A stretch of DNA of 60,854 nucleotides from Thermoanaerobaculum sp. (GTDB lineage: Bacteria; Acidobacteriota; Thermoanaerobaculia; Multivoradales; UBA5704). Under the pieces are notes generated by a model. It ran no database searches, was not told where the DNA came from, and saw only the letters and a program-made list of their open reading frames with translations. Made by a program: the position numbers and the translations under genes. Location: assembly GCA_021154885.1 (NCBI GenBank), contig JAJKHS010000048.1:1-60854 (forward strand), given 5' to 3'. Positions 1 to 60,854 of the stretch are shown one piece after another (the stretch's first letter is position 1; every line of letters starts with the position of its first letter).

Positions 1-98
1 CCTAACGTAAAATTTTCGGTTGGATCTTCGTCCGGTCCGCCTGGCGCCTGCATGACACCGTCCAGTGATGTAAATGTGGACGCGATGAGTTTTCTCAT
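1..98 (-). CDS. dihydrofolate reductase family protein (RibD C-terminal type), 5' part only
   Basis: The minus strand opens with an ATG at 98 preceded by an AGGAG ribosome binding site at 105-109 and runs off the window edge after 32 codons. The visible N-terminus, MRKLIASTFTSLDGVMQAPG, is the typical opening of the DHFR-like RibD C-terminal family: a first beta strand followed by SLDGVMQAPGGP. Members are NADPH-dependent reductases, many of unknown substrate. Only the N-terminal 32 residues are here, so neither catalytic residues nor full length can be judged. The family call rests on that one motif. Confidence 0.75.
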   Translation of the reverse strand, partial: MRKLIASTFTSLDGVMQAPGGPDEDPTENFTL

Positions 99-605
99 GT
101 AACTCTCCTATGATTGGATTACATCGTGCGCGCTAACCGCAAAATCAACCTTGATCCGCCCTCACCTTGCCACGCGGGAATGCATATCGTCAGCGCCCAT
201 ACCCCTGAGCTTGCCGGAGGCTTCCCGGAGAAGTTGTTCATTCCACATGGGTTGGAGTCTACACTGATTTCTAAGACTCGTCAAATGGGTGCCAGAGCAG
301 ACGTATAGGCGGCCCGAAGAGCCAAGCATTGCGCATCCTCTGGAGGAAGGCCGCGGTTCGGCTGTCGGGCGGTGACGGATAACGCGCCCGAGAAAGGGGT
401 GGTCCGCGGAACGTTATCCGAAGCGGATAAGATTCCAGAGTGCTGCGAGCCGTTCCGAAGTCATTGTGGATATGGGAGTTGAGCCGAATTGAGGGGCCGT
501 GAGCGGAGGTTGCTTATACGTTCGTGCGGGACGGCTATGCGCCCGGCCCGCGTCGATGCTTAGGCGGCAGAGCGGCCCCCGTCCCCGGTCGACGCCCGAT
601 CCGGA
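99..605. other. gene-free stretch before the BrnT/BrnA-like promoter
   Basis: I see no supportable gene in these 507 bases. A 64-codon frame at 114-308 has no ribosome binding site and a composition like non-coding sequence. An inverted repeat TTATCCG-AAG-CGGATAA lies at 414-430, and a related GACGGATAAC is found at 374-383. These could be remains of an operator, but nothing links them to a gene. Confidence 0.4.
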
Positions 606-633
606 TTGACTCCGTATACGATGGTCGTATACT
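606..633 (+). promoter_or_regulatory. sigma70-type promoter with overlapping 8-bp palindromic operator
   Basis: TTGACT (606-611) and TATACT (628-633) are separated by 16 bases, a near-consensus -35/-10 pair. A perfect inverted repeat, GTATACGA (614-621), TGG, TCGTATAC (625-632), fills most of the spacer and the -10 box. It is placed where a bound repressor would block RNA polymerase. The next genes are a toxin stump and a DNA-binding antitoxin, so autoregulation by the antitoxin is the natural inference. Confidence 0.7.
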
Positions 634-649
634 ACCGGGTGGAGGGGGC

Positions 650-751
650 ATGGGCGATTGGGCCGAGGCGACGGAGTTTGATTGGGATGGCGGCAACGCA
701 GAGAAAAACTGGCTGCGGCACCGAGAGCTTGAAGCCAATCCCGAGGTTTGA
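650..751 (+). pseudogene. BrnT-type toxin, truncated 5' stump
   Basis: An ATG at 650 follows a GGAGGGGG ribosome binding site. The 33-residue product contains FDWDGGNAEKNWLRH, which matches the N-terminal strand and helix of BrnT-family RNase toxins (F-x-W-D followed by N-x-x-K-N-x-x-K/R-H). After this point the frame diverges and ends at 749-751, whereas BrnT toxins are usually about 90 residues. The downstream antitoxin begins, in another frame, right where toxin similarity stops. I infer an internal deletion that removed the toxin body and joined its first ~20 codons to the antitoxin gene. The catalytic part is missing, so no active toxin is expected. Confidence 0.6.
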
Positions 752-998
752 GTCGGAGGACGAGGAGCGGGAGCTCTGGGCGACCCATGACTCGACCGAG
801 CACGTGGATTGGAGCCGCGCCAAGCCTACCACGTTCTCCCGGCTCAAGCCCTCCACACAGACGATCTCTTTGCGCCTTCCTGAGACGCTCCTCGAAAATC
901 TGAAGATGCTGGCCAACAAGCGTGACGTTCCTTATCAATCACTCCTGAAAATCTTTCTGGCGGAGCGTATCGAACAGGAGCTTCGCGGTCTGCGTTGA
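687..998 (+). CDS. BrnA/CopG-type antitoxin (ribbon-helix-helix), orphaned
   Basis: The product carries the conserved antitoxin pattern LKPIPRFESEDEERELW, then HDSTEHVDW, then TISLRLPETLLENLKMLA, a ribbon-helix-helix DNA-binding segment, and ends with a helix rich in charged residues. It would normally bind and neutralise a BrnT RNase and repress the shared promoter. The start is uncertain: ATG at 687 gives 103 residues, but the first ~14 come from antisense-framed toxin sequence; TTG at 729 begins exactly at the conserved part and gives 89. The cognate toxin is truncated, so this is an orphan antitoxin or a relic. The promoter at 606-633 carries a matching palindromic operator. Confidence 0.75.
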   Translation: MAATQRKTGCGTESLKPIPRFESEDEERELWATHDSTEHVDWSRAKPTTFSRLKPSTQTISLRLPETLLENLKMLANKRDVPYQSLLKIFLAERIEQELRGLR

Positions 999-1014
999 GG
1001 AGGAGGGCTCCCCG

Positions 1015-1983
1015 ATGACCGGCGTCCATGGCATTCATCACATCACGGCCATCTCCGGAGAGGCCCAGGAGAACCTCGACTTCTACACGGGCGTCCTGGG
1101 TCTCCGGCTGGTCAAGAAGAGCGTCAACCAGGATGCGCCGGACACCTATCATCTCTTCTATGCCGACGCGGAGGGGCACCCAGGGACCGACCTGACCTTC
1201 TTCCCGTGGCCGCAAATGCCTCCCGGGCGCAAGGGGGCGGGGCTGGCGGTGGAGGTCGGGTTCGCGGTGCCCGAGGGGAGCCTCGCGTTCTGGGCCGAGC
1301 GGCTGGGTGCGATGGGGGTGACTTCAACCCCGGAGAGGCGCTTCGGCGAGGAGGTGCTGCGCCTCCGCGATCCCCACGGGCTCGAGCTGGCGCTGACCGC
1401 GGTGCCCGGGCCGCGGGACTTCGCGCCCTGGCGGCACGGTCCCGTGCCGGAGAGTCACCAGATCCGCGGCTTCCACGCGGCGCGCCTGTGGGAGCGGAGC
1501 CTCGCCCAGACCGCCCGCTTCCTGGGCGGCGCTCTCGGCTTCAAGCTCATGGGCGAGGACGCCGGCTGGCATCGTTTCGGCGCCGACGGGGGAGGCTCCG
1601 GCCGCTGGGTCGAGATCCGCGAGGTGCCGGGGGAGCGGCTCGGGGAGTGGGGCACGGGCGTCGTCCACCACGTGGCCTTCCGCGTCGCCGGCGAGGAGGA
1701 GGAGCTCGCGGTGCGGCGGCAGGTCCAGGAGGCCGGCTCGCACCCCACCCCGGTCATCGACCGGTTCTGGTTCCGGTCGGTCTACTTCAAGGAGCCAGGC
1801 GGCGTGCTCTTTGAGATCGCCACCGACGGGCCAGGCTTCTCGGTGGACGAGGATGCGGACCATCTGGGCGAGCGGCTGATCCTGCCGCCCTGGCTCGAGC
1901 CCCAGCGCCAGGAGATCGAAGCCGTTTTGCCCCGCCTTCGCCCGCCGGCACCGGCCGTGCCGCCTCGGGATTCCGTGGCATAG
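1015..1983 (+). CDS. ring-cleaving dioxygenase of the VOC (glyoxalase/MhqO-like) family
   Basis: The 322-residue protein opens with GVHGIHHITAISGEAQENLD, the first beta-alpha-beta unit of a vicinal-oxygen-chelate module. A second pair begins near residue 145 (SHQIRGFHAARLW). Metal-ligand candidates are the HH of the first strand, H in VVHHVAFRV and the E of GVLFEIATDGPGF. This matches the MhqO/MhqA group of putative ring-cleaving dioxygenases, cytosolic non-heme metal enzymes linked in Bacillus to resistance to hydroquinones. The ATG follows a GAGGAGGAGG ribosome binding site. It stands alone, 16 bases after the antitoxin, and its substrate cannot be deduced here. Confidence 0.88.
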   Translation: MTGVHGIHHITAISGEAQENLDFYTGVLGLRLVKKSVNQDAPDTYHLFYADAEGHPGTDLTFFPWPQMPPGRKGAGLAVEVGFAVPEGSLAFWAERLGAMGVTSTPERRFGEEVLRLRDPHGLELALTAVPGPRDFAPWRHGPVPESHQIRGFHAARLWERSLAQTARFLGGALGFKLMGEDAGWHRFGADGGGSGRWVEIREVPGERLGEWGTGVVHHVAFRVAGEEEELAVRRQVQEAGSHPTPVIDRFWFRSVYFKEPGGVLFEIATDGPGFSVDEDADHLGERLILPPWLEPQRQEIEAVLPRLRPPAPAVPPRDSVA

Positions 1984-2040
1984 ACATATCCTCGACCTTG
2001 TCCTCGAGCGTGTCTCGAAAGTCCGGTGTTTCGCCCTCCG

Positions 2041-2145
2041 CCGCCCGGCGATGAATCGCCGGGCTAGGAACAGCGCCTCCTGAAGGAGGCTTCAAGCCGG
2101 ATTCATCCGGCGCCGTTCCTAGCCCGGGCATTCATGCCCAGGCGG
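2041..2145. repeat. compound palindromic repeat (REP-like)
   Basis: About 105 bases form a long inverted repeat. The outer arms CCGCCCGGCGATGAATCG (2041-2058) and the complement of 2126-2144 pair imperfectly, and GGCTAGGAAC (2061-2070) pairs with GTTCCTAGCC (2115-2124). Each arm contains its own small palindrome (CGATGAATCG, GGATTCATCC, GGCATTCATGCC), and CTTCAAG lies inside. The layout closely resembles the 110-bp element at 10111-10220. It lies between two convergent genes. Confidence 0.65.
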
Positions 2146-2193
2146 GGAGGCGGCTTCGGAACCGGACTTTCGCGGCTGTCGCAACAGCCGCAC

Positions 2194-4983
2194 TCAGAAC
2201 GCGGTCGTGTCCCCCGCGCTTGCCAGAAGCCCGGTGGGGTTTTCGTAGGTCCGGATGGCGCCCGTCGTGAGGTCCTGGACGCGCAGGACGTAGTGGCGAT
2301 CGGAGAGGGAGCCGTAGAAGAGCCAGAAGTGGCCATTGAACGCCTGGCCGTCGAGCAGCTTGACGAAGACCTCTGGGACGTCGGCGCCGAAGAACCAGAA
2401 GTAGCCGCTCTCGTCTGCCAGGGCGACCGCCTGGCCGTCGCCGTGGTCCTTGCCGTTCTGCCAGGTGACCTCGGCCTTGAAACGCCGGCCGCCGAGACAC
2501 AGAGAGGTCGGACCGGCGGCGCACGGCGTCGTGGCCAGCTCAGCGACCGCGGGGGTCGCGCTGACCGCGGCAACGCCGGCGGAAACCTGCGGGACCGAGG
2601 GGAGCGATCGAACGTCGGCGACGCTCGCGAAGCGGCCAGCGGGATTCAGATAGGTGTGGACAGCCCCGGTCAACTCGTCGCCGACCGTGACCTCGAAGGG
2701 CACGTTCGAGAGCGAGGCGTAGAAGGTCCAGAGATGCCGGTTGACGACGGTCCCGTCGAGCAGCTTGACGGCGAGCTCGAGGCTGCCGGGCGCGAAGAAC
2801 CAGAAGTAGCCGCTGTCCGGGCCGAGGCGCACCGGCGTCGCCGGACCGGTGTTGTCCGCGAAGTCCCGCCAGGCGGCCGTCACCGTGAAGCGGGGAGTCG
2901 CGGCGGCGCCGACTGGCGGCCCGAGGCGCAGCGGCGTCGCGCCGGGGAAGCGGCCGGCTACGACGCCATAGCTGTTGGTCGCGGCGTAGAGGCGGCCGGG
3001 ATCGGCCGGATCGAGCACCAGAGAGACCAGGAGCGTGTCGTCGAGATGGCGGGTGAAATCGCTCGCGAGCAGTGTCCAGGTCGCGCCGGCGTCGGTGCTG
3101 TGGTAGAGCTGGGAGAGCGGACCGTACCGGTCGGCGTAGAGCGTCGCCGGATGGCGTGGATCGATCACCAGCAGGTCGATGCAGAAGTAGGGTGGCGGGA
3201 GCGGCGGCCCGCCGCCGGAAAAGGTGGGAGGAAGCCCGGGAGGGATCCCCTGGTAGCTGGGCTGCCAGTTGGCGCCGCCGTCCCGGCTCTTGCTCAACCC
3301 TTCGCAGCCGCCGGCGTAGAGGGTGCGGGGATCGGAGGGATCGACCGCCACGACTTGCACCTGGCTGCCCGCGCCGGGGATCGCCGTCCAGTGGGCGGCG
3401 CCGTCCCGGCTCGCCAGGAGCTGGCCAGCGGCGACCGTGAAGACGTGGCGCGGGTCGGCCGGGTCGAAGGTGAAACGGGGAGGGAAAGTAACAAGGCAGA
3501 AGTCGCAGCCGGGAAAGAGGTCGCCGCCCCGTTGCCAGGTCTCCCCGCCGTCGGCACTCGTGAAGATGCTGTAGCTCTCACCGGCCAAGACGACGGACCC
3601 TTGCAGGTAAGGGTGGAAAGCGAGGCTGTACACCCCACCGGGCAGGGTTCCCCCGGGAGGGGCCCAGGACGCGCCGCCATCGTGGCTTACGCGCAGGCCC
3701 GCCTGAGTCACCAGCAGAATGTGCCTGGGATCGAAGGGATCGACCGCCAGGGAGTAGGGGGTCAAGCTCGCCGTCGAGGCGAGCTGCGTCCAGGTCTGGC
3801 CGGAGTCGGCGCTCTTCCAGACCGGCCCGTAGGCCTGTACCGCATAGAGGGTGCCGGGAGCGCCGGCTGGGGCTTCCAGGGAGTTGATATAAAGGTTGTC
3901 GAACCCCTGATTGATCGGCAGCCAGGTGCTCCCGTCGTCCCGGCTCTTGAGCAGGCCTCTGGAGTCGGGAAAGCCCGAAAGAGCGTAGAGCACGTGCCGG
4001 TCACGGGGGTCGATGCGCACCTTGACGAAGCCGGCAAGGCCCGACCCCGCAATCTCCCAGGAGTCGCCGCCGTTGCTGCTGCGGAAGAGCCTGCCGTCGG
4101 GCTCGGCGACGTAGAGCCGGTTCGCGTCCTGCGGATCGACCGTGAGCTCCCGGCAATCGAAGCTGCCGTCGGGAGGCGAGGGCAGCGGCACCGGCGTCCA
4201 GGGTCCGCCGGGCTGGCGGCTGCGAAAAAAGCAATAGCCGCTCTCTTCCGCCCAGAGCGTGCCGTAGAGCGTGGCCGGGCCGCCACCGGAGCTGCCGGGA
4301 GCGACCGCAAGCGTCTTGAAGTCCCGTTCGTTGAGGTCCGGAGTGAGCGAGTACGGAGCCCAGTGCGCGGCGGCGTCGGGGCTCGTGTAGACCCCTTGTG
4401 AAGTCGTCACGTAGAGGACGCCGGGCCGGCTCGGGTCCTGGACGAGAGATCTGTACAAGCCCAGCCCTTCGAGGCCCTGGCTGGCGGCCGACCAGGTCGT
4501 GCCGCCGTCCTGGCTCTTGAGCACGCCGTTTTCAAACAACAGAGCATAGAGGGTCCCGCGCGTGTGCGGATCGGCTGTCAGAGCCACGAAGATATCGATC
4601 GGCGAGGGCACTTCCCGCAGCGTCGTCCAGGTCGCGCCGCCGTCTGAGCTGCGCACGATCCCATCGAAGGAGACGCTGTAGAGGGTCCGGTGATCGAAGG
4701 GATCGATCACCAGTGGTGAGGCACCGCCCGGCGGCAAGCGCCACCACGATGCTCCGGCGTCGGCACTCTTCCACAGGCCCGCGAAGTTGGTGTCGACATA
4801 GAGGATCGCGGGGTCGACCGGGTCGAACACGAGATCGTCGGGCTGGCCGCCCGGCGGTCCCAGCAGGGTCCAGCGGTCGACGCCCGCGCCGGCCGGACGC
4901 GGGGCGGCAGCGAGGACGAAGATGAAGAGAAAGGCGAGGACCTTGAGGCCGGGAGAGCTTGGTGGCGGGTGAAGAAGTCCCAT
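2194..4983 (-). CDS. secreted BNR/Asp-box beta-propeller protein with two C-terminal repeat domains
   Basis: A signal peptide (basic start, then LKVLAFLFIFVLAAA, cleavage near AGA) leads into about 600 residues of repeated S-x-D-x-G-x-T-W Asp boxes (for example SSDGGATW, SQDGGTTW, STDAGATW) alternating with DPxDPRxLYA strands. This is the VPS10/sialidase-like propeller layout of exported photosystem-assembly-like and BNR proteins. No sialidase catalytic set was seen. The last ~240 residues hold two copies of a domain with GYFWFF, VKLLDG, FYGSLS and TYxNPxGxxAS motifs. I start at 4983 because AAGGAG (4993-4998) is nine bases upstream; the in-frame ATG at 4992 would abut that site. Function unknown; probably cell surface or extracellular binding. 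Confidence 0.85.
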   Translation of the reverse strand: MGLLHPPPSSPGLKVLAFLFIFVLAAAPRPAGAGVDRWTLLGPPGGQPDDLVFDPVDPAILYVDTNFAGLWKSADAGASWWRLPPGGASPLVIDPFDHRTLYSVSFDGIVRSSDGGATWTTLREVPSPIDIFVALTADPHTRGTLYALLFENGVLKSQDGGTTWSAASQGLEGLGLYRSLVQDPSRPGVLYVTTSQGVYTSPDAAAHWAPYSLTPDLNERDFKTLAVAPGSSGGGPATLYGTLWAEESGYCFFRSRQPGGPWTPVPLPSPPDGSFDCRELTVDPQDANRLYVAEPDGRLFRSSNGGDSWEIAGSGLAGFVKVRIDPRDRHVLYALSGFPDSRGLLKSRDDGSTWLPINQGFDNLYINSLEAPAGAPGTLYAVQAYGPVWKSADSGQTWTQLASTASLTPYSLAVDPFDPRHILLVTQAGLRVSHDGGASWAPPGGTLPGGVYSLAFHPYLQGSVVLAGESYSIFTSADGGETWQRGGDLFPGCDFCLVTFPPRFTFDPADPRHVFTVAAGQLLASRDGAAHWTAIPGAGSQVQVVAVDPSDPRTLYAGGCEGLSKSRDGGANWQPSYQGIPPGLPPTFSGGGPPLPPPYFCIDLLVIDPRHPATLYADRYGPLSQLYHSTDAGATWTLLASDFTRHLDDTLLVSLVLDPADPGRLYAATNSYGVVAGRFPGATPLRLGPPVGAAATPRFTVTAAWRDFADNTGPATPVRLGPDSGYFWFFAPGSLELAVKLLDGTVVNRHLWTFYASLSNVPFEVTVGDELTGAVHTYLNPAGRFASVADVRSLPSVPQVSAGVAAVSATPAVAELATTPCAAGPTSLCLGGRRFKAEVTWQNGKDHGDGQAVALADESGYFWFFGADVPEVFVKLLDGQAFNGHFWLFYGSLSDRHYVLRVQDLTTGAIRTYENPTGLLASAGDTTAF

Positions 4984-5482
4984 GCGGATCATCTCCTTCG
5001 AGAGTTACCTCCAGAGAGAGGTGCTCCCGGCGAAGATTTCATTTCGCCCCGGTCTCTTGATGTCTCCCGCGCTCGCCAGACCGACGCGACAGGACGCCTT
5101 GAGCGAGCCGGGTCAGCGCATCGGAATGTTTCGTGTCACCGGATATCACGATGGATCGGTCGTAAGCAATAACCAGATACCTCCTTCCTCTTGTAAAAGC
5201 CTTCCAAAACCTTTCTGCTGGTCCTACGGAGATTCAATCTCTCGCATGGCTCGCGCGAAGGCCAGCCACCACACCCAGCCTGACAGCCGCCATGAGGCTC
5301 TCAGAAGACCGTCCAGCAAGGGATCTGCCGCATAGCCAAGCCCGCGATTTCGTGCCGACGAGTATACCGCGGCAACCCGGCGAGATACACCACTCCCGGG
5401 CTCCAGCGCCTGAGCAAAGAAACATTGAAATCGAGCTATGAGCGGCAGCTTCATGACGGTGGAGCCCCCTGTGCTCTGCGCT
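4984..5482. other. gene-free stretch
   Basis: No convincing gene lies in these 499 bases. A 76-codon minus-strand frame (5224-5454) has no ribosome binding site and no recognisable similarity. The part next to 4983 should hold the promoter of the BNR gene, but I could not pick a convincing -35/-10 pair. Confidence 0.4.
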
Positions 5483-5998
5483 TCACCCGCTCTGCCCCGG
5501 CCCCTTCGCGTAGAGCGCCTCGTGGAACGCCTTGCCTTCGCGTACGAGGCGGATGGCGCCTTCGTTCGCCAGGCGGCGGAGGACGTCCGAGGCGGTGCGC
5601 GAATCGATGGCCTTCTTCTTCAGGTGGCTGCCGAAGCGGCGGTTGGCCTCCGCCGCTACCGCGGTCGCGCCGAAGGGCTCGCCGTCGGGCTGGCTCTGGA
5701 CGACCCGGCGCAGGAGCTTGCTCACCATCAGACGGCCCGAGGCCGGCAGGTCCTCCGGCGGCGGTGGGGGAGCGGACGGCGGAACGAGGGGGATCCGCGC
5801 CAGTTCCAACGCCGGCGCCGCCGCCGCCCGGAACGTCTCCAGGTGCTGCCGGACTTTTGCCAGCTCCGCTGCGTGCGCCGCTCGCTGCTCCCGGTGATGC
5901 ACCTCCTGCTGCGCATGCAGGGCCTCCTGCTCGCCATGGAACGCCGCGCGGGCTTCCAGATTCGCCACGACGTCTTCAACCGACAGCTTCGCGCTTAT
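5483..5998 (-). CDS. coiled-coil protein of unknown function, possible ATA start
   Basis: The frame encodes an N-terminal helical region (LSVEDVVANLEARAAFHGEQ, then runs of HAQQEVHHREQRAAHAAEL) predicted as a coiled coil, a Pro-rich linker (PPSAPPPPP), and a C-terminal basic alpha/beta domain that may be winged-helix-like (AANRRFG, LRRLANEGAIRLV). I do not recognise a named family. The open frame extends to an ATG at 6169, but a strong GGAGGAAAG (6002-6010) sits seven bases before an ATA codon at 5998-5996, exactly where the conserved-looking protein begins. I therefore propose initiation at ATA (171 residues), or a former ATG mutated to ATA. The upstream sequence looks non-coding and palindromic. 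Confidence 0.5.
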   Translation of the reverse strand: MSAKLSVEDVVANLEARAAFHGEQEALHAQQEVHHREQRAAHAAELAKVRQHLETFRAAAAPALELARIPLVPPSAPPPPPEDLPASGRLMVSKLLRRVVQSQPDGEPFGATAVAAEANRRFGSHLKKKAIDSRTASDVLRRLANEGAIRLVREGKAFHEALYAKGPGQSG

Positions 5999-6121
5999 GA
6001 GCTTTCCTCCAATCTCCGTCGACGACGACTCAGGACCCCCGGCGTTGCGGTGACTCCCGTCCCATTGCCGCAGCGTCAGGCCATTTCGCGGTGAGTGCAT
6101 GAAACGCCTTGATGGTACCAT

Positions 6122-6260
6122 GAGACGGTGCCGCAACGTGGTCCTCGGAGACTTGGGGTAACCAGACAATGCCGCATTGTCTGGTTACGTCGCGCCAGTG
6201 GCGACCTTGAGAAGCCGCAACGTTGGGCTCCTCGGAGAGATTGTCTCTCCAGGTTGCGGC
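6122..6260. repeat. cluster of perfect palindromes with CCGCAAC repeat units
   Basis: GTAACCAGACAATG (6158-6171) and its exact complement (6175-6188) form a 14-bp stem around a CCG loop. A second hairpin, GGAGAGA-TTG-TCTCTCC (6234-6250), lies inside a larger inverted pair CCGCAAC (6214-6220) and GTTGCGG (6253-6259). The two units share the lead-in CCGCAACGT, GG and TCCTCGGAGA (6131-6151 and 6214-6240). There is no poly-T tail, so these are not simple terminators. Confidence 0.7.
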
Positions 6261-6755
6261 AAAATTTGAATCTTCACCGCAGTGGCGGAATTGGATGCGT
6301 TAATCGAAATCGACGTTGCCGGGAAATCTGAAGACATTAGCGCAATGCGGGAGAGTGTTGCGGTGTCGTATGGAAGCGCTGCTGCTTTGTCCGCAGGCCC
6401 GTGACGATTTTCTGCTGATGTTGCGTTAAAGCCGCGAGAATCTGCGGTTTTGTTTGGAGACCTTGCGGTGAAGATGGAGGAGGTGCGGTAAAATTCGCGC
6501 AGCGGAGATCGTTGAGTGGGGCAGGATTAACGAGGAAGCAGGCGTTGCGGTAAAATGAGGCCACGCTGCGGTTCTGTTCTGAGGCGAAGCGGTGAAGCGG
6601 CTGGCGCCACCGCAGTGTATGGATACATTGCGCCGTTGTATGGATATGACGCGGCATTGTATCGATACGTTGCGGTGGGGAAGTGAAGGTCGCGGCGATG
6701 TCCCTGGCTGTCGGGTTGCCGCTTGCCACGTTGCGGCGATGTCAGAGGGCTTTGC
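6261..6755. repeat. degenerate repeat tract (TTGCGGTAAAAT-like motifs)
   Basis: This tract is less GC-rich than its surroundings and is dotted with variants of TTGCGGTAAAAT, for example near 6253, 6358, 6461, 6482, 6544, 6669 and 6729. Three degenerate 21-bp units, TTGTATGGATA plus a GCGCC/GCGG tail, are in tandem at 6614-6677. I see no gene; a minus-strand frame over 6337-6729 merely reads through the repeats. Confidence 0.5.
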
Positions 6756-7418
6756 TCACTCCCTCTCCGCGCCCTGAGCGGCTTGCCAGAGGTCGCGGTA
6801 TTTTTCGCGGACGTAGGGATCGAGCTCCGCGGCGAGCTCGGCGGGGAGCTGGAGGATGCGGATGACCTCGATCACGTCCGCCAAGTCCTTCAGCCGATGC
6901 GGGGCGGTCATCCCCGAGGCCAGCTTCAGCTCGATCAGGCGGGGTAGGGGAAGCAGGGCCACGCGCTCGCCGCGCACGGCGGCTTGGGCCGGGTCCGGGA
7001 ACACGACCGGCTTGGGGAGGCCGTCGCCTGGGTATTCTCCGGCGAGGACGACGTCGATGTTCACGCCGGACTCCGTATCCCGAATCCCCTTGCTCCCGGG
7101 GAACTTCGAGACATAGCCCAACCCGAGATGCTTCGTCCTGAACGCCTCCAGCCCTTCGCGAGTCAACAGGAGATCGATGTCTACAGTCACCCGTCGGTAT
7201 CCGTAGGCGTTGAGGGCCATGGCGCCGATGAGAGCGTAGGGAATGCCGTCCTCTTCCAGCAGGCGCGCCACCTTCTCGAGGGCGCGCTGAACGTCGGATT
7301 CGCCCATGAAGAACCTCGTCGCCTCTTCGATTCCTGCGTCAAGGCGAGACTCCAGCGTTGGGTCCAGACGAGGACGTTCGTCCCAAGCCATGCGAGAGGC
7401 TTCACTTCGAGGGCTCAT
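6756..7418 (-). CDS. nucleotidyltransferase-fold protein (AbiEii/DUF6036-like)
   Basis: The 220-residue protein has the nucleotidyltransferase signature GAMALNAYGYRRVTVDIDLL near residues 65-85: a G-A-x-A helix start followed by R-x-T-x-D-x-D, with the two aspartates as metal ligands. A third acidic strand, VNIDVVLAG, follows. Such folds occur in AbiEii-type toxins, MNT-like AMP transferases and uncharacterised relatives. It is the last gene of a three-gene operon; its ATG overlaps the previous stop by four bases (ATGA at 7415-7418), which fixes the start. The first ~35 residues lie outside the fold. Substrate unknown; a toxin, antitoxin or RNA-modifying role are all possible. Confidence 0.75.
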   Translation of the reverse strand: MSPRSEASRMAWDERPRLDPTLESRLDAGIEEATRFFMGESDVQRALEKVARLLEEDGIPYALIGAMALNAYGYRRVTVDIDLLLTREGLEAFRTKHLGLGYVSKFPGSKGIRDTESGVNIDVVLAGEYPGDGLPKPVVFPDPAQAAVRGERVALLPLPRLIELKLASGMTAPHRLKDLADVIEVIRILQLPAELAAELDPYVREKYRDLWQAAQGAERE

Positions 7419-7801
7419 TTCCTACCCGCGGAGCGACGCCTTCTTGTGCCGTCGAGAACCTCGGAATCAAGAAGCAACGGCCTTTTCCGATTGACCATCT
7501 CGAGGAGCTCCTTGAGCTCCGCGGCGATATCGCCGGGAGGGGATCCTGCAAGTCCCTTCCGGGCAAGACGCACTACCTCCGGGTAATCCTCACAGTTCCA
7601 GGCGAGGGACGCGGCGCTGCGATAGAGAATGGATCTCGTAGGCTCCAGACCCGAGGTTTCCGCCCAATTTTCCGCGGCCCAGCGTTCTTTTTCCAGGGCG
7701 CCCTGGAAAAACTCCCGAGCGCTGGACTTGTCCCGGTCGGAAAAGGCCTGCCGAGCCAACTCCATGGCGGCCTCATGGACAACTTCCGCCTCACTCTTCA
7801 T
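7415..7801 (-). CDS. small helical (TPR-like) protein of unknown function
   Basis: The 128-residue product has a pattern I have seen in small bacterial proteins of unknown function: a helix with AREFFQGALEKERWAAENWA, then EPTRSILYRSAASLAWNCED, then ARKGLAGSPPGDIAAELKEL. The paired helices suggest a TPR-like solenoid that could bind a partner protein. The start is fixed by an ATGA overlap with the upstream gene (7798-7801); an ATG further upstream in the frame at 7876 would lie inside that gene. In other genomes I recall this type next to the product encoded at 7798-8436, which suggests a conserved pair. No catalytic motif is visible. Confidence 0.7.
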   Translation of the reverse strand: MKSEAEVVHEAAMELARQAFSDRDKSSAREFFQGALEKERWAAENWAETSGLEPTRSILYRSAASLAWNCEDYPEVVRLARKGLAGSPPGDIAAELKELLEMVNRKRPLLLDSEVLDGTRRRRSAGRK

Positions 7802-8436
7802 CTCTTCGTGATCCTCATAACCGGTCTGCTGAATTCCACGACTGCGATCAAGGCAGGACTCGAATGCCGCTCCCATTTCTTCGTTTGCTCAACTTTTTGC
7901 CGGAGCCGCGCTCGAATCGTAGTTTCGCCACCTCTACGGATTCCTGAGACTTCAAGCCGTGTCGAAGCGGAAAAGAAACCGCCCTCCTTCGGTCCCAACC
8001 AATAATCGACTCCCGTCCACCTCGACGCCTGCCGAAGAACGGTCAAGCCGGTCAAGTCACAGACGGCTGCCAGGGCGACACCACAGGCGCCGTTCTCTGT
8101 GGCCGTCTCCTGGTGGTAATGCGAGCTCCTCATCTGCTCGTCCACCAGGGAGCGTTCCAGCGCGAACGCTTCGTCGAAGTGGCCTTCTACGGTCAGGGCG
8201 ACCACGACTCCATGCCCCTGCTCCTCCAGGCAGACGGCTGCGGCCTCCGCCAGAGAGCCGCCCAAAGCCGGCGTCAGGCCGGGCATGCCCTCCAGTAGAG
8301 AAGATAGCGAAATCGTCCGACGGCCGGTCGTCTCCCGCATCCAGGCTGTCCGCTCCTTCGGCACGGCTGAGGCCGCCGGGTTCCACCCGGACGGAAAATG
8401 GCTCGGCGCGCCGCCGATGTCGACACAGGCCGTCAT
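7798..8436 (-). CDS. conserved protein of unknown function, first gene of a three-gene operon
   Basis: The product is up to 212 residues. Its core has LEGMPGLTPALGGSLAEAAA, then QGHGVVVALTVEGHFDEAF, a WTGVDYWLGPKEG segment, RLEVSGIRRGGETTIRARLR and a C-terminal ALIAVVEFSRP strand. The alternating strand and helix pattern with WLG and LEVSGI blocks resembles a conserved family of unknown function also found in cyanobacteria and proteobacteria. The first ~32 residues are weakly conserved in style, and an ATG at 8340 preceded at 12 bases by AAGGAG is a good alternative start. It overlaps the next gene by ATGA. The run VSGIRRG may bind nucleic acid, but that is speculation. Confidence 0.65.
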   Translation of the reverse strand: MTACVDIGGAPSHFPSGWNPAASAVPKERTAWMRETTGRRTISLSSLLEGMPGLTPALGGSLAEAAAVCLEEQGHGVVVALTVEGHFDEAFALERSLVDEQMRSSHYHQETATENGACGVALAAVCDLTGLTVLRQASRWTGVDYWLGPKEGGFFSASTRLEVSGIRRGGETTIRARLRQKVEQTKKWERHSSPALIAVVEFSRPVMRITKR

Positions 8437-8504
8437 GGCCCGATTCTACTCTTGTGCGACGAGGAAGAGGTATGGCGCGTGTTCACGATACCACAGCTTC
8501 TCTA

Positions 8505-8533
8505 TTGACAACCCCCCGCCCCTGCCATAGCAT
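8505..8533 (+). promoter_or_regulatory. sigma70-type promoter of the pyr operon
   Basis: A consensus TTGACA (8505-8510) and TAGCAT (8528-8533) are separated by 17 bases and lie about 40 bases before pyrR. Between the expected start site and the GTG start, a 12-base unit GACCGCCTGACT is repeated exactly in tandem (8548-8559, 8560-8571) and abuts the start codon. No normal ribosome binding site is present. Confidence 0.65.
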
Positions 8534-8571
8534 CCCCTCCGACCCGAGACCGCCTGACTGACCGCCTGACT

Positions 8572-9132
8572 GTGGCCAAGAACCTGAAGCCGAAGACGAC
8601 GATCCTCGACGCCAAGCAGATGGCGCGGATCATCCGGCGTATGGCGGGGGAGATCGTGGAGAGTCAGCCCGATCTCTCCGGGCTCCTGCTGGCCGGCATC
8701 CGCACCCGCGGCGTGCCCCTGGCCGAGAAGATCGCCGCCGAGATCGAGGCCATGGAAGGTCAGAAGGTCCCCGTCGGCATCCTCGACATCACGCTCTATC
8801 GCGACGACCTGTCCACCATCGCCGCCCATCCGCAGGTCAAAGGCACGCATCTGCCGCGGTCGATCGACGACTGCGTGGTCGTGCTTTGCGACGACGTGCT
8901 CTACACCGGCCGCACGGTGCGCGCGGCGCTCGACGAGCTCATCGACTTCGGCCGCCCCAAGGCCGTCAAGCTGGCCGTGCTCATCGACCGCGGTCACCGC
9001 GAGCTGCCCATCCAGGCGGACTTCGTGGGCAAGGAGGTCCCCACCTCGCAGAACGAGGTCATCGAGGTCTCGTTCCAGGCCACCGACGGCGCCGAGCAGG
9101 TGCGCATCCTGGAGCGCGGGACGCGCGCCTGA
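8572..9132 (+). CDS. pyrR: bifunctional pyr operon regulator / uracil phosphoribosyltransferase PyrR
   Basis: The 186-residue protein shows the full PyrR pattern: an N-terminal helix ([16 protein letters not shown]), [13 protein letters not shown], the [10 protein letters not shown] block, and the PRPP loop [19 protein letters not shown]. PyrR binds pyrimidine-operon mRNA when UMP is high and attenuates expression; it also has weak uracil phosphoribosyltransferase activity. It starts with GTG at 8572, 38 bases after the -10 box, with no visible Shine-Dalgarno site. It is the first gene of pyrR-pyrB-pyrC, and pyrB starts four bases after its stop. I found no classical PyrR-binding antiterminator in the short leader, so how it regulates here is unclear. 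Confidence 0.96.
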
Positions 9133-9136
9133 CGCC

Positions 9137-10087
<951 letters not shown>

Positions 10088-10110
10088 AGAAGCTCCGAGG
10101 ATCGCGGCTT

Positions 10111-10220
10111 CGCCCGGGATTGAAATCCCGGGCTACCGACGGTGTCCCCTCCGGGGTCAGAAAAACCGGGCAGTCCCGCCAGGGACTACCTTGGGTAGCC
10201 CGGGATTTCAATCCCGGGCG
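10111..10220. repeat. 110-bp palindromic element with perfect 27-bp inverted arms
   Basis: The arms at 10111-10137 and 10194-10220 are perfect reverse complements over 27 bases. Each arm is itself nearly palindromic around CCCGGGATTGAAATCCCGGG. The interior carries smaller stems (AGTCCC/GGGACT). The element sits between pyrB and pyrC, where it must be transcribed, and could form a large cruciform RNA. Its layout resembles the element at 2041-2145. Confidence 0.85.
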
Positions 10221-10238
10221 AGGAGCGACGAGGGCCTG

Positions 10239-11522
10239 ATGTCCAAGCTATTGATCCACGGCGGCCGGGTGATCGATCCCAGCCAGGGGCTGGACGGCGA
10301 TTTCGATCTCCTGATCGAGGACGGCGCGGTGGCGAAGATCGACGGCGCGATCAAGAAGCCGAAGGACGCCGAGGCGTTCGACGCCTCCGGCCGGGTGGTC
10401 TCGCCGGGGCTGATCGACATCCACGTCCATCTGCGCGAGCCGGGCCAGGAGTACAAGGAGACGGTGCGCACCGGCACCATGGCCGCGGCGGCCGGCGGCT
10501 TCACGGCCGTGGCCTGCATGGCCAACACCGAGCCGGTGAACGACAACCGGTCGGTCACCGAGCTCATCCTCTCCGAGGCGGCGAGGTGGGGGTACGCCCG
10601 CGTCCACCCCATCGGCGCCATCAGCAAGGGCCTCCAAGGGGAGGAGCTGGCGGAGATCGGCGAGATGCTGCGGGCCGGGGCGGTGGCCGTCTCGGACGAT
10701 GGCAAGCCGGTGATGAACGCCGAGCTGATGCGCCGGGCACTGCTCTACGCCCAGCACTTCGGCGTCGCCGTCATCCAGCACGCCGAGGACCTGACGCTGA
10801 CCGGCGCCGGCGTCATGCACGAGGGGGAGTGGTCGACCAAGCTGGGGCTTCCCGGAATCCCCGGCGCGGCCGAGGACGTGATGGTGGCCCGCGACATCAT
10901 CCTCGCCGAGGACACGGCCGGCCGCTATCACGTGGCCCACCTGTCGACCGCCCGCAGCCTGGACATGTGCCGCCGTGCCAAGGCGCAGGGACTGCGCGTC
11001 ACCTGCGAGGTCGCCCCCCACCATCTGATCCTCACCGACGAGGAGGTGGCGAAGAGCGGCTTCTCGACCAATACCAAGATGAAGCCGCCGCTGCGCTCCG
11101 AGCGCGACCGCGAGGCGCTCGTCAACGGCCTTGCGGACGGCACGGTGGACTGCATCGCGAGCGACCACGCTCCCCACCACGCGGACGAGAAGGACGTGCA
11201 GTTCAACCTCGCGCCCTTCGGCATCCTGGGGCTGGAGACGACCCTCAGCCTGTGTCTGGACCGGCTGGTGCGGCCGGGGATTCTAAGTCTCCCGCGCCTG
11301 GTCGAGCTCCTCTCGACCGGCCCGGCCCGGGTGCTGGGCCTGCCGGGCGGCACGCTGAAGCCGGGGAGCCCTGCCGACGTGACCGTCTTCCACCCCGGCG
11401 AGAAGGTCACCATCCGCGCCGCGGCCTTCCGCAGCCGCTCGCGCAACACCCCCTTCGACGGCTGGATCTTGCACGGCCACCCGGTGGCGACGTTCCTGGC
11501 GGGGCGGCGGGTGGAGGTTTAG
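10239..11522 (+). CDS. pyrC: dihydroorotase
   Basis: The 427-residue amidohydrolase interconverts carbamoyl aspartate and dihydroorotate, the step after PyrB. The zinc-binding IDIHVHLREPGQEYKET lies near residues 55-70, and further metal and substrate motifs are VIQHAED, YHVAHLSTARS, TCEVAPHHLILT and CIASDHAPHH. The length and the HVHLREPG form indicate the type-I class. I start at the ATG at 10239, seven bases after AGGG, although the frame stays open upstream through the palindromic element. The pyrR-pyrB-pyrC order supports one operon. It ends convergent with a MerR-TPR gene 19 bases away. Confidence 0.96.
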   Translation: MSKLLIHGGRVIDPSQGLDGDFDLLIEDGAVAKIDGAIKKPKDAEAFDASGRVVSPGLIDIHVHLREPGQEYKETVRTGTMAAAAGGFTAVACMANTEPVNDNRSVTELILSEAARWGYARVHPIGAISKGLQGEELAEIGEMLRAGAVAVSDDGKPVMNAELMRRALLYAQHFGVAVIQHAEDLTLTGAGVMHEGEWSTKLGLPGIPGAAEDVMVARDIILAEDTAGRYHVAHLSTARSLDMCRRAKAQGLRVTCEVAPHHLILTDEEVAKSGFSTNTKMKPPLRSERDREALVNGLADGTVDCIASDHAPHHADEKDVQFNLAPFGILGLETTLSLCLDRLVRPGILSLPRLVELLSTGPARVLGLPGGTLKPGSPADVTVFHPGEKVTIRAAAFRSRSRNTPFDGWILHGHPVATFLAGRRVEV

Positions 11523-11541
11523 GCCCGCTTCTTCGGCCTGG

Positions 11542-12459
11542 TCATCCCTGAATCAGCGTGCGGTAGGTGCGGAGGTGGCGGAACGCGGCCTCCCGCTCGC
11601 CCAGCTTTTCGTAGATCCCCGCCAGGTTGTAGTGGGCGTCGGCATAGCCGGGCTCGCTGCCGAGGGCGGTTTCGTAGGCTCTGGCGGCGTCGCGCAGACG
11701 GCCGAGGTCCTGGAGGGCCACGCCGAGGTTGAAGGCGGCGGTGGCGTCGCCGGGGCGGGCGGCGAGGGCCTGGCGGTAGTGGCTCTCGGCCTTCGTCGTC
11801 TCGCCCCGCTCGTGCAGCAGGCGGCCGAGGTTGAGGTGGGCGTCCGGGAGGCTCGCGTCGAGCTCCAGGGCCCGGCGGTAGGCGGCCATGGCGGCCTCGG
11901 GATCGTCGTCGTATTCCAGGTCGCTCCCGCGCTCGAACCAGGCCTCGGCCGTGTCCGGAGTTTTCGCCGACGTCGCCGATATTACCGACATTGCCGCCGC
12001 CGTCCGCGCCGCGGGCGTGCGCAGGGGGAGGGTCGAGGCCTCGCGCGCCAGCTCGGCGAGCTCGAAGTCGAACAGCGCCTGACCCGACTCGGGGTTCCAC
12101 AGGTCGCGGCCGTCGCGCACCACCACGTGATGCCCCTGGGCGGAGATGCGGACGCCGGTGAGCGACCGGCCCTCGGGGAGCTGCTCGCGCAGGTTCTGGA
12201 GGGCGAGGCGGATGCGCCGCTGCGGTACGCGGGCGGCGAGCAGGCCCTTGGCGGTGCGCAGCAGGACGAGATCCTGGAAGGAGAAGTAGTACTCGCCCCG
12301 TGGCCCCTGCTGCGGCGCGAGGAAACCGGAACGGACGTAGGAGCGGACCTGGCCGGCCGAGAGGCCGAGCAATGCCGCGACGTCTTTCGTCGAGTAGCCG
12401 CTGGGGGGAGCCGGACGCTCCACGGCGCCCGGCGGACTGAGGGCGGAGGACCGGTTCAT
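11542..12459 (-). CDS. MerR-type helix-turn-helix protein with TPR domain
   Basis: Residues ~20-75 form a MerR-like winged helix (YSTKDVAALLGLSAGQVRSY, then FSFQDLVLLRTAKGL). A middle region (~80-150) follows, and residues ~165-305 hold three to four TPR units with classical spacing (AWFERGSDLEYDD, AHLNLGRLLHERGET, AAFNLGVALQDLGRL, AHYNLAGIYEKLGER). It is probably a DNA-binding regulator whose TPR part binds a protein partner; I recall this fusion from Acidobacteriota. It starts 23 bases after the ku stop, so it is likely co-transcribed with ku. A TACACT element near the ATG could act as an extra promoter. Target genes unknown. Confidence 0.85.
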   Translation of the reverse strand: MNRSSALSPPGAVERPAPPSGYSTKDVAALLGLSAGQVRSYVRSGFLAPQQGPRGEYYFSFQDLVLLRTAKGLLAARVPQRRIRLALQNLREQLPEGRSLTGVRISAQGHHVVVRDGRDLWNPESGQALFDFELAELAREASTLPLRTPAARTAAAMSVISATSAKTPDTAEAWFERGSDLEYDDDPEAAMAAYRRALELDASLPDAHLNLGRLLHERGETTKAESHYRQALAARPGDATAAFNLGVALQDLGRLRDAARAYETALGSEPGYADAHYNLAGIYEKLGEREAAFRHLRTYRTLIQG

Positions 12460-12482
12460 CGCCCTCAGTGTACCGCGGACTC

Positions 12483-13379
12483 TTATCTCTTCGAGCTCTT
12501 TTTCTTCGCCGTTTCCACGGCAGGCGCGGGCTCGGCTTCACGGGGCGACCGCCGGGCCGGCTTGCGGTCGGCGAGCGAGACCGGCGGCGCGGCGGCCGAG
12601 GCGCTGCCGGCGGCGGCGAGGCTCGCCTTGAGCGCCGCCATCAGGTCGATGACCTGCGCCTTGGGCGCCTCGACGGGAGCGGCGGTGATCTCTTCGCCCT
12701 GCACCTTGCGCTCGATCAGCGAGCGCACCTGCTGCCGCTGCTTGTCCTCGTACTCCTCGGGCTTGAACTGATCGGTGGCGATCTGCTCGATGAGCTGGAT
12801 GGCGAGCTTGAGCTCCGGCTCCTTGACCTCCGCCGAGCCCACCGGCACCTCGTCGAAGGAGCGCAGCTCGTCGGAGTAGCGGAGCTGCTGCATGACGAGA
12901 CCCCCGGCGTACGGCCGCAGCAGCACGAACTGATCCTTGCCGCGGGCGGAGTAGCGGGCGAGGGCCGCCCGGCCGGTGCGCTTCATGGCCTCGGCGAGCA
13001 GGAGGTACGGCCGGTCGCCCCCCTTGTCGGGTCCCAGGTAGTACGACTTCTCGTAGTACACGGGGTCGACCCGCTCCAGCGGCACGAACTCGGTGATCTC
13101 CACCGCGTTCGTCGGCTCCGGCACCAGCGCCTTGAGCTCTTCTTCCGTAAAGAGGACATATTGGTTCTTCGAGTACTCGTAACCTTTCACCATGTCCTCG
13201 CGGCCAACGACCTCGTTGTCGACCGGACAAAAATATTGTTGTCGCAATCGGGAACCGCACTTCTTGTGCAGCATGTTGAATTGAATGCCAGCCGCGCTTT
13301 CGCCCGTAGAATAAAGCTTCACGGGGATGGAGACGAGGCCGAAGGAGATCATTCCGGAACCAAAGGGTCGGGCGCTCAT
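12483..13379 (-). CDS. ku: Ku DNA end-binding protein
   Basis: The 298-residue protein begins MSARPFGSGMISFGLVSIPV, the standard opening of bacterial Ku, and contains LRQQYFCPVDNEVV, YYLGPDKG and the YEDKQRQQVRSLIERK block of the Ku core. The ~50 C-terminal residues are Ala/Lys-rich and extended, as expected for the LigD-recruiting tail. Ku homodimers bind double-strand break ends in the cytosol and recruit LigD. The start at 13379 is set by homology; a TATATT box (13387-13392) only seven bases upstream suggests leaderless mRNA. It diverges from ligD across a short shared promoter region and precedes the MerR-TPR gene. Confidence 0.96.
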   Translation of the reverse strand: MSARPFGSGMISFGLVSIPVKLYSTGESAAGIQFNMLHKKCGSRLRQQYFCPVDNEVVGREDMVKGYEYSKNQYVLFTEEELKALVPEPTNAVEITEFVPLERVDPVYYEKSYYLGPDKGGDRPYLLLAEAMKRTGRAALARYSARGKDQFVLLRPYAGGLVMQQLRYSDELRSFDEVPVGSAEVKEPELKLAIQLIEQIATDQFKPEEYEDKQRQQVRSLIERKVQGEEITAAPVEAPKAQVIDLMAALKASLAAAGSASAAAPPVSLADRKPARRSPREAEPAPAVETAKKKSSKR

Positions 13380-13386
13380 AGGGCGT

Positions 13387-13421
13387 AATATACCATTCAA
13401 TCGCCGTGCCTGGAGCGATTG
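13387..13421 (-). promoter_or_regulatory. probable ku promoter with 7-bp inverted repeat
   Basis: On the minus strand TATATT (13392-13387) lies seven bases before the ku ATG, so transcription would start at or next to the start codon. Just upstream is the inverted repeat CAATCGC (13398-13404) and GCGATTG (13415-13421). It could bind a regulator that controls both ku and the divergent ligD. No good -35 box is visible. Confidence 0.45.
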
Positions 13422-15614
13422 TCTTTCAAAAATCGTACGAATTTCAGCGCGTCTGCCGGCAGCCGCTGTTTTCGTTTCCAAAGAAAATCAATCTACTTGA
13501 GATCGAATACAAAGCCACGCGCCGGCGGGTCCGGCCTCGATCGCGAGCTGCGACTCGAGCTCGCGCGTCTCGGCGCGCCGCGGGCGGTGATCGATCCCGC
13601 GACGGTGAAGGTGATGAAGCCGGAGACGCGGGAGCGCCCTTTCAGCAGACCGGGCTGGGTGTTCGAGCTCAAGTACGACGGCTTCCGTGTGCTCGCCGCC
13701 GGCGGCCGCGGCGAGGCCCGCCTCTCCTATCGCAGCGGCCACGACGCCACCCACATCCTGCCGGAGATCGCCCGCGCCGTGGCCGCTCTGCCGTTGAGCT
13801 CGCTGCTCCTCGACGGCGAGGCCGTGGTGCTCGACGAAGAGGGCAAGCCCGACTTCCAGCGCCTCCAGCGCCGCGGCCTGCGCACACGGTCGATCGACGC
13901 CGAGCGCGCGGCGGTGGCGACGCCGGCGACCTTCTTCGTCTTCGACCTGCTGGCCTGCGAGGGGTTCGACCTGCGGCCGCTGCCGCTCGCGACGCGCAAG
14001 GCGATGCTGCGCCGCGTGGTGTCCGCGGGGTCCGCGGCGGAGCCGGGGACCCTCCGGATCTCGGACGAGATCGCCGAGCGCGGGGAGGACCTCTACGCCG
14101 CCGTTGCCGGCATGGGCCTCGAGGGGATCGTCGCCAAGCGGGCGGACTCCCCCTATCGCGCCGGCTATTCGGCGGACTGGCTCAAGGTCCGCGTCGACCG
14201 CGCCTCCGACTTCGCGGTGGTGGGCTTCGATCCCATCCCCGGCTCGCGCTCGGGGCTGCGCAACCTCCACCTCGCCGTCTGCGATGCGGCCGGAGGCCTG
14301 GCTTATGCCGGCACGGTGGGCAGCGGTTTCACCCACGAGCACCTGAGCGAGCTCCGCGCCCGTCTGGAGCCGGCGCGGCGCGCCACCCCTCCCGTTTCCG
14401 TGGCCGCCGGCCGCGGCACGGTCTGGGTGGAGCCGGAGATGGTGGTCGAGGTCCGCTACAAGGAGTGGACCCGGGGCGGCCACCTGCGCCATCCCGTGTT
14501 CCTGCGCGTGCGCGACGACAAGACGGTGGACGAGTGTCTGCGGCCCGAGAGCCCCCACCCAGGCCCCTCATCACCCCAGCCCTCTTCTCCCGTCCCCTCG
14601 CCACCCCCCTCACCGGGAGAAGAGGGAGAAAGCAAGAAACCTGATCTGCGTTCCCCCTCTCCCGGGGAGGGGGGTGGGAGGGGGCGGGAGAGGGGGCCAG
14701 GGGGTGAGGGCCCTCGGGTGGGGGGAGCCAACCCCGTGGCCTTCACCAATCTCGGCAAGGTCTTCTGGCCGGCGGAGGGGTACACCAAGGGAGACCTCGT
14801 GGACTACTACCGCGCGGTGGCGCCCGCCATGCTCCCCTACCTGCGCGACCGCCCGCTGGTCCTCGACCGCTATCCGGACGGCATTGCCGGCAAGTCGTTC
14901 TATCAGAAGAACGCGCCGGTCGCTGCCGCCGGCCGGGTGCGGACGGTGACCATCCACGCCGGGGGCTCGGAGCGGGACATCGACTACTTCCTCTGCGACG
15001 ACGCGGAGGCGCTCCTTTATCTCGTGAACCTCGGTGCCATCCCGTTCCACGTCTGGTCGAGCCGGGTGGAGTCCCTCGACCGGCCCGACTGGTGCATCCT
15101 GGACCTCGATCCCAAGACCGCCCCCTTTGCGCACGTGGTGGAGATCGCCCGCGCCATCCACGAGCTGTGCGGCGAGATCGAGCTCGAATCCTTCATCAAG
15201 ACCAGCGGCGGCAGCGGCCTGCACGTGCTGCTGCCCATGGGCGGCCTCTTCGGCCACGAGCAGACGCGGCAGCTCGCCGAGCTGCTGGCGCGGGTGATCG
15301 TGGCACGCCTGCCGGCCATCGCCACCACCGCCCGCGCCATCCCGGCGCGCCGCGGCCGGGTCTACGTCGACGCCCTGCAGAACGGCCGCGGCAAGCTGCT
15401 GGCGGCCCCCTACGCGGTGCGCCCGCGGCCGGGCGCCACGGCCTCGACTCCCCTCGACTGGAGCGAGGTGGACGACCGGCTGGACCTGCGCGACTTCAAC
15501 CTCAAGACCGTGCCCCAGCGTCTGCGCCGCCTGAAGAAAGATCCCCTGCTGCCGGTGCTCGACCGGCGTCCCGAGCTGGCTCGCACCCTCGAGCTGCTGG
15601 CCGCTCTCCTCTAA
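13419..15614 (+). CDS. ligD: two-domain ATP-dependent DNA ligase D (ligase + polymerase)
   Basis: The order is ligase then polymerase. Residues ~75-375 contain the adenylation motif FELKYDGFRVLA (Lys ~85), LLLDGEAVVL, EGIVAKR and WLKVRV. Residues ~440-731 form the polymerase/primase domain (VFWPAEGYTKGDLVDYY, LDRYPDGIAGKSFYQKNAP, metal-binding CILDLDP, SGGSGLHV). There is no 3'-phosphoesterase domain. With Ku it performs non-homologous end joining. Residues ~378-436 are a Pro/Ser/Gly-rich linker encoded by a palindromic repeat. The start is uncertain: TTG at 13419 has GGAG three bases away, TTG at 13497 has none, and similarity begins near ELRLELARLGAPR (residue ~43). Confidence 0.93.
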   Translation: MSFKNRTNFSASAGSRCFRFQRKSIYLRSNTKPRAGGSGLDRELRLELARLGAPRAVIDPATVKVMKPETRERPFSRPGWVFELKYDGFRVLAAGGRGEARLSYRSGHDATHILPEIARAVAALPLSSLLLDGEAVVLDEEGKPDFQRLQRRGLRTRSIDAERAAVATPATFFVFDLLACEGFDLRPLPLATRKAMLRRVVSAGSAAEPGTLRISDEIAERGEDLYAAVAGMGLEGIVAKRADSPYRAGYSADWLKVRVDRASDFAVVGFDPIPGSRSGLRNLHLAVCDAAGGLAYAGTVGSGFTHEHLSELRARLEPARRATPPVSVAAGRGTVWVEPEMVVEVRYKEWTRGGHLRHPVFLRVRDDKTVDECLRPESPHPGPSSPQPSSPVPSPPPSPGEEGESKKPDLRSPSPGEGGGRGRERGPGGEGPRVGGANPVAFTNLGKVFWPAEGYTKGDLVDYYRAVAPAMLPYLRDRPLVLDRYPDGIAGKSFYQKNAPVAAAGRVRTVTIHAGGSERDIDYFLCDDAEALLYLVNLGAIPFHVWSSRVESLDRPDWCILDLDPKTAPFAHVVEIARAIHELCGEIELESFIKTSGGSGLHVLLPMGGLFGHEQTRQLAELLARVIVARLPAIATTARAIPARRGRVYVDALQNGRGKLLAAPYAVRPRPGATASTPLDWSEVDDRLDLRDFNLKTVPQRLRRLKKDPLLPVLDRRPELARTLELLAALL
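14552..14726. repeat. C/G-rich palindromic repeat inside ligD
   Basis: About 175 bases of C-rich then G-rich sequence. CCCTCTTCTCCCG (14581-14593) pairs exactly with CGGGAGAAGAGGG (14615-14627), and CCCCCTCTCCCGGGGAGGGG (14654-14673) is nearly self-complementary. The ends CCCCCACCC (14552-14560) and GGGTGGGGGG (14717-14726) are inverted copies. Sequences of this CCCTCTCCCGGGGAGGG type are common mobile repeats in GC-rich genomes. The length keeps the ligD frame open. Confidence 0.7.
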
Positions 15615-15650
15615 AAAGAAAAGCGCCCCTCCCCGGGTGGGGAGAGGCGC
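15612..15650 (-). terminator. rho-independent terminator for the 15670-18516 gene
   Basis: A GC-rich hairpin (15623-15650, arms GCGCCCCTCCCC and GGGGAGAGGCGC around a short loop) is followed on the minus strand by TTTTCTTTTT (15622-15613). It lies 20 bases beyond the stop of the BNR gene. Its U-tract overlaps the ligD stop codon, so it serves the minus strand. Confidence 0.85.
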
Positions 15651-15669
15651 GGGACTACCGTGGGACGGT

Positions 15670-18516
15670 CTAGAAGCAGGCCGTCACGGTGACGTCGTCG
15701 AGGAACCAGCCGGTGCTGGTCGTGCTGCAGTCGGTGATCGAGGCGAAGGCGATGCGTACCGACTTGCCGGCGCAGCCGGTGGTGAGACCGGTGGCCGCGT
15801 TGCAGGCCGCGTCGAGGTTCACCGTGGTGTTGGTGAAGGTGGAGGAGGCGCCGGTGAAGGCCGAGGCGCCCCCGGCGCCGGCCGGCGGGCAGGCGGTGGA
15901 GATGGTGCCGTTGAAGGTAGTGCCGGAGAGGATGGCCGCGGCCGGCACGAAGAAGTAGTTGGTGCCGCCGTCGACGGAGACCAGCAGCGTGCCGCCGTCG
16001 AAGCCGCTCTCGAAGCTCCGGCGATGCCAGAACGACAGCCGCGAAGCGGTGGCGCCGGCGGGGATGGCGATGCCGGTGGCGCCCTTGGGCTGCGCGAAGT
16101 TGAAGTCGTTGTTGACGTACGCCGCCGTGCAGGTGGAGCCGCCGTAGCGGAAGATGTTGGCGCCGCTATGGGCGGTGCAGGCCTGGACGCCGCGCCAGCT
16201 CGTGGTGGAGCCGCCGGAGACGAAGGTCCCCTTGGTCCAGTCGGAGAGGCCGGTGGCGGCGTCGAAGTTGTTGGTGTAGACCGTCTGGGTCGTGCAGCCG
16301 GTGCAGATCGAGGTGGTCGCCGAGCCTTGCGCCGAGTTGCCCGAATCGCAGGTACCGTTGGAGGCGGTGACGACGTAGAAGTAGGTCGTGTTGCAGGTCA
16401 GGCCAGAGTCGGCGAAGGAGGTCGTCGCCGAGGTGCCGACCTGGGTGTAGGGGCCGCCGCTGGTGGTGGCGCGGAAGATCTTGTAGGAGGTGGCGCCGGT
16501 GGACGCGGTCCACGAGACCGTGGTGCTGGTCTGCGTCGTCGCCGAGGTGGTGACGCCGGTGGGCGCCGCCGGCGGCGTGCAGGTGCAGACCGTGGTGGTC
16601 GCCGAGGCCTGGGCCGAGTTGCCCGAGTCGCAAGTGCCGTTGGAGGCGGTGACGACGTAGAAGAAGGTCGTGTTGCAGGCCAGGCCGGAGTCGGTGAAGG
16701 AGGTGGTCGCCGAGGTGCCGACCTGGGTGTAGGGGCCGCCGCTGGTGGTGGCGCGGAAGATCTTGTAGGAGGTGGCGCCGGAGACCGCGGTCCAGGAGAC
16801 CGTGGTGCTGGTCTGGCCCGTCGCCGAAGTGGTGACGCCGATGGGCGCCGCCGGCGGCGTGCAGGGCGCGCCCTCGGTCACGGCGGCGGTCCAGATCTCC
16901 TCCTTGCCGCCGCTGCGGCGGTCGGTCCAGGAGGGGAAGAAGCTGTTGGACCAGCCGGAGAGGGAGTTGTAGTCGCCGTACTGGTTGCCGCTGTCGGCGC
17001 CGGCCACGGTCTCGTCGGTCTGCGCCGTCGACACCTTGAAGGGCGCGCTCCAGGTGGCGCCGTCGTCCGCCGAGGTCTGATAGTAGACGTTGGTCTTCTT
17101 GCGGCCCGCATCGTCGATCGTGTCGTAGTAGATGATCGAGATGCGGCCGTTGCTCTCGTCGACCGCCATCGACTGGTTGAACTGGTCGTTGAGCGAGGCC
17201 TGGTTGTTGATCATCACCGGCGCGCCCCAGGTGGCGCCGCCGTCGCTGGAGCGGACGAACCAGATGCGGCTCTTGCAGGTGGAGGCGGTGTTGGTGCCCG
17301 GCTCGTTGGCGGGGCTGTTGCAGCCGGCGGCGCCGGTCTGGTCGGTCCAGGTCGCGTAGACCATGTTCTTGGTGGCGGTCCTGTAGGCGGCGCCGGTGGT
17401 GTAGATCAGCAGGCGGCGGCTGGCCATGGCCGGGATGCCGATGTCGAAGGAGTCGAAGGTGTTGGCCATGCGCACCGGCGCGCCGAAGCTCACGCCGCCG
17501 TTGGTCGACTTGGCGACGTAGACCTTGCTGCTGCCGGTGTCCGGCCAGAAGACGAAGACATCGCCCGCGCTGTTGGTCTTGACGTCGCAGCCGATGGCGG
17601 TGCCCGTGGTCTCGGCGCCGCTGATCTGGAGCGGCGTGCCCCAGGCGCCCCCCGGGCCGGTGCGGTGGTTGACGAACTGGGGGTTGCCGTTGTGCCAGCA
17701 GGCGTAGATGTTGTCCTTGAACGGCGAGGTGGAGCTGTGATCCACCCAGATCAGCTCTTTGTCGGTGTTGGTCTGGGTGCCGGAGAAGGTGGCGTCGAAG
17801 GTCCAGGTGGCGCCGCCGTTGGTCGACTTGTAGGCCCGCATGTGGAGGATCGTGCCGGCCGAGTTGATGCCGATGGTGGCGGACCAGGCCGTGCCGTCGC
17901 TCGTCCAGTCGACGGCGGGGTCGGAATGGAAGGCGTCGCCGGTCTGCAGCGCGAGGCTGGTCTGGCCCCAGGTGCCGCCGCCGTCGGAGGAGAAGTACTG
18001 CGCCTGCTGGCCGCTGCCGCCGATGTTGTTCGAGGCGCTGATGATCTTCAGCGGGTTGAGGAAGTTGATCCGGATGTCCGACTCGCTGCGCGATACCGTC
18101 TGGGCGCCGGAGAGGCGCAGGTTGACGCCGCCTGCCGTCTTCATGGGCGGGACGTCCGGACCGGGCCGGCCCGGCCTGAGATCGGGGTGGGTCTCCATCC
18201 ACTCGGCCACCTCTTTCAGCACCAGGGGATAGCCGCCCGTGGGGTCCGCGGCCGAGTACTTGATCTCGGGATGGGCCTTGCGCCACGCCACCCGCAGCCA
18301 CAGCGGCACCTGGATCTTGTCGTTGGCCTCCTCAGGGCGTAGCAGCGAGAAGTCCTGGTTGTCCAGGATGACCCTTTCGAGCGCGCTGCCGGCGGGAGCC
18401 TCGACCTTGTCGATCTGGGCCTTGAGCGTCGGCCAGGCGCCGATGGGACCCGCGAAGGCGGCCGCCAGCGGCAGAAGAGTAAAGATCAATAGTACGGTAA
18501 AAACTCTTTTCCTCAT
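15670..18516 (-). CDS. secreted BNR (sialidase-like) protein with two FN3 domains and C-terminal jelly-roll-like domain
   Basis: MRKRVFTVLLIFTLLPLAAA is a signal peptide; AGGAG lies ten bases before this ATG. Residues ~100-545 are a propeller with repeated Asp boxes (SSDGGGTW, STNGGATW, SADDGATW) and YFSSDGG, WTDRRSGG strands. Two fibronectin type III domains follow (~555-735), each with CTPPAAPxGVTTSAT and paired cysteines. Residues ~745-948 form a domain with NNFDAATGLSDW, FWHRRSFESGFDGG and STGWFLDDVTV, resembling MAM/immune-inhibitor-type carbohydrate- or protein-binding jelly rolls. The first 545 residues are closely related to the products at 18739-20424 and 20490-22187. The tail matches that of the metalloprotease at 22331-25864. 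No sialidase activity should be assumed. Confidence 0.85.
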   Translation of the reverse strand: MRKRVFTVLLIFTLLPLAAAFAGPIGAWPTLKAQIDKVEAPAGSALERVILDNQDFSLLRPEEANDKIQVPLWLRVAWRKAHPEIKYSAADPTGGYPLVLKEVAEWMETHPDLRPGRPGPDVPPMKTAGGVNLRLSGAQTVSRSESDIRINFLNPLKIISASNNIGGSGQQAQYFSSDGGGTWGQTSLALQTGDAFHSDPAVDWTSDGTAWSATIGINSAGTILHMRAYKSTNGGATWTFDATFSGTQTNTDKELIWVDHSSTSPFKDNIYACWHNGNPQFVNHRTGPGGAWGTPLQISGAETTGTAIGCDVKTNSAGDVFVFWPDTGSSKVYVAKSTNGGVSFGAPVRMANTFDSFDIGIPAMASRRLLIYTTGAAYRTATKNMVYATWTDQTGAAGCNSPANEPGTNTASTCKSRIWFVRSSDGGATWGAPVMINNQASLNDQFNQSMAVDESNGRISIIYYDTIDDAGRKKTNVYYQTSADDGATWSAPFKVSTAQTDETVAGADSGNQYGDYNSLSGWSNSFFPSWTDRRSGGKEEIWTAAVTEGAPCTPPAAPIGVTTSATGQTSTTVSWTAVSGATSYKIFRATTSGGPYTQVGTSATTSFTDSGLACNTTFFYVVTASNGTCDSGNSAQASATTTVCTCTPPAAPTGVTTSATTQTSTTVSWTASTGATSYKIFRATTSGGPYTQVGTSATTSFADSGLTCNTTYFYVVTASNGTCDSGNSAQGSATTSICTGCTTQTVYTNNFDAATGLSDWTKGTFVSGGSTTSWRGVQACTAHSGANIFRYGGSTCTAAYVNNDFNFAQPKGATGIAIPAGATASRLSFWHRRSFESGFDGGTLLVSVDGGTNYFFVPAAAILSGTTFNGTISTACPPAGAGGASAFTGASSTFTNTTVNLDAACNAATGLTTGCAGKSVRIAFASITDCSTTSTGWFLDDVTVTACF

Positions 18517-18667
18517 TTCGGAACATCTCCTCTTGAAGGTGGTATGACCTGTCGAAGCGGTTTCGAGGTCATGCGTTTTCGATAGCATGAACAGAGATCT
18601 GGACGATAAAAGGGAGCCCATAATTGGATAGGTGCGCCCGGCCCCTCCGCGCGAGCCGGTCGCGGAC

Positions 18668-18700
18668 GAAAGAAAAAGCGGCACCCGTTTGGGCGCCGCT
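18668..18700 (-). terminator. rho-independent terminator for the 18739-20424 gene
   Basis: A stem AGCGGCACCC (18677-18686), loop GTTT, GGGCGCCGCT (18691-18700) is followed on the minus strand by TTTTTCTTT. It lies about 40 bases past the stop codon of the BNR gene. Confidence 0.85.
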
Positions 18701-18738
18701 TTGGACCAGGAAAAGCGGACCGCGTGCCGCGATCCGGA

Positions 18739-20424
18739 TTACGGCTCCGTGATCGGCGCCGTCCAGATCTCCTCGTGGCCGCCGCTCCGGCGGTCGGTCC
18801 AGGCCGGGAAGATTTTGCCCGCGAAGATCGACAGGCTGTTGTAGTCGCCGTACTGGCCGCGGGAGTTGGCGCCGGCGACGGTCTCGTCGGTCATGGCGGT
18901 GGTGACCTTGGTGGCGGCGCTCCAGGTGGCGCCGTCGTCGCTGGAGGTCTGGTACCAGACGTCGGTCTTTTTGCGGGTGGCGTCGTTCACCGTGTCGTAA
19001 TAGATGACGGCGAGGCGCCCGGTGGTCTCGTCGACACCCATCCACTGGTTGAACTGGTCGTTGTTCGAGGCCTGGTTGTTGATCATCGCCGGCGCCGACC
19101 AGGTGGTGCCGCCGTCGAGCGAGCGGGAGAACCAGACGCGGGTCTTGCAGGCCGAGGCGGTGTTGGTACCCGGCTCGTTGGCCGGCGAGTTGCAGCCAGT
19201 GACGCCGGTCTGGTCGACCCAGGTGGCGTAGACGTTGTTGAGGGTGGCCGTCTTGTAGGCGCCGCCCGAGACGTAGATCAGGGGGCGGCGGCTGGCGAAC
19301 GACGGCACGCCGATGTCAAAGCTGTCGAAGGTGGTGGCGATGACCTTGGGGGTGCCCCAGGTGGAGCCGCCGTTGGTCGACTTGGCCATCACGATCCGGC
19401 TGTTGCCGGTGGCCGGCCAGAAGACGAAGGCGTCGCCGGCGCTGTTGGTCTTGACGTCGCAGCCGATGGCCGTGCCCGTGCTCTCGGTGCCGCTGACCTG
19501 GACCGGGTTGGCCAGCCAGGAGCCCGCGAGGCCGCTGCGGCGATTGACGAAGGCCGGGGCGCCGTTGTGCCAGCAGACGTAGATGAAGTCCTTGAAGGGT
19601 GACGTGACGCTGTGGTCGGCCCACATCAGCTCCTTGTCGGTGTTCCTCTGGCTGCCCGAGACGGTGTTGTCGAAGGTCCAGGTCTGGCCGCCGTTGGTCG
19701 ACTTGTAGGCGCGCACGTGGAAGGTCTGGCTCCTGATACCGATGGTCATCGACCAGGCCGTGCCGTCCGAGGTCCAGTCGACGGCCGGATCGGAATGGAA
19801 GCTGTCGGTGATGACGAGCGGCAGGAAGCTCTGGCCCCAGGTGGCGCCGCCGTCGCTGGAGAAGTACTGGGCCTGCTGGCCGCTGCCGCCGATGTTGTTG
19901 GAGGCGGCGACGACCTGCAGCGGGTTGAAGTAATTGATGCGGATGTCCGACTCGCTGCGCGGCACCGTCTGGGCGCCCGAGATCCGGACGTTGGTGCCCA
20001 CCGTGCTGGCGGCGGTGATCGGCTGCAGGGCGTCGGCTTCGAGGAAGGGGGCCTTCGGCTCATCCGCGGAGCTCGGCCGCAGGTCCTGGTGGGTGAGCAT
20101 CCACTCGTGGACCTCTTTGAGGACGAGGGGATAGCCGCCAGTGGGGTCGGCCGCGGAGTAGTGGGACTCCGGGTGCCCCTTGCGCCAGTAGACGCGCAGC
20201 CACAGCGGCACCGGGATCTTGTCGTTCGTCTCCTCGGCGCGGAGCATCTTGAAGTCCTGGTTGTCGAGGATCAGGGCTTCCAGGGGGCTGCCCGGCTCGA
20301 CTCGGGCTTGCCGGAGCTGCTTGTCGACGGACGGCCATTCGGCAGCGCGGCGGGGAGCCGCGAACACCACACTGGTGGTCAGCGAAAGCGTCAAGGCAGC
20401 CAGCAGAATAGACAATCTACGCAT
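18739..20424 (-). CDS. secreted BNR (sialidase-like) protein, tandem paralogue 2
   Basis: The 561-residue protein has a signal peptide (MRRLSILLAALTLSLTTSVV, cleavage near FAA) and an Asp-box propeller: SSDGGATW, STNGGQTW, STNGGSTW, SLDGGTTW and SSDDGATW spaced about 50-100 residues. It ends in GGHEEIWTAPITEP, exactly where the longer paralogue (15670-18516) continues into FN3 domains. It is very similar along its whole length to the product at 20490-22187, including leader and ribosome binding site (AAGGAGATCGTTC before ATG), so the two arose by a recent tandem duplication. Expected location is extracellular or periplasmic. The family contains sialidases, but I do not see the Arg triad arrangement that would prove activity. 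Confidence 0.85.
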   Translation of the reverse strand: MRRLSILLAALTLSLTTSVVFAAPRRAAEWPSVDKQLRQARVEPGSPLEALILDNQDFKMLRAEETNDKIPVPLWLRVYWRKGHPESHYSAADPTGGYPLVLKEVHEWMLTHQDLRPSSADEPKAPFLEADALQPITAASTVGTNVRISGAQTVPRSESDIRINYFNPLQVVAASNNIGGSGQQAQYFSSDGGATWGQSFLPLVITDSFHSDPAVDWTSDGTAWSMTIGIRSQTFHVRAYKSTNGGQTWTFDNTVSGSQRNTDKELMWADHSVTSPFKDFIYVCWHNGAPAFVNRRSGLAGSWLANPVQVSGTESTGTAIGCDVKTNSAGDAFVFWPATGNSRIVMAKSTNGGSTWGTPKVIATTFDSFDIGVPSFASRRPLIYVSGGAYKTATLNNVYATWVDQTGVTGCNSPANEPGTNTASACKTRVWFSRSLDGGTTWSAPAMINNQASNNDQFNQWMGVDETTGRLAVIYYDTVNDATRKKTDVWYQTSSDDGATWSAATKVTTAMTDETVAGANSRGQYGDYNSLSIFAGKIFPAWTDRRSGGHEEIWTAPITEP

Positions 20425-20489
20425 GAACGATCTCCTTCTTCATTCAGAGCGATCAAAAATCGACCGCCCTACGCGAGCCGCGATCCGGA

Positions 20490-22187
20490 TTACGGCTCCG
20501 TGATCGGCGCCGTCCAGATCTCCTCGTGACCGCCGCTCCGGCGGTCGGTCCAGGCCGGGAAGATCTTGCCCGCGAAGATCGACAGGCTGTTGTAGTCGCC
20601 GTACTGGTTGCCGGAGTCGGCGCCGGCGACCGTCTCGTCGGTCATGGCGGTGGTGATCTTGACGGCGGCGCTCCAGGTGGCGCCGTTGTCGCTGGAGGTC
20701 TGGTACCAGACGTCGGTCTTCTTGCGGCCGGCGTCGCCCACCGTGTCGTAGTAGATGACGGCGAGACGGCCGGTGGTCTCGTCGACGCCCATCCACTGGT
20801 TGAACTGGTCGTTCTTCGAGGCCTGGTTGTTGATCATCACCGGCGCCGACCAGGTGGTGCCGCCGTCGAGCGAACGGGAGAACCAGACGCGGCTCTTGCA
20901 GGCCGAAGCGACGGTTGTGCCCGGCTCGTTGGCGGGGGCGTTGCAGCCGGTGACGCCGGTCTGGTCGACCCAGGTGACGTAGACGTTGTTGAGGGTTACC
21001 GTCTTGTAGGCCCCGCCCGAGACGTAGATCAGGGCGCGGCGGCTGGCCATGGACGGGATGCCGATGTCGAAGTTGTCGAAGGTGGTGGCGATGACCTTGG
21101 GGGTGCCCCAGGTCGAGCCGCCGTTGGTCGACTTGGCCATCACGATCCGGCTGTTGCCGGTGGTGGGCCAGAAGACGAAGGCGTCGCCCGCGCTGTTGCT
21201 CTTGACGTCGCAACCGATGGCCGTGCCGGTGGACTCGGCGCCGCTCACCTGGATCGGAGTGGCCAGCCACGCGCCGGCCGGACCATTGCGCCGGTTGACG
21301 AACTGCGGATTGCCGTTGTGCCAGCAGGCGTAGATGAAGTCCTTGAACACCGAGGTGGCGCTGTGGTCGACCCACATCAGCTCCTTGTCGGTGTTCTTCT
21401 GCGTGCCCGAGAAGGTGTTGTCGAAGGTCCAGGTCTGGCCGCCGTTGGTCGACTTGTAGGCGCGCATCTTCAGGGTATTGCCCCGGATACCGATGGTCGT
21501 TGACCAGGCCGTGCCGTCCGAGGTCCAGTCGACGGCCGGATCCGAGTGGAAGCTGTCGGTGCTGACCAGCGGCAGGAAGCTCTGGCCCCAGGTGGCGCCG
21601 CCGTCGCTGGAGAAGTACTGGGCCTGCTGGCCGCTGCCGCCGATGTTGTTGGAGGCGATGATGATCTTCAGCGGGTTGAGGAAGTTGATGCGGATGTCCG
21701 ACTCGCTGCGCGGCACCGTCTGAGCGCCGGAGGTCCGGAGGTTGGTGCCCACGGTGCTGGCGGCGGTCACCGGCCGCAGGGCGTCGCCGTCGGCGTCGGC
21801 TTCCAGGAAGGGAGCCTTCGGCTCATCCGCGGAGCTCGGCCGCAGGTCCTGGTGCGTGAGCATCCACTCGTAGACCTCTTTGAGGACGAGGGGATAACCG
21901 CCGGTGGGGTCGGCCGCGGAGTAGTGGGACTCCGGGTGCCCCTTGCGCCAGTAGACGCGCAGCCACAGCGGCACCGGGATCTTGTCGTTCGTCTCCCCGG
22001 CGCGGAGCATCTTGAAGTCCTGGTTGTCGAGGATCAGGGCTTCCAGGGGGCTGCCCGGCTCGACTCGGGCCTGCCGGAGTTGCTTGTCGACGGACGGCCA
22101 TTCGGCGGCGGGGCGGGTAGCCGCGAACACCACGCTGGTGGTCAGCGAAAGCGTCAGGGCAACCATCATGAATGAAAATCTGCGCAT
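20490..22187 (-). CDS. secreted BNR (sialidase-like) protein, tandem paralogue 1
   Basis: A 565-residue near-duplicate of the following gene, with the same signal peptide type (MRRFSFMMVALTLSLTTSVV), the same N-terminal segment (QLRQARVEPGSPLEALILDN), the same Asp boxes and the same C-terminal PITEP. It differs by a few short changes, such as an extra DADGDAL near residue 135. AAGGAG lies eight bases before the ATG. Only 65 bases separate its stop from the start of the next copy and no terminator is visible there, so both copies may share a transcript. The duplication extends into the flanking DNA, since GATCCGGATTACGGCTCCGT follows both stop regions. Confidence 0.85.
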   Translation of the reverse strand: MRRFSFMMVALTLSLTTSVVFAATRPAAEWPSVDKQLRQARVEPGSPLEALILDNQDFKMLRAGETNDKIPVPLWLRVYWRKGHPESHYSAADPTGGYPLVLKEVYEWMLTHQDLRPSSADEPKAPFLEADADGDALRPVTAASTVGTNLRTSGAQTVPRSESDIRINFLNPLKIIIASNNIGGSGQQAQYFSSDGGATWGQSFLPLVSTDSFHSDPAVDWTSDGTAWSTTIGIRGNTLKMRAYKSTNGGQTWTFDNTFSGTQKNTDKELMWVDHSATSVFKDFIYACWHNGNPQFVNRRNGPAGAWLATPIQVSGAESTGTAIGCDVKSNSAGDAFVFWPTTGNSRIVMAKSTNGGSTWGTPKVIATTFDNFDIGIPSMASRRALIYVSGGAYKTVTLNNVYVTWVDQTGVTGCNAPANEPGTTVASACKSRVWFSRSLDGGTTWSAPVMINNQASKNDQFNQWMGVDETTGRLAVIYYDTVGDAGRKKTDVWYQTSSDNGATWSAAVKITTAMTDETVAGADSGNQYGDYNSLSIFAGKIFPAWTDRRSGGHEEIWTAPITEP

Positions 22188-22270
22188 GAACGATCTCCTT
22201 CCTCAGTGCGATCAAAAATCGATCGTCTTACCCAATAGAGTGCCAGGCGGCTGTCCAAGCGATCCAGCCC

Positions 22271-22302
22271 AAAGAAAACGCCCCTCCCCGAGGGGAGGGG
22301 CG
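22271..22302 (-). terminator. rho-independent terminator for the 22331-25864 gene
   Basis: A perfect 11-bp stem, CGCCCCTCCCC (22279-22289) and GGGGAGGGGCG (22292-22302), is followed on the minus strand by TTTTCTTT. It lies 30 bases beyond the protease stop codon and shields the paralogue cluster downstream. Confidence 0.85.
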
Positions 22303-22330
22303 CCAGCCCTTCAGATGATGGTGAAGCGGC

Positions 22331-25300
22331 CTACGGAGTGGTGCAGGCCGTCACGGTGACGTCGTCTAGGAACCAGCCGGTGCTCGTCACGCTGCAGTCG
22401 GAGATCGCGGTGAAGCCGATCCGGACGCTGCGGCCGGCACAGCCGGTGGTGGTGCCCGTGGCGACGTTGCACGCCGCGTCGAGGTTCACCGTGGTGTTGG
22501 TGAAGGTGGACGAGGCGCCCGTGAACGCCGAGGCGCCACCGGCTCCGGCCGGCGGGCAGGCGGTGGAGAGGGTGCCGTTGTAAGTGGTGCCGGAGAGGAT
22601 CGCCGTGCCCGGCACGAAGGAGTAGTTGGTGCCGTCGACGGAGACCGTCAGCGTGCCGCCGTCGAAGCCGCTCTCGAAGCTCCGGCGGTGCCAGAACGAC
22701 AGTTGCGTGCTGGTGGCGCCGGCGGGAATGGCGATGCCGGCAGCGCCGTTCGGCTGCGCGAAGGTGAAGTCGTTGCTGGCGTAGGCAGCGGTGCAGGTCG
22801 AGCCGCCGAAGCGGAAGATGTTGGCGCCGCTGTGGGCGGTGCAGGCCTGGACGCCGCGCCAGTCGGTACTGGAGCCGCCGGTGACGAAGGTGCCCTTGCT
22901 CCAGTCTGAGAGGCCGGTCGCGGCGTCGAAGTTGTTGGTGTAGAACGTCTTGGTCGTGCAGCCGGTGCAGATCAAGGTGGTCGCCGAGGCCTGAGCCGAG
23001 TTGGCCGACTCGCAGGTCGTGCTGGTGGCGGCGCGCACGACGTAGAAGTAGGTCGTGTTGCAGGTCAGGCCGGTGTTGACGAAGGAGGTGCCGGTCACCG
23101 TGCCGACCAGGGTGTAGGGACCGCCGCTCGTGGTGGAGCGCAGGACGTGGTACTCGGTGGCGCCGGAGACCGCGGTCCAGGTGACCGTGGTCGAGGTCTG
23201 GGTCGTCGCCGAAGTGGTGACGCCGGTCGGCGCCGCGGGCGGCGTGCAGGTCGGGCAGGCGGCCGTGGTGACCGTGAGCTGCGCCGAGTTGCCGGAATCG
23301 CACGTGCCGTTGGAGGCGACGACGACGTAGAAGAAGTTGGTGCCGCAGGTCAGACCGGAGTCGGCGAAGGAGGTCGTGGCCGAGGTGCCGACCTGAGTGT
23401 AGGGGCCGCCGCTGGTGGTCGAGCGGAGGATCTTGTACAGGGTGGCGCCGGTGGACGCGGTCCAGGAAATCGTGGTGCCGGTCTGGGTGGTGCCCGAGGA
23501 GGTGAGACCCGTGGGCGCCGCCGGCGGCGTGCAGGTGATGGGCGTCGGGGTGACCGAGATGCAGGTCGAGGGCGCGGAGGCGCAGGCCTCGTTGCCGGTC
23601 GGGAAGGCGGTCACCTGGTAGAAGTAGGTCAGGCCGTTGGAGAGCACGGCGTCGCTGAGCGTCGTGGCCGTCTGACCGGTCGAGATCTTGGTGAAGCCGG
23701 CGTTGCAGCCGAGCTCGTTGCGGAACACGTCGTAGACCGCCGAGCCGGAGGCGGTCCAGGAGAGCGACGCCGAGTTGCTGCCGGCGGTGATGGAGAGCGT
23801 CGGCGTGGCCGGCGCGGCGCAGCCGGCGAACGACGTCGAGGCGCCGGCGTCGGTGGTGCAGGCGATGCCGTGGCGATTGAAGGCGGCGAAGAGGGCGCCG
23901 CCGTGCGGCGTGCCATTGGTCAGGTTGCCGTCATCGTCGTCCACGGCGCGCATTACCTTCCACCAGTTGCCCGTGCCGCAGCCGTTCGAAGTGAAGGGCG
24001 TGCCGGCGTGGTTGCAGGTGAAGGCGCTGGTGGCGGTGTTGCGGGAGAGGTACCAGAGCCGGTCGAGGGTCGTCCAGGCCGGACCGGTGCCGGCGCCCGG
24101 CAGGTCACGGTTGGCGAAGTCCCAGATCGCTTCGGTGGGCACGTACGACTCGCAGTGCACTTCCTTGCCGCAGGGGCCGGAGCCGGCGGGGCAGCGCACC
24201 TGGGTGAAGTTGGCAACCGTCGCCGGGGTGTTCGAGGCGTGCTTGGCGAAGTCGGCGTCACGCACGCCGGTGCAGGCCGTGCAGGCGTCGCCGTAACCGC
24301 CGCAGTTGCTGCTCAGGAAGCCTGCTCCGAGGCAGGAGTTGTGGAGGGCGATGATCGCGGTGGTGTCGCCGTAGGACTCGCCGGTGCCGCCTTCCGGAGC
24401 GGTGCCGGTGCCGTCGTTCTGGTCGATACCGTGGCCGAACTCGTGGAGCGAGACGCCGGCGATCTCACCGGTGTTGGCGCAGCCGCCGCCCGACTTGAAG
24501 AAGTTGAGGGTCGAGCCGTTCCAGTAGGCGTTGCAGGTCTGGTTCAGGTTGACGTTGACGGTGAGCTGCTGGGTCAACCAGGTGTTCGCCGGCAGCCAGC
24601 CCTTGACCACCTCCTTGATGCGGTTGACCTGGTAGAACTGTTCGCGGGAGGCGTGGGTGTTGCCCGCGCCGCCGTGGCCCGGCGTCGTGCAGTCGGTGCC
24701 CGTCGAGGTGCCGAAGACGATATTGCCCGAGGCATCCGAGGCCTGCGAAATGGCGCCGCAGGTGTCGGTGATCTTGACGAACTGGCCGGCCAGCGTCGAG
24801 GTCACCGTGCCGCTGGTGAAGTTGTAGACGCCACCCGAGTTGTTGAACCCGCCCGAGGACACGTTGGCGAAGGGCGTCGGCCGCACGACCTCGCTGCCGG
24901 TGGTCGGCGAGTTCAGATAAGTGCCGCCGCTCACTTGGGCCGAGACGTACTCGTTGACATCGGCGAAATGGAGGACCTCGCCGGTGGCGGCGTCGACCCG
25001 GGCCAGCCAGGTCCCCATGACGCCGTCGCGGTGGAAGATGAACTGCCAGACCTTGGCGATGCCGCGGCCCTGGCCGAACTTGAAGCCCTCGGCGAAGCCG
25101 TTGTTCGGCACGTTGGCCGGCAGCAGGTGGAGGCTGCCGTTGTCACGGAAGCTGTCGGCCACGTTGAAGCCGCCGACGAACTTCGACACGACGGCCAGGG
25201 CCTGGTCGCGGGTGAGGGTGGTGGGCGGCACGACCGCCCCGGGGGAGGGGACGTTCTCAGTGCCGAACTGGATCAGGTTGCCGTTGTTGACACGGAAGAC

Positions 25301-25864
25301 GACCCGCGCGTTCTCGATGGGCAGGCCCTCGCGGACGACGTCGTAGTCCACGAACCAGACATGGCCGGCCGGCTGGCCCGAGCGTCCCGGGTTGAGGACG
25401 AGGGTGGTGGGGTCGATGCCCAGGAGGGGCGTCACCCGCGGCAGGTAGTTGCGGGCGATGGCGTCGACCACCGAAACGTCAGGCTTGGCGCGGCCGCCCA
25501 GGAAGCTGGCGATGTTGGAGTTGGTGAGGGAGTTGCCGCGTCCCGGCACCCAGGCGATATTGCCGCCTTCGGCGAAGGCGATCAGGCCGGAGCGGTGGTC
25601 CACCGTGGCCTTCCAGGTGGGATTGGCGCCGAGGAGGAACGCCGCCCAGCCGTTCTGCAGGTTCGAGCTGACGAGGCTCTGGACGTTGTCCAGGGGCTCG
25701 ACCGGCTGCGACGGCAGCAGCTTGTCATGGGTGAAGGCCAGCGACGACAGGACGTCGTTGCCCTGCTTGGCGACCTGGGCCGTGGCCGGGATCGCGACGA
25801 CGACGCTCAACAGCAGGAACAGCGTGAGGCGCACCGACAGAGGAACACGAGATTTTGCCATCAT
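22331..25864 (-). CDS. secreted zinc metalloprotease (FTP/M36-like) with FN3 domains and C-terminal jelly-roll-like domain
   Basis: A signal peptide (LTLFLLLSVVVAIPATAQ) is followed by a propeptide with FTP/PepSY features (WFVDYDVVREGLPIENARVV, ARVDAATGEVLHF) and then the catalytic domain. GVSLHEFGHGIDQND near residue 473 is the HExxH zinc site, and E in GGTGESYGDTTA is the probable third ligand. The N-terminal prodomain would be removed on activation outside the cell. After the protease come three FN3-like domains (~690-960; the last two are the CTPPAAPTG type) and the same ~205-residue C-terminal domain (NNFDAATGLSDW to DDVTV) found in the BNR protein at 15670. AGGAGGGGGG lies 13 bases before the ATG. 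It is the first gene of the secreted-protein cluster. Confidence 0.88.
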   Translation of the reverse strand: MMAKSRVPLSVRLTLFLLLSVVVAIPATAQVAKQGNDVLSSLAFTHDKLLPSQPVEPLDNVQSLVSSNLQNGWAAFLLGANPTWKATVDHRSGLIAFAEGGNIAWVPGRGNSLTNSNIASFLGGRAKPDVSVVDAIARNYLPRVTPLLGIDPTTLVLNPGRSGQPAGHVWFVDYDVVREGLPIENARVVFRVNNGNLIQFGTENVPSPGAVVPPTTLTRDQALAVVSKFVGGFNVADSFRDNGSLHLLPANVPNNGFAEGFKFGQGRGIAKVWQFIFHRDGVMGTWLARVDAATGEVLHFADVNEYVSAQVSGGTYLNSPTTGSEVVRPTPFANVSSGGFNNSGGVYNFTSGTVTSTLAGQFVKITDTCGAISQASDASGNIVFGTSTGTDCTTPGHGGAGNTHASREQFYQVNRIKEVVKGWLPANTWLTQQLTVNVNLNQTCNAYWNGSTLNFFKSGGGCANTGEIAGVSLHEFGHGIDQNDGTGTAPEGGTGESYGDTTAIIALHNSCLGAGFLSSNCGGYGDACTACTGVRDADFAKHASNTPATVANFTQVRCPAGSGPCGKEVHCESYVPTEAIWDFANRDLPGAGTGPAWTTLDRLWYLSRNTATSAFTCNHAGTPFTSNGCGTGNWWKVMRAVDDDDGNLTNGTPHGGALFAAFNRHGIACTTDAGASTSFAGCAAPATPTLSITAGSNSASLSWTASGSAVYDVFRNELGCNAGFTKISTGQTATTLSDAVLSNGLTYFYQVTAFPTGNEACASAPSTCISVTPTPITCTPPAAPTGLTSSGTTQTGTTISWTASTGATLYKILRSTTSGGPYTQVGTSATTSFADSGLTCGTNFFYVVVASNGTCDSGNSAQLTVTTAACPTCTPPAAPTGVTTSATTQTSTTVTWTAVSGATEYHVLRSTTSGGPYTLVGTVTGTSFVNTGLTCNTTYFYVVRAATSTTCESANSAQASATTLICTGCTTKTFYTNNFDAATGLSDWSKGTFVTGGSSTDWRGVQACTAHSGANIFRFGGSTCTAAYASNDFTFAQPNGAAGIAIPAGATSTQLSFWHRRSFESGFDGGTLTVSVDGTNYSFVPGTAILSGTTYNGTLSTACPPAGAGGASAFTGASSTFTNTTVNLDAACNVATGTTTGCAGRSVRIGFTAISDCSVTSTGWFLDDVTVTACTTP

Positions 25865-26053
25865 GAGAATGGTCCCCCCTCCTAGGGGAACAGCGAAATG
25901 GGAGGTAACAAACCTCCAGAGTTACCGCACGGGTGGAAAGGACTCTCCCCCCACCCGACAATCACCTGATCAGAACTTCCGTGGCTGCTATACTCGCCCC
26001 CCGATCTGAAGCAGCGGAGTCGTTACGCCTTTTATGCGGCAGGAAAATGCATT

Positions 26054-28222
26054 ATGATGGCTGACATCAGACAAGGTGCTCGCCGAGGCCAAAAGCGATC
26101 CACCTTTTTTCGACCGGCTGCCCTCGCCGGTCTCGCCCTCGGCGCCGCCCTCCTGGCCGCCCTGGTCTCGGCCCGGCCAGCCGCGCCGGAGCCGGGCCAG
26201 CGCACGCCGCCCAACCTGGTCCTCATCACCCTGGATACAACCCGTGCCGACCACCTGGGGGCCTGGGGCTACAAGGACGCGCACACCCCCAATCTCGACG
26301 CCCTGGCGGCCCGCGGCACCCGCTTCGCCCGCTGCGACACCGCGGCCCCCATCACCCTGACCAGCCACGCCACCATCCTCACCGGTCTCTTTCCACCCCA
26401 CCACGGCGTCCGCGACAACGGCACCTTCGTGCTGTCGCCCAAGGTCGAGACGCTCGCCAGGCGCCTGGCGGCCCGCGGCTACGACACGGCGGCGGTGGTC
26501 TCGGCCGTGGTCCTGGCGCGGCGCCAGGGCCTGGACCAGGGATTCCGCATCTACGACGACGACCTGGGAACCGGCTACGCCCAGGGGAGCTTGGTTTCGG
26601 AAAGGACGGCAGAGAGTACCACGGCCGCCGCCCTGAAAACGGTCGCCGGCCTGAAGCCGCCGTTCTTCCTCTGGGTCCACTACTACGACCCCCACGAGGA
26701 GTACCGGCCGCCGACCCGCTTCGCCGACGCCGCCAAGGGACCTCACCGCCTCTACGACGGCGAGATCGCCTTCATGGACGAGCAGATCGGCGAGCTGTTG
26801 AAGAAGCTGCCGGCGGCGACCGACGTGCTGGCGGTGGGGGACCATGGCGAGATGCTGGGCGAGCACGGCGAGACGACCCATGGTCTGCTGCTCTACCGCG
26901 CCGCCCGTCGCGTGCCGCTGATCCTCGCCGGACCGGACGTGCCCCGCGGCCGGGTCAGCGACTGCCTGGTGCGCACCGCCGACGTGACGCCAACGCTCCT
27001 TGGGCTGGCCGGCGCGGCGCCGGTCTCCGGCCTCGACGGCCGCAGCCTGCTGCCGGTATCCGCGGGCGCCACGGGCGCCACGGGCGCCGATTGCTCCCGC
27101 CAGACCTACACCGAGAGCTTCCTCCACTTCTTCGCCTACAAGTGGTACCCGCTGCGGTCGCTCGCCAACGACCGCTTCGTATATCTCAAGGCGCCGAAGA
27201 GCAGCCTCTACGACCTGACGGCGGACCCCGGCGAGAGCCGCGACCTGGCGCCCACGCAGGCGCAGGCGGCGCGCACCTGGGAGGGGAAGCTGGCGGCGTT
27301 CCTGCGCGATCAGGGCGAGAAGCTCGACGCCCCCGTCCGCGCCGAGAACGTGCTCTCCGCGGAGCAGCGCCGCCAGCTCGCCAGCCTCGGCTACCTCGGC
27401 GGCGTCGCCGAGGGACCGGTGACGGGCAGCCTGCCCGACCCGCGGGCCATGGCCGGCCTCGCCAGGGACCTCCACCGCGTGACCCAGAGCGTGCAGGAGG
27501 GGCATTGCGCCGCGGCCCTGCCCGAGCTCCAGGCGATCGTCAAGCAGGACCCCCACAACTTTCCGGCCTTGAGCCTGGCCGGCTTCTGCCTGCGCCAGAC
27601 CGGCCGCACGGAGTCCGCCCTCGCCCTCTTCCAGCGGGCGGCGAACGAGAACGATCTCAACGCCGTGCCGATCGCCGACGCGGCGGGCTGCCTGCTCGAC
27701 CTCGGGAAGAAGCCGGAGGCGGAGCGGGAGTACCGCCGCGCCCTGACCCTCGACCCGGCCCTGGCAGTGGCGGCGACCAACCTGTCGCGCCTGCTGCGCC
27801 AGCGGGGCGACCGCAAAGCGGCGCTGGCGGTGCTCGACACCGCCCTGCGCGCCGGCGCCCACGAGCCCGAGGTCTACCTGGAGCGGGGCATCGCGCGCGC
27901 CGAGAGCGGCAGCCTCGAGCCGGCGCTCCTCGATTTCCACGAAGCCGCGCGGCGCGCCCCCGCCAACCCGGTGCCGCTCGAGAACGCCGCCCGTACCGCC
28001 TACGACCTGCACCGCTTCCGCGAGTCCGCCCAGCTCTACGAGCAGCTCCTGCGCATCGCTGCCAACCGGGCCGACCTGTGGAAGACCACGGGCGCCATCT
28101 ACCTTTATCAGCTCGACGACAAGGAGGCCGCCGTGCGCTGCTTCCGCCACGCCCTCAACCTGGAGTCGGATCCCGGCGAGCGCGGCCGGCTGGAAGGCCT
28201 GGTCAAGGAGCTGGACGGATGA
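26054..28222 (+). CDS. membrane-anchored sulfatase-family hydrolase with TPR domain
   Basis: An N-terminal hydrophobic segment (ALAGLALGAALLAALVSA, residues ~22-40) anchors or exports the protein. The alkaline-phosphatase-superfamily fold begins at NLVLITLDTTRADHLGAWGY (~54-73) with its metal-binding aspartate; other sites are DHGEMLGEHGETTHG and HYYDPHEEY. Where sulfatases have C/S-x-P-x-R, this protein has APITLTSHATILTG, so a threonine nucleophile, as in phosphotransferase relatives, is more likely than formylglycine. Residues ~470-720 are TPR repeats. The pairing of sulfatase and TPR is frequent in Acidobacteriota, but the substrate is unknown. There is no strong ribosome binding site; ATG at 26054 or 26057 is possible. 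Confidence 0.85.
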   Translation: MMADIRQGARRGQKRSTFFRPAALAGLALGAALLAALVSARPAAPEPGQRTPPNLVLITLDTTRADHLGAWGYKDAHTPNLDALAARGTRFARCDTAAPITLTSHATILTGLFPPHHGVRDNGTFVLSPKVETLARRLAARGYDTAAVVSAVVLARRQGLDQGFRIYDDDLGTGYAQGSLVSERTAESTTAAALKTVAGLKPPFFLWVHYYDPHEEYRPPTRFADAAKGPHRLYDGEIAFMDEQIGELLKKLPAATDVLAVGDHGEMLGEHGETTHGLLLYRAARRVPLILAGPDVPRGRVSDCLVRTADVTPTLLGLAGAAPVSGLDGRSLLPVSAGATGATGADCSRQTYTESFLHFFAYKWYPLRSLANDRFVYLKAPKSSLYDLTADPGESRDLAPTQAQAARTWEGKLAAFLRDQGEKLDAPVRAENVLSAEQRRQLASLGYLGGVAEGPVTGSLPDPRAMAGLARDLHRVTQSVQEGHCAAALPELQAIVKQDPHNFPALSLAGFCLRQTGRTESALALFQRAANENDLNAVPIADAAGCLLDLGKKPEAEREYRRALTLDPALAVAATNLSRLLRQRGDRKAALAVLDTALRAGAHEPEVYLERGIARAESGSLEPALLDFHEAARRAPANPVPLENAARTAYDLHRFRESAQLYEQLLRIAANRADLWKTTGAIYLYQLDDKEAAVRCFRHALNLESDPGERGRLEGLVKELDG

Positions 28223-28224
28223 AT

Positions 28225-28311
28225 GCATTTTGGATTTTGGATTTCCGATTTTGGATTGTGGAGGAAGGTGCTGCTGTGCTCTTTCAATCCAAAATCCAAA
28301 ATCCAAAATGC
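28225..28311. repeat. inverted array of TTTTGGA heptamers
   Basis: GCATTTTGGATTTTGGATTT (28225-28244) continuing to 28258 is the inverted copy of 28285-28311, which reads CAATCCAAAATCCAAAATCC and ends in AAAATGC. The arms differ by one heptamer unit. It lies between the sulfatase stop and the next gene and could form a large hairpin. It is low in GC, unlike its neighbours. Confidence 0.75.
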
Positions 28312-28331
28312 AAAATGCGGAGGGTCTTGGA

Positions 28332-29075
28332 TTGAAGGACTTCCTGCGCACGATCACCCTCTTCAAGGACCTGGACGACGAGCAGCTCGGGCGTCTGGCG
28401 GGTCTCCTGGAGGTCGAGCGCCATCCGGCCTACAAGCTGATCTTCCGCGAGGGCGATCCGGTCGATGCCTTCTACATCGTCGAGGAGGGGCTGGTGACCG
28501 TCTTCCGCGATTTGCAGGGGAAGCCCCAGCAGGTGCTGGCGCGTCTGGAGGCGGGCGGCTTCTTCGGCGAGATGGGACTGCTCAACGACAAGGCCCGGCG
28601 CTACGCCTCCGCCCGTACTGCGGCACCCACCGTCCTGCTGCGGGTCGACAAGCCCGACCTCATCGAGCTGGTGCGCGAGAACCCCGCCCTGGAGCTCAAG
28701 TTCCGGGCCGAGGTCATCCGGCGCCACGGCATGAACGTCTCCGCCCTGCTGGGGCTCGCCGGCCAGCGGGACGTGCGCATCCGGCTGGGCGTGCCGGCGG
28801 TCCTCGAGCTGGAGGACGGCGCGAAGCTGTCGGTGACCCTGGAGAACCTCTCCCTGGGCGGCGTCGGCCTCTCCGGCGTGCCGGCGGCCTGGCAGACCGG
28901 GTTCCTCCTCCGCTTCCGCCTCGGCCGGCCCGGCGAGCCGGCCATCCTGGACGTCAACGGCACGGTCACCTGGCGGGAGGGGGACACGGTGGGGATCGCC
29001 TTCGGCCCCGAAGCCGCCGGCGATCCCGTGCTCGTCAACCGCGCCCTGCGGCGGTTCATGGAAGGCCGGCGCTAG
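28332..29075 (+). CDS. cyclic-nucleotide-binding (CAP_ED) plus PilZ domain regulator
   Basis: Residues 1-125 form a cyclic-nucleotide-binding barrel (LFKDLDDEQLGRLAGLLE, FREGDPVDAFYIVEEGLVTV, GGFFGEMGLLNDKARRYASA). Residues ~145-245 form a PilZ domain with an R-rich lead-in (QRDVRIRLGV) and NLSLGGVGLSG, the D/NxSxxG c-di-GMP motif, plus VTWREGDTVGIAF. It may join cAMP/cGMP and c-di-GMP signals, although the RxxxR part of the PilZ site is imperfect. No DNA-binding domain is present. I choose TTG at 28332: GGAGGG (28319-28324) is seven bases upstream and the fold starts here; upstream in-frame codons lie in the heptamer repeat. It is followed after eight bases by the methyltransferase gene. Confidence 0.85.
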   Translation: MKDFLRTITLFKDLDDEQLGRLAGLLEVERHPAYKLIFREGDPVDAFYIVEEGLVTVFRDLQGKPQQVLARLEAGGFFGEMGLLNDKARRYASARTAAPTVLLRVDKPDLIELVRENPALELKFRAEVIRRHGMNVSALLGLAGQRDVRIRLGVPAVLELEDGAKLSVTLENLSLGGVGLSGVPAAWQTGFLLRFRLGRPGEPAILDVNGTVTWREGDTVGIAFGPEAAGDPVLVNRALRRFMEGRR

Positions 29076-29083
29076 GATAAGGC

Positions 29084-30130
29084 ATGAAGCTGGGAGGGAT
29101 TCCCCAGAACCCCGTCGAATGGATCGGAGCGAAGCTGGGCCTGTTGCCGCAGCCGCTCCTGGACACCCACGTCGCAATGCTCCTGGCGCGGGCGGTGATC
29201 GAGGGCACGCGGCTTGGCGTCTTCGACGCCCTGGCGATGGGGCCGCTCACGGCGGCGGAGATCGCCGCCCGCTGCGTCAGCCAGCCGCGGGCCACGCGCA
29301 AGCTCCTGGACGCCCTCGCCGGCTGCGAGTACCTGCGCTTCGAAGCCGGCCGCTACGCCCTGACGCCCCTGGCGCGCAAGTGGCTCCTGGCCGATGCCGA
29401 AGAGTCCTTGCGCGACAAGATGCTGCTCCTCTTCCGCGAGTGGGACTTCATCGCGCGCACCGGCGACTTCGTGCGCACGGGCAAGCCCCTGGACATTCAC
29501 GACTCGATGACCCGGGAGGAGTGGGGGATCTATCAGCGGGGGATGCGGGCCACCGTCTGCACCTGGGCACCCGAGGTGGCGCGGCGGACGCCGGTGCCGA
29601 AGGGAGCGAAGGACCTGCTGGATGTCGGCGGCGCCCACAGCCTCCTCTCGGCGGCGATCTGCCGGCGTCATCCGGGCCTGCGCGCCGTGATCCTGGACCT
29701 GCCGGAGGCGGTCGAGCACGCCGCGCCCCTGCTGGCCCAGGAGGAGATGGGGGACCGCGTCGTCCATCGCGCCGGCAACGCCCTGACCGACGACCTGGGA
29801 ACCGAAGCCTGGGACGTGGTCTTCGTCTCCAACCTCGTCCACCACTTCGATGACGCCACCAACCGCGCCCTGGCAAAGCGGATCGCCCGCGCCCTGCGTC
29901 CCGGAGGAATTTTCGTCATCCAGGAACTCTACCGCCCGAGCTCACCCGACGAGGCGGGCCAGATCGGCGCCCTCCTCGACCTCTACTTCGCCCTCACCAG
30001 TGAGTCCGGCACCTGGTCCTTCGCCGAGATGGCGGACTGGCAGCGCGAGGCGGGCCTCGCGCCGAAGAAGCCGCTCAAGCTCCTGACGGCGCCGGGAACG
30101 GGCCAGCAGTCGGCGGTGAAACGGCGGTAG
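29084..30130 (+). CDS. SAM-dependent O-methyltransferase-like protein
   Basis: The 348-residue protein has the two-part layout of small-molecule O-methyltransferases. An N-terminal winged-helix dimerisation domain (MGPLTAAEIAARCVSQPRAT, then LDALAGCEYLRFEAGRYALT) is followed by a Rossmann domain with the SAM loop DLLDVGGAHSLLSAAI, the acidic strand VILDLPEAVEHA and VVFVSNLVHHFDD. The C-terminal part has RALRPGGIFVIQELYRP. Members methylate phenolic or polyketide hydroxyls, or act on menaquinone-like rings; the substrate cannot be told. It begins eight bases after the CAP_ED-PilZ gene, so the two are probably one transcript. Confidence 0.88.
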   Translation: MKLGGIPQNPVEWIGAKLGLLPQPLLDTHVAMLLARAVIEGTRLGVFDALAMGPLTAAEIAARCVSQPRATRKLLDALAGCEYLRFEAGRYALTPLARKWLLADAEESLRDKMLLLFREWDFIARTGDFVRTGKPLDIHDSMTREEWGIYQRGMRATVCTWAPEVARRTPVPKGAKDLLDVGGAHSLLSAAICRRHPGLRAVILDLPEAVEHAAPLLAQEEMGDRVVHRAGNALTDDLGTEAWDVVFVSNLVHHFDDATNRALAKRIARALRPGGIFVIQELYRPSSPDEAGQIGALLDLYFALTSESGTWSFAEMADWQREAGLAPKKPLKLLTAPGTGQQSAVKRR

Positions 30131-30142
30131 GGGAGCCCTGGG

Positions 30143-30247
30143 TCAGGTCGACCTCATCTCGGCGACGGCGGTGTTGATGACCTCGTCGTCGACGCCCTGG
30201 CGGCGCAGGCTCTCCACCAGCCGTTCGATTCCGGGATACGTTGTCAA
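30143..30247 (-). CDS. candidate small protein, 34 residues
   Basis: A minus-strand frame from TTG at 30247 has AAGGGGG six bases upstream and encodes a plausible amphipathic peptide containing YPGIERLVESLRRQGVDDEV and INTAVAEM. It recalls the start of the small protein at 36784-37005 (YPEIRVALRSRNR, RKAGTPPAEIERF), with a YP-x-I motif and a helix ending before a G-V/T turn. It may be a short relative or a remnant. The TTGACA at the start could instead be read as a -35 box, so the call is weak. Confidence 0.35.
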   Translation of the reverse strand: MTTYPGIERLVESLRRQGVDDEVINTAVAEMRST

Positions 30248-30643
30248 TACGTTCCCCCTTGGTCCCGAGGAAGGAGCGGGACGCGACCGGCTGAGCCCGG
30301 GCCTTCTCCGTATCCGACTACCGCACCTGGTAACGGGAAGATGGTACCGCGGATTGCTCGCGCTGGGGAACCCAATCGGGCTAGAGTTGGAGCAAGGAGA
30401 ACAAGCTTTGGTCGCAGCGCTCGTCGAGACTCGCAGGCTCCTTCGTGCGCGGGGAGTCGACCGCTTATTCCGATCTGGACCCGGTCGTCCTCTACGAGGC
30501 GGGGCGCATCCTCGCGCCGTGCGGGGGACTGCTTTTCGAAGGATATCGATCCGAGGCGCCGCGGGAATGGCGGCGGGTGGAGTAGTCGAAACCGATGCTA
30601 AACCCGCGGCGCGGGCATACGCCGCGGGTCTGCACTAGACCGC
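30248..30643. other. decayed stretch with nucleotidyltransferase remnant
   Basis: No intact gene is visible in these ~400 bases. Frames fit known coding style only in pieces (see 30396-30585). The final part, near 30600-30640, holds an inverted repeat GCGGCG and CGCCGC in GCGGCGCGGGCATACGCCGC, in a position to act as a hairpin near the end of the S74 gene. Confidence 0.4.
30396..30585 (+). pseudogene. nucleotidyltransferase-like remnant
   Basis: One frame reads GEQALVAALVETRR (from ~30396). A second frame, from 30430, reads LAGSFVRGESTAYSDLDPVV and continues to GGLLFEGYRSEAPREW with a stop at 30583-30585. GSFxRGExTxYSDLD is the catalytic signature of MNT-type nucleotidyltransferases, with the two aspartates intact. 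The expected connection between the two pieces needs a frame change, there is no ribosome binding site, and the normal C-terminal half is missing. I read this as a decayed gene. Confidence 0.4.
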
Positions 30644-31735
30644 TCAAGGCGCCTTGGCCGCCTCCGGCTGCCGACCGAGCAGGGACTCCAGCCGCTTGAG
30701 CCGGGCTTCCTGCTCTTCCAGTTGCGCCTTCTGCCTGGCGAGTTGAGCGTCTTGCTCTTCTATTTTTCCGTGCTGCTTCTGCACCTCGTTGAGGAGCATC
30801 GTGTTGATCCAATGGTAGCGCACGGTGAGGGGCTGGCCTTTGTCGTCGTACTGGACCAACTCGGGATAGACCTTCGCCACCTCCTCGGCGATGAGGCCGT
30901 ACTGCTGAAGATGGGAACCGTCGTCGTAGCCGGCCTTGTAGCGGAAGGTCACGGGGCGGAGCTTCATCAGGTCGCGGCTCGCATCACCCATGGTCTCGAC
31001 GTCCTCCTTGAAGCGCAGCGATGAGGTCACGGTGCCCAACTGGCCGGAGGCGTCCACGTACACCGCGACGCCGCTCGCGCTGGTGGCCCCGTTCACTCCC
31101 GCCAGGAACGCCGCCGTCTGGTGATTGACGTCGCCGATGCGAATGGTGTTGGATTCATTGCCCGGAGCCGTGTTGCCGATGTCGATGTTGTAGCTGCCGC
31201 CGGCGATGTTGGTGCCGGCGAGCACTCCGATGCCGATATTGTTGGAGCCGCTGGTGTGGCCTAGCGCGTTCGCGCCCAGCGCCGTGTTGTTGCCGCCGGT
31301 CGTGGTTCCGAATAGCGCCTCATAGCCGACGGCCGTGTTGGCGCTCGCGGTCGTATTGGAATCCAGAGCGTCGGTGCCGACCGCTGTGTTGCTGCTGCCC
31401 GTGGTGTTGGAGGGCAGAGCGCCGGCGCCGATCGCCGTGTTGACGGACCCGGTCGTGTTGGCGTCCAGGGCGAACGTGCCGAGCGCCGTGTTCAAGAACC
31501 CGGAGGTGTTGGACCTGCAGGCGTCGAAGCCGACCGCGGTATTGAAGAACCCGGAGGTATTGGAGGATAGGGCGTTGTCTCCGAGCGCGGTGTTGTCGGC
31601 TCCCGTCGAAACGCCGGGATTGCCCGCGCCGGTGCCCAGGTAGGGCTGGGCCTGTGCGGCGTAGGCGGCCAGGAAGAGCACGGTGACGAGGACGAGCGGC
31701 TGACACCAGGAGCGGGTCTTGGTCTGGCGGGACAT
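30644..31735 (-). CDS. secreted YadA-head-like repeat protein with S74 intramolecular chaperone domain
   Basis: A signal peptide (LVLVTVLFLAAYAAQA) precedes about eight ~24-residue repeats of the form NTAxGxxALxSNTTG (residues ~35-205), as in trimeric YadA-type head domains. A connector (NTIRIGDVNHQTAAFLAGVN) and a peptidase-S74 endosialidase-type chaperone follow (SSLRFKEDVETMGDASRDLM, RPVTFRYK, YGLIAEEVAKVYPELV), ending in a coiled coil (EEQDAQLARQKAQLEEQEAR). S74 domains trimerise fibre proteins and then cut themselves off; Ser in SSLRFKED is the probable catalytic residue. Starting at 31735 gives AAGGAG five bases upstream. There is no beta-barrel anchor, so a released trimeric fibre is likely. 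Confidence 0.88.
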   Translation of the reverse strand: MSRQTKTRSWCQPLVLVTVLFLAAYAAQAQPYLGTGAGNPGVSTGADNTALGDNALSSNTSGFFNTAVGFDACRSNTSGFLNTALGTFALDANTTGSVNTAIGAGALPSNTTGSSNTAVGTDALDSNTTASANTAVGYEALFGTTTGGNNTALGANALGHTSGSNNIGIGVLAGTNIAGGSYNIDIGNTAPGNESNTIRIGDVNHQTAAFLAGVNGATSASGVAVYVDASGQLGTVTSSLRFKEDVETMGDASRDLMKLRPVTFRYKAGYDDGSHLQQYGLIAEEVAKVYPELVQYDDKGQPLTVRYHWINTMLLNEVQKQHGKIEEQDAQLARQKAQLEEQEARLKRLESLLGRQPEAAKAP

Positions 31736-31892
31736 GGGATCTCCTTTTCTTGCAAATCTAAATTTGAGAATAAGCTTGGGTGTGCGGCGTGTCAAGCTGC
31801 CGGGGCGCCGTCGCCGTCGTCGTTGACGGCGCGAGACGGGGTATCATGCCGGGCGAGAACGGTACGGACCTTGTCGGTTCGCGAGGTGCGCG

Positions 31893-33164
31893 ATGAGCTC
31901 AGCGTCTGCCAACCCTTCGCAGGCAAGTCCTGCACTGGAGCCGACTCCGGCTCCGGCGCTGAGGCATCCCCTCACCCTGCCGCATTTCCGCAATCTGTGG
32001 CTCGGCGCGACGATCTCGCTGCTCGGCGATCAGTTCTATCTGGTGGCGCTGCCGTGGCTGGTGCTGCAACTGACGGGCTCGAGCCTGGCGCTGGGCACGA
32101 TCCTGATGACCGCAGCGATTCCACGCGCGGCCCTGATGCTGATCGGCGGCGCGGTGACGGACCGCTTCTCGGCGCGGCGCGTGCTGATCACGACGGCGGC
32201 GGTGCGCACGGTGCTCGTCGGCGCGGTGGCGGCGCTGATCTGGCGCGACCTCATCCAACTCTGGCAACTCTATGTGCTGACCTTTGCCTTTGGCGTTGCG
32301 GATGCGTTTTCATTTCCCGCCGGCTCGGCGCTGATTCCGACGCTGGTCCAGCCGCAGCAGCTTCAGCCCGCGAACGCCCTGATGCAGACCTCCACGGTGC
32401 TGGCACAGATGGCCGGGCCGGCGCCGGCGGGCGTGCTGATCAAGAGCTTGGGCATCGCCTCGGCGCTCTTTTTCGACGCGTTGAGCTTCCTCGCCGTGAT
32501 CGCTGCGTTGTTCAGGATTCCCGATCCGCCCAGGGCCCCTGCCGCAGCCGGCGCGCCGGCTCGTCCGAGCATGCTGCACTCCATCGCCGAGGGCCTGCGC
32601 GCGGTACGCAACGATCCGCCGCTGCTGTCGCTGATGATGGTCTTCGCCACCATCAACTTCTGCGTTTCCGGGCCGATTGCCGTGGGTCTGGCTGCCATGG
32701 CGAAATTCCGTTTCGGCTCGGCGGCGGCGTTCGGAACGTTGCTTTCCTGTTTCAGCGGCGGCACGCTGGCGGGAATCGTGCTCGGCGGCACCGTGAAGCG
32801 GCCGCGCAAGCGCGGTCTGCAGTTCATCGTCATGAGCCTGCTGGCCGGTCTCGAGCTGATCGGCATTGGCATCGTGCCGAAGCTCGTCGCGGTGGCGGCG
32901 TTGCTGGCGCTGATGGGCCTGGGCGTCGGATTCGTCAACGTGCAGTTCAGCGCCTGGATGCAGATGCGCGTGGAGCGCGCGCTGCTCGGCCGCGTAATGA
33001 GCGTGCTGATGTTCTCCGCCGTGGGACTGGTACCGGTATCCTACGCCGTCTCCGGCGTGCTGGCGCAATGGAGCCTCCGAGGATTGTTCATTGCAGCGGG
33101 TGCGGTGCTCGCGGCGGCATCGGTTCTCGCGCTGAGCGGCAAGGCTGCCCGCGAAATCGACTGA
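31893..33164 (+). CDS. MFS transporter
   Basis: The 423-residue protein has about twelve hydrophobic segments and typical MFS landmarks: LPHFRNLWLGATISLLGDQF at helix 1, and VTDRFSARRVLI, the loop 2-3 motif (D-R-x-S-x-R-R). A Pro/Ala-rich central loop (PPRAPAAAGAPARPS) separates the two halves. The type resembles enterobactin-exporter (EntS)-like or DHA3-type exporters. The codon use (frequent GCG, GCC mixed with GAC/TTC) looks different from the surrounding genes, hinting at acquisition. It ends 45 bases before a RiPP precursor gene on the other strand and could export its product, but this link is only positional. Confidence 0.88.
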   Translation: MSSASANPSQASPALEPTPAPALRHPLTLPHFRNLWLGATISLLGDQFYLVALPWLVLQLTGSSLALGTILMTAAIPRAALMLIGGAVTDRFSARRVLITTAAVRTVLVGAVAALIWRDLIQLWQLYVLTFAFGVADAFSFPAGSALIPTLVQPQQLQPANALMQTSTVLAQMAGPAPAGVLIKSLGIASALFFDALSFLAVIAALFRIPDPPRAPAAAGAPARPSMLHSIAEGLRAVRNDPPLLSLMMVFATINFCVSGPIAVGLAAMAKFRFGSAAAFGTLLSCFSGGTLAGIVLGGTVKRPRKRGLQFIVMSLLAGLELIGIGIVPKLVAVAALLALMGLGVGFVNVQFSAWMQMRVERALLGRVMSVLMFSAVGLVPVSYAVSGVLAQWSLRGLFIAAGAVLAAASVLALSGKAAREID

Positions 33165-33209
33165 GGGGAGAGCAGACGAGAGCTCCTCGCCTGCCTCCCG
33201 GCTCCTCGT

Positions 33210-33365
33210 TCAGACGGTGCACCCCTGGCAGGTTCGCAGGCACGTCACATAGCAGGTGACAAAATCGGTGAGCCGGCCGGCTGCCGCCCGTTCGAGGTCT
33301 CCGTGTTCGAGGCGGAGCAGGGTCTCCCGGTTGAGCGTGATTTTCAGGATCGGCTTCTTTTTCAT
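33210..33365 (-). CDS. RiPP precursor peptide, class I lanthipeptide-like
   Basis: The 51-residue peptide starts at an ATG with AAGGAGG five bases upstream. Residues 1-30 form a leader: a lysine-rich start (MKKK), then LKITLNRETLLRLEHGDLER and AAAG. This follows the pattern K-L-x-L-x-R-E-T-L-R-x-L-E that I associate with lanthipeptide leaders in Acidobacteriota and Bacteroidota, where a -GG- like site ends the leader. The core (RLTDFVTCYV, TCLRTCQGCTV) has four cysteines and four threonines in alternating TC pairs, suited to dehydration and thioether formation. No LanB, LanC, LanM or protease gene is in this window, so the modifying enzymes must lie elsewhere, or act in trans. Confidence 0.75.
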   Translation of the reverse strand: MKKKPILKITLNRETLLRLEHGDLERAAAGRLTDFVTCYVTCLRTCQGCTV

Positions 33366-33492
33366 CGCGTCCTCCTTGGCAGTTTGAACCGAGCCTCTCG
33401 GGATCGGCCTAACTGCATCAGTTGCTATACGTGCAACAATTTTGCCACCGGTCGGCGCGGCCCGGCCGGGCCGGAGACCGTCCAGTGATAGG
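33366..33492. promoter_or_regulatory. divergent promoter region between RiPP precursor and LLM oxidoreductase
   Basis: These 127 bases separate two outward-facing genes and are relatively AT-rich around 33409-33440 (AACTGCATCAGTTGCTATAC, CAACAATTTTGCC). Both promoters must lie here. AACTGCATCAGTT (33411-33423) is close to an inverted repeat, AACTG-CAT-CAGTT, and could be a shared operator. The -10 candidates are TGCTATAC (plus) and TTGTTGCACG region (minus), none certain. Confidence 0.45.
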
Positions 33493-34374
33493 ATGAGCCT
33501 CCCGATCATGGACCTGTCGATCCTCGATTTCGGCAATATTGGAGATGCCGTCGACCTCATGACCGAGGCCGACAGGTCAGGCTATCGCCGCTACTGGCTG
33601 GGGGAGCACCACAGCGAGTGGCAGTGCGGCAACCCCCTGCTGCTGGGGGCTCTGCTGGCCGCGACCAGCGACGGTATCCGCGTCGGCAGCGGCGGTGTGT
33701 GTCTCGACTACCACAGCCCTTACCGGGTCGCCGAGGACGCGCGCCTCATCGAGTTCATGCTGCCAGGGCGGTTCGATCTCGGCGTCACTCGCGGCTTGAC
33801 GCTGGCGCCGGAGCTGCGCGAGGCGATGCTGGACGGACGCCCCGCGGACACTCTGCGGAGCCACTCCGAGAAGCTCGCCGACCTGCACGGGTTCCTCACC
33901 GGTCGCCTGCCGGCCGGGCACCCGCTGGCCCAGAAGCTGCCTCTGGAACCGGGGCCGCCGATGTGGGTGCTGGGTACCGGCGAGGAGGCGGCCCGCTGGG
34001 CCGGCCGCCACGGCACCGGCTTCTGCTTCTCCCTGCACCACGCACCCGCGGAGCGGGACGGACCAGCCATCCTCGGCGAGTATCGGCAGGCTTTCGTCCC
34101 CAGCCCCGAGTTTCCGGAGCCGGCCGCCATCGTCATGGTCAGCATGGCGTCTGGCACGGCCCTCGGTGAGGCGCCTGCCCACGCACCGGGCGTCGTCAAA
34201 CCAGTGATCGAGGGCCCCGTCGCGGAGTGCGCGGCGAAGCTGGCGGAGATCGCACGCCGCTTCGCGGTCGACGAGGTCATGGTCCTGCTCCGGAGCTACG
34301 GCGAATGGCCCTTCGAGACCTGCCGGGCCCTGGCAGAGCAGGCCGGCTTGACCCCGCGTGCTGATCCCCGATAG
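33493..34374 (+). CDS. luciferase-like (LLM class) flavin/F420-dependent oxidoreductase
   Basis: The 293-residue protein has the bacterial-luciferase TIM-barrel pattern: LSILDFGNIGDAVDL, ADRSGYRRYWLGEHHSEW, IRVGSGGVCLDYHSPYRVAE, then GRFDLGVTRG and MWVLGTGEEAARWAGRHG. These enzymes use FMN or F420 to oxidise or reduce varied substrates. It is closest in style to the MsnO8-like group. It diverges from the lanthipeptide-like precursor gene, which is of interest because luciferase-like LanJ-type enzymes reduce dehydro-amino acids in some lanthipeptides. I start at ATG 33493 (AGG just upstream) because the first strand follows directly. The DctA-type gene starts 35 bases downstream. Confidence 0.85.
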   Translation: MSLPIMDLSILDFGNIGDAVDLMTEADRSGYRRYWLGEHHSEWQCGNPLLLGALLAATSDGIRVGSGGVCLDYHSPYRVAEDARLIEFMLPGRFDLGVTRGLTLAPELREAMLDGRPADTLRSHSEKLADLHGFLTGRLPAGHPLAQKLPLEPGPPMWVLGTGEEAARWAGRHGTGFCFSLHHAPAERDGPAILGEYRQAFVPSPEFPEPAAIVMVSMASGTALGEAPAHAPGVVKPVIEGPVAECAAKLAEIARRFAVDEVMVLLRSYGEWPFETCRALAEQAGLTPRADPR

Positions 34375-34409
34375 CCTGCTTTCCGTTCAGGTCATGAGAG
34401 GGCCGCCCG

Positions 34410-35696
34410 ATGAGAAGGTTCGCCCATAGCCTCTATGCTCAGGTGCTGGTGGCGGTCGCTCTCGGGGCGATCCTCGGCGTCCTCAACCCGACGCTCGGCG
34501 CGGCCATGAAGCCGCTCGGCGACGGCTTCATCAAGCTGGTCAAGATGCTGATCGCGCCCATCGTCTTCACGACGGTGGTGACGGGCATCGCCAAGATGGG
34601 CGATCTGAAGCGGGTGGGGCGCATCGGCCTCAAGGGGATCGTCTATTTCGAGGTGCTGACCACCTTCGCGCTCGCCCTCGGCCTGATCGTCGGCAAGCTG
34701 GTGCGGCCGGGCGCGGGGATGAACGTCGACCCGGCGAAGCTCGACACCAGTGCCATCGCCAACTACACCTCTTCCGGCCATTCCCTCAGCACCATCGATT
34801 TCCTCCTCAACATCATCCCCAAGGACGTGGCGGACGCCTTCGCGCGGGGAGACATCCTTCAGGTGCTGCTCTTCTCGATCCTCTTCGGCGTGGCGCTGGC
34901 GGCCTTGAAGTCTCAAGACTCGCTCGTGCTGCGCTTCGTCGAGGAGCTCTCCCACGTCCTCTTCCGCATCGTGGCCATCGTCATGCGGGTGGCACCGCTC
35001 GGCGCCTTCGGCGCCATGGCCTTCACCGTCGGCAAGTACGGGATCAAGAGCCTCCTGAGCCTCGGCGAGCTGATGGCGACCTTCTACGTCACGAGCCTCC
35101 TGTTCGTGCTTCTCGGGCTCGGCCTGGTGATGCGCTGGGCGGGCCTCGGAATCCTCAAGTTTCTACGTTATATCCGCGAGGAGATCCTCATCGTCCTCGG
35201 CACCTCCTCGTCGGAGTCGGCGCTGCCCCTGCTGATGCGCAAGCTGGAGCGGCTCGGCTGCCCGGAGTCGGTGGTGGGGCTCCTGGTGCCGATGGGCTAC
35301 TCGTTCAACCTCGATGGCACGTCGATCTACCTGACGCTCGCGACGCTGTTCATCGCCCAGGCGACGAACACGCACGTCACGCTGGGCCAGGAGCTCGAGA
35401 TCCTGGCCGTACTGCTCCTCACTTCGAAGGGGGCGGCGGCGGTGACGGGCGGCGGCTTCATTACGCTGGCGGCGACCCTGTCGGCGGTCGGCAACATCCC
35501 GGTCGCCGGCCTCGCCCTCCTGCTCGGCATCGACCGCTTCATGTCCGAGGCGCGGGCCATCACGAACCTCATCGGCAACGGCGTCGCGACGGTCGCCGTG
35601 TCGCGCTGGGAGGGCGAGCTCGACCTGGAGAGGGCCCGGAAGATCCTGGCTGGTGAGCCGGAAGTGGAGCCGGAGGAGTACGAGCCGGCGGCATAG
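34410..35696 (+). CDS. dctA: dicarboxylate/amino acid:cation symporter (DctA/DAACS family)
   Basis: The 428-residue inner-membrane protein has eight to ten hydrophobic segments and the DAACS hallmarks: [20 protein letters not shown], the serine-rich hairpin [40 protein letters not shown] (the NMDGT equivalent is NLDGT) and [20 protein letters not shown]. These residues bind sodium or protons and C4-dicarboxylates or aspartate/glutamate. The family cannot be split between DctA and GltP/GltT with certainty from the sequence, so the symbol is a best guess. It follows the LLM gene by 35 bases on the same strand and might be co-transcribed with it. The start ATG is next to CCGATG without a strong ribosome site. 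Confidence 0.93.
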
Positions 35697-35718
35697 TCCC
35701 GGCCACTCCGGCCCCCTG

Positions 35719-36690
35719 TCACGGGATCAGCAGCACCTTCCCCGTCGTGCGCCGCCCTTCGAGCGCACGATGGGCCTCGGCGGCCTGGGCCAGAGGGAGC
35801 TCGAGGCCGATGCGGATCTTGAGCTTCCCTTCTGCGATCCAGCCCAGCACGTCCTCGGCCCGGCGCTGCAGCTCCTCGGCCGTGGCGATGTAGTGGCCGA
35901 GGGAGGGGCGGGTGAGGTAGAGAGAGCCCTTGGTGTTGAGGAGCGAGGGATCGAACGGCGGCACCGGACCGCTCGCCTGGCCGAAGAGGACCATCATGCC
36001 CCGCCGGGCCAGGGAGTCCAGCCCCTTGTCGAAGGTGGCCCGGCCGACGCCGTCGTAGACCACCTGCACGCCGTGGCCGCCGGTGAGGCGCTTGACCTCG
36101 GCGGCGAAGTCCTGCTGGTCGTAGCGGATGATCTCGTCCGCTCCGGCCTCGCGGGCGAGCTGCGCCTTCTCTTCGGTGGAGACAGTGCCGAGCACCCGGG
36201 CACCCCGCAGCTTGGCCACCTGGCAGAGGAGCTGGCCCACGCCGCCCGCCGCCGCGTGGATCAGGCAGGCATCCCCCTCCTTCAGGGAGTAGGTGCTGCA
36301 GGCGAGGTAGTGCGCCGTCATCCCCTGGAGCATGGCCGCGGCACCCTGGCGGGTGGAGACGCCAGCCGGCAGCTTGACCAGCCGCGCCGCCGGCACCGCC
36401 GCCAGTTCGGCGTAGGCCCCGTGAACGCCGGCATAGGCGACGCGGTCGCCCACGGCCACGTCGGCGACGCCGGAGCCCACGGCCGCCACCGTGCCGGCGG
36501 CCTCTTGGCCGAGCGTGAACGGCAGCGCCGGTCCCTTGTAGAGGCCGGTGCGGAAGTAGACGTCGATGAAGTTGACGCCCGCCGCCTCGACGCGGACGAC
36601 GGCCTCGCCCTCCTTGGGAGCGGGCTCCGGGACATCTTCGAGCTGGAGAACCTCGGGTCCCCCAAGGCTGTGGATGCGGATGGCTTTCAT
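35719..36690 (-). CDS. NADPH:quinone oxidoreductase (zeta-crystallin-type MDR)
   Basis: The 323-residue medium-chain dehydrogenase/reductase opens [20 protein letters not shown] and contains [33 protein letters not shown] and the NADPH-binding [40 protein letters not shown] continues the Rossmann fold. Zinc ligands are absent, as in QorA. Such enzymes reduce quinones by one or two electrons in the cytosol. It is convergent with the DctA gene (22 bases apart). A triple TTGTCCCCGAA repeat lies just upstream of its start. Confidence 0.93.
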
Positions 36691-36708
36691 GGCTTCAGCC
36701 TAGCGCAA

Positions 36709-36750
36709 TTGTCCCCGAAAGGACTTGTCCCCGAAGGCTTGTCCCCGAAA
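36709..36750. repeat. three direct copies of TTGTCCCCGAA
   Basis: TTGTCCCCGAA occurs at 36709-36719, 36725-36735 and 36739-36749, with spacings of 16 and 14 bases. The array lies between the oxidoreductase start (36690) and a small gene ending at 36784. It is either a short tandem repeat or a set of binding sites in the oxidoreductase promoter region. Confidence 0.75.
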
Positions 36751-36783
36751 AAGCTGCGGCGGGGGCTCACAGGAAGGAGGTGC

Positions 36784-37005
36784 CTACTCGGCGCCGCGGG
36801 AGGACGTACGATCCATGCAGACCCACTGGCTGCACAGCTTTTCGAAATGGCAGGGATCCTGGGTCGAGAGGGCCTCGCGGCTGAAGCGCTCGATCTCCGC
36901 CGGCGGGGTGCCGGCCTTGCGCAGCCCGAGACGGATGGCGCTCACCAGGGCGTAGCGGTTCCGGCTGCGAAGGGCGACTCGAATTTCAGGATAGAGGGGT
37001 TCCAT
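36784..37005 (-). CDS. small conserved-looking protein of unknown function
   Basis: The 73-residue product (ATG at 37005, GAG four bases upstream; an alternative ATG at 37020 lacks a ribosome binding site) begins MEPLYPEIRVALRSRNRYAL and continues VSAIRLGLRKAGTPPAEIER, then FSREALSTQD, and ends with a short cysteine-containing tail (CHFEKLCSQWVCMD). The helical pattern and AG-T/V-xx-EI-x-RF motif are like small Acidobacteriota proteins I recall without function. It lies upstream of the quinone oxidoreductase on the same strand, and its own promoter region carries TATATAA near 37022. It may be regulatory, but nothing proves it. Confidence 0.6.
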   Translation of the reverse strand: MEPLYPEIRVALRSRNRYALVSAIRLGLRKAGTPPAEIERFSREALSTQDPCHFEKLCSQWVCMDRTSSRGAE

Positions 37006-37098
37006 CACACTCGTGTCCATCTATATAACGTCCGAGACTCGAAAAACGTTTCACCCAGGTTGGGACGTCCCCCCTTCGAGACGATACCATTCCGCCCC

Positions 37099-38034
37099 AT
37101 GACGCTCCTCGGCCACTACTGGACGATCGCGCCCCGTCTGCGGCACAGTGTGCGGCCTCTTCAGGCGCCCGAATGGCGACCGTGGGGAAGCTCCCTGGAG
37201 GACCCTGTCACCGGGCGGGTCCCTGTGACTGGGCGGCTGCGCGAGCTGCCCGGGAGCGAGGAGCTCGTCATCCTCGTCCACGGGCTGGGCGGCAGCACCG
37301 AAAGCCACTACATGTTCCGTGGCGCCCAGGCTGCCGAGGCGGTGGGTCTCTCCTGTCTGCGGATCAACCTGCGGGGCTGCGATCTCGAGAACCACGACTT
37401 CTACCACGCCGCTCTGACGGCAGACCTCCACGCCGCTCTGGCGAGCGAGGAGCTGCGGCGCTATCGGCGGATCTACGTCATCGGCTACTCGCTCGGAGGG
37501 CACGTCACGCTGAGGCTGGCGACCGAGGTCGAGGACCCGCGGGTCGCCGCCGTGGCCGCCGTCTGCGCGCCGCTCGACCTCGGGCTTTCCCAGCAGGAGA
37601 TCGATTCGCCCGGCCGCTGGATCTACCGCCGCTACCTGCTGAGGGGCCTGATCGGCATCTTCGCCGCCGTCTCCACCCGCCGGCCGCAGCCGCTGACGAT
37701 CGAGGAGGCGGCCCGCATCCGCACCCTCCGCGAGTGGGACGATCGCGTCGTGGCCCCCCGCCACGGTTTCGCCGGCGCCGCGGACTACTATGCACGGGCG
37801 AGCGTCGCCCCGCGGCTGCCGGAGCTGCGCGTCCCCTCCCTGCTGCTCAACTCGGAGAGCGATCCCATGGTGCCCGCGCGTGCCGTCCGCGCCGTCCTGC
37901 GTCCCACGCCTCGCCTCGAGGTGCGCTGGTTGAAGGGCGGCGGCCACGTCGCCTTCCCCCGCCGGCTTGACGTGGGGCTGGGAGAGGGGATCGGGGTCGA
38001 CACCCAGGTGCTCGGCTGGCTGCGGACGAGGTAG
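37099..38034 (+). CDS. alpha/beta hydrolase, YheT-like
   Basis: The 311-residue protein matches the YheT/EMB8 hydrolase group: an N-terminal GHYWTIAPRLRHSVRP lead, the oxyanion-hole segment VILVHGLGGSTESHYM, LRINLRGCDLENHD, and the nucleophile elbow YVIGYSLGGHVTLRLA (Ser in GYSLGG). The acid and base are probably the aspartate of LNSESDPMVPARAV and the histidine of GGGHVAFP. This family includes esterases of unknown natural substrate. The ATG at 37099 was chosen because the frame upstream extends through antisense sequence of the quinone oxidoreductase gene. It is convergent with the Schlafen/AlbA gene, with a terminator hairpin between. Confidence 0.88.
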   Translation: MTLLGHYWTIAPRLRHSVRPLQAPEWRPWGSSLEDPVTGRVPVTGRLRELPGSEELVILVHGLGGSTESHYMFRGAQAAEAVGLSCLRINLRGCDLENHDFYHAALTADLHAALASEELRRYRRIYVIGYSLGGHVTLRLATEVEDPRVAAVAAVCAPLDLGLSQQEIDSPGRWIYRRYLLRGLIGIFAAVSTRRPQPLTIEEAARIRTLREWDDRVVAPRHGFAGAADYYARASVAPRLPELRVPSLLLNSESDPMVPARAVRAVLRPTPRLEVRWLKGGGHVAFPRRLDVGLGEGIGVDTQVLGWLRTR

Positions 38035-38072
38035 AAAAAAAGGATGCCTCCTGGGGTCTGCCCGGAGGCATC
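38035..38072 (-). terminator. rho-independent terminator for the 38166-40208 gene
   Basis: GATGCCTCC (38043-38051) and GGAGGCATC (38064-38072) form a nine-pair stem, and on the minus strand it is followed by TTTTTTT (38041-38035). The T-run starts directly after the stop codon of the hydrolase on the other strand. Confidence 0.85.
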
Positions 38073-38165
38073 TTGGACGAGGAGGTCGGTCCAGGGGTTG
38101 GACGCGACCAGAGGCGGACCTCAGATCCGCCCCTGCCGGGTAAGACACTCTTTCCCGGCAAATGT

Positions 38166-40208
38166 TTAGACGGACGAGGGCGGGTTATTCCGCAGAGCTC
38201 TCTTCTGCCAGGACTCATAGGCGTCCCGGAACGCGGTCTCGCCGGGCACCAGAGCCAGAGCGTTCTCGAAAGCGCTCTGGATCTCCCGCTTCGGAGCGCC
38301 CAGACCGTCGAGGGCTCGGGCCAGGCCGAACCAATACCAGGCTTGGCGTTTCGGATCCTCCGCAAGCTGGAGGGTCCGCCTCAGGAGATCGCTGGCTTCC
38401 CGGTACAACCGGATCTTGATCGCCGGGTCCTCTTCGGCCCGGAGCCTTCGAGCCAGCTCGATCTTGGTGTCCGCCAGCTCGTAAATCAGGCTCGGGTCGT
38501 GTGGGCGTTTAGAAGATGCATCCGTGAACAGATGGTGGGCGCCCGCGAAATCTCGCTCTCGCTTTTTCAGGATTGCATCTTCTATGGTCTCGCGGATGGC
38601 CCGTCGAGGAGATTTGGGTCCGGTGTCTCCAGGAAGAACCTGGAACTTCGCCAGGAAAGACTCAGCCTCCTCGAGACTCCCGCGAGTGGTCACATACCGA
38701 ACCAACGTCAGAATGGGATCAATGGACTCTCCCCCCGCAGTCTCATATCGATCGAGAGTCCGCTCGGCCCGCGAGTAATCATTGAGCGCCAGAGCGTATT
38801 CGATGATCTGTGTCGTCAGTGCCGCCGAATCGGGAAGTCGGTCGAAGCTGCGCTCCAGGTGCTCCAGAGCGGACTCTTTTTCTCCCGTGGCCCACAGGTA
38901 TCCGGCCTCTCGCAGGGCATGAAGGACGAGATAACGGGGGTGTACCGGTAGGATCGTCCGAAAATATGTCCGTGTCTCATCGAAGTCAAACCGGGCTTCG
39001 GGAGATCCGTTCTGGCGCATCTGGCGCTGGATTTTGGGAATGCCGGAGCCGCGCTTCTCGGCGAGCTGCAGCTCTTTCAGAAAATCCCCGATCCTGCGGT
39101 TGCGGGCGGGAACAGGGGGCAACGAACCCCCGGCCTGGAAGTAACTCCGCTGAATTCCCGGGACCGGACCGGGATAGCTGATGACCTCCATGCGGTCCGG
39201 GTACAAATAAACCTTGACCGGCTCGGGAGGGTCGTCATAGCCGCGATGGTAGAAGGCGTTGACGAGGGCCTCTTCGACGGCACCGGATGGATACGCCACG
39301 CTCCTTTCGACCTCGGCTTGGCCGCTGACCTTCTGGAGCAGAGTTCCACCCAGGCTGTTGAGATAGTTGAGCACAGATACGATCTGTTGCGGTATGGGGC
39401 CGCGGAAAATCCTCTCCTCGATCAGGTCCCCTCCCGCATCGTCACCGAACTGCACCACTTCGGTCCTCGTCCCGGCGAAGAACCGGTCTGGATCGTTGTT
39501 GAAAAACATGAGTCCGATATTGCGGGGGACTTCATGAGCGTTGACGCGCACCACCAGATTCATCATTCGGAAGATCTGTCGGTCATCGATCGGAGGGTCA
39601 TGATTGACGAGATCGCTTTCAATCTGGTTCAGGAACTGGCGAACCAGAGACGGAGACAGGTCTTCGATCCGAGCCTCCAGGTTCCGGCGGTCGTCGAAGG
39701 GTACCCTGGCTGTCAGCGCCACGAGTTGGCGGAGATCCTCCCCTTGAGCTTTGATCGTTTCCGAGGAGCGACGGATCCAGAACTGGAGCGGGCTGCCGGA
39801 GACCTTCAGGTTCTCTGGGGCCTGGTAAGGACGGGTATCTCCACCTGGCGCCCAGATCACGAAGAGCGGAACGCCCTCGTACTGCACTGGAAAGACCAGG
39901 GGTAGGTAATCCGGCTCGATTCTCTTGCACACCCCCCGGATCTCCTTCTGGACCCTGTCGAGGTCCAGAGTCCCCAACCCGATCGGCGGCAGGATTGCAC
40001 GCCCCCCCTCCTCCCGTACGCCGAGGACGACATAGCCGCCTCCCAGATTCAGGAGGTCGTTGGCGAAGGCGCAGATCGTGCGGACCGTCGACGCTTTGAT
40101 CTGGTCGTCCCAGCCCGCCTTGAATTCGATGCGATTGCTCTCGATCGACCGGGCGTTGAGCAGATCGTCGAGGTTGACGGGCAGGCCGTCGAGCTCCACG
40201 TTCGTCAT
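38166..40208 (-). CDS. Schlafen AlbA_2 domain protein with GHKL-like module and TPR tail
   Basis: The 680-residue protein begins with an AlbA_2/Schlafen domain: SIESNRIEFKAGWDD, CAFANDLLNLGGGYVVLGV (residues ~18-65), typical of putative nucleic-acid-binding regulators. A following region has VEEALVNAFYHRGYDDPPEP, the E-A-x-x-N-A-x-x-H-R motif of the ATPase-like C-terminal module in this family, plus RGSGIPKIQRQMRQNG. The final ~240 residues are helical repeats (TPR style: ALEHLERSFDRLPDSAAL, WYWFGLARALDGLGAPKR). The start codon overlaps the stop of the BtuF-like gene (ATGA at 40205-40208), so the two are translationally coupled. The role is unknown; related proteins act in transcription control or defence. 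Confidence 0.85.
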   Translation of the reverse strand: MTNVELDGLPVNLDDLLNARSIESNRIEFKAGWDDQIKASTVRTICAFANDLLNLGGGYVVLGVREEGGRAILPPIGLGTLDLDRVQKEIRGVCKRIEPDYLPLVFPVQYEGVPLFVIWAPGGDTRPYQAPENLKVSGSPLQFWIRRSSETIKAQGEDLRQLVALTARVPFDDRRNLEARIEDLSPSLVRQFLNQIESDLVNHDPPIDDRQIFRMMNLVVRVNAHEVPRNIGLMFFNNDPDRFFAGTRTEVVQFGDDAGGDLIEERIFRGPIPQQIVSVLNYLNSLGGTLLQKVSGQAEVERSVAYPSGAVEEALVNAFYHRGYDDPPEPVKVYLYPDRMEVISYPGPVPGIQRSYFQAGGSLPPVPARNRRIGDFLKELQLAEKRGSGIPKIQRQMRQNGSPEARFDFDETRTYFRTILPVHPRYLVLHALREAGYLWATGEKESALEHLERSFDRLPDSAALTTQIIEYALALNDYSRAERTLDRYETAGGESIDPILTLVRYVTTRGSLEEAESFLAKFQVLPGDTGPKSPRRAIRETIEDAILKKRERDFAGAHHLFTDASSKRPHDPSLIYELADTKIELARRLRAEEDPAIKIRLYREASDLLRRTLQLAEDPKRQAWYWFGLARALDGLGAPKREIQSAFENALALVPGETAFRDAYESWQKRALRNNPPSSV

Positions 40209-41095
40209 GACGAGATCCTGGGGGGCTCCCCGTGGAAGATCGCCGCCAGCCGCTCGATGCCGTCCACGAGGCGCGGGCCGGGGCGGCTGAAGCAGCCGTT
40301 GGCGTCCACCGGGTGGACCCGGCCTGCGCGGACGGCCCGCAGCGACTGCCACTCGGGACGAGCGGCCATCGTCTCGATCTGCGCCCCGGCGCCGGCCTCG
40401 TCGAAGCCGCAGGGCATGACGACGATCACGTCTGGATCGGCGGCGGCGACCTGCTCCCAGGTGAGGCGGGCGGAGGGGTCGCCCGGCCTGGCGATCACGT
40501 CCTCGCCGCCTGCGTGGGCGATCATCTCCGGCACCCAGTGGCCACCGGCGAACGGCGGATCGAGCCATTCCAGGGCCAGCACCCGGGGGCGGGGCTTGCC
40601 GGCGTTGCCGGCGACCGTGGCGCGGACCACGTCCAGCCGCACCTGAAGGCCTTCGAGCAGGGCCCCGGCCCGGTCCGCGCGGCCGGTGAGCTCGCCCACC
40701 CGGCGGACGTCCGCGAAGACGTCCGCCAGCGACTTGGGATCGAGGGAGACCACCTCGGGACAGCGGGGGAGGGGGCGGACAGCGCCTTCCACCTGCTCGG
40801 TGGACACCGCGCAGACCGGGCAGAGCTGCTGGGTGACGATGACGTCGGGCGCGAGCTCGGCGATCCGTCCCTCGTCCAGCGTGTAGAGGCTCGCGCCGCT
40901 CCCCACCTGAGCGGAGACGGCGGCGTCCACCTCGGCGGCGGTCATCCCGGGCGTCAGGGCGCTGCCGGTGAGGATTGGCCGCGCCCGGGCCTCCTCGGGA
41001 AAGTCGCACTCGTGGGAGACGCCGACCACCAGCTCGCCCGCGCCCACTGCGAACAGGATCTCCGTGCCGTTGGGGACGAGGGACACGATGCGCAT
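40205..41095 (-). CDS. BtuF-like periplasmic-binding fold protein without signal peptide
   Basis: The 296-residue protein has the helical-backbone metal-receptor fold of BtuF/FhuD: RIVSLVPNGTEILFAVGAGE, VVGVSHECDFPEEA, LAPDVIVTQQLCPVCAVS, LEWLDPPFAGGHWVPEM and ADPDVIVVMPCGFDEAGA. These proteins normally bind cobalamin or heme-iron chelates outside the membrane. This one begins directly at the first strand, has no signal peptide or lipobox, and so would be cytosolic. The CPVC motif could bind metal. The ATG at 41095 is 44 bases after the GGDEF gene, which lies upstream on the same strand. No BtuC or BtuD partner lies nearby. Confidence 0.88.
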   Translation of the reverse strand: MRIVSLVPNGTEILFAVGAGELVVGVSHECDFPEEARARPILTGSALTPGMTAAEVDAAVSAQVGSGASLYTLDEGRIAELAPDVIVTQQLCPVCAVSTEQVEGAVRPLPRCPEVVSLDPKSLADVFADVRRVGELTGRADRAGALLEGLQVRLDVVRATVAGNAGKPRPRVLALEWLDPPFAGGHWVPEMIAHAGGEDVIARPGDPSARLTWEQVAAADPDVIVVMPCGFDEAGAGAQIETMAARPEWQSLRAVRAGRVHPVDANGCFSRPGPRLVDGIERLAAIFHGEPPRISS

Positions 41096-41139
41096 GGCGG
41101 TGAGTCTAGCAGGAGAGATTCCGGGCGCCCCGGCCCGGT

Positions 41140-44100
41140 CTACGTCGCTCGCGTGGCGGCGCGGATCTGGGAGGAGTCGGGAGAGGCGGGCGCGAAGGAG
41201 GGGACGACGTCCGGTCCCTGCTGCCGCACCAGCTCGACGAGTTGCCCCTCCATGGCCTTGAGAGATCCTTCCGGCACGGGTCCGCCGGCCGGGTTGTCCG
41301 GGCCGGGGAGCACGCCGACCGTCCGGTTGCGCCCCTCGCGCTTCGCTAGGTAGAGGGCGCGGTCGGCCAGGCTCAGCACCTCCTCGAAAGAGAGAGAGTC
41401 GGGTTCGATGCGAGACCATGGATAGGGAGCCCAGCCCACCGAGCAGGTAATGTGGACCTGCTGGCCCTCGACGACAAAGGGTTCGCCGGCCACCGCCTCC
41501 AGAATCCGCACCGCCAGCTCACCTCCCGCCTCGCGATTCGTCCAGCGGCTGACGATCAGGAACTCCTCGCCCCCCCAGCGCACGGTCGCGTCGGTGGTGC
41601 GGGCCACCTGCCGCAGGCGGTGGCCGAGCTCCACCAGCACGGTATCGCCGCCGGCGTGACCGATCCAGTCGTTGAGCCGCTTGAAGTGATCGAGGTCGAT
41701 GAAGTAGAAGATCAGGTCCGCATTGTGGTCCCGCAGCGCCGGCGACTGCTGGGCGTTGCGCACGGCCTGGCTCAGGTCGGGACCGATGTTGAGGTCGAGG
41801 AAGCGGCGGTTGCTCAAGCCGGTCAGCGGATCGGTGACCGAGGACAACTCCAGCTTGCGGTTGGCCTCCGCCAGCTCGCGGGTGCGTTCGGCGACCTGCG
41901 CTTCGAGCTGAGCGGTGCGGCGGGCTTTCGCCCGGAGCTGGTTGCCTACCCAGCCGAGACCCACGAGGGTGAGTGCATAGAGGGCAATGGCCCAAAGGGT
42001 GAGCCAGGGCGCCGGCCGCACCCGGAAATCGACCTGGATCGGACCGGAGACCGTGCCTTCGCCGTCCCGCCCCCAGGCGCGGAAGGTGTAGGTGCCCTGG
42101 GGGAGACGGTTGTAGACCACGTGAGCTTCCCGGCTCCAGGGTGTGGGCTCGTCCTCGAGGCCGGCGAGCTGGGTGCGGTAGAGGATGGCGTGCTCGCGGC
42201 GGTAGCTCAGCAGGGCGAACTGGAACTCCAGGCTGTTCTCGTCGTGGCGCAGAGGGGCGCCGGGAACGAGGGGACGCTCCCGGCCTGCTACTTTGACGTG
42301 CTCGAGGAGCAGCGGAGCAACCGGGCGGGGCGCGGCGCCCAGGGGCGGAGCAGGATCGAGAATGGCGGCGCCGCCCGTGGCGCCACCCCAGATGCGGCCC
42401 AGGCGGTCGCGGTAGGAGGCGCGGTTGAACTCCATGCCCGGCAGGCCATCGCCGGCATTGAAGGTCTCCAGCCGCGCGGCGCCCAGCCCTCCCGTGGGCG
42501 CCAGGGTGAGGCGGTCCACTCCCCAGTCGGTAAAGAGATAGACACGGCCGTAGAGGTCGGTCTGGACCTGGGCGACTGCGGCGTTGCTCAGGGCCGGCCG
42601 GGTGTGGTCCGTCAGCGCCTCGCAGGGTCCCTGGAGGTTTCCCGCCCCGTCCAGTCGCATACGGGCGACCCCGCCCTGGGTTGCGATCCAGAGCCAGCCA
42701 GTGCCGTCGCCGACCGTGACCGGCAGGAGGGCCATGACCCGGGGGTGAGGCAGACAGGGGACCCGCACTGCCTCCCAGCGCTCGGCCGCGAGGCGCGCCA
42801 CGCCGCCATCCGTGCCCGTCCAGAGGACGGGAGCGCCGGCGGGCCGCGGCACCAGGGCGAGGGCGCGGACCTCGGGGCCGGGAAGGCCCGAATCCTGCGG
42901 CCGGAAGACGGTCCAGCGGCCCTCTGCGAAGCGGGCGAGCCCCCTGGCAGTGCCGGCCCAGATCTCCGCACCACGCGGTGAAGGCACCGCCAGCAGGGAC
43001 ATGATCCATTCGTGGGGGAGGGGGGCGTTATGGGTGCTGAAGCTCGTCCAGCGGCCGTGGGAGAAGCGCCGCAGTCCCTCCACCGTCCCCAGCCAGAGAG
43101 ACACCGTTCCATCCTTTTCCTGCGCGTTGGTCGCGCTGAAGATCACCTCCGACCCGGCAGGAGAGGGCGAGAAGCGCTCCCAGCCGCGCGGCGTGAGGCG
43201 GACCATGCCGCCGAGCGTGCCGATCCAGAAGGTGTGCTGGCCGTCCGGGAACGTCGCTTCGCCGACGCCGAAGACCACGTCGTTGGGCAGCCCTGAGCGG
43301 GTGTCCACGGCGTGCCACTGCTCGCGGTCGAGCCGGGCGAGAGCGGCCGGAGTGGCCAGCCAGAGGCTGGAGTGGTCCTTGCCGGACCCGGTGATCAACA
43401 GGTCGTAGACGTAGTTCGCCGGCAGCCCGCAGCGGCTGTCGAAAGCCTGCCAACGGCCATCGTCCTGGATGCGCAGGAGGCCGGAGCGGAAGCTGCCCGC
43501 CCAGACGATGAGCTCGCCATCGGGCGAGCGGCTCGCCAGGAGCTTGGCCACCGGCCCCGGAGGGAAGCCCGAGCCGGCATCGTAGCGGCTCCAGACTCCA
43601 CCCCGCAAACGGGCAAGGCCCCGGTCGGTCCCCACCCAGAGCGAGCTCTGGCCATCCTTGCCAACGGTCTCGGCGAGGCTGCGGATCGAGCGGTCGGGGA
43701 GCACGGCGGGATCGTCGAAAAGGGGAGAGAGGATCGGGTGGTCGCCGCCGGCGTCGTCGAGCCGCAGCAGGCCGTGATTGGTGCCGATCCAGAGGGCGAG
43801 CCGGCCATCTTCAGCGCGGGTGGCGGCGAGGGTGTGCACGGCCTGGCCATGCAGCGCGGGCACCTCCATGCAGGTGTCGCCGCGACACCGCCCCAGGCCC
43901 GAGCCAGTGCCCGCCCACACCGTGCTCCGCCCCCGCTCCACGGTCTCGATCAGCGATGCGATGATGCCGGCCGGCACGCCGGAGCGAGGATCGAACCGGC
44001 GCCAGACGCCGGCACGCAGCCGCAGCAGCCGGTCTTCCGGCAAGCCGAACCACAGACTGCCGTCCCCTGCGGCCAACAGGGAAAAGGGGCCGACCGGTGT

Positions 44101-44397
44101 GTGCTCACCCGGGATCTCGACCTTCTGCCAGCTCTGCCCGTTGTAGCGGACCGGCCCCTCAGGCGTCGACGCCCAGATGTACCCCCGAGTGTCCTGGGCC
44201 AGACCGGGGTTTCCGGGCTTGACCCCGTCCCGCCAGGTGAACACCCGCCACGGCAGCCAGCGGTCCGGGTCTGAAGGGACCTGCGGTGGACCGGGCTGGA
44301 CGACGGGGGGCGCCGCGCCGAACGGCCCGGGACTTGGAACCGCCGCCAGTGGCGTCGCGAGAGCCGCAGCAAGGAACAGGATGGGCCGAGTTGTCAT
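41140..44397 (-). CDS. two-component-propeller/Y_Y_Y sensor with GGDEF diguanylate cyclase domain
   Basis: A signal peptide (LFLAAALATPLAAVPS) leads to a periplasmic beta-propeller of repeated blades (LWxGTxxGLxRLxxGxW), then a Y_Y_Y domain (FAWG-type, VYNRLPQGTYTFRAWGRDG) near residues ~690-770. A transmembrane helix (WLTLWAIALYALTLVGLGWV, ~790-810) and a coiled coil (RKARRTAQLEAQVAERTREL) connect to a cytoplasmic GGDEF domain (~860-1030) with DPLTGLSNRRFLD and RWGGEEFLIVSRW, so the active site GGEEF is intact. It would make c-di-GMP in response to a periplasmic ligand. Most such propeller/Y_Y_Y sensors end in a histidine kinase, so this fusion is a less common form. Confidence 0.92.
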   Translation of the reverse strand: MTTRPILFLAAALATPLAAVPSPGPFGAAPPVVQPGPPQVPSDPDRWLPWRVFTWRDGVKPGNPGLAQDTRGYIWASTPEGPVRYNGQSWQKVEIPGEHTPVGPFSLLAAGDGSLWFGLPEDRLLRLRAGVWRRFDPRSGVPAGIIASLIETVERGRSTVWAGTGSGLGRCRGDTCMEVPALHGQAVHTLAATRAEDGRLALWIGTNHGLLRLDDAGGDHPILSPLFDDPAVLPDRSIRSLAETVGKDGQSSLWVGTDRGLARLRGGVWSRYDAGSGFPPGPVAKLLASRSPDGELIVWAGSFRSGLLRIQDDGRWQAFDSRCGLPANYVYDLLITGSGKDHSSLWLATPAALARLDREQWHAVDTRSGLPNDVVFGVGEATFPDGQHTFWIGTLGGMVRLTPRGWERFSPSPAGSEVIFSATNAQEKDGTVSLWLGTVEGLRRFSHGRWTSFSTHNAPLPHEWIMSLLAVPSPRGAEIWAGTARGLARFAEGRWTVFRPQDSGLPGPEVRALALVPRPAGAPVLWTGTDGGVARLAAERWEAVRVPCLPHPRVMALLPVTVGDGTGWLWIATQGGVARMRLDGAGNLQGPCEALTDHTRPALSNAAVAQVQTDLYGRVYLFTDWGVDRLTLAPTGGLGAARLETFNAGDGLPGMEFNRASYRDRLGRIWGGATGGAAILDPAPPLGAAPRPVAPLLLEHVKVAGRERPLVPGAPLRHDENSLEFQFALLSYRREHAILYRTQLAGLEDEPTPWSREAHVVYNRLPQGTYTFRAWGRDGEGTVSGPIQVDFRVRPAPWLTLWAIALYALTLVGLGWVGNQLRAKARRTAQLEAQVAERTRELAEANRKLELSSVTDPLTGLSNRRFLDLNIGPDLSQAVRNAQQSPALRDHNADLIFYFIDLDHFKRLNDWIGHAGGDTVLVELGHRLRQVARTTDATVRWGGEEFLIVSRWTNREAGGELAVRILEAVAGEPFVVEGQQVHITCSVGWAPYPWSRIEPDSLSFEEVLSLADRALYLAKREGRNRTVGVLPGPDNPAGGPVPEGSLKAMEGQLVELVRQQGPDVVPSFAPASPDSSQIRAATRAT

Positions 44398-44398
44398 C

Positions 44399-44436
44399 GA
44401 TGCTGAGGATCCAGTATAGCGCAGATCCTCAGCATC
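44399..44436 (-). promoter_or_regulatory. -10 box flanked by a perfect 13-bp inverted repeat
   Basis: GATGCTGAGGATC (44399-44411) and GATCCTCAGCATC (44424-44436) are exact reverse complements separated by 12 bases. The spacer contains TATACT on the minus strand (44418-44413), a good -10 box for the GGDEF gene starting at 44397. The -35 match is weak, which would fit control by an activator or repressor at the palindrome. Confidence 0.65.
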
Positions 44437-44480
44437 TCGAAAAGACGCAACCTCGTAACGGTCCGGTCCGGCCGTCCCCC

Positions 44481-45110
44481 CTACTCGCCGCTCGTCCCCC
44501 AGAGCTCCTGCAGGCGCCGGTCACGGCCGCAGCCGCTACGGTAGAACTTGTAGCGGATGGGATTCTTCTTATAGAAATCCTGGTGGTACTCCTCCGCGGG
44601 ATAGAAGGGGCCGGCCGGCACGATCTCGGTCTGGATCGGCTGCTTGAAACGTTTCTGCACCTCGGCCTTCGACGCCTCGGCCAGGCGCTTCTCCGTCTCG
44701 TCGTGGTAGAAGATCGCCGAGCGGTACTGGTGCCCCGTGTCGCAGAACTGGCGGTCCTTCACCAGGGGATCGACGTTGTGCCAGAAGACGTCGAGCAGCT
44801 TCTGATAGCTGACCTTCGCCGGATCGTAGGCCACCTCGACGGACTCGGCGTGGCCGGTGCCGCCAGCCGAGACCTCCTCGTAGGTGGGATTCTTCTTGGT
44901 GCCGCCCGTGTAGCCCGAGGTGGTGGAGACCACGCCCGCGACCTTGTCGAACGCCGCCTCCACGCACCAGAAGCAGCCGCCGGCGAAGGCGGCCTTGGCC
45001 AGCGGGTGAGGCGGAGCCGGCTGCGCCGCACGGGCAACACCGGCGCCCGGGCCGGCAGCCATCAGGAGCCCGGCCAACGCCAGCCAGCTCCGCTTGAAGA
45101 TTCCGTTCAT
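44481..45110 (-). CDS. msrA: peptide methionine sulfoxide reductase A, exported
   Basis: The 209-residue enzyme reduces methionine-S-sulfoxide in proteins. The catalytic motif is AFAGGCFWCVEAAFDKVAGV, with the active-site cysteine of GCFWC near residue 43, followed by TTSGYTGGTKKNPTYEEVSA and GHAESVEVAYDPAKVSY. The C-terminal part keeps the expected YHQDFYKKNP. An N-terminal signal peptide (WLALAGLLMAAGPGAGVARA) places it outside the cytosol, where it would repair oxidised surface proteins. AAGGAGG lies six bases before the ATG. It is divergent from a secreted protein gene. Confidence 0.96.
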   Translation of the reverse strand: MNGIFKRSWLALAGLLMAAGPGAGVARAAQPAPPHPLAKAAFAGGCFWCVEAAFDKVAGVVSTTSGYTGGTKKNPTYEEVSAGGTGHAESVEVAYDPAKVSYQKLLDVFWHNVDPLVKDRQFCDTGHQYRSAIFYHDETEKRLAEASKAEVQKRFKQPIQTEIVPAGPFYPAEEYHQDFYKKNPIRYKFYRSGCGRDRRLQELWGTSGE

Positions 45111-45352
45111 GTCATGCCTCCTTGGTTGCCTTCCACCACCATGCTACGCACCAGCCAGCGGGATGGATTCCGGAGGGCTGCTCGGCCTTGGATTCGTCAA
45201 CCCGGCCGCGACCGCCGGTGCGGCCCGTGGATGATGTCAGATCCTTCTGCTCTGCGGCGAAATATATAGGCGAGTGGCCCGGGTACCCGCGGCAGGTGCG
45301 GCGATCCGCCGGCATCGGCACGTTGAAGTACACTGCCACAGGAGGAATGACC

Positions 45353-46216
45353 ATGAGAAATCAGAATAGCATTATCGCTGCCTTTGCCGTGACCCTGGCG
45401 CTTGGTCTCTTTTGGGCTCGGAGTACCGCCGCACAGCAGCACCCTGCGAATCCCGACGTCGCAACTCACAACATGGTGGTGATTGGCGAGAGGACCGTAT
45501 ACCTTTCCCATCTCCCCATGTTCCAGGATCCGGAGGATCTCAAGAAGAAATTCATCATGCCTCACCGGTTCCAGGCGATCTTCGAGGTGGTCTTTGATCA
45601 TCAAGACGAGTATGTGAAAGACCGCCAGACCCCCGGGGCACCTAGGCTTTACACACTGGGGCCGCAAGAGAAGTTCGTGCTCTCCGAGCTCGCCCCAACG
45701 GGACCCGATGCTAAACCTCCTCGGTCTTTCACGGCCAAAGTCCTTCGTGGTCATTTAGAAAAGCCAAGCCCAAACGGCGAGGGCGTCATCCTCCGTGACG
45801 TTCAAGTCCGTGTGAAGCGGGTCGTGCATTTTCGGGAATTCGACCCCAAGGCCAAGAGACCCGCACGGCTGGAATACCTGCTTTTCGGCAAAGGAGGGGA
45901 GCTCTTCCTGGCGCACTTGATCGTGGCCCCGCCGGACTTCGATCAGTTGCTGTCGGTGAAGGTCACGGGCCACGAATTCACCGACGAAGAGTTGGCCAAG
46001 GGAGTGCAGGTGGCCTTCGCCGGGTCAGCCAACACCCCTGCCGGCCGGCTCAAAGCAAAGCAGCAGGCAGTGGGTGAGATGACGTCCGGCAGTCCGCCGA
46101 GTACGACCAAGCTTCAAATCGTGGTGAACGGAGAGCTCTTTTTCGAGGAAGGCGAGCTGAGAGTGCCAGCGGTCTTTGGTACGACACCGGAGGAGAAGCG
46201 GGCCGGCTTTCCGTGA
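45353..46216 (+). CDS. secreted protein of unknown function (HNMxVIGExTVYLSHLPMF family)
   Basis: A signal peptide (SIIAAFAVTLALGLFWARST, ending near AAQ) precedes a ~260-residue domain that begins HNMVVIGERTVYLSHLPMF and continues with HRFQAIFEVVFDH, RVKRVVHFREFDP, KAKRPARLEYLLFGKGGELF and LAHLIVAPPDFDQLLSV. I recall related proteins with the same VYLSHLPMF and AxLEYLLFGKGxELFLAH blocks in Acidobacteriota and cyanobacteria, without assigned function. I start at 45353, since GGAGG (45341-45345) is seven bases upstream; the ATG at 45347 is too close. It diverges from msrA. No enzymatic motif is visible, so a binding or storage role is as good a guess as any. Confidence 0.7.
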   Translation: MRNQNSIIAAFAVTLALGLFWARSTAAQQHPANPDVATHNMVVIGERTVYLSHLPMFQDPEDLKKKFIMPHRFQAIFEVVFDHQDEYVKDRQTPGAPRLYTLGPQEKFVLSELAPTGPDAKPPRSFTAKVLRGHLEKPSPNGEGVILRDVQVRVKRVVHFREFDPKAKRPARLEYLLFGKGGELFLAHLIVAPPDFDQLLSVKVTGHEFTDEELAKGVQVAFAGSANTPAGRLKAKQQAVGEMTSGSPPSTTKLQIVVNGELFFEEGELRVPAVFGTTPEEKRAGFP

Positions 46217-46312
46217 GTCAGCCATACACGGGGCAAGGCCTCCAACCGGGAGTCAATCTGGACGCTCGGTCTCGCCACCTTGCCAGACCACCGACGGCGT
46301 CGATGCTGGTCC

Positions 46313-47236
46313 TCACAGAATCCAGAACTGGACGCCCTGCTGCTCCAGGAAGATCCGCGCTTCGGGTCCCTGGAGATAGGCCAGGGTGGAGATCGTTCCG
46401 GCTTCCAGGCAGGTGCGGGCGACGACGGTCACCGAGCGCGGCGCGCCGGCGACGGGCCAGCCGGTTTTGGGATTCAGGATGTGGCCGAGCCGCTGGCCTC
46501 GCCACTGCACGTAGCGCCGGGAGTCGCCGCTCGTCGCGAGACCCGCGCGAGCGACGTCCAGCCGGTACAGAGCGGCCTGCCCCGTGCGGCCCGGATCGTC
46601 GATGCCAACTCCCCACGTGCGATGGCCGCGCCGCAGGCCGCCGGCAAAGAGGTCGCCTCCGAAGTTCACCAGGAACGATCTCGCGGTCTGCGCCGCGAGG
46701 AGCCCGGCGACGCGATCCACCGCGTACTCCTTGCCGATGCCTCCGAGGTCGATCTCCATCCCGGCGGGCATCGACAGCGTGCGATCCTGCCAGGTGACCC
46801 GTCCCCAGCCCACGCGCTCGAGGCACGCCTCGACGGCCTTCTGTCCCGGGACGCGGCTGCCGCCGTCGAACTTCCAGACGCGCCGCAGCACACCGGAGGT
46901 GATGTCGAAAAGCCCCGCGGACATCTCCCAGCAGGTAGCCGCATAGCTGATCAGTTGCGCCGTTTCCTCGTCGACCTCGACCGGCCGTCCGTTGGCATGA
47001 TTGATCTCGTGGATCAGGTTGTCCGTACGGTAGCGGCTGAATTTGCGCTCGATGCGCAGCGCCTCCCGCGCCGCGATCTCGACGAGCGCCGCTGCTTCGT
47101 CACGGTCGTCGCCGTCGACGAGCACCGTGCACGGGCTGGCCATCGCCTCGAAGCGGCCGGCGAAGTAGTCCTCGATGCGGTCGAGCGCCGGCCCGCGCCG
47201 TGGCGGGGAAGCCGCAGGGTGAATGGCGCGGGCCAA
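46313..47236 (-). CDS. apbE: FAD:protein FMN transferase (ApbE)
   Basis: The 307-residue product has the ApbE pattern: MASPCTVLVDG, KFSRYRTDNLIHEINHANG, GLFDITSGVLRRVWKF, the metal- and FAD-binding EIDLGGIGKEYAVDRVAGLL, NFGGDLFAGG and ATSGDSRRYVQWRG followed by HILNPKTGWPV. ApbE transfers FMN from FAD to threonine or serine of periplasmic redox proteins. The start is a TTG at 47236 with GAGG eight bases upstream, only ten bases beyond the DUF3570 stop, because the frame upstream overlaps that gene. No clear signal peptide follows this start, unusual for an exported ApbE. It is the last gene of the tlpA-DUF4266-DUF3570-apbE operon. Confidence 0.9.
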   Translation of the reverse strand: MARAIHPAASPPRRGPALDRIEDYFAGRFEAMASPCTVLVDGDDRDEAAALVEIAAREALRIERKFSRYRTDNLIHEINHANGRPVEVDEETAQLISYAATCWEMSAGLFDITSGVLRRVWKFDGGSRVPGQKAVEACLERVGWGRVTWQDRTLSMPAGMEIDLGGIGKEYAVDRVAGLLAAQTARSFLVNFGGDLFAGGLRRGHRTWGVGIDDPGRTGQAALYRLDVARAGLATSGDSRRYVQWRGQRLGHILNPKTGWPVAGAPRSVTVVARTCLEAGTISTLAYLQGPEARIFLEQQGVQFWIL

Positions 47237-47246
47237 GCGCTCGACC

Positions 47247-48536
47247 TCAAAAGTTGAACGAGTAGCCGAGGACGGCCGTGACCGTATTGATCGGCGGGGA
47301 CAGGTCAAAGGAGCTCTTGGTGCCGGTCGAGCTCGGCGGCGAGCTGTCCCCCGCCTGCCGTATGTATTCGGCGCGGAGGTTCCACTGCGATGGATTGTCG
47401 CCGACATGGAAAGCGAAACTGGCTCCGAGGGTCAGCGTCGTCAAGCGGCCGAGGCGGTAGTCGCTGGTGGCGAATTCCGGCGGGGCCAGGAAGCTGGAAA
47501 TGCCGGTGGTGAAGAAATCCGCGGCGCTCTGCCGGTAGTAGCGGATGTGTGGCTCGATGTACCAGTCGCCTTCCAGGTCATGCCGGTACTTGAGGTCGAG
47601 CGTGTTCGATCGTATTCCCCAGGTGTCCCGGTAATAGCGGTACGACGCGTAGCCGATGTCGTGCGTGAAGTGATAGGCGGAGCTCAAAAGCGCCGAAGTC
47701 CGGGTCCGTGTCGACGGCCGGTTGTCCGTCACCTCCGCCTGGGGCTCGCCGGAGAAGGGGTCCACGAGGCTGATGACTTTGTAGGGCTCGGTCAGATAAC
47801 CCTTCTCAAGGGTGCGGGACCCGTCCAGGGACAGGATCCAGCGGCGCGTCAGCACTCGCGACACGCCGAGCAGCAGGTTGGTGACCCGCTTGGAATTCGC
47901 TCTCTTGGAAACCTCGCTGCCGTCGGACAATCCGACCGGTGTTCCGCCGACCGGAAAGACGCTGTCATCATTGTAACCGCCGCCCGCGGTGACGGTGAGC
48001 AGCCGCTGCATCAGCTCGGCGGAAACCTTGCCGGTGATGCCGAGCGACTGGTAATCCTTCTCGCGCGAGGCGTGGACTCCGAAGGTCGAGGTGACGATCT
48101 TGCCCCAAGGTTTCTGCCATTCGCCGTCCAGCCCCGCGCGATGGTCCTGGAACCGCACCGACGGGATGCTGCCGGCGGGAACGTTGACGACCCGGCCCGA
48201 TGCGGTCGTCATCGTCTGCACGCTGCCCGAGGGCCGCGCACCGCTCGGCGAGGCGCCGGTGATGACGTCGATTCCGAGTTGGGCGGAGAGCGACTGGCCG
48301 TCGCCAAAGAGGCGCGTGGCGCGGACGATCGGCTCGTACACCTGAACCCGGCTCTGCTCGCCGTAATAGAGCGCCGTGTAGTCGACCTGGTTCGCCGCCG
48401 CCGCCGCCGCCGCCGCCGTCACCGCCGGCTCGGCCATCGCCGCGGACGGCACGAGGAGAAGGGCGAGCGCGGCCTTGCCCAGCCGTTCACGCAGTGCCGA
48501 AGTGGAGGAAGTGAAGCCCGCCGGTCCTAGTTGCAC
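47247..48536 (-). CDS. DUF3570 outer-membrane beta-barrel protein
   Basis: A signal peptide (LGKAALALLLVPSAAMA) is followed by an Ala-rich stretch encoded by about nine GCC codons in a row (48393-48418), then NQVDYTALYYGEQSRVQVYE and about 380 residues of alternating strands with aromatic ends, finishing VTAVLGYSFNF. A C-terminal phenylalanine and strand periodicity fit an outer-membrane beta-barrel. This matches DUF3570 as I know it, a family regularly encoded with DUF4266 and ApbE. The GTG at 48536 (GGAGGGGG seven to eight bases upstream) overlaps the 3' end of the DUF4266 gene by ten bases. Function unproven; a pore or assembly role is likely. Confidence 0.82.
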   Translation of the reverse strand: MQLGPAGFTSSTSALRERLGKAALALLLVPSAAMAEPAVTAAAAAAAANQVDYTALYYGEQSRVQVYEPIVRATRLFGDGQSLSAQLGIDVITGASPSGARPSGSVQTMTTASGRVVNVPAGSIPSVRFQDHRAGLDGEWQKPWGKIVTSTFGVHASREKDYQSLGITGKVSAELMQRLLTVTAGGGYNDDSVFPVGGTPVGLSDGSEVSKRANSKRVTNLLLGVSRVLTRRWILSLDGSRTLEKGYLTEPYKVISLVDPFSGEPQAEVTDNRPSTRTRTSALLSSAYHFTHDIGYASYRYYRDTWGIRSNTLDLKYRHDLEGDWYIEPHIRYYRQSAADFFTTGISSFLAPPEFATSDYRLGRLTTLTLGASFAFHVGDNPSQWNLRAEYIRQAGDSSPPSSTGTKSSFDLSPPINTVTAVLGYSFNF

Positions 48537-48757
48537 CCGCAGCCCCCTCCGCCGACGTCCTGCCCCCCGGTCGAGGCCTCTTTGCTGAAATAGATGTGCT
48601 CGTCGATGGAGTGCAGCATGGGGCAGGGAATGAGCCTCATCCCCTTCTCGGCGAGAAGGTCTCGATCCCAGGGTCGAACGGTGGCACAGCCGCCGGCCAG
48701 GACCGCCAGCGCCAGGGCGAGGGCGAGCCGCAAGGGCCACTTCGCCGGTTTTTTCAT
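48527..48757 (-). CDS. DUF4266 small lipoprotein with Gly/Cys tail
   Basis: The 76-residue protein has a lipoprotein signal (LRLALALALAVLAGGCATV, lipobox AGGC), then WDRDLLAEKGMRLIP, HSIDEHIYFSKEASTGG and a C-terminal GGGGCGCN. The glycine-rich tail with two cysteines is the strongest feature of DUF4266 and may bind metal or be modified. Its ATG overlaps the TlpA stop by four bases (ATGA at 48754-48757), and its 3' end overlaps the DUF3570 start. Such tight packing suggests the three proteins are made in fixed proportion. No function is established; the neighbouring ApbE suggests extracytoplasmic redox chemistry. Confidence 0.82.
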   Translation of the reverse strand: MKKPAKWPLRLALALALAVLAGGCATVRPWDRDLLAEKGMRLIPCPMLHSIDEHIYFSKEASTGGQDVGGGGCGCN

Positions 48758-49317
48758 TTGGTCATCTCCTCCTTGATCTGCTTCTTGATCTGCTTCTCGA
48801 TCGTGTCGGCATCCCGCAGGTCAAACCCGGCATGGGAGTAGACCAGGCGTCCTGACCGGCTCACGAGAAAGCTCGACGGCATGGCCGTCACGTTGAACGC
48901 TTCAGCCGTTTTTCCCTCGGGGTCGAACGCTACGATGAAGGGCGGCGAGAACTGGCGCAGGAACGCCTGCGCCAGATCCCGATCCTTGTCCAGATTGATC
49001 GCGACGACCACCAGGCCATTCTCCCCGTAGCGTTCCGACATCGTGCTCAACCACGGAAACGACTGTCGGCAGGGCCCGCACCACGAGGCCCAGAAATCGA
49101 CGAGCACCACCTTCGTCCGCAGCCCATCGAGCGCTACGGTGCCGGTGCGCGTGGGAAGCTCGAAGCTCGCGGCGAGGGGAGGATCGGGGCTCACGCCGTG
49201 CGCCGTCCTGGCGCGCGCCGGGAGCGCGAGAGAGAGCAGCAGCAGAAGGAGCGCAGCGCAGCGTCGCGCCGCGAGGGAAGCCGCGCCAGGCCCGGTTGAT
49301 TTCTTTTGCCTCTTCAC
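48754..49317 (-). CDS. TlpA/ResA-like thioredoxin, exported
   Basis: The 187-residue protein has an N-terminal hydrophobic signal (ALLLLLLSLALPARA) and a thioredoxin domain with VVLVDFWASWCGPCRQSFPW, the active-site CGPC, VVVAINLDKDRDLAQAFL and the cis-proline segment TAMPSSFLVSRSGRLVYSHA. It would reduce disulfides, or protect cysteines, of exported proteins; the four-cysteine-rich partners nearby (DUF4266) are obvious candidates. It starts with GTG at 49317, AGGG seven bases upstream. It is the first gene of the operon, coupled to DUF4266 by an ATGA overlap. Confidence 0.9.
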   Translation of the reverse strand: MKRQKKSTGPGAASLAARRCAALLLLLLSLALPARARTAHGVSPDPPLAASFELPTRTGTVALDGLRTKVVLVDFWASWCGPCRQSFPWLSTMSERYGENGLVVVAINLDKDRDLAQAFLRQFSPPFIVAFDPEGKTAEAFNVTAMPSSFLVSRSGRLVYSHAGFDLRDADTIEKQIKKQIKEEMTK

Positions 49318-49510
49318 GTCAGACCCTCGTCAGCAACGCATGTGCCAGGGAGGCCGCATCGGACGGCACGATCGCCGCCGCGCGGGTCCGTGTCAAAAAC
49401 CTGACTCTCTGTCGTAGAAACCTCGCGATCCGGCCAGAGCATACCTCACGCCTGGACCGGATTCCAGATCTCCGGAAAGACGAGAAGCGGAGCACGACGC
49501 GAAGCTTTGC

Positions 49511-50668
49511 TTACTGCGCCTTGACCTCCGTCCACAGCCGATCCACCAACTGCGTCGTCTCGCCGAGGTCCTCGATCAGCTCGCAACGGTTGAGGACCTC
49601 CTGGGGAGGGTAGATCGAGGGGTCGTTCTTGATCTTGCCGTCGATCAGCGGCAGGGCAGCCTGGTTGGCGCAGGCGTAGTGGACGTGGTTGACGATCTTC
49701 GCCGCGATCTCGGGCTGCATCACGAAGTCGAGGAAGGCGTAGGCGGCGTCGACGTTGCGGGCGCCCTTGGGGATCGCCAGGTTGTCGATCCACAGGGTGC
49801 CCCCCTCTTTGGGAATCACGTACGCGAGGCGGCCGGCGGAGCGGGCCACGGCTTCGGCGAGCTCGCCGTTGTAGCCCTGGGAAAGGTCCACGTCGCCGGC
49901 GGCGAGGAGGTTGGCGAAGTCCGAGCTGTTGAAAGTGCGCACCAGCGGCTTCTGTTTCTTGAGCATCTCGGCGGCCCGGCGCAGGATGGCGGGATCTTTC
50001 TCGTTGATCGATCGGCCCATCAGTCTCAGGGCCGCGCCGAAGACCTCCCGTTGATCGTCCAGCATCAGGATGCGGCCGGCGTGGCGCGGGTCGAAGAGGG
50101 CCGCCCAACTATCTACGGGCGCGACGGGCGCCTGGACCTTCGTCTTGTCGTAGCCGATCCCCGTCGTCCCCCAGAGATAGGGGACGGAGTGGCCGTTGCC
50201 CGGGTCGTATTGCTGATTGAGGAATCGCGGATCGAGGTTCTTCAGGTGGGGGAGGCGGCCATGGTCGAGCGGCCGGACGAGCCCCTGGGGAATGAGGATC
50301 TTGAGCATGTAATCCGAGGGCACCGCCACGTCGTAGTCCGCGACGCCCGACTGGAGCTTGGCCAGCACGGCCTCGTTCGAGTCGTAGGTGTCCACGTTGG
50401 CGTGGATGCCCGTGCGCCGCTCGAATTCGTTGACCACTTCCTGCGGCAGGTAGTTGGTCCAGATGTAGATGTTGACGACCTTGGGAGCGGGCCCGGTGTT
50501 GCCGCCGCAGGCGGTAACCAGGACGGCGGCGGCGAGGAGGACGATAAGGACAACAGGGACTTCAGAGACAGCAGGGACAAAGAAGCCCCAGCCTCGGCGG
50601 TATCTTTGGTGTCCCTGTCGTCCCTGTAGTCCCTGGTGTCCCTGCTGTCCCTGCTGTCCCTTCTTCAT
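49511..50668 (-). CDS. potD: spermidine/putrescine ABC transporter substrate-binding protein
   Basis: The 385-residue lipoprotein binds polyamines outside the membrane. The mature region begins near VVNIYIWTNYLPQEVVNEFE and holds YDVAVPSDYMLKILIPQGL, WGTTGIGYDKTKV, VDLSQGYNGELAEA and GGTLWIDNLAIPKGARN, the PotD/PotF landmarks. The lipobox is VLVTACGG (Cys ~55). The N-terminus is odd: residues 2-22 read GQQGQQGHQGLQGRQGHQ-like, encoded by a GGGACNNCA repeat, before the signal core VVLIVLLAAAVLVTAC. The gene starts directly after the potC stop (CTGTAGATG). Start codon and frame are clear, so the insertion is real in this sequence. Confidence 0.95.
   Translation of the reverse strand: MKKGQQGQQGHQGLQGRQGHQRYRRGWGFFVPAVSEVPVVLIVLLAAAVLVTACGGNTGPAPKVVNIYIWTNYLPQEVVNEFERRTGIHANVDTYDSNEAVLAKLQSGVADYDVAVPSDYMLKILIPQGLVRPLDHGRLPHLKNLDPRFLNQQYDPGNGHSVPYLWGTTGIGYDKTKVQAPVAPVDSWAALFDPRHAGRILMLDDQREVFGAALRLMGRSINEKDPAILRRAAEMLKKQKPLVRTFNSSDFANLLAAGDVDLSQGYNGELAEAVARSAGRLAYVIPKEGGTLWIDNLAIPKGARNVDAAYAFLDFVMQPEIAAKIVNHVHYACANQAALPLIDGKIKNDPSIYPPQEVLNRCELIEDLGETTQLVDRLWTEVKAQ
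50548..50660. repeat. inverted arrays of GGGAC-N4 units over the potD start
   Basis: On the plus strand GGACAACAGGGACTTCAGAG and GCAGGGAC (50548-50578) form one array. The opposite array, 50611-50660, reads GTGTCCCTGTCGTCCCTGTA and so on, i.e. the inverted form with about six units. The arrays encode the potD N-terminal tail and part of its hydrophobic segment. Such GGGACxxCA repeats look like a mobile or slippage-prone family. Confidence 0.65.
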
Positions 50669-51448
50669 CTACAGCTCCTTCTGGAGCAGCCGGTGAGCCG
50701 CGACGATGAGGACGATCGTCACCGCCAGCAGCAGGGTCGAGACGGCGTTGACCTCGGGGGTGACCCCCACCTTGAGCATCGAGTAGATGTGGAGCGGCAG
50801 GGTGGTGGCGCCCACGCCGGCCACGAAGGAGGTGATCACGTAGTCGTCGATCGAGAGGGTGAAGACGAGGAGGGCGCTGGCCACGATCCCCGGCAGGGCG
50901 AGCGGCAGGGTCACCCGCCGGAAAGTCTCGAAGGGTCCCGCTCCGAGGTCGCGGGCCGCCTCTTCGAGCGCGGGATCGAGCCCCGCCAGCCGCGCCCGCA
51001 CCACCAGGGCCACGTAGGAAACGCTGAACACGACGTGAGCGATCACCACCGTCGCCAGGGACAGCCGCAGCTCGACGGCGCCAAAGAAGGTCACCAGCGC
51101 CGCACCCAGGACGACCTCGGGAATGATCACCGGCAGGTAGAGCAGCGCCTGGGTGGCGCCCTTGCCGCGGAACGCGGGACGGGCGAGCGCCAGAGCCGCG
51201 GGCGTGCCGAGGACGACGGCGGCGGCCGTCGTGATCCCGGCCACCTCCAGGCTGTTGCGCACGGCGCGCAGCAGGAGGCCGTCGTCCAGGAGCCGGCGAT
51301 ACCAGTCGAGCGTGAAGCCCTGCCAGAAGGCCGTCTGCCGGGCGGCGTTGAACGAGAAGACCACCAGGATGGCGATGGGTGCGTAGAGGAAGAGGTAGAC
51401 GAGCGCCGTGTGCGCCGCGAGGAGCCGGCGCGGACCGCGGCCGGTCAC
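50669..51448 (-). CDS. potC: spermidine/putrescine ABC transporter permease PotC
   Basis: The 259-residue inner-membrane permease has six hydrophobic segments and the EAA loop EEAARDLGAGPFETFRRVTL that contacts PotA. It opens with LVYLFLYAPIAILVVFSFN and has LYLPVIIPEVVLGAALV and FTLSIDDYVITSFVAG, typical of PotC/PotI. GTG at 51448 overlaps the potB stop (GTGA). It forms the polyamine uptake system with PotA, PotB and PotD; potD follows with no gap. Confidence 0.95.
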   Translation of the reverse strand: MTGRGPRRLLAAHTALVYLFLYAPIAILVVFSFNAARQTAFWQGFTLDWYRRLLDDGLLLRAVRNSLEVAGITTAAAVVLGTPAALALARPAFRGKGATQALLYLPVIIPEVVLGAALVTFFGAVELRLSLATVVIAHVVFSVSYVALVVRARLAGLDPALEEAARDLGAGPFETFRRVTLPLALPGIVASALLVFTLSIDDYVITSFVAGVGATTLPLHIYSMLKVGVTPEVNAVSTLLLAVTIVLIVAAHRLLQKEL

Positions 51449-52338
51449 AGCGGGTCCTCCCCGCCCCGGCGCCGCGCCAGGGCGGCGTAGCCGAGGAGCA
51501 GGAGGAGCACGGCCGTCGTCAGCTCGAAAGCCAGAGCCGCGCCGAAGGGTTGGTTGCGGGCGACCGCGAACTGGTTCTGGATCAGGTTGCCGAGCAGCAT
51601 GCTGCGGGCACCGCCCAGAAGGTCCGAGACCACGAACTGCCCCAGGCTGGGAATGAAGACGAGGACGATCCCCGCCGCCAGCCCCGGCAGGGTGAGCGGG
51701 AGGGTCACTCGCCGGAAGGTCTGGACGCGGCCGGCCCCCAGGTCCGAAGCGGCTTCGAGGAGCGAGCGGTCGAGCTTCTCCAGCGAGGCGAAGAGAGGGA
51801 GGATCATGAACGGCAGCTCGCCGTAGACGAGGCCGATCATCACCGCCGTCTGCGTGTAGAGCAGCTCCAGAGGATGGCGCAGGAGCCCGCTCCCCACCAG
51901 CACGAGGTTGAGCAGCCCCTCGCTGCGCAGGATGAACATCCAGGCGTAGGTGCGGATCAGGAAGCTGGTCCAGAACGGGACCACCACCAGCCCCAGCAGC
52001 AGACCCTTCCACCGCCGCGGCGCCAGCAGCGCCAGGTAGTACGCGATGGGGAAGCTGACGACGATGCAGAGGATGGTGGTCGCGACCGCCATCCACAACG
52101 ATCGCCAGCCGATCTTCAGGAAGATCCCGTCGAGCGAGCGGGCGTAGTTGGCGAGGAACGCGCCGGAGCGCAGGTACTCTCCCAGATTCGGGATCGATCG
52201 CAGGCCGCCATAGATTCCGCGCTCGGCGAAGCTGATGCCGAGCATGAGGATCAGCGGCACGAGGAAGAAGACGCCCAGGACCAGCCAGGTGGGCAGGAGG
52301 AGGGGGACGGTGCGGCTTGCCTTGGAGGAGGAGGGCAT
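51445..52338 (-). CDS. potB: spermidine/putrescine ABC transporter permease PotB
   Basis: The 297-residue permease has six transmembrane segments, PTWLVLGVFFLVPLILMLGI near the start, VVPFWTSFLIRTYAWMFILR and the EAA loop EAASDLGAGRVQTFRRVTLP. These are PotB/PotH features. I start at the ATG at 52338; upstream codons of the open frame overlap the divergent TA gene. Only 40 bases separate the start from mntA on the other strand, and the region contains GTATAC near 52351-52356. It pairs with PotC and is energised by PotA, encoded further upstream beyond the TA pair. Confidence 0.94.
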   Translation of the reverse strand: MPSSSKASRTVPLLLPTWLVLGVFFLVPLILMLGISFAERGIYGGLRSIPNLGEYLRSGAFLANYARSLDGIFLKIGWRSLWMAVATTILCIVVSFPIAYYLALLAPRRWKGLLLGLVVVPFWTSFLIRTYAWMFILRSEGLLNLVLVGSGLLRHPLELLYTQTAVMIGLVYGELPFMILPLFASLEKLDRSLLEAASDLGAGRVQTFRRVTLPLTLPGLAAGIVLVFIPSLGQFVVSDLLGGARSMLLGNLIQNQFAVARNQPFGAALAFELTTAVLLLLLGYAALARRRGGEDPL

Positions 52339-52378
52339 CGCGCGCAGATCGTATACTGTACCCGCAGGAGGTGTCTCC

Positions 52379-52801
52379 TTGGACGAAGCCAACCTCAAGA
52401 AGCTGGAGCAGTACTTCACCGAGCGTCCTGATCTCGGGGTCGCATCCGTCTACCTTTTTGGTAGTCACGCCGAGGGAAGGGCGCATCGCGAGAGCGACGT
52501 GGACGTCGGGATCCTCCTTCTGTGGGAGCGCCATCCTACACAGGACGACCGCTTCGACATGCGAGTCCAGTTGGGATCCGAGCTGATCGCCGTGCTTCAT
52601 CACAACGAAGTCGACGTCGTCATCCTCAACGATGCCCCGCCTCTCTTGGGCCGCAAGATCATCTATGACGGTATCCGGGTGTTCCTCGGCGATCCCGAGG
52701 TCGACCACGCCTACGTGCGGGACGTTCAGATCCGGGCTGCGGATCTGGAGCCCTGGCTGCGGCGGTTGCGCAAGCTCCAATTGGAGGCGTTGGCGCGATG
52801 A
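52379..52801 (+). CDS. mntA: MntA-like nucleotidyltransferase antitoxin
   Basis: The 140-residue protein carries the minimal nucleotidyltransferase signature FGSHAEGRAHRESDVDVGIL (G-S-x-x-x-G and two aspartates) and VDVVILNDAPPLL with the third acidic residue. In HepT/MntA systems the antitoxin adds AMP units to a tyrosine of HepT. TTG at 52379 is preceded by AGGAGG seven bases away, an excellent match. It overlaps hepT by four bases (ATGA at 52798-52801). The pair lies on the opposite strand between potA and potB. Confidence 0.87.
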   Translation: MDEANLKKLEQYFTERPDLGVASVYLFGSHAEGRAHRESDVDVGILLLWERHPTQDDRFDMRVQLGSELIAVLHHNEVDVVILNDAPPLLGRKIIYDGIRVFLGDPEVDHAYVRDVQIRAADLEPWLRRLRKLQLEALAR

Positions 52802-53201
52802 GCCCCGTGATAGAGCGGCTGGCGGAGCTGCGGCGCCACCTCGACCACCTCCGTGAGCTGCGTCCACGAGTGACGAGCTCAGAGGATCTGCGCCGCGATC
52901 TTTCGCTGCACAACGACGTTCTGTTCTCTCTGCTGACAGTCTGCCAGTTGGTGATCGACATCGCCGGCGACCTCTCCGCCCGTCGCGGCCTGCGCATCCC
53001 AGATTACACCGAGGCGGTGCGCAATCTGTCGGCGTTCGAGGAGTTTCCTGCTACCGTGACCCGAACCCTGGCGCAATTGCCGGGATTCCGTAACGTGCTC
53101 ATTCATGAGTATGTGAACCTTGACCTGCGCCGTGCCGTCGAAGCGCTGGACCGCCTTGGCCCCGTGGAGGAGTTCCTGGAGATCGTCCGGGCCATGGACG
53201 T

Positions 53202-53205
<4 letters not shown>
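52798..53205 (+). CDS. hepT: HepT-like RNase toxin
   Basis: The 135-residue all-helical protein has the HEPN signature RNVLIHEY (R-x4-H-x-Y), with arginine, histidine and tyrosine all present, near residue 100. The N-terminal half (LAELRRHLDHLRELR, LLTVCQLVIDIAGDLSAR) fits the four-helix bundle. The tyrosine is the expected AMP-transfer target of MntA. Active HepT cuts tRNA or mRNA and stops growth. Its stop overlaps the potA stop on the other strand (53202-53205). Both key residues of toxin and antitoxin are intact, so the pair should be functional. Confidence 0.88.
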
Positions 53206-54200
<995 letters not shown>

Positions 54201-54250
54201 GCGGCGCGAATGATACACGCCCGTCGTTCAGGAGCTGGGGCTCAGGGATT

Positions 54251-54284
54251 GGGGGGCGGCCGGTCCCGATACCGGCCGCCCCCC
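54251..54284. terminator. strong hairpin between the Pls-like gene and potA
   Basis: GGGGGGCGGCCGGT (54251-54264) and its exact complement (54271-54284) form a 14-bp stem with a six-base loop. It lies after the Pls-like stop and before potA, on the path of the same transcript. There is no U-tract on either side, so it may stall, or only partly terminate, transcription. Confidence 0.55.
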
Positions 54285-54317
54285 TCGAAAACAGCGCGCC
54301 TTTGAGGATGCGTCCTG

Positions 54318-57300
54318 CTACCTCGCCAAAGCCCTACGCAGCGGGGGCGCCGAAGTTGCACTCGCCGGCGCCGCTTCCGGCGAGCGCGCCGGCCGCGTCG
54401 GAGCGCCGACGTAGTATTGGCCCGGCAGCAGCGTCTCGTGTTTCATCACCACGCTGCCATCCTCGACGCGGGCGCCCTCTCCGATGTTCGCGCCATAGAG
54501 CAGCACCGCGCCGTTGCCCACCGTGCAGCGCGCCCCGAAGTACGCGGGGGCGATCTTCAACACCCGGTCCTCGAAGCTGTGGAGCTGCAACAGGCAGGAG
54601 ACCGTGGCGTCGTCGCCGACGTTGAGCATGTCGGGATCGACCACCTGCGCGAAGCGGGTGCCCAGCACCACCCGCCGGCCGATGCGGGCGCCGATGGCGC
54701 GCAGCCACCAGATCATGAACGGCGTGCCCTCCAGGCTCGCCAGGCTCCCCCGGACATAGGCGGCCCACACCACGTAGAGGAAGTCCCAGCGGCTGCACCA
54801 GCACGACCACAGGGGATGCCGCCCTTCGCGGACGCGCCCGAGGAGCGCCCACTTGGCGAGCAGGACGAGCGCCACCAGGAAGGCGCCCTCGGCCATGGTG
54901 AAGCCGGGCAGGGTCAGCGCGAAGAAGACGGCCCGCGGCTCCGTGGCGTGCCAGTGGGGGAGCGCCTTGAACCAGAGGATGCCGAGCAGCGCCGGGATCA
55001 CCGGGATCAGCCCGCGCAGATACTCCCAGAAGAGCCGCGTCGCGTAGCGGTACCAGGCCGGATCGTGGGTCAGCCGCCGGTCGCTCTCGACCACCTCGCG
55101 CCGCGGCAGCTCGAACGCCGGATGCCCGAACCACGAGGTGCCCGGCCGGATGCGGCTGGCGTCGGCCACGGTCGAGATCCCCACCAGGATCTCGGTCGGC
55201 AGCTCGGCGCCGCCGGGGATCACGACGTGGTTGCCGAGGAACGTGTTCTTCGACAGCGTCGTGCGGGCGCAGGTAATCGTTCCCCGGTGCAGCCACGGCC
55301 GGCCGAGGTAGATGCCGTCGGCGAAGAAGCTCTCCTCGCCGATCTCGACCAGCTCCGGGATCACCTCCATGATCGTGCTGATCTCGCATTTCCGGCCCAC
55401 GCGCATCCCCGCCATCCGCAGCCACCCCGGCCAGAGCAGCGTGCCGCTCAGGGCGTTGCCCGCGGACTCCAGCAGGCTCTCCTTGACGAAGACCACGAGC
55501 GAGGTCCAGCCGTACAGAGGGTAGGTGCCCGGCCGCACGGAGCCAAGCAGGCGAACGGCGAGCGCCTCCACCGGCAGGGCGAGAAAAAAGCCGGCGATGA
55601 CGATGCCGAGCGCGAGGAGGACCGGCCTGGCAGTGAAGGACGAGGGCTCATAGAGCGCTTCGAGCCAGGAGGTTCCGTAGAGGAGCTCGCACGCCGCCGC
55701 CAGCAGCATCAGCGGCAGCCAGGCGAGCTGGGCGGCGAGGAAGCGTGCGAGCAGGAGCATGGCGCCGTGCAGGGCCGCGGGCCACGGCCGCTCGCGGGCC
55801 GCGGTTCCGGAGGGGATCGGCGCCGGCGGCGCCGCACCTTGGAACGCCGCCGGGACACCGTGCCACGTCTCGCCGGCGGGGACCGTCGCGTGCGACGGCA
55901 GCATCGAGAGCGCCGTGAGCACGGCGCCTGCCTCCATGGCGCTGTGCGGCGCCATGCGGGACCGCGTGTCGAGCGTGGAGTTTTCGCCGATCGTCACCGG
56001 CCCGAGGATCAGCTCCTGGTCTTCGAACTCGAGCAGCCCCAGCGAGGCGTCGCGCCCGATCGTCACGCCGTCGCCGATCTCCAGCAGGTCCCAGCCGCCG
56101 GCCCGCAGATCGACCCCGCGGTGGATATGCACGTCCCGCCCGATGCGGGCCCCCAGCGCGCGCAGGAACGCGTTCTTGAACACGGTGCCCTCGACCAGCT
56201 CCCAGGGGATGGCGCGGGCGAGCTGCTGCACGATCCAGTTGCGCAGGTAGAAGCTCCCCATGTAGGGATGCCGGCCCGCCCGGTAACGGCCGATGAGCAG
56301 TTTCTTCGCCGTCACCGTCGCCAGCAGCGCGAGCGGCGCGTAGACCGCCAGCGCGGCGAGCGCCATTCCCGGAATCAGCAGCAGGAAGCCGGTGATCCCG
56401 ATGTCGTCCGCGACCGCCGGCAGGAGGCGGAAGGCGATCAGCCAGGCGGCGGCCGCGGCGGCGACGACCGTGGCGAGGATCCAGCCGAGCTGCGCGATGG
56501 CGACGAGCGGCGCCTGCGCGGAGATCTTGCGCTCGCCACGGTGGCGGTCGGAGAGGTCCTGGCGGTCGGCGCTGGACGGGCCCCCGGCGACGCGCTGGGC
56601 GAGGGCCGCCACCGTGCGCGCCTCGTAGACGTCGCGCACAGTCAGCGTCGAGGTGAGCTCCTGCTTGCGGAGGCTGGAGATCGCCTGCGCCGCGAGCAGC
56701 GAGTTGCCGTCGAGGTCAAGGAAGAAGTCGTCGTGAATGGAGATCGCGGCACCGTGCCGGAGCTGGTCCGAGAAGGCGCGCGCCACCAGGCGCTCGGCCT
56801 CGTTGCGCGGCGGCACCAGCTCGCGGTCCGCCGCCGCCTCCGGCAGCAGGTCGGGCAGCGCCGCCCGGTTGAGCTTGCCGCTCGACGGGCTCGCCGGCAG
56901 CGCCGCCATGAAGCCGTAGCGCACCGGCAGCATGGGCTCCGGCAGACGGGCTCGCAGCTCCGCGCGCAGGCCGTCCATGTCGGGCGGCACTCCGGGCTCG
57001 GTCACCAGGAACGCGACCAGCTCCTTGCCGCCTCCCACCTCCTGCACCTTGCAGGCCGCCGCGCGTACGCCCGGCAGCGTGCACAGCTCCGCCTCGACGG
57101 CGGAGAGCTCGATGCGATGGCCGCGGATCTTGACCTGCGCGTCCGAGCGCCCGAGATAGAGGTAGTCGCCGGTGTGGAGCTGGCGGACGAGGTCGCCCGT
57201 GCGGTAGAGGCGCCCCAGGCGCGGGTGGTCGACGAACTTCTCGTGCGTCAGGTCGGGCCGGTTCAGGTAGCCGCGCGTCACGGCCTCGCCGCCGATGCAG

Positions 57301-58385
57301 AGCTCGCCGGTCTCCCCCGGCGCCACCTCGTCGAGCGCCTCGTCGAGGGCCCAGGCCAGGGCGTTGCGCAACGGGCGACCGATGGTGACCGGCTCTCCCG
57401 CCCACACCCGCGTCCGCACCACGGTGACCGTGCACTCGGTGGGACCGTAGCCGTTCTCCAGCCAGCGTCCCGGGGCCCAGCGGTTGGCGACGTCGGCGGG
57501 CAGCTCTTCGCCGCCCAGGTAGAGGAGGCGCAGCTCCGGCAGCTCGCGCGCCGGGTCGTCGCAGGCGCACATGCGCAGCAGGGTGGGAGGCGGGCAGAAG
57601 ACGGTGATCCGCTCGTCGCGCAGCCACGGCACGAGGTCCGGCCCCAGCCGCACCACGTCGTCGTTCATCACCACCATCGTCGCGCCGCAGCCGAAGGCGA
57701 GCCAGATCTCCTCGACCGAGGAGTCGTAGGCGGCGGAGGAGCTCTGGCCGACGCGGTCGGAGGGCCCAAGCCCGAAGTAGTCCGCGTCGGAGAGGACGAG
57801 GTTCACGACGCTGTGATGCTCGACCATCACGCCCTTCGGGTTGCCCGTGGTGCCCGAGGTGTAGATCAGGTAGCAGAGCGTCGCGGGCGAGAGCCACGGC
57901 CGGCGGGGCAGCGGAAGTCCGGCCGGCGAAAATCCGGCCGGCTGCACCTCGTCCGCCAACAGCGTGCGCTCGGCCGGGAAGCCGAGCTCCGCGAGCCGGC
58001 CGCGCAGCTCCTCGGAGGTGATCGCGGCGACCGCCCCCGAATCCTCCAGGACGAAGCGGAGCCGCTCCGGCCGAATGCCCGGCTCGACGCAGGTGTAGGC
58101 GCCCCCGGCCTTCATCACCGCCAGTTGTGCCACGTAGACGAGGTGGTCGCGGCGCGGCAGGAGGATGGCGACCACGCTCTCGCCCGAGACGAACGGCGCG
58201 AGGCGCGCCGCGAGGGCGTTCGCCAGCCGCTCGACCTCCGCATAGGTGAATCGCCTGCGAGGCGAGGCGCCGGCCGGAGGGACCTCGATCGCGACCTGGT
58301 CCGGCAGGCGGCGGGCGACGGCTTCGAAGACCTCGTGCAGGAGCTGGGGACCGGGCTCGCGCACGGTGTTGCTTTCCGGATTCAT
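54318..58385 (-). CDS. Pls/PosA-family NRPS (adenylation-PCP-membrane-hexapeptide domains)
   Basis: Domains in order: adenylation (residues ~15-510: YTSGTTGNPKGVMVEHH, NGYGPTECTV, LYRTGDLV, GRSDAQVKIRGHRIEL, SSGKLNRAALP with Lys ~504); carrier domain (~525-595: DDFFLDLDGNSLLAAQ, phosphopantetheine Ser ~562); then ~760 residues of six or more transmembrane segments alternating with left-handed beta-helix (hexapeptide) acyltransferase-like blocks (LGARIGRDVHIHRGVD, IGEGARVEDG). This is the layout of epsilon-polylysine synthetase and relatives, which polymerise a basic amino acid. My hand alignment of the specificity pocket reads D-S-E-C-Y-G-G-V-T plus Lys; Glu at the third position is seen with cationic substrates. 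It begins six bases after the spermidine-synthase-like stop. Confidence 0.9.
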   Translation of the reverse strand: MNPESNTVREPGPQLLHEVFEAVARRLPDQVAIEVPPAGASPRRRFTYAEVERLANALAARLAPFVSGESVVAILLPRRDHLVYVAQLAVMKAGGAYTCVEPGIRPERLRFVLEDSGAVAAITSEELRGRLAELGFPAERTLLADEVQPAGFSPAGLPLPRRPWLSPATLCYLIYTSGTTGNPKGVMVEHHSVVNLVLSDADYFGLGPSDRVGQSSSAAYDSSVEEIWLAFGCGATMVVMNDDVVRLGPDLVPWLRDERITVFCPPPTLLRMCACDDPARELPELRLLYLGGEELPADVANRWAPGRWLENGYGPTECTVTVVRTRVWAGEPVTIGRPLRNALAWALDEALDEVAPGETGELCIGGEAVTRGYLNRPDLTHEKFVDHPRLGRLYRTGDLVRQLHTGDYLYLGRSDAQVKIRGHRIELSAVEAELCTLPGVRAAACKVQEVGGGKELVAFLVTEPGVPPDMDGLRAELRARLPEPMLPVRYGFMAALPASPSSGKLNRAALPDLLPEAAADRELVPPRNEAERLVARAFSDQLRHGAAISIHDDFFLDLDGNSLLAAQAISSLRKQELTSTLTVRDVYEARTVAALAQRVAGGPSSADRQDLSDRHRGERKISAQAPLVAIAQLGWILATVVAAAAAAWLIAFRLLPAVADDIGITGFLLLIPGMALAALAVYAPLALLATVTAKKLLIGRYRAGRHPYMGSFYLRNWIVQQLARAIPWELVEGTVFKNAFLRALGARIGRDVHIHRGVDLRAGGWDLLEIGDGVTIGRDASLGLLEFEDQELILGPVTIGENSTLDTRSRMAPHSAMEAGAVLTALSMLPSHATVPAGETWHGVPAAFQGAAPPAPIPSGTAARERPWPAALHGAMLLLARFLAAQLAWLPLMLLAAACELLYGTSWLEALYEPSSFTARPVLLALGIVIAGFFLALPVEALAVRLLGSVRPGTYPLYGWTSLVVFVKESLLESAGNALSGTLLWPGWLRMAGMRVGRKCEISTIMEVIPELVEIGEESFFADGIYLGRPWLHRGTITCARTTLSKNTFLGNHVVIPGGAELPTEILVGISTVADASRIRPGTSWFGHPAFELPRREVVESDRRLTHDPAWYRYATRLFWEYLRGLIPVIPALLGILWFKALPHWHATEPRAVFFALTLPGFTMAEGAFLVALVLLAKWALLGRVREGRHPLWSCWCSRWDFLYVVWAAYVRGSLASLEGTPFMIWWLRAIGARIGRRVVLGTRFAQVVDPDMLNVGDDATVSCLLQLHSFEDRVLKIAPAYFGARCTVGNGAVLLYGANIGEGARVEDGSVVMKHETLLPGQYYVGAPTRPARSPEAAPASATSAPPLRRALAR

Positions 58386-58391
58386 GATGGA

Positions 58392-60818
58392 CTACTGACC
58401 CTTTGCGACGTCGAACAGATTGCGTGCCGTATTGAACTCCAGAACCGGCCGGTCGTCCAGGTTCAGGGCGTCGAACCCCCCGAGGAACATGTCCACCTGG
58501 TCGGGCCGCACGACGGGAGAGCCCATGAGCTCGAGGACGTTTCTGCCGGAGAAACCGACCCCTGTGAAGTCGCGTTCGAGGGCGGGGCTGCGCAGCCTCG
58601 CCTTCACCTGCTGCAACTCGGCCTGAAGGGGCTGCGGCGAGGCGAGGACGATCACGTCCGTCCCCACCTGCCAGAAGGTGACGTAGGGGAAGACGGCGTG
58701 GATCGTGTGGATCATCATCCGGAAGTCGTTCTTCTTCATATCGTAGAGCGGCACCCACTGGCAGAGGATGCCGTCGTCGGCCAGCCGGTTCGCCGCCGAG
58801 CGGTAGAACTCCCGGGTGAACAGCCCCGAGGCCCCCGCCACCCAGATGTTGGGCGGCTCGGAGGTGATGACGTCGAAGCGCTGCCCCTGGACGCTGTCCA
58901 TGAAATTGCGGCCGTCGTTGGTCACCACCCGCACCCGGGGGTCGTCCAGCGCATGGTCGTTGAACGGGCCGAAGTGGGTGCGGGCCGCCTCCACCACCCG
59001 CGGATCGATCTCCACCACCGTGATCTCCCGCGGCTCGGGGTGGTGGACCACGGCCCGCAGCGTGAAGCCGCCGCCCAGACCGATGTTCAGCACCCGCCGG
59101 GGGTTGGGATGGAACAGCAGGGGCAGGTGGCCGAGCAGGAGCTGCGTGCGGTTGTCCGTCGCCGCCGAGCTGGCGTCCGTCTTGCCGTTGTGCTTGAGCA
59201 GGAGGTACGGTCCCGCGCGCACGACGGCCACCTGGCCGTAGAAGCCCTGGCGTTCCTCCACCAGCTTCAGCGTCCTGACCTCGGCCTCGTACCCCGGCCA
59301 GTTGCCGATGCGCAGGCCATAGTAGTAGAGAGCGTGAAAGGGGGACGCGACGGGGAGCACGGCCGGCGACAGGACCACCGCTCCGGCCAGCAGCGCCGCC
59401 ACGACCGTGGCCGGCAGCCAGCGCCGGGACCCGGACGATCCGGGCGAGGGAGACAGCGCGAGGAAGACGGCCGCGGCCAAGGCATAGATCGCCACCGTCA
59501 CCGTCATCAGCCCGGAGAGGCCCCAGACCGGCAGCAGCACGAATTCGGCCAGGAACGCCCCCGCGACACCCCCCAGCGTATTGGCAAAGAACGCTCGCCC
59601 GGCCGCGGCCCCCCGCTCACCGCCGGAGCGGGTGGCGATGCGCACCACCAGGGGGAAAGCGGCCCCCAGGGCCACCGTCGCCAGGAAGACGATCAGCAGG
59701 ATGAGCAGGCATACCGTGAGCTGAAAGGGATTATAGCCGCGGCTCCACTGGAAGATGCGGAAGTAGGCCCGGGAGAAGGGCTCCGCCGAGCGGAACACCG
59801 CCACGCCGCAGAGCGCCACGGCCGCGTAGAGCCCGGCCACGACGGCGTAGGGATCGCGGATGCGGTCGATGAAGCGCGACATCAGAAGGCTGCCGACGCC
59901 GATGCCGGTCAGGAAGCCGGCGAGCACCGTCGCGGTGGAGAAGACGTGGGTGCCGTTGAGCAACGAGAAGAAACGGTTCCAGCCGGTCTCCAGAGCCAAG
60001 GCCGCGCCACCGGAGAGGAAGAAGGTGACGAGGACGAGCCGCAGCCGCGCCGGTGATGCGGCCGTGGCGATGGCGGCACCGGCGGCGTCCGGCCCGGCCG
60101 GGGTTTTCTCCTGACGCTCCTGCCGCTCTTTCCTGGCCTTCCGCCCCTTCTTCCCGGGCGCCGGGCGCTCCCGCTGGCGCAGGAGGATGAACACCCCCAG
60201 GTCCACCGCCCCGATGCCCAGGATCCAGGTCGACGCCGAGAGCCCGCACTGCGGCACCAGGAAGAACCCGGCGAGGAGCGCCCCCAGGGCCGCGCCCAGC
60301 GTGTCCAGCCCGTAGACCAGCGACACTCCGCTCCCCAGGCGCCCCGGTTCGCCGGCCGCGAGGCGCACGGCCAGGGGGAAGACGGCGCCGATGACGAGCG
60401 TCGGCGCCAGCATGCAGACGAGCACCACGGCAAACTTTACCAGCGCCGAGGGGAGGGGGGACAGGCTCGCGGGAGCGACGGCGAGGAAGAGCTCGCGGCC
60501 CAGGTCGAGGACGGGAAGGCTCACCGCCACCCAGGCGCCGAGGAGGATCTGCAGCCATCCCAGCAGCCGCCAGGGGCGCTCGGCGTGGTCCGCCACCCGG
60601 CCTCCCCACAGGGCGCCCCCGGCGAGCCCGAGCAGGAAGACGGAGATGACGCTGCTGAACACCGCGGCCGTGGAGCCGAAGAGATAGGAGACCTTGCGCA
60701 GCCAGAGGACCTGGCATGCGAGAGAGAGAAGGTTGGTGAAGAAGACCGTCGCGAGCAGCAGGCTTCTGCCGCCCGGCGCCGAAGCGGGCGGGACGGTCTG
60801 GCGGGAGACTCGCTTCAT
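58392..60818 (-). CDS. membrane-fused spermidine synthase-like protein
   Basis: The 808-residue protein has an N-terminal MFS/SpeE-associated membrane region with two sets of hydrophobic helices (residues ~18-200 and ~250-480; LWLRKVSYLFGSTAAVFSSV, VFPLAVRLAAGEPGRLG), and a C-terminal spermidine synthase-like Rossmann domain (~540-800). The latter has VLNIGLGGGFTLRAVVHHP, ITVVEIDPRVVEAA, VVTNDGRNFM and EPPNIWVAGASGLFTREFYR. The DGRNFM and gate-like EPPN residues suggest binding of decarboxylated SAM or SAM, but the acidic residues that fix a polyamine acceptor are not all clear. True activity is unknown. It is first in the operon with the Pls-like gene. The basic insert GKKGRKARKERQERQEK lies in a loop. 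Confidence 0.88.
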   Translation of the reverse strand: MKRVSRQTVPPASAPGGRSLLLATVFFTNLLSLACQVLWLRKVSYLFGSTAAVFSSVISVFLLGLAGGALWGGRVADHAERPWRLLGWLQILLGAWVAVSLPVLDLGRELFLAVAPASLSPLPSALVKFAVVLVCMLAPTLVIGAVFPLAVRLAAGEPGRLGSGVSLVYGLDTLGAALGALLAGFFLVPQCGLSASTWILGIGAVDLGVFILLRQRERPAPGKKGRKARKERQERQEKTPAGPDAAGAAIATAASPARLRLVLVTFFLSGGAALALETGWNRFFSLLNGTHVFSTATVLAGFLTGIGVGSLLMSRFIDRIRDPYAVVAGLYAAVALCGVAVFRSAEPFSRAYFRIFQWSRGYNPFQLTVCLLILLIVFLATVALGAAFPLVVRIATRSGGERGAAAGRAFFANTLGGVAGAFLAEFVLLPVWGLSGLMTVTVAIYALAAAVFLALSPSPGSSGSRRWLPATVVAALLAGAVVLSPAVLPVASPFHALYYYGLRIGNWPGYEAEVRTLKLVEERQGFYGQVAVVRAGPYLLLKHNGKTDASSAATDNRTQLLLGHLPLLFHPNPRRVLNIGLGGGFTLRAVVHHPEPREITVVEIDPRVVEAARTHFGPFNDHALDDPRVRVVTNDGRNFMDSVQGQRFDVITSEPPNIWVAGASGLFTREFYRSAANRLADDGILCQWVPLYDMKKNDFRMMIHTIHAVFPYVTFWQVGTDVIVLASPQPLQAELQQVKARLRSPALERDFTGVGFSGRNVLELMGSPVVRPDQVDMFLGGFDALNLDDRPVLEFNTARNLFDVAKGQ

Positions 60819-60854
60819 GGAGCGGGGAGTGTAGCAGCTCCTCCCTGGGACCGC

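Follow-up and report, generated by a model that had tools for sequence, protein, structure and literature searches.

To our knowledge, very few cationic homopolymers have been described from nature; such polymers have preservative uses and are possible antifungals. The closest described systems are Pls of Streptomyces albulus, which makes epsilon-poly-L-lysine, and PosA of Acinetobacter baumannii, which makes delta-poly-L-ornithine. Here, we analysed a stretch of 60,854 nucleotides (the window), which forms the entire contig C48 of an 8.2 Mb genome in 161 contigs, and which encodes a membrane synthetase with the same domain order and carrier serine as these two enzymes (Table 1). The likeness extends to the membrane part, with six transmembrane (TM) helices, arranged as three pairs, and three beta-helix repeats, as in the PosA model described in excerpts of PMC10522769. 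In contrast to this shared plan, the window enzyme falls into a clade separate from six acidobacterial Pls/PosA-type enzymes, which stood in for PosA and Pls in our alignment; it is 36–45% identical to them in the adenylation (A) domain and 28–33% in the terminal domain, and has the specificity pocket DSECYGGVTK.

Table 1 Features of the synthetase locus and its neighbours (positions and strands as in the window)
Feature	Position	Strand	Remarks
Synthetase, single-module, membrane, 1355 aa	54318..58385	-	A domain, carrier, terminal domain with six TM helices and three beta-helices; Pls/PosA-like, DSECYGGVTK clade
Adenylation domain, residues ~20–511	56853..58328	-	Domain and pocket reading
Carrier (PP-binding) domain, residues 534–599	56589..56786	-	Ser562
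Terminal domain, residues 605–1335	54381..56573	-	TM-helix pair plus left-handed beta-helix, three times
MFS-type membrane part fused to spermidine-synthase-like Rossmann domain (NF037959), 808 aa	58392..60818	-	
14-bp GC hairpin, synthetase/potA intergenic	54251..54284	-	
PotA-like ABC ATPase, neighbour	53202..54218	-	
MNT-type nucleotidyltransferase (Polbeta/NTP_transf_2) ORF	52235..52801	+	Between potA and potB
HepT-like ORF	52798..53205	+	Between potA and potB
PotB-like permease, neighbour	51445..52419	-	True start probably internal
PotC-like permease, neighbour	50669..51445	-	Start approximate
PotD-like binding protein, neighbour	49511..50668	-	True start probably downstream

On balance, we think it likely that this synthetase works in the manner of the epsilon-poly-lysine and delta-poly-ornithine enzymes and builds a cationic poly(amino acid) from a larger basic monomer that L-arginine mimics, and that the adjacent SpeE-like and pot genes lie outside the pathway. 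The polymer would be made at the inner membrane, where the A domain would activate an amino acid using ATP and attach it to the phosphopantetheine arm carried by Ser562; unit after unit would be joined by the terminal domain, a three-fold beta-helix embedded in the membrane. The building block would be basic, larger than Lys and Arg-like.

The synthetase frame reads through without an internal stop, and domain searches assigned to it one A domain, one carrier domain and the membrane terminal domain, with no condensation or thioesterase domain. The family profile TIGR02353 matched residues 637–1329 (E = 1e-114). The analysis bears out the domain order given in an earlier note written from the sequence alone, along with its two ORFs, their coordinates and strand, and the six-base gap that follows the TAG stop of the SpeE-like gene on the minus strand and precedes the ATG of the synthetase. 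The protein scores 384.4 bits where the curated cut-off is 423.1, which makes it a relative rather than an equivalog of Pls/PosA. The note's description of an epsilon-polylysine-type polymer synthetase is thus right about the Pls/PosA-like make-up and the basic-type pocket, but overstates the family assignment, as the score lies below the cut-off and the enzyme in a separate clade; we place it in a sister clade of Pls/PosA and regard cationic poly(amino acid) synthesis as its probable activity.

The carrier serine Ser562 is conserved in all 84 clade sequences listed, and hydropathy resolves the terminal domain into six membrane regions, or three pairs. An AlphaFold2 model based on 45 aligned terminal domains (pLDDT 92.1, pTM 0.92) consists of a pair of long helices plus a beta-helix, occurring three times. 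The best Foldseek matches were hexapeptide acetyltransferases (E ~2e-4), and VIA-align superposed such folds with a Z of ~12 over ~120 residues, mostly one beta-helix; among Foldseek's best 50 matches, none was a solved structure spanning the whole terminal domain. Fifty terminal-domain positions are common to at least 95% of the clade listed and to all six Pls/PosA-type sequences, including Q1267, H1269, F1271, E1272, D1273 and R1274 (a Q-x-H-x-F-E-D-R motif) and K1277. Judged from this sequence conservation, the joining chemistry is therefore likely to be the same in both groups.

Five planctomycete-type members (L106, L111, L115, L132 and L136) have synthetases of 1672–1781 aa with a C-terminal DUF418 domain, and four of the five fusions also match HGSNAT_cat, a membrane acetyltransferase family. 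In a Candidatus Eisenbacteria bin, a phosphopantetheinyl transferase gene of the ACPS family (L149:13995-14612, plus strand) lies ~40 nt past the synthetase.

By alignment, the ten Stachelhaus positions of the A domain are D221, S222, E225, C264, Y289, G291, G312, V320, T321 and K504. The Glu noticed earlier is thus present, at the third specificity position, and together with Asp at position 1 agrees with what excerpts of PMC10522769 state for known members. The column assignment was checked on two other loci, since the same columns return DMEHNGTVSK, the published PosA code, in L046 and, in L048, a code close to that published for beta-lysine. The window code differs from that of PosA at positions 2, 4, 5, 7 and 9, and from the Lys-type code of L049–L051 at five positions or more. 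An identical code, DSECYGGVTK, is already published for one protein, OFZ39577.1 of Bdellovibrionales (Patel and Gulick 2023; PMC10522769), which we compared with the window enzyme by this code only. According to excerpts of the same paper, its A domain, the sole part assayed, did not prefer any of four diamino acids and activated L-Arg, modestly. As read from these residues, the pocket is of basic type, as the earlier note expected, but points away from Lys, Orn, Dab and Dap, and the building block is probably outside these usual ones.

To see how widely this pocket occurs, we assembled 88 loci: the best 80 of an alignment-based contig scan, six acidobacterial loci and two congeners. The set contains duplicates (L043 equals L151; L099 and L100 are nearly identical). 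The pocket was read in 84 sequences, namely 83 loci and the window, after dropping L145, L155, L157, L158 and L159, in which no single frame covers the A domain. DSECYGGVTK is present in 77 of these 84 clade sequences listed, across eleven named phyla and records without a phylum name, and is unchanged down to 37.5% identity with the window protein. As the best 80 loci were seeded with DS[SA]VEE or N[GS][YW]GPTEC, code positions 1–3 and 7 were largely selected for, and positions 4, 5, 6, 8, 9 and 10 were unselected. One pocket kept over eleven named phyla would imply a single conserved product, yet to be described.

By record title, the 88 loci listed include 32 from Planctomycetota, 11 from Pseudomonadota, seven from Verrucomicrobiota, six from Actinomycetota, four from Gemmatimonadota and two from Bdellovibrionota; Acidobacteriota contribute six by title, plus six from the same-phylum set and two from the same genus; five more phyla have one each, and the remainder carry no phylum in the title. 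Some titles are metagenome bin names and may be wrong (the Chitinophaga bin L133, for example, is almost identical to a planctomycete bin). Named isolates with a clade enzyme include Sphingomonas pruni, Kutzneria buriramensis, Amycolatopsis taiwanensis, Streptomyces nanshensis, Planosporangium flavigriseum and Novosphingobium.

Within the phylum, TIGR02353 separates two kinds of enzyme. Among 297 sampled genomes, with three candidates per genome scored, eight had a match above the cut-off (565–687 bits), and seven full-length loci in six genomes, the window included, scored 339–398 bits; one genome (G260) carries both kinds. Over its length, the window protein is 49–52% identical to the lower-scoring group and 32–37% to six higher-scoring sequences. 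A FastTree phylogeny of 83 rows (local support values, no bootstrap) placed the six Pls/PosA-type sequences and the 77 clade members on opposite sides of a branch that has full local support. By its code and its position on this tree, the window enzyme belongs to what we define here as the DSECYGGVTK clade, and groups most closely, again with full local support, with a congener, a Candidatus Eisenbacteria member, two Bdellovibrionota and one Myxococcota. Its nearest lineages therefore include the one with the assayed A domain, OFZ39577.1 itself being outside the tree. We found no report of this breadth; in a literature search at the level of titles and abstract openings, covering mostly open journals and no preprints, only PMC10522769 was on point, and no measurement on a full-length clade enzyme turned up.

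We then considered the two neighbouring systems, which the earlier note had joined with the synthetase into three linked polycation functions. The SpeE-like protein passes the family of fused MFS/spermidine synthase proteins, NF037959, with 136 bits against a cut-off of 40. In contrast, it falls below the cut-offs of all five aminopropyltransferase families matched in NCBIfam (159.6/472, 114.6/260, 97.3/249.55, 62.6/304 and 48.3/537 bits). In alignment with the solved spermidine synthases of Thermotoga and human, the Asp of GGGD is replaced by Gly, and the two Asp of DSTD/DSSD by Glu and Asn. The acidic residues of GGGD and DS(T/S)D are what we take to be catalytic positions of spermidine synthases, and with all of them substituted the gene does not qualify as a spermidine synthase (SpeE). 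A literature search on MFS and spermidine synthase, covering mostly open journals and no preprints, returned nothing on point.

For the four genes on the other side, the best NCBIfam names are PotA, PotB, PotC and PotD, so that an ATPase, two permeases and a binding protein are present. The complete PotABCD importer proposed earlier thus stands as four Pot-like genes on one strand, but all four miss their equivalog cut-offs (PotA 362.8/482, PotB 257.5/348, PotC 259.4/326 and PotD 254.2/582 bits), and potA is split from potBCD by the HepT-like/MNT-type pair, a toxin-antitoxin pair by family. Between synthetase and potA, a 61-nt stretch containing the hairpin has a folding energy of -38.4 kcal/mol (z = -2.9; 2 of 200 shuffles equally low) and lacks a T run; this hairpin is absent from the terminators called by consensus scan, and a consensus scan of 54100–60854 found no promoter.

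Conservation of the neighbourhood was then surveyed. At E = 1e-4, none of the 88 clade loci listed gave a match for PotB, PotC or PotD; the PotA matches were four ABC ATPases 0.7–7 kb off the synthetase, and the SpeE-like protein had one weak match (L045; 59 bits, 26% identity, 4.5 kb away on the opposite strand); distances run to the called synthetase start, which may be set too far upstream. One congener has a gene for a DUF5916 protein 102 nt before the synthetase. In the other, the upstream DUF5916 gene is 2 kb away, beyond two ORFs on the opposite strand. Both congener contigs terminate within the synthetase, and PotD had no match in either assembly (82% and 93% complete). In a genome of the same family (G352), the SpeE-like orthologue (49% identical, with the same SEPPNIW motif) adjoins a Castor/Pollux-type ion channel gene, with leucyl-tRNA synthetase slightly further, and the pot genes are contiguous on a different contig. 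There, the PotB alignment starts 59 nt past the end of PotA, too short for the HepT/MNT pair, and the genome yielded no such synthetase, the best TIGR02353 match being 20 bits. The adjacency of SpeE-like gene, synthetase and pot thus looks like chance, or like a feature of this one lineage, and the SpeE-like gene is probably a neighbour and not a functional partner.

Both the window (47247-49317) and Novosphingobium fuchskuhlense (L130:1535-4346) have a pair of genes for a thioredoxin-like and a DUF3570 protein no more than ~8 kb from the synthetase; this was seen in one of the 88 loci listed and is probably chance.

A different gene recurs upstream of the synthetase in relatives. In 39 of the 84 loci listed with at least 500 nt upstream (four of the 88 have less), a SET-domain methyltransferase gene lies directly upstream on the same strand, abutting or overlapping the called synthetase start (e.g. 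L116:1187-1741, L097:9433-9978 and L160:9438-9965). The SET profile was built on 19 loci, which it then refound together with 22 further ones; one of these 41 matches lies beyond 400 nt from the synthetase. Pfam SET is present in 22 of the 41 upstream genes scanned, and by strict patterns the proteins have C-x-C-(G/N) in 40, (T/S)FD(Y/F) in 29 and an H(S/T/A)CxPN-type motif in 25 of 41. No SET gene was found upstream of the six Pls/PosA-type loci. By phylum, in counts that include two loci outside the 39, the neighbour occurs in 24 of 32 Planctomycetota loci listed, five of six Actinomycetota, four of seven Verrucomicrobiota, two of six titled Acidobacteriota, none of 11 Pseudomonadota, and none of the eight further same-phylum or same-genus loci. 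On the tree, the SET label requires 12 changes against a shuffled mean of ~28, so the neighbour would have been gained or lost many times. At loci without it, no Pfam family exceeds four of the 76 nearest genes; Peptidase_S51 (cyanophycinase-like) accounts for two of the 76, and a Peptidase_S51 partner was found neither by simple motif search nor in ten candidates scanned singly.

The SET enzyme may methylate the polymer or the monomer. A general role as substrate source was rejected: in a genome search covering 25 of the 88 loci and nine other genomes, 16 of the 26 genomes without a SET neighbour had no SET match at all. These include the window genome, both congeners, three from Novosphingobium, a Sphingomonas bin and G352, itself lacking such a synthetase; the other ten, among them Sphingomonas pruni and Novosphingobium fuchskuhlense, have a SET match elsewhere. 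SET-free genomes keep the same pocket, which argues that SET acts after activation. As the window genome gave no SET match, any tailoring by methylation would be a trait of other lineages. An abstract-level search, with few subscription journals and no preprints, found no published report of SET coupled to a polymer synthetase; in bacteria, such a partnership with a poly(amino acid) synthetase would be a surprising role for the SET fold.

DltA-type systems charge teichoic acids, and the terminal domain could likewise transfer basic aminoacyl groups singly, with a sugar, a membrane lipid or a wall polymer as acceptor, and make no homopolymer. Its beta-helix domains do resemble sugar and xenobiotic acyltransferases, and the planctomycete-type fusions to DUF418, four in five with HGSNAT_cat, would fit as well. 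Since its side chain offers no free amine, L-Arg is unable to form side-chain isopeptides, which, like the TIGR02353 score below cut-off, counts against the favoured reading. We nevertheless consider single transfer unlikely, given the 50 terminal-domain positions held in common with Pls/PosA types and a TM and beta-helix plan equal to that of PosA, a polymeriser according to excerpts of PMC10522769. The same excerpts call the Arg activation by the Bdellovibrionales domain modest, which also counts against the favoured reading.

A product already known, whether epsilon-polylysine, delta-polyornithine, poly-Dab or poly-Dap, would be in keeping with Asp and Glu at code positions 1 and 3; we judge it quite improbable in view of the departures from the PosA and Lys-type codes and of the identical Bdellovibrionales pocket, which in excerpts of PMC10522769 did not prefer four diamino acids. 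Only a very small chance is left to the linkage proposed in the earlier note, by which the SpeE-like protein, synthetase and Pot importer would form one polyamine or polycation system, for example one polymerising an aminopropylated amino acid. The six-base spacing speaks for it, and an aminopropylated amino acid would suit a larger basic substrate, but the lost acidic positions (now Gly, Glu and Asn) and missing conservation weaken such a monomer; the HepT/MNT pair sits within pot, and the hairpin ahead of it. We rejected this triad because genome searches and the 88 loci listed, a neighbourhood survey of the kind that the note had proposed, revealed no conserved linkage beyond one weak, distant SpeE-like match, an outcome that the note itself had named as refuting its reading: the arrangement recurs in neither congener, and in G352 the SpeE-like and pot orthologues live apart from any such synthetase.

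Extending the favoured cationic poly(amino acid) reading from the window enzyme to its clade is more tentative. It is possible, though doubtful in this full form, that members across the eleven named phyla make an undescribed cationic poly(amino acid) from one conserved monomer, that many planctomycetes, verrucomicrobia and actinomycetes N-methylate the chain or monomer through the upstream SET enzyme and sometimes acetylate it through fused DUF418/HGSNAT-type domains, and that the window lineage leaves it unmethylated.

Several further features of the window and its genome were recorded. The N terminus of the PotD ORF (its first ~20 residues) corresponds to a 9-bp tandem repeat (about TGTCCCTGC) at 50607–50661, at the potC/potD junction, and this repeat stretch has 25 more short matches within the same genome. 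Elsewhere in the window, 16300–16865 holds a 282-bp tandem duplicate, its two copies 92% alike. The window genome (G000) is very NRPS-rich, with at least 131 AMP-binding matches from 129 of 182 candidates scored, the window's own A domain not counted, and with open frames of up to 8246 aa; in relatives of the same order (G238:C18 and G334:C18), open frames exceed 17,000 aa.
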